From NCBI GenBank assembly GCA_903921605.1, contig CAIXQV010000446.1:1-10820 (forward strand): a stretch of 10,820 nt of DNA, written 5' to 3'. Shown one piece after another: positions 1 through 10,820 of this stretch. Under the pieces are notes generated by a model. The model searched no databases. It was not told the DNA's origin and was given only the letters and a program-made list of their open reading frames with translations. A program made the translations under genes and the position numbers. Positions within the stretch are counted from its first letter, which is position 1, and every line of letters starts with the position of its first letter. Source of the stretch: an uncultured Planctomycetaceae bacterium. GTDB taxonomy: Bacteria; Planctomycetota; Planctomycetia; Planctomycetales; Planctomycetaceae.

Positions 1-1
1 C

Positions 2-583
2 ATCAACAACATCAACTTTCAGAATCCTCGACCCGCACGCAAGTCATACAAGCAGATTCGTTATGTGGCGGAAGACTGTGCTGTAAAGGTGTTGGCCGCG
101 TCAAAGACACTCGAATACAACGACACGATTGCTTTGGATGCGCGGTATAGTGAACCTGTCATCACCTGGCGAAAGCCGACACCGGAACAAGCCAAATGGG
201 CTGAGGAAACGATAGCTGCGGGAGCCAAGGGTGACTCGGACCTGTCGTTCATCTATGCCCAGCGCGCGACAAAGTTGGCTGGATATCCCGAAAACACAAC
301 AATCCCTGTCCAGCTCCTGCGAATAGGAGATGTCTGTATCGGCACAATGCCGTGTGAAGTCTTCTGCGAGATCGGGCTTGAGTTTCGTGAAAAGTGTCCA
401 TCGAAGCATGCGTTTATGGTCGAACTTGCGCATGGATATTTTGGCTATTTGCCCACACCTCGTCAGATGCAACTGGGCGGATATGAAACCTGGATTGGAA
501 CAAACCGTCTTGAGCCGACTGCTTCGGAAAAACTTCTGGCGGAACTTCTGAAATTGGCAGAATCCTCAGGCGAAAAACCGTAA
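2..583 (+). CDS. Neutral/alkaline ceramidase-like protein, C-terminal part (5' end outside window)
   Basis: The frame is open from the window edge, so only the last 193 or so residues are present and the true start lies upstream. The peptide begins INNINFQNPRPARKSYKQ and ends with ELAHGYFGYLPTPRQ followed by GGYETWIGTNRLEP. This matches, from memory, the C-terminal half of the neutral/alkaline non-lysosomal ceramidase N-terminal-domain proteins that are abundant in Planctomycetes. The family's characterised members hydrolyse the amide bond of N-acyl sphingolipids; many planctomycete homologues are predicted exported hydrolases of unknown substrate, so the substrate here is not established. 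The catalytic N-terminal residues are outside the window. A short IGDVCIGTMPCEVFCEIG strand-rich segment precedes the C-terminal motif, as in the family. The gene is followed by a REP-like hairpin and no close downstream partner. Confidence 0.75.
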   Translation: MNNINFQNPRPARKSYKQIRYVAEDCAVKVLAASKTLEYNDTIALDARYSEPVITWRKPTPEQAKWAEETIAAGAKGDSDLSFIYAQRATKLAGYPENTTIPVQLLRIGDVCIGTMPCEVFCEIGLEFREKCPSKHAFMVELAHGYFGYLPTPRQMQLGGYETWIGTNRLEPTASEKLLAELLKLAESSGEKP

Positions 584-636
584 CAGAACATATCTGATAA
601 AACGACGTGCTCAGAAAAGAATTTGCCGTGTGACAC

Positions 637-738
637 AAAAGCCCTTCTCCCCCAATGGTTATGACCTTAAGTCGACGTCATTCGCCCTTTTCCCCCTCGG
701 GGGAGAAGGTGGCCGATAGGCCGGATGAGAGGGCTTTC
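637..738. repeat. REP-like palindromic element with nested hairpins
   Basis: The inner hairpin has an 11-bp stem, CCTTTTCCCCC (686-696) against GGGGGAGAAGG (699-709), with one G-T pair and a 2-nt loop. It is followed directly by GGCCGATAGGCC (711-722), a second small palindrome. An outer pair, AAAGCCCTTCTC (638-649) against GAGAGGGCTTT (727-737), is nearly complementary and encloses both. The string of C-rich arms, GGCCGATAGGCC and GGATGAGAGGG resembles a dispersed intergenic repeat seen in many bacterial genomes including planctomycetes. Lying just after a gene end, it may also act as a bidirectional terminator, although no T-run follows. Confidence 0.7.
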
Positions 739-828
739 GAGGATGGCAACATGGCGATGTCCAGCTAGCCTCTTGGAACTGCAAGTCGCTGATATCAAAC
801 ATTCGCTTCTTAACCGGGCGCCACACCT

Positions 829-1761
829 ATGCCTGCTCTGATTGAGCTGAACGATCTCTCGAAAGATTATGGCTCATTCCGAGCACTCTCGGGCGTCAGC
901 TTGCGGATTGATGAGGGCATCACGGGGCTGCTGGGGCCGAATGGTGCCGGGAAGAGTACGCTCATCAAGGTTCTGCTTGGACTGGTGAAGATTAACTCCG
1001 GGCATGGTCATGTGCTTGGTTTTCCGATCGGCCAGTCTGTTGCTCAGGTGCGAACTCAAATCGGATACATGCCGGAGGATGATTGCTATGTGCATGGTCT
1101 TTCGGGGATTGAATCCATTCAGGTGGCCGCTCGACTTTCAGGATTTTCCGAAACCGAAGCCTTACGCCGCGGGCACGAGATCCTGGATTTTTGTGGCATG
1201 GGACAGGAACGATATCGTCCTGTAGAAACGTACTCGACCGGCATGCGTCAGAAGTTACGTTTCGCGATGGCCATCGTGCATGATCCGAAGTTGTTGATTC
1301 TTGATGAACCGACTTCAGGACTGGATCCTGAAGAGCGAGAAGCCATGCTCAACCGTATTCGAATTCTCGCGCGAGAATTCCACAAGTCGGTGATTCTGTG
1401 TACTCACATTCTTCCCGATGTTCAGTCGGTTTGTGATCGTGTCGTGATCTTCGCTCGCGGTACGGTCAGAGTCAGCGATTCACTGGAAGCTCTTTGCCGA
1501 ATGCCGGATCCTTCCGTAACCGTGCAGGTGACTGGTGATTGTCAGAAACTGCTGGGAAGGCTCGAACAAAAGGGTTTGCGTGCAAAGATCCTTCTTCCGC
1601 AGCAGCTACAGATTATCGGTGATGCGGAGTCATTGAGCCCGACGCTTTGGGTGGCAGCGTCTGAGTCGGATTGCGTAATTCGCAGTGTGACGCCTTCAAA
1701 GAATTCACTCGAGCAGATTTTTCTGGACGCCGTGCGAGAGGTTCATCGTGCCGATTCATAA
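829..1761 (+). CDS. ABC transporter ATP-binding protein (ABC-2 type exporter)
   Basis: This 310-residue protein is the nucleotide-binding subunit of an ABC-2 exporter, hydrolysing ATP at the inner face of the membrane. Visible motifs in order: Walker A GPNGAGKST (residues 36-44), a Q-loop region IGYMPEDD in which the usual Gln is replaced by Glu83 as is common in ABC-2 type ATPases, signature STGMRQ (136-141, a variant of LSGGQ), Walker B LLILDEP (155-161) with catalytic Glu160, a D-loop SGLDP, and the H-loop His193 in CTHIL. The tail after residue 225 is a short C-terminal domain of the type found in drug or polysaccharide ABC-2 ATPases. The ATG at 829 gives a normal N-terminus; no strong Shine-Dalgarno sequence is visible. 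Its stop codon region overlaps the permease gene by 14 bases, so the two are translated as one unit. The substrate cannot be told. Confidence 0.93.
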   Translation: MPALIELNDLSKDYGSFRALSGVSLRIDEGITGLLGPNGAGKSTLIKVLLGLVKINSGHGHVLGFPIGQSVAQVRTQIGYMPEDDCYVHGLSGIESIQVAARLSGFSETEALRRGHEILDFCGMGQERYRPVETYSTGMRQKLRFAMAIVHDPKLLILDEPTSGLDPEEREAMLNRIRILAREFHKSVILCTHILPDVQSVCDRVVIFARGTVRVSDSLEALCRMPDPSVTVQVTGDCQKLLGRLEQKGLRAKILLPQQLQIIGDAESLSPTLWVAASESDCVIRSVTPSKNSLEQIFLDAVREVHRADS

Positions 1762-2716
1762 CCTGGGTTACCGTGAATGGAATGGAACGCTGCATTCACC
1801 GTGGACGCGATGGATGGTCGTTGCCGAAATCGGAATCCGCCGCGCGTGGCAGAGTGCGTGGCTGCGCCGCATGATGTTTTTTGCGTGGGTCCCTGGCGTT
1901 GTTATGGGGTTCATGATTTTTCTCTTTGAACAAGCAGAGAAAAATGATGGTGCCGCTCGCGATGTTCTGGGAAACCTGACGTCCATCCTGCTATTGGGCC
2001 ATGGAATGGGGAGTGACGCTGACGCATTGTTGCAGCATTTTCTTGAGTCAGAAGCGACTCCGGGCGAGCGGAGGCATGTTTTCTGGTCGTCACTCCTGTT
2101 GAATTTGTTCAGGCGATCTCAGCCGTTGATCCTGATCCCGATGGTCGGATTAATCGCGCCGCCGTTGATCTCTCAGGACTTTCGCTCTCGCGCGTTTTTG
2201 TTGTACTTTTCGCGGCCGCTGTCGAGGACTCAGTACATCCTTGGCAAGGCGATGACAGTGATTGCCTATCTGTCGATGATCACTTTGTTTCCGGCGGTGT
2301 GTTTGTTCGTCGTGGGAATTCTGTTGTCGCCGGATATCAGTGTGCTGAGTGCCACATGGGACTTGTTCTTCCGGATTGTGATTGTGTCAGCCGCCATCGT
2401 CGTGCCGTGTACGGCACTGTCGCTGATGTTGTCGTCCCTCACGACAGAATCTCGCTACGCCTCGTTCGGCTGGTTTGCGATCTGGATTCTGGGCTTTCTT
2501 ACCTATAGCATCGCCGTCCCGTTTTCTTCGCCGGGTGATGATTCTTTGATGCAGTGCGTTTCTTTGTTTCACATCTTCAGCGACGTGTCAGGTTGGCTCC
2601 TGGATCCTCGACTTGCCGTGCCCGGCATTGAAACTCGACTGGTGACGCTGGGGGTTCTGACGGCTGTTTCTTTGGCTGTTGTGTATCGACGCGTGTCGGC
2701 TCCCATGCAGATCTAG
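1748..2716 (+). CDS. ABC-2 type transporter permease
   Basis: This 322-residue membrane subunit partners the ATPase encoded just before it; the frames overlap by 14 bases, so the GTG start at 1748 is chosen. It yields MPIHNLGYREW, a start I recognise from planctomycete homologues. Six probable membrane helices lie near residues 42-60, 123-143, 168-193, 208-230, 239-258 and 297-313. A cytoplasmic segment LISQDFRSRAFLLYFSRPLS then YILGKA sits between helices 2 and 3 and is the conserved ABC-2 permease element. A long non-membrane segment (about 62-120) lies between helices 1 and 2. Together the pair would export an unknown substrate. The stop TAG at 2714-2716 is followed by GGACA...TGTCC (2719-2739) and a T-run at 2753-2758, a weak possible terminator. 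Confidence 0.9.
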   Translation: MPIHNLGYREWNGTLHSPWTRWMVVAEIGIRRAWQSAWLRRMMFFAWVPGVVMGFMIFLFEQAEKNDGAARDVLGNLTSILLLGHGMGSDADALLQHFLESEATPGERRHVFWSSLLLNLFRRSQPLILIPMVGLIAPPLISQDFRSRAFLLYFSRPLSRTQYILGKAMTVIAYLSMITLFPAVCLFVVGILLSPDISVLSATWDLFFRIVIVSAAIVVPCTALSLMLSSLTTESRYASFGWFAIWILGFLTYSIAVPFSSPGDDSLMQCVSLFHIFSDVSGWLLDPRLAVPGIETRLVTLGVLTAVSLAVVYRRVSAPMQI

Positions 2717-2802
2717 CTGGACAGCGTCCTGTTTGTCCCCCTCTCCCCCCGATTTTTTGCGGATGCAGCGTGGTGTGACATGGCAGCGTTCTTGCAAAAA
2801 AA

Positions 2803-2824
2803 TCAACGGCCCGCTGGCGGGCTA
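2803..2824 (+). repeat. Left terminal inverted repeat of the IS (IRL)
   Basis: The 22 bases begin TCAACGGCCC and end GCGGGCTA, and are the exact reverse complement of 4593-4614. The next base inward and the next base outward both mismatch, so 22 bp is the full length. Each repeat is itself palindromic: GCCCGC-TG-GCGGGC forms a 6-bp arm pair (2809-2822). Confidence 0.95.
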
Positions 2825-2880
2825 GGGATGGTCTTGGCTGGTAGGCGAAAATGCTTTAGATTTCCTGTATCCATTGGTCT

Positions 2881-4595
2881 ATGCAGGGAAGCGAAGCGAT
2901 GGGACATCGGTGGCCAGACGAAACGGAAATTGTGCGGGTATTTCTGGATGTGGAAGACCGCGAGTGTCGGCACTGCGGTCGGAAGATGCATGTCTGTGAT
3001 CATCGGCGGCATCGGATCGAGACGCTGGACGGACCACGGAAGATTGTCTGCCGCCTGGTGAAGTGTATCGACCGAGCGTGTCATGGCCATCACCGCACTG
3101 TCAGCCCGGAAGCCGAACTGACCATCTGTCTGCCTCGTTCGATCTTTGGCTGGGATGTGTTTTGCTGGATTGGTCACCGTCGGTTTTCACGGCACTGGTC
3201 GGTTCCTCAGATCCGGGGAGAGCTGCAGGACAGCTATCAGATTTGCGTCTCTGACGATGCCATTGAAGATGTGATCGCCAGATATCAGGCCATCGTAGCG
3301 GCTCGAGAACAGGACTCTGAGCGGCTGATCGAAATCTATCGCGACGTGGATGACGTCGTGTTGAGCATCGACGGACTCCAGCCAGAAAAGGGTCACGAGA
3401 CGCTTTATGTGGTGCGGGAACTGACACAGAAACGAGTGTGGTTTGGTGAGCCGCTGGTGAGTAGTTCGGCTCCGGAAGTCCGTCGGTTGATTGCTCGTGC
3501 GCGGGAATGGGCCGAGCGTCTTGGCAAACGAGTTCGGCTCTGGATGTCGGATAAGCAGGATGCCTTCCTGACCGGCATCGCGACCGAATTCCCTGACGTT
3601 CCGCATCGCTTCTGCCAGAACCATTTTCTGCGGGATGTGGCTCAGCCGATGCTGGAAGCAGACAGTCATGCGAAGGTTCGGATGCGGAGTAAAGTCCGTG
3701 GTTTACGGGCGATTGAGAAAGATCTGCTGGCGGCTCAGCGGGCTGAGGAGCTTCGCACGGAGGCAGACGACATCCCGAGGGAAAACATCACATCCGAAGA
3801 CATCGCCGCCGCCGTGATGGACAAGAATGCTCCTCCGACGCTGTCGCCTTCGAATACGGTTGTGCTTGATTATTGCACAGCGGTGAAGGGAATTTTGAAC
3901 GATGATCAGGGAGGTCCTCTGCATCCTCCCGGTCTTCGCATGGTCGATGCCTTACAGTCGGTGCGGGAATCCGTGGAACGCTGCCTTGCGACAAAAAAAG
4001 GGGCGCTGCGGAAAAGGCACTGAAACGTCTGGCGGGCAGCATCGATCGCGGTCTCGACTGCGTGGCTGAGGAACTGCCTGTGATTCGCGGGCATGTGGAA
4101 GTCGTGCGTTCCATTGCCGCGACTCTTGATCCGGCACAGGGCGACTGTGAGTCCCGCCGCGTTCGCTTCAGCGATTTGCATCGCACCTGTCAGGCCAGCA
4201 CGGATGAAGTGCGAAAGCAGATGGCGAAAGTCCTGCTGAGCTTTGAACCGGGTTTATTTTCAGGTGGCGATATCGCAGGACTGCCTCAGGATAATCTCGA
4301 TCTGGAGCGCTGGTTTCGTAACCCCAAAAACCACGAGCGCCGCATCCATGGACATCGTCATGCGGGTGTGCGCATCGTGCTGGAAGGGCCGTCCATGATT
4401 CACGCACTGGATCTCCACCAGCGTCACCCCGAACCGCTCACTTGCCGCGACCTGCTGGCCTTTCGCGACGCGACTCCTCACATCAGCCAACTCCAGTCGC
4501 TCCACCGCCGCAGTCTCATGCGCCGAGCACGCTCCACGAAGAAACGACCTCGACTTCTCGAAGAACTAGAATCCCGCTACAAAGACTCGTCTTAG
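2881..4595 (+). CDS. IS transposase, two overlapping frames joined by a -1 shift
   Basis: The first frame runs from ATG 2881 (or ATG 2899, giving MGHRWPDE, preceded by GGGAAG) to a TGA at 4021-4023. The second frame is open through 4020 and ends at 4595. A -1 slip at the A7 run 3993-3999 joins them into about 571 residues with sensible sequence on both sides (ATKK then RGAAEKALKRLAG). N-terminal cysteines C29, C32, C39, C62 and C67 suggest a zinc-binding domain. Candidate catalytic acids are D164 in LSIDGLQPEKG and D224 in LWMSDKQDA, followed by the C245-x2-H248 motif of RFCQNHF; the third acid is probably the Glu in DNLDLERWFR in the second frame, followed by KNHERRIHGH. Thus neither frame alone holds the full catalytic set. 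It may be programmed frameshifting or a decayed copy. Confidence 0.85.
3993..4000 (+). promoter_or_regulatory. A7G slippery sequence, candidate -1 programmed frameshift site
   Basis: The run AAAAAAAG is set in the upstream frame as A AAA AAA G, so two lysine codons can re-pair after slipping back one base. The downstream frame is open across the site and the upstream frame ends 21 bases later at TGA 4021-4023. This is the arrangement used by many insertion sequences. The only downstream pairing I found is GCTGC (4005-4009) with GCAGC (4036-4040), which is weak, and no clear Shine-Dalgarno-like enhancer precedes the run. Confidence 0.6.
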
Positions 4596-4614
4596 CCCGC
4601 CAGCGGGCCGTTGA
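4593..4614 (+). repeat. Right terminal inverted repeat of the IS (IRR)
   Basis: Exact inverted copy of 2803-2824, beginning TAGCCCGCCA and ending GCCGTTGA. Its first three bases are the transposase stop codon. It contains the same GCCCGC/GCGGGC palindrome. Confidence 0.95.
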
Positions 4615-4638
4615 AAACAAGCGGTTAATGATCTACTT

Positions 4639-4944
4639 ATGGCCGCGGCACACGTTGATCAGGATGGACTGCCACAAGCTTACAGCCACTGCCTTTCTGC
4701 CTTGATATCAATAGACAAGACTCATCCAGAAATCATCCCGTTGATTCGTCGATTCATGCATGTAGACAATTGGGGACTAATTTCAGACTCACTTGAAGCG
4801 CTGGTCGCAATTGATACAGAAGAGTCGTTACAGACAATGCAGGACATTCGGGATCGGTGGTACCTCGAGTTGAACAAGACCCAAAAGCGAATTGCTGACA
4901 AGTTTCTGGCTGAGTCCAATACAGCAAGAAGCGACGAACAATAA
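4639..4944 (+). CDS. Small helical, HEAT-like protein (cassette 1)
   Basis: This 101-residue protein is not one I can name. It is predicted to be almost all helical, with two helix pairs in a HEAT-like rhythm: YSHCLSALISI (15-25) / EIIPLIRRFM (31-40), then GLISDSLEALVAI (46-58) / ESLQTMQDIRDRW (62-74), and a charged C-terminal helix. There is no signal peptide or membrane segment, so it is probably cytoplasmic. The ATG at 4639 lacks a clear Shine-Dalgarno sequence. The frame is open upstream only as far as a TGA in the IS inverted repeat (4612-4614), so N-terminal sequence may have been lost to the IS insertion, although the start lies just inside a GTTAATG cassette edge and may be native. 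Its TAA stop (4942-4944) is in the left box of attC A, as is usual for cassette genes. Confidence 0.7.
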   Translation: MAAAHVDQDGLPQAYSHCLSALISIDKTHPEIIPLIRRFMHVDNWGLISDSLEALVAIDTEESLQTMQDIRDRWYLELNKTQKRIADKFLAESNTARSDEQ

Positions 4945-5022
4945 CATGCAGCCGAGTTGCCGAAGGGCTGCGCACACATTTGAGAATCAGTCGCGGCAGC
5001 CGGCTGATCTTGGTCGTTATGC
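4939..5022 (+). other. attC site A
   Basis: Left box CAATAAC (4939-4945) and right box GTTATGC (5016-5022). AGCCG (4950-4954) pairs with CGGCT (5001-5005); A4955 is left out of the helix; GTTGCCG (4956-4962) pairs with CGGCAGC (4994-5000) with one G-T pair. A 12-bp arm with one extrahelical base is the hallmark attC fold. The loop is 31 bases. TGATCTTGGTC leads into the right box. Confidence 0.88.
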
Positions 5023-5048
5023 AGAAAGGACGGCAATTGGGCACGAAT

Positions 5049-5453
5049 ATGATTGAACTCAACGATCATCAATTGCTTGCGTTGTGGTCGGCTGCTTGCG
5101 CTGAGCGGGTTCTTTCCCTGTTTGAAGCTGCTGCTCCAGGCGACGAACGGCCAAGAAAGGCAATTGAAGCGGCACGGGCATGGGTACGCGGTGACCTCAA
5201 AATGTCCGAGGCCCGCAAGATTGCTTTCGCGTCGCATGCTGCCGCAAGAGAAACACATATTGAATCCGCATGCCTTGCAGCTCGCGCTGCCGGACATGCC
5301 GCAGCCACGGCTCACGTTGCAAAACATTCTCCACATGCTGCGGCCTATGCCATCAAGGCCATTGCGGAGCAGTGCTCAGAAAGCAAACACGAAAAGTTAC
5401 TCGACGTTGAACGGGAATGGCAATTGCTTCAACTACCCGAGCACCTCAGGTAA
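5049..5453 (+). CDS. Imm-5-like putative immunity protein (cassette 2)
   Basis: This 134-residue protein matches, by eye, a widespread family annotated as putative immunity protein (Imm-5-like). The diagnostic run is LWSAACAERVLSLFE (12-26), then PGDERPRKAIEAARAW (30-45), and an alanine-rich helix with ARAAGHAAATAHVAKH (78-93) and AAAYAIKAI (97-105). Members are predicted all-helical cytoplasmic proteins proposed, from genome context, to protect against toxins in polymorphic-toxin systems; direct evidence is limited. ATG 5049 gives the family-like N-terminus MIELNDHQ. An in-frame ATG at 5019 lies within the right box of attC A and would add ten residues. No toxin gene adjoins it. It ends 13 bases before the left box of attC B. 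Confidence 0.82.
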   Translation: MIELNDHQLLALWSAACAERVLSLFEAAAPGDERPRKAIEAARAWVRGDLKMSEARKIAFASHAAARETHIESACLAARAAGHAAATAHVAKHSPHAAAYAIKAIAEQCSESKHEKLLDVEREWQLLQLPEHLR

Positions 5454-5463
5454 ACGCTAGAAT

Positions 5464-5551
5464 CTGTAAAAAAATGCACGCGACTTGCGGATCAAGCGTT
5501 TCCTGATAGCAAAGTCACTTGGCCGCAACAGCGTGATTTTAGCCGTTACCC
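5464..5551 (+). other. attC site B
   Basis: CACGC (5477-5481) pairs with GCGTG (5531-5535) and TTGCGG (5485-5490) pairs with CCGCAA (5523-5528), with GAC opposite CA between them, leaving one extra base on the left arm. The right box is GTTACCC (5545-5551), seven bases after TGAT. The left box is degenerate: TAAA (5467-5470) stands where TAAC is expected. Confidence 0.8.
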
Positions 5552-5557
5552 GGTTAA

Positions 5558-5971
5558 TTGAGTTTACTCCGCTTACGGAGATTTAGCATTCCATCCATCG
5601 CTTTCATCATACTCGCTGCCGGTGCCACCGCTGTCTGTTGGCTCGTTGGCGAAATCTTTGACAGGCGGTGGCTTCGCTGCATTGCTGGTCCCGCATTTTC
5701 GATTCTGTTGGCGATCATTTGTGTGATTGTGTCAACGGTTCATGTATCTTTCAGTGACTCGGTCACTTATTCCGGAGCCACTAAGGAGTTCATTGCAGTA
5801 ATTGTCGCTGCAATTGATCGTGGTGATGTTGACGCCGCTCACACGGAACTCCGAAAGTACGTCGAAGAGTCAATAGAAACGTATGAAGGCGGCGCATTTC
5901 TTCGGTGGTTGCGCGAACCGACCGAACGACTAGAAAATGGCCAGAAGTCGAGTCGTGAAAAGGGTAGATAG
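5558..5971 (+). CDS. Small membrane protein with two helices and a soluble tail (cassette 3)
   Basis: I do not recognise this family. From TTG 5558 it is 137 residues. Two membrane helices are clear: IPSIAFIILAAGATAVCWLV (11-30) and about residues 43-64 (GPAFSILLAIICVIVSTVHV). The remaining tail (70-137) is helical and charged (ATKEFIAVIVAAIDRGDVDAAHTEL), probably cytoplasmic. No ATG exists in frame at the front. The TTG starts six bases after the right box of attC B with no Shine-Dalgarno sequence. GGAG at 5577-5580 precedes an in-frame ATT at 5588, which would begin at the first membrane helix; a rare ATT start is therefore possible. It is followed, 36 bases on, by the attC C region. Confidence 0.6.
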   Translation: MSLLRLRRFSIPSIAFIILAAGATAVCWLVGEIFDRRWLRCIAGPAFSILLAIICVIVSTVHVSFSDSVTYSGATKEFIAVIVAAIDRGDVDAAHTELRKYVEESIETYEGGAFLRWLREPTERLENGQKSSREKGR

Positions 5972-6007
5972 CCGCCTATACTGTCGCCACAGCCATGTGC
6001 TGGCTAG

Positions 6008-6092
6008 CCACACGTTGCGCCTGTGCCGTGGAGCCGCGCGGTTTTGAAGTGGAAACGCGATCGCCGCGGCTCGGTGATCTTGGTCGATACAC
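6008..6092 (+). other. attC site C (degenerate)
   Basis: GAGCCGCG (6031-6038) is exactly complementary to CGCGGCTC (6065-6072). The right half GGCTCGGTGATCTTGGTC is closely similar to that of attC A, but the right box reads GATACAC (6086-6092), that is GTT changed to GAT. The left box is not clear; ACACGTT (6010-6016) stands near the expected place. The left boundary is approximate. Probably a decayed site. Confidence 0.55.
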
Positions 6093-6116
6093 AACAAGCA
6101 ACGAAGGAAGTTTAAC

Positions 6117-6599
6117 GTGCGATCAGCTTCCATGATGTTGCGGTTCAGTTTCCGGGTACTCCAGGGGTACCTTGTTGCAGGCGCCATTTGCGCTTTCAGC
6201 TTTTGCTGCCTTACGCAGTCAACGTATCACGCAATCAACATTCGAATCCCGGGCATCCAAACGGGGATTAGTGCGTTTCGCGGCCAATGGTCTCAGACCA
6301 TGTATTTTCGGTGGTTTGGTTGGGATTGCGAATTGCTGCATTCCACAAGCGCAGGACTCGACTGGACATTTTCCAAACTCCGAATGAAAGAGGGGTTTTA
6401 CTTTTCACATATCTCCACTTCACCGCAAAAGATTCGCTTTGCTTTTCCGCTCTGGGCCGCCGCAATACTCTTGTCTGCTTGGCCCATGGCAACGTTCATC
6501 CTCTATCTGAAACGCAGAATTACCCGACACGTCGCTGTCACCAAAATCGACTTCAAAGGGGATTGCGCTTCAGCTGGCACGGCTGTCAAAGCTGTGTAA
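6117..6599 (+). CDS. Small protein with N- and C-terminal membrane helices (cassette 4)
   Basis: This 160-residue protein has membrane helices at residues 15-33 (VLQGYLVAGAICAFSFC) and 109-131 (AFPLWAAAILLSAWPMATFIL), bracketing an aromatic-rich, mostly strand-like middle (45-105) that is probably outside the cytoplasmic membrane. GTG 6117 is chosen because AAGGAAG (6104-6110) stands six bases before it; ATG 6132 is an alternative. The PLW...P pattern of the second helix followed by a basic stretch recalls small planctomycete membrane proteins that end in a zinc-ribbon GYDLTGN motif, but that ribbon is absent here, so this resemblance is tentative. Its stop TAA (6597-6599) is in the left box of attC D, confirming it as a cassette gene. 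Confidence 0.68.
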   Translation: MRSASMMLRFSFRVLQGYLVAGAICAFSFCCLTQSTYHAINIRIPGIQTGISAFRGQWSQTMYFRWFGWDCELLHSTSAGLDWTFSKLRMKEGFYFSHISTSPQKIRFAFPLWAAAILLSAWPMATFILYLKRRITRHVAVTKIDFKGDCASAGTAVKAV

Positions 6600-6686
6600 C
6601 AATGCGATGCACGCCGAGTTGCGGTGGTTCGTTTCTCACACTGTTCAGTGTCACTCGCCGCAGCCCGGTAATCTTCGTGGTTATGT
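6594..6686 (+). other. attC site D
   Basis: Left box GTGTAAC (6594-6600), right box GTTATGT (6680-6686). CCGAGTTGCGG (6614-6624) pairs with CCGCAGCCCGG (6658-6668) at ten of eleven positions, A6617-C6665 being the mismatch and T6619-G6663 a wobble. The loop holds a further small hairpin, ACACTG (6637-6642) with CAGTGT (6646-6651). The spacer AATGCGATGC after the left box is of a type I recall from planctomycete attC sites. This is the best-formed site in the array. Confidence 0.88.
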
Positions 6687-6721
6687 CGTGAGGTCTTCTG
6701 CGATTTCAAATAGGAACCTGT

Positions 6722-7033
6722 ATGTCTGACAAGTCGTCTCAGCCGGAACACTCTTACACGATTGGCGGACCTCGCCCTGTTATCCCTTTCTTACTCGGGG
6801 CAGTGGCCGTTGGCTTGTTGTGGTTCGCATGTCATTCGATGACATCGAATGTTAAGAACGTCACCGTGACTTATATGTACGAGACGTCCCCCGGAACGGC
6901 ACATGGTAGTAAGGTGTATGCTGACTCGATTACTTTCTATCCCGGATACGTCGTCATGTCACACGGAAATGGTCACGGAAACGTCTTTTCAGTCGATCGA
7001 CTTCGAGACTTCTCATACAGTCCTGGAAAGTAG
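6722..7033 (+). CDS. Small single-helix membrane-anchored protein (cassette 5)
   Basis: This 103-residue protein is of unknown family. A short polar N-terminus (1-17) is followed by one membrane helix, PVIPFLLGAVAVGLLWFACH (19-38), then about 65 strand-rich residues with several Tyr, Gly and His (HGNGHGNVF at 81-89), probably facing outward. AGGAA (6712-6716) lies five bases before ATG 6722, a good ribosome-binding site. It begins 36 bases after the right box of attC D, but unlike its neighbours it ends more than 300 bases before the next attC site. Confidence 0.7.
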   Translation: MSDKSSQPEHSYTIGGPRPVIPFLLGAVAVGLLWFACHSMTSNVKNVTVTYMYETSPGTAHGSKVYADSITFYPGYVVMSHGNGHGNVFSVDRLRDFSYSPGK

Positions 7034-7344
7034 ACCATTCCTGCATAAAGCATAGGTTTGATGATCCACACATTTTTGAGTGCGATCGGTTCGTGTGGAA
7101 GTCAGTTGTGCCGTCGAAGAACAGATCGCGTCGTCGCGTTTCAATCTTGTCTCGCCATCCACCCTGCTGAAGAAACGTGAAAAATCAGCCGGACATCAGA
7201 AAACGGATCGTTAATCAGGAGATCAGCACGGACAACTCACTCGTGATTGGTCGGGCGCGCCTCCAGAGGGTGGGTGGTCATTGCTCGGCAAGGGGCGCTG
7301 CTCGGAACTCGCAGCCCGGCGTCAACTTGCAAACGCCACATAAT
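7034..7344 (+). other. Non-coding tail of cassette 5
   Basis: No convincing gene is seen in these 311 bases. A frame from GTG 7177 to 7386 runs into attC E and has no recognisable protein features. Structures present: CCACAC (7066-7071) complementary to GTGTGG (7093-7098); the 9-base GGGCGCGCC with its 8-bp palindrome GGCGCGCC (7255-7262); and CGCAGCCCGGCG (7310-7321), which resembles the right arm of an attC but lacks a following GTT box. The stretch may be a decayed cassette whose attC has been lost, or a non-coding RNA; neither is proven. Confidence 0.4.
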
Positions 7345-7428
7345 GATAAAATGCATCGGAGCTGCCGTGCTGCGTTTTTTACATAGTACAAATTTACGCG
7401 CCACAGCCCGGTGATTCTGACGTTATCC
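7345..7428 (+). other. attC site E
   Basis: CATCGG (7354-7359) pairs with CCGGTG (7408-7413) with one wobble, A7360 is extrahelical, and GCTG (7361-7364) pairs with CAGC (7404-7407). The right box is GTTATCC (7422-7428), six bases after TGAT. The left box is degenerate, GATAAA (7345-7350) where TAAC is expected. Confidence 0.82.
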
Positions 7429-7450
7429 GGTTGAAATCAAAGGACTCAAA

Positions 7451-8017
7451 ATGACGCGACATTTGTTTTTATCGCTTTGCCTAATCGTCTTGGCGCCTGC
7501 AGTATTTGCCCAGTCAAATGGGACCGCTGAAGTCCGCCCGGCAGCTCCGCCAAGGATGTTTTCGTACCTCGCAACTGGCATGCGCGTCGGGATCGCAAAC
7601 ATCGAAGGCACAGCAAGTGTTCGGCTCAGCGTCTACACCGAGGAGAACGAGACGGTCGTCGTGGCGACGAGCAAGCTCCCGAGTTTCACCCTGGCGGCGA
7701 CTGCCGCAAAGACGAATCTCGGCATTGAACGCGAACTAAAGGCGTACATGGAACAGAACGATCTGAAAGAAGCTTCTATGGCCCGCATTCGAATCCTTGG
7801 ACACTCATAGTCTGCCTTTGGTACAATCGACGCAATTGGCGATGATTACTTAATGATTAGCCTTGACGACGATGCGACCATCACACCCGAATTCACGCAA
7901 AAGCGCCGACGGATCATCCCGAAAACATCTGTCGGGTCGATTGACCTCGACGCAAGCCCTGTCCGGTTTATAACGGACCCTGATCGCCACCCGAGCAAAC
8001 CCAACGGAGAACAATAA
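7451..8017 (+). pseudogene. Secreted protein gene broken by one in-frame TAG (cassette 6)
   Basis: ATG 7451 follows AAAGGA by six bases. The first part is 119 residues with a clear signal peptide (LFLSLCLIVLAPAVFA, cut after residue 20) and ends at TAG 7808-7810. The same frame then continues, with protein-like sequence, for 68 more codons (SAFGTIDAIGDDYLMISLDD, then PEFTQKRRRIIPKTSVGS) to TAA 8015-8017, exactly in the left box of attC F where cassette genes here normally stop. The simplest reading is that the ancestral protein was about 188 residues and a point change made the TAG; readthrough, or restart at ATG 7853, is possible. The family is unknown. The mature protein would be exported and is rich in beta strand. 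Confidence 0.7.
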
Positions 8018-8095
8018 AAATGCACCCGAGTGGCCGTACTGGTTTTTTGAAATGGAGACTCGCTCACGGCCAGCGAGTCAGCTTCACCAATGGAC
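8013..8095 (+). other. attC site F (degenerate)
   Basis: TGGCCG (8031-8036) pairs with CGGCCA (8067-8072); the left box has TAAA for TAAC (8015-8018), and AATGCACCCGAG after it is like the other sites. At the position of the right box stands AATGGAC (8089-8095), which would be a perfect GTTGGAC if AA were GT changed back. An alternative end is GTTGCAT (8117-8123), using a second ACGGCCA copy at 8094-8100. A perfect 8-bp hairpin, GACTCGCT (8057-8064) with AGCGAGTC (8072-8079), overlaps the right arm. Confidence 0.5.
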
Positions 8096-8294
8096 GGCCA
8101 TCCACGCATTGCAAGCGTTGCATCGAAAAAGCGTGATGAGGATTGACCTTGTTGGCCCCTTACTGCTATTGAAGGACCAAGCCATTGATTTGCATGGCCA
8201 TGACCTTTAATCACATCCACAATAGGCGGAACGCCAGCCCGACACCGTTGGGACGAACTGTCGCTGAATAGTACTGTTGGTTAGAAATCAATCA

Positions 8295-8364
8295 ATCAAG
8301 AATATTGATCAGGAGCATCCTGCATGATTTTCATTTCGGGAAACATCTAAGACGAGAACGAGAT
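8295..8364 (+). promoter_or_regulatory. Structured leader of the acyltransferase gene
   Basis: ATCAA (8295-8299) and TTGAT (8305-8309) form one inverted repeat, following three tandem ATCA units (8287-8298). CAGGA (8310-8314) and TCCTG (8318-8322) form a second, which would bury the AGGAG Shine-Dalgarno sequence (8311-8315). That site serves a tiny ORF rather than the main start. The stretch 8096-8294 upstream has no gene I can support. Confidence 0.35.
8324..8350 (+). CDS. Possible eight-codon leader peptide
   Basis: ATG 8324 lies eight bases after AGGAG (8311-8315), the best ribosome-binding site upstream of the acyltransferase gene, and encodes only MIFISGNI before TAA 8348-8350. The main gene starts 14 bases later. 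It could couple or tune translation of the large gene, or the AGGAG could be chance; length alone gives no support. Confidence 0.25.
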   Translation: MIFISGNI

Positions 8365-10362
8365 ATGAAGTACTTGTCTTCCATAGATGGGTTAAGAGCG
8401 ATCGCAGTAATAGCAGTGATCTGGTTTCACATTTCTTCGAGGACATTGCCAGGCGGGTATCTTGGTGTCGATGTTTTCTTTGTGATATCTGGATACTTGA
8501 TCTATAGGATAATCGATTCCAATATAAAGAATAACACGTTTTCGATTGCCGAATTCATGACAAAGCGAGCACACAGGTTGCTTCCTGCTTTGTTTGTCAC
8601 TGTGATTGGGGTGCAGATTGTTTCAATTGTATTGATTCCTGGGTCAAACAAGTCGCTAACCGGAATGCATGGTGTTGCGGCGATATTCTCGAGTTCGAAT
8701 ATCTTTTTGTGGCTAAAAACGGGCGGTTACTGGGACACGGGTTCATCGTTTCTTCCGCTATTGCACACCTGGTCTTTGTCTTTGGAGACGCAGTTCTATG
8801 TGTTGATCGCGTTGGGTATGGTTGTAGTTCATAAATCAATCAGGTTCCGCACGGTGATTGTTTTCGCACTTGGGTCAATGTTGATTGGGTTGATTTTGAA
8901 TCAGTTTCACGCAAGGTCAAGTTTTTATCTTCTGCCATTTCGGATGTGGGAGTTGCTGCTTGGGTGTATTGTGGGGCATTTGGTTAATAATTCATATCTC
9001 AACGGCGTTTCTTGCTATGTCTCAAAGTGTTTAACCGTAACGGGCGTGGCGTTAATTGTGCTTGTGTGTTTGTTTGCTGGTAAGATGGACTCCGGTTTCT
9101 ACGTTTGTGAAATGCTTGCATGCCTGGGGACCGGAATATTTCTGCTGGTGGCGGAGGTTCAGGATTCTGCCGCGGGAGGAACAAACGGGCCGTCGAATGT
9201 TATTGTGAGGGGAATGTTTTATATTGGGCGAATTTCATATTCGTTGTATTTATGGCATTGGCCAGTTGTTGTGATTTTTAAGTATCTTAAGCCGGATCTC
9301 GATGTGATTGCAGTTGTGTTAGAGCTTAGCGTGATTCTTCTTCTGGGGATGTTATCGTATTATATTGTCGAGAGTCGATTTAGGATGCGATCGGGGAACC
9401 CGAGATGGATTGCACTAAGTTCGCTTGGAATAATTGCCTTCGGTTCATGCATTTTAACGATGGAGATCCATAGCTCATGGTTCTGGCGATCTTCTGTGGC
9501 CAGCACAATCGACCTTCCCTGGAATGGTAATGTGGGATCGGAGTTCGAGGCGACTAAGGCCATTCTGAACAAGAAAAATGCACTCATCGTTGTAGATGGG
9601 GGGCCATCAGCGACCGAAATTTCATTTTCAGGATCGTCGCATGCGCGTACCTTAATTTCTTCGTTTCTGGATGTGTCAAGAAATGAAGGCTGGACATTAA
9701 AGTCCCTTGCGTCAAGTGGCGTTGGCATGACGACAGATAATGTCAAGACGCGACCATTTGCTGAGGTTCTGAACATTAATAGATTGCAGATAATAGGAGC
9801 TGAACCGCCTGATATTGTAGTTGTCGCTGGTAAATGGTCTGATGAATTAGACGAGGAAAAGTTTAATCGTCTTTGTGACCAGATTGAAAGTATGTGTGAA
9901 ATTGTGCCTGATGTTATTCTTTGCCTGCAAGTGCCGGAGATCAGTTGTGATTTACCTCTTCCGGCTGCAATCACATCAAATTATCTGAATTGTATGGATG
10001 ATAATCTTTTGCCTGTGACGGATGAGTGGAAATATTGGCATGGGAGAATGATGTCAGAGTTAATTTCAATTAAGCGACCAAATTTTCACCTCGTGGATTT
10101 GTCAGTGCTTTTTTATGAAACAAAAAGCAATAAAAGTAATTTTGCTCCCAGTGGGATTGTTGTTTATTCTGATAATGACCATCTAAACGCATACGGATCT
10201 GCGCTGGTTGCGAACAGGATTCTGATACCATGTATCAAGTACATTCTCAATCCCAGTGAAGAGTATGATTATTATGGAGTAATTGGCCGGCAGGGCGATG
10301 CACCGATGCCGCCGACTGATGCTGTTCCTGCTTCGCAATCGTCTGTTCCGCCGGGCCAATGA
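8365..10362 (+). CDS. OafA/YrhL-type membrane acyltransferase with C-terminal SGNH domain (cassette 7)
   Basis: The 665-residue protein is predicted to transfer acyl, often acetyl, groups to surface glycans. Residues 1-370 form the multi-helix acyltransferase-3 domain: SSIDGLRAIAV at the start, the R11-x10-H22 motif, FFVISGYLI (38-46), KRAHRLLPAL (67-76), HTWSLSLETQFY (134-145, with Thr142 where Glu is usual) and YSLYLWHWPV (292-301). Residues 405-630 form an SGNH hydrolase-like domain: block I reads GSSHA (423-427, Ser for the usual Asp of GDSHA, Ser425 kept), and DNDHLN (603-608) supplies the Asp/His pair. The tail after 640 is Pro-rich. ATG 8365 is chosen over TTG 8305 because MKYLSSIDGLRA is family-like. 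The gene is visibly AT-richer than the ABC genes, a sign of transfer. The acceptor is unknown. Confidence 0.93.
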   Translation: MKYLSSIDGLRAIAVIAVIWFHISSRTLPGGYLGVDVFFVISGYLIYRIIDSNIKNNTFSIAEFMTKRAHRLLPALFVTVIGVQIVSIVLIPGSNKSLTGMHGVAAIFSSSNIFLWLKTGGYWDTGSSFLPLLHTWSLSLETQFYVLIALGMVVVHKSIRFRTVIVFALGSMLIGLILNQFHARSSFYLLPFRMWELLLGCIVGHLVNNSYLNGVSCYVSKCLTVTGVALIVLVCLFAGKMDSGFYVCEMLACLGTGIFLLVAEVQDSAAGGTNGPSNVIVRGMFYIGRISYSLYLWHWPVVVIFKYLKPDLDVIAVVLELSVILLLGMLSYYIVESRFRMRSGNPRWIALSSLGIIAFGSCILTMEIHSSWFWRSSVASTIDLPWNGNVGSEFEATKAILNKKNALIVVDGGPSATEISFSGSSHARTLISSFLDVSRNEGWTLKSLASSGVGMTTDNVKTRPFAEVLNINRLQIIGAEPPDIVVVAGKWSDELDEEKFNRLCDQIESMCEIVPDVILCLQVPEISCDLPLPAAITSNYLNCMDDNLLPVTDEWKYWHGRMMSELISIKRPNFHLVDLSVLFYETKSNKSNFAPSGIVVYSDNDHLNAYGSALVANRILIPCIKYILNPSEEYDYYGVIGRQGDAPMPPTDAVPASQSSVPPGQ

Positions 10363-10369
10363 TCTTTAG

Positions 10370-10387
10370 ACGTGATTTGGTTCACGT
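10370..10387 (+). terminator. Hairpin just after the acyltransferase gene
   Basis: ACGTGA (10370-10375) and TCACGT (10382-10387) form a perfect 6-bp stem with a 6-nt loop, beginning eight bases after the stop codon. No run of T follows, so termination is only possible, not shown. The interval 10388-10492 has no supported gene. Confidence 0.35.
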
Positions 10388-10492
10388 TGCTCCAGCGAGA
10401 TCGCCGCGATTATCTATCCTGCTGCCGGGGATTGGATCGCATATCGCGAAAAGCTCGTCCCTGACTCAAAGCACTAAGTCAAGCGAAACTCC

Positions 10493-10584
10493 GCATAGCA
10501 ATGCAATGCCCGGCGAGTTGGCGTCGGTGCCAAACTCACTTTACCAAGTCGCTTGCGCCAACCGGGTGATTGCCATTGTTCGCA
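10493..10584 (+). other. attC site G (degenerate)
   Basis: CCCGG (10509-10513) pairs with CCGGG (10562-10566) and TTGGCG (10518-10523) pairs with CGCCAA (10556-10561); CGAG (10514-10517) is unpaired on the left. TGAT plus seven bases leads to GTTCGCA (10578-10584), a poor right box. Left-box TAGC (10496-10499) is followed by AATGCAATGC, the expected spacer type, so TAAC to TAGC is a likely change. Confidence 0.6.
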
Positions 10585-10820
10585 TTTCGTAGATTCCGCC
10601 GCGTTGGAGAATCGCATTCATCGCAATGCGGTTTGATCGTGTTGGCTGCGACTGGTTGCTGAACGCAGGGCTCGGCAGAATGAAATCGCGGAATTGTCCA
10701 CAGATGAACACGGATGAGCACAGATGAATCGCAGGTCGCAGGCGGGCTTTGAACGCGGCTTGATTTGAATCCGCAGTGCATGACGTCTTGACGGCGGACA
10801 TTCAATGCTCTTGCCATGGG
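10585..10820 (+). other. Region after the last attC site, no supported gene
   Basis: Frames on the minus strand span this stretch but translate the tandem repeat into SVLIRVHLWT, which is repeat-derived, and have no domain features. GCATT (10612-10616) and AATGC (10623-10627) form a small palindrome. Apart from this and the tandem repeat I see nothing here. Further cassettes could follow beyond the window. Confidence 0.5.
10699..10728 (+). repeat. Three tandem 10-bp units (CACAGATGAA type)
   Basis: The units are CACAGATGAA, CACGGATGAG and CACAGATGAA, head to tail; the first and third are identical. Strings of ACAGATGAACACGGATG type recur as dispersed intergenic repeats in many environmental bacterial genomes, as I recall; function unknown. 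Confidence 0.8.

Follow-up and report, generated by a model that had tools for sequence, protein, structure and literature searches.

An array of seven attC sites in an uncultured planctomycete, with an insertion sequence ending inside its first cassette

Introduction

Integron integrase genes have been reported in Planctomycetes (PMC2426708), and an attC model for this phylum was presented by Ghaly et al. in 2021 (PMC8352920). Planctomycete attC sites are already known from the literature, and the locus described here is a further example. Clusters of attC sites without an integrase are referred to as CALIN in the terminology of IntegronFinder 2.0 (PMC9024848).

The window, by which we mean the whole analysed stretch of 10,820 nucleotides, resembles the sedentary chromosomal integrons of Planctomycetes in its attC architecture and in its same-strand cassettes of mostly unknown function. 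It differs from them in that integrase and attI are not in it, and in that its first cassette is cut by an insertion sequence (IS). The sister genome G001 carries the same type of attC beside its integrase, IntI. An earlier note on this DNA called the array CALIN-like in this window; this is a fair description (the window has two or more attC sites, and no integrase was detected in it), although such absence holds for 10.8 kb only, the left part of which ends at the IS junction, and the IS-cut first cassette refines the picture. Judging from the sequence, we consider it very probable that what lies in the window is the distal portion of a sedentary chromosomal integron, from a planctomycete close to MAG LacPavin_0920_WC12_MAG_54_15.

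Results and Discussion

attC Sites

The sites were assessed with a covariance model (R1) made from six seed sites of G001, situated on two contigs carrying integron integrases. No window sequence was among the seeds; they were chosen in G001, a different genome, with patterns derived from the window's own sites and from reading another locus (L025), and the secondary structure was hand-written. With filters off, R1 recovered all seven reported sites, all on the plus strand, at 22.9–55.8 bits, and the eighth-best match in the window had an E-value of 1.6. The GTT cleavage triplet in R' is retained in five of the seven, namely attC A (4934..5022; 55.8 bits, E = 6.6e-14; GTT at 5016), B (5465..5551; 27.5 bits, E = 6.3e-6; GTT at 5545), D (6595..6686; 49.2 bits, E = 4.8e-12; GTT at 6680), E (7339..7428; 47.7 bits, E = 1.3e-11; GTT at 7422) and the last site, G (10494..10584; 39.3 bits, E = 3.1e-9; GTT at 10578). 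Two sites are decayed: C (6003..6092; 23.4 bits, E = 9.4e-5), where GATA replaces GTTA, and F (8010..8095; 22.9 bits, E = 1.3e-4), which is without GTT. The right half ending in GTTA, described by the earlier note as shared, is found as such in A, B, D and E; site G reads GTTC, C reads GATA, and F has no counterpart. Sites B, C and F are the weaker ones, at 23–28 bits.

No match at E ≤ 1 was obtained with R1 under default filters in any of 14 other loci (L001–L014). A stretch of G001 without an array (L060) gave, with filters off, one match of 15.7 bits (E = 0.06), well below the weakest site of the window. The Rfam scan of the window found no attC-like family, its sole match at E ≤ 1 being DicF (E = 0.47, under the cut-off). 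In an alignment fitted to the model, 85.9% of cells are paired between the arms of the seven sites, whereas sliding the arms gives 25–54%, and both sides are changed in 12 of 22 pairs, which none of 500 shuffles reach. Thus, the claim of seven attC-like sites stands: A, B, D and E were found by the covariance model, and likewise C, F and G, with arms that pair and covary. Single-strand DNA folds favoured the bottom strand by 3–4 kcal/mol at B and C, and at the other five sites the strands differed by about 1 kcal/mol or less. IntI would act on each attC as a folded bottom strand, with the cut at G^TT, and would excise and insert cassette genes as circles.

Sites of this kind are by no means confined to the window. 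Arrays of the same type were detected by R1 in 131 of 170 family genomes, a count that is possibly too low, since only 25 candidates per genome were scored and the filters were stricter. The window provides an example with clear boundaries, from a planctomycete lineage represented here by MAGs, where such arrays are common. On contigs with intI, R1 found one site in G006 and none in G005 (L027, 18 kb), nor was any found on a 2-kb piece of G003 (L018). Relatives of individual sites were also recovered. The 3' end of cassette 1 together with attC A (4875–5021) has a counterpart of 95.9% identity in G021 (L075), where five sites are present; a copy of attC B in G121 scored 43.9 bits with R1; parts of 6013–6089, in attC C, match other family genomes at 77–89%, at least one of these matches (G140 C380) being an R1 site; 6598–6673, in attC D, shares 87% identity with the first site in an array of G001 (C68); and attC E has matches of 77–83% in G083 and G133. 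When 5560–8005 was searched as DNA against the 170 family genomes, matches came from 19 of them; each of the 26 matches listed coincides with one of the sites C, D and E, and, apart from this overlap, none of the 26 reaches into a cassette gene.

Cassettes and Their Genes

The array is laid out as seven units of gene plus attC, all in one orientation (+). The alternation of seven same-strand ORF units with the sites, as claimed earlier, was seen again, with the corrections that unit 1 is reduced to the 3' half of its gene and that unit 6 is interrupted by a TAG codon. The 5'-truncated cassette 1 (4615..5016) encodes the C-terminal 109 codons (4615–4941) of a protein that has a 211-aa relative in G137, being 76% identical in amino acid sequence to its residues 103–211. 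The first 102 codons are missing; the first 104 residues of the G137 relative had only a best match of E = 2.3 in the window, and the cassette 1 protein was found in none of the first eight genomes searched. Cassette 2 (5017..5545) contains a gene running from an ATG at 5049 to a stop ending at 5453. Searched from codon 2, its product matches PF21805 with E = 5.7e-41 and 139.8 bits against a Pfam cut-off of 25, and is a putative Imm5-like immunity protein.

Cassette 3 (5546..6086) has a 137-aa ORF (5558–5971, TTG start) with hydrophobic stretches visible by eye and nothing above the cut-off in the family-library search. Cassette 4 (6087..6680) carries a 160-aa ORF (6117–6599); its single relative (P0005, ENA) is 98% identical, on material whose longest contig has 746 bases. 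Cassette 5 (6681..7422) has a 103-aa ORF (6722–7033), followed by about 300 bases before attC E, in which there is only a 69-aa open frame. In cassette 6 (7423..8089), an ORF with a signal-like start, as judged by eye, spans 7451–7810 and is ended by an in-frame TAG at 7808–7810; the frame reopens and runs to a TAA at 8014–8016 in box F. The observation that stop codons fall in the left boxes is correct for unit 4, whose TAA lies within attC D, and needs qualification for unit 6, where the TAG precedes the TAA in the box. No gene relatives of cassettes 3, 5 and 6 were found by a DNA search of the 170 genomes and in family libraries. Cassette 7 (8090..10578) encodes an acyltransferase-3/SGNH membrane protein (PF01757, E = 6.6e-27; PF19040, E = 2.7e-15), starting at 8305 (TTG) or 8365 (ATG) and extending to 10362.

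None of the seven cassette products had a PADLOC match at E ≤ 0.01, and 4615–10600 was without match in plasmid and phage collections. The promoter scan gave four sites against a shuffle mean of 7.0. Cassettes distant from attI are probably a silent stock, and such a view is in line with the two decayed sites, the truncated first gene and the interrupted sixth gene.

Cassette Exchange and the Right End of the Array

Since every unit is on one strand, one might also think of an ordinary operon with dispersed palindromic (REP-like) repeats between its genes, which we regard as hardly credible: homology blocks begin or end at the triplets, the same class of repeat stands beside IntI in G001, and neighbours vary between genomes. 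The block of cassette 2 (5018–5547) has 86.8% DNA identity in G121, with both limits within its two bounding triplets. The G121 copy has an attC downstream; on its left, where the triplet reads GCT, no attC was detectable by R1. The family has three Imm5-like genes, and R1 detected a site at the locus of the G121 gene alone. At the right end of the array, homology with G001 sets in at 10577, a single base ahead of the attC G triplet (GTT). Because the cassette 2 block ends within triplets and the G001 homology starts at the last GTT, we consider the units to be cassettes and not a fixed operon. Exchange at attC boundaries was seen in these two cases and not for cassettes 3, 5 and 6. The gene of cassette 7 has a relative in G134 (81% DNA identity) that precedes attC sites; this homology stops 25 bases past the stop codon, not at attC, and begins at the end of the G134 contig. 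No fixed gene order was apparent in the relatives compared.

The right flank (10579..10820) is 76% identical to G001 C53:263268-263413, which directly follows the weak last site of an array with eight clear sites and other cassettes (L061). The flank includes a repeat; the rest of it has one match in G001. Cassettes 1–7 had no match in this array, nor in four further G001 loci (L023, L024, L025, L064). The end of the array seems to occupy the position that it has in the sister genome, with different cassettes. Such evidence points to cassette turnover at one chromosomal place in two close relatives, homology breaking off at the cleavage triplet.

The earlier note saw no integrase or attI, which a complete integron has beside its array, and our analysis likewise revealed neither of the two in the window: a G001 IntI searched with tblastn against the whole 10.8 kb gave a best E-value of 2.0, and profile searches of chosen window ORFs revealed no integrase. 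Such a picture might also be given by a true CALIN, a relic array in an organism devoid of any integrase. The two sites without GTT, the truncated cassette 1 and the TAG in cassette 6 are what one would expect of such a relic; against it speak the five intact triplets, the cassette content, unlike in the two sisters as far as the attC G triplet, and the presence in G001 of two IntI proteins above the curated cut-off. We hold this explanation to be rather unlikely. Matches to TIGR02249 under the cut-off carry little meaning, as all 14 control genomes give some.

The Left Junction

An IS (2803..4614, + strand) with perfect 22-bp inverted ends (2803–2824 and 4593–4614) adjoins the array on the left. 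An IS and an ABC operon do occupy the usual place of the integrase, as had been noted, but the IS is not simply standing there: its right end lies inside the cassette 1 gene and interrupts it. Since a mobile element cuts through the first cassette, the integrase end is out of view; either a rearrangement has cut off the head of the array, or the head went missing when the assembly was joined. The ABC region left of the IS is 95% identical to G001, against 76% for the right flank of the array. The ABC operon and the IS are not native neighbours of the array; they came to lie beside it through a rearrangement linked to the IS or through a join in the assembly.

Under the distal-integron reading, the head (intI with attI, the preceding cassettes and the 5' half of cassette 1) would have been lost from here by recombination between IS copies or by an IS-linked deletion; alternatively, the assembly may have joined across the IS. 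The latter would mean that two places, or two organisms sharing the IS, were merged, with the array coming from an integron elsewhere. We find such an artefact quite possible, if somewhat short of an even chance, and compatible with our preferred explanation. The left flank of the IS matches a sequence present twice in G001 (88% and 78%), and on the right the IS abuts the middle of a cassette gene, together as expected of two merged insertions; pieces of the IS in G003 end at contig edges; the two arms differ in their identity to G001, as given above; and draft genomes tend to inflate CALIN, according to the IntegronFinder 2.0 authors (PMC9024848). However, IS-linked recombination gives the same picture, and the artefact would touch the left junction only, leaving the array unaffected. 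Either way, the locus is a concrete case of an integrase-less array arising, or appearing, because an IS ends within a cassette or because the assembly was joined there, which calls for caution with CALIN counts from metagenomes.

One may also imagine that this IS family inserts at A-runs and that planctomycete integrons are beheaded time and again as its copies recombine, so that distal cassettes, including the orphan immunity gene, would be frozen as an integrase-less stock that an IntI elsewhere in the genome could remobilise. We give this broader scenario a slim chance.

Related copies of the IS adjoin A-runs; with regard to a target-site duplication, the copies sit in A-runs. Assignment to the IS66 family was rejected, the first frame scoring 29.3 bits against a curated cut-off of 180. 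The transposase is encoded in two frames (2881–4023 and 4062–4595), with the break at an A7 run. In G003, the copy is one A shorter in this run and also changes frame there, in the opposite direction, and for this reason the break may be a lesion, a sequencing error or programmed frameshifting.

Integron Integrases in Relatives and an attC Model

The window is planctomycete DNA, its first 619 bases and positions 794-2716 being 95% identical to a contig (L001) of the sister MAG LacPavin_0920_WC12_MAG_54_15 (hereafter G001), where a second ABC pair continues the ABC operon. Everything beyond the window's 10,820 bases was inferred from relatives' genomes. A short element with inverted ends is also present in the G001 ABC operon (L001 6101-6170), directly past the permease stop, which is the point where the window diverges.

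Passages of the literature report intI from Planctomycetes (PMC2426708). The group is also one of the 11 taxa for which attC covariance models exist, according to passages of Ghaly et al. 2021 (PMC8352920) and of PMC9176274. Integron integrases scoring above the NCBI curated cut-off (TIGR02249) were found in four of the eight relatives having the ABC permease in common. Two of these integrases, by the same model, belong to G001 and lie on its contigs C7 and C68. On C68, the integrase gene occupies the minus strand and is followed, going outwards, by plus-strand sites; C7 has the mirror layout and ends after a cassette ORF and a single site. A 3103-aa open frame of repetitive sequence (L023 2752-12063) adjoins an integrase in G001.

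Six aligned G001 sites, five of C68 and one of C7, served as seeds for an attC covariance model (R1), made without any window sequence. Because the patterns used to locate the seeds derived in part from the sites of the window, the seeds were selected for likeness; nonetheless, they lie on integrase-bearing contigs. Pairing of their arms reaches 93.8% of cells, compared with 25-43% for slid arms, and both sides change in 11 of 22 pairs, a value reached by none of 500 shuffles. Of the remaining intI contigs, that of G006 gave a single R1 site (35.5 bits), and no site was found on that of G005 or on the 2-kb piece of G003. Across the family, R1 sites at E <= 1e-4 occurred in at least 131 of 170 genomes. 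With default filters, none of the loci L001-L014 (0/14) gave a match at E <= 1.

attC Sites of the Window

All seven attC sites that the earlier note had proposed were recovered by this G001-derived model: R1 matches in the window are exactly these, all on the plus strand, with 55.8, 49.2, 47.7, 39.3, 27.5, 23.4 and 22.9 bits, and the next-best match has an E-value of 1.6. In an alignment fitted to the model, 85.9% of their cells are paired and both sides change in 12 of 22 pairs. The GTT triplet is kept at five of the seven sites (5016, 5545, 6680, 7422 and 10578); attC C has GATA, and attC F has no GTT triplet. Strand use, cleavage and circle formation would follow the established integron mechanism. 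In the present attC type (4934-5022 and 6595-6686), the extra unpaired left-arm base is G on the plus strand and C on the folded strand; textbook attC sites have the opposite base.

Exchange of Cassettes at Triplets

The gene of cassette 2 encodes a putative Imm5-like immunity protein (PF21805, E 5.7e-41). This cassette is shared with G121, where 536 aligned columns (window 5018 to 5547) form a block with 86.8% identity. The limits of this block are the triplets of attC A (5016-5018) and attC B (5545-5547), outside which identity drops. In G121, an attC of 43.9 bits (R1) follows the cassette copy; to its left, R1 detected no attC, and the triplet there is GCT. Such homology limits are added here to the evidence for cassette boundaries. 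The Imm5-like gene (5049-5453) moves as a cassette in the window and G121, and no toxin gene was seen next to it in the window. PF21805 occurs in three of 170 family genomes, with an R1 site at one of the three loci.

A G021 locus with five sites (L075) resembles the end of cassette 1 plus attC A, at 95.9% identity across 147 bases. The cassette 7 gene, encoding an acyltransferase-3/SGNH protein, shares 81% identity with a gene of G134 that precedes further attC sites and other ORFs, the homology limits in this case not falling on attC sites. The cassette 4 product has a relative at 98% identity on a 746-base ENA contig. Two side observations concern these arrays: the G134 array is interrupted at L117 630-1807 by apparent transposase frames of another IS, and cassette 6 contains an in-frame TAG (7808-7810), after which the frame is open as far as a TAA within attC F.

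Right End of the Array

The right flank of the window matches G001 contig C53 (76% identity, E 1.8e-22); three matches on C73 of G001 and a single one in G006 are limited to a repeat-like stretch. The C53 homology starts at 10577, one base ahead of the GTT of attC G, with little alignment further left. On C53, the matching flank lies immediately beyond an array whose first eight sites are clear and whose last is weak (17.2 bits, R1); none of cassettes 1-7 was found in that array. We add a chromosomal place apparently common to the sister genome, with different content there. Since the C53 array begins about 1.1 kb from the contig end and those of C7 and C68 run towards theirs, it may be part of one of the two G001 integrons.

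A fixed operon was a competing reading of the window's genes. The cassette 2 block in G121, the array end on C53 and the relatives in G021, G134 and of cassette 4 rule it out. Judged by its sequence, the window array is a real integron cassette array of a known kind, as had been read correctly from the raw sequence; R1 sites and homology limits at triplets bear this reading out.

Left Junction and the IS

Cassette arrays are often targeted by transposases, according to a passage of PMC11089894. The IS to the left of the array (2803 to 4614) has perfect 22-bp inverted ends. To its right, DNA homology to G137 begins at 4614, in frame, in the interior of a gene of 211 residues. Of this gene the window retains just the last 109 codons, and a search of the window for the first part gave no match. 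To its left, 2713-2800 has matches at two places in G001, and the one on C101 goes on differently at the point where the IS starts. With the middle of the G137 gene on the right and the C101-like stretch on the left, the target sequences abutting the two IS ends, as read from these alignments, differ. The junction is consistent with two IS copies having recombined, with a deletion next to the IS or with a join made in the assembly, and this supplies an explanation for the array's missing head.

Against IS66, IS256 and MULE, the IS transposase scored under the cut-offs. It is encoded in two frames meeting at a seven-A run (3993-3999); the IS copy of G003 (L086) has six A in this run and a frame change there too. 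A lesion, an error or programmed frameshifting may underlie the change.
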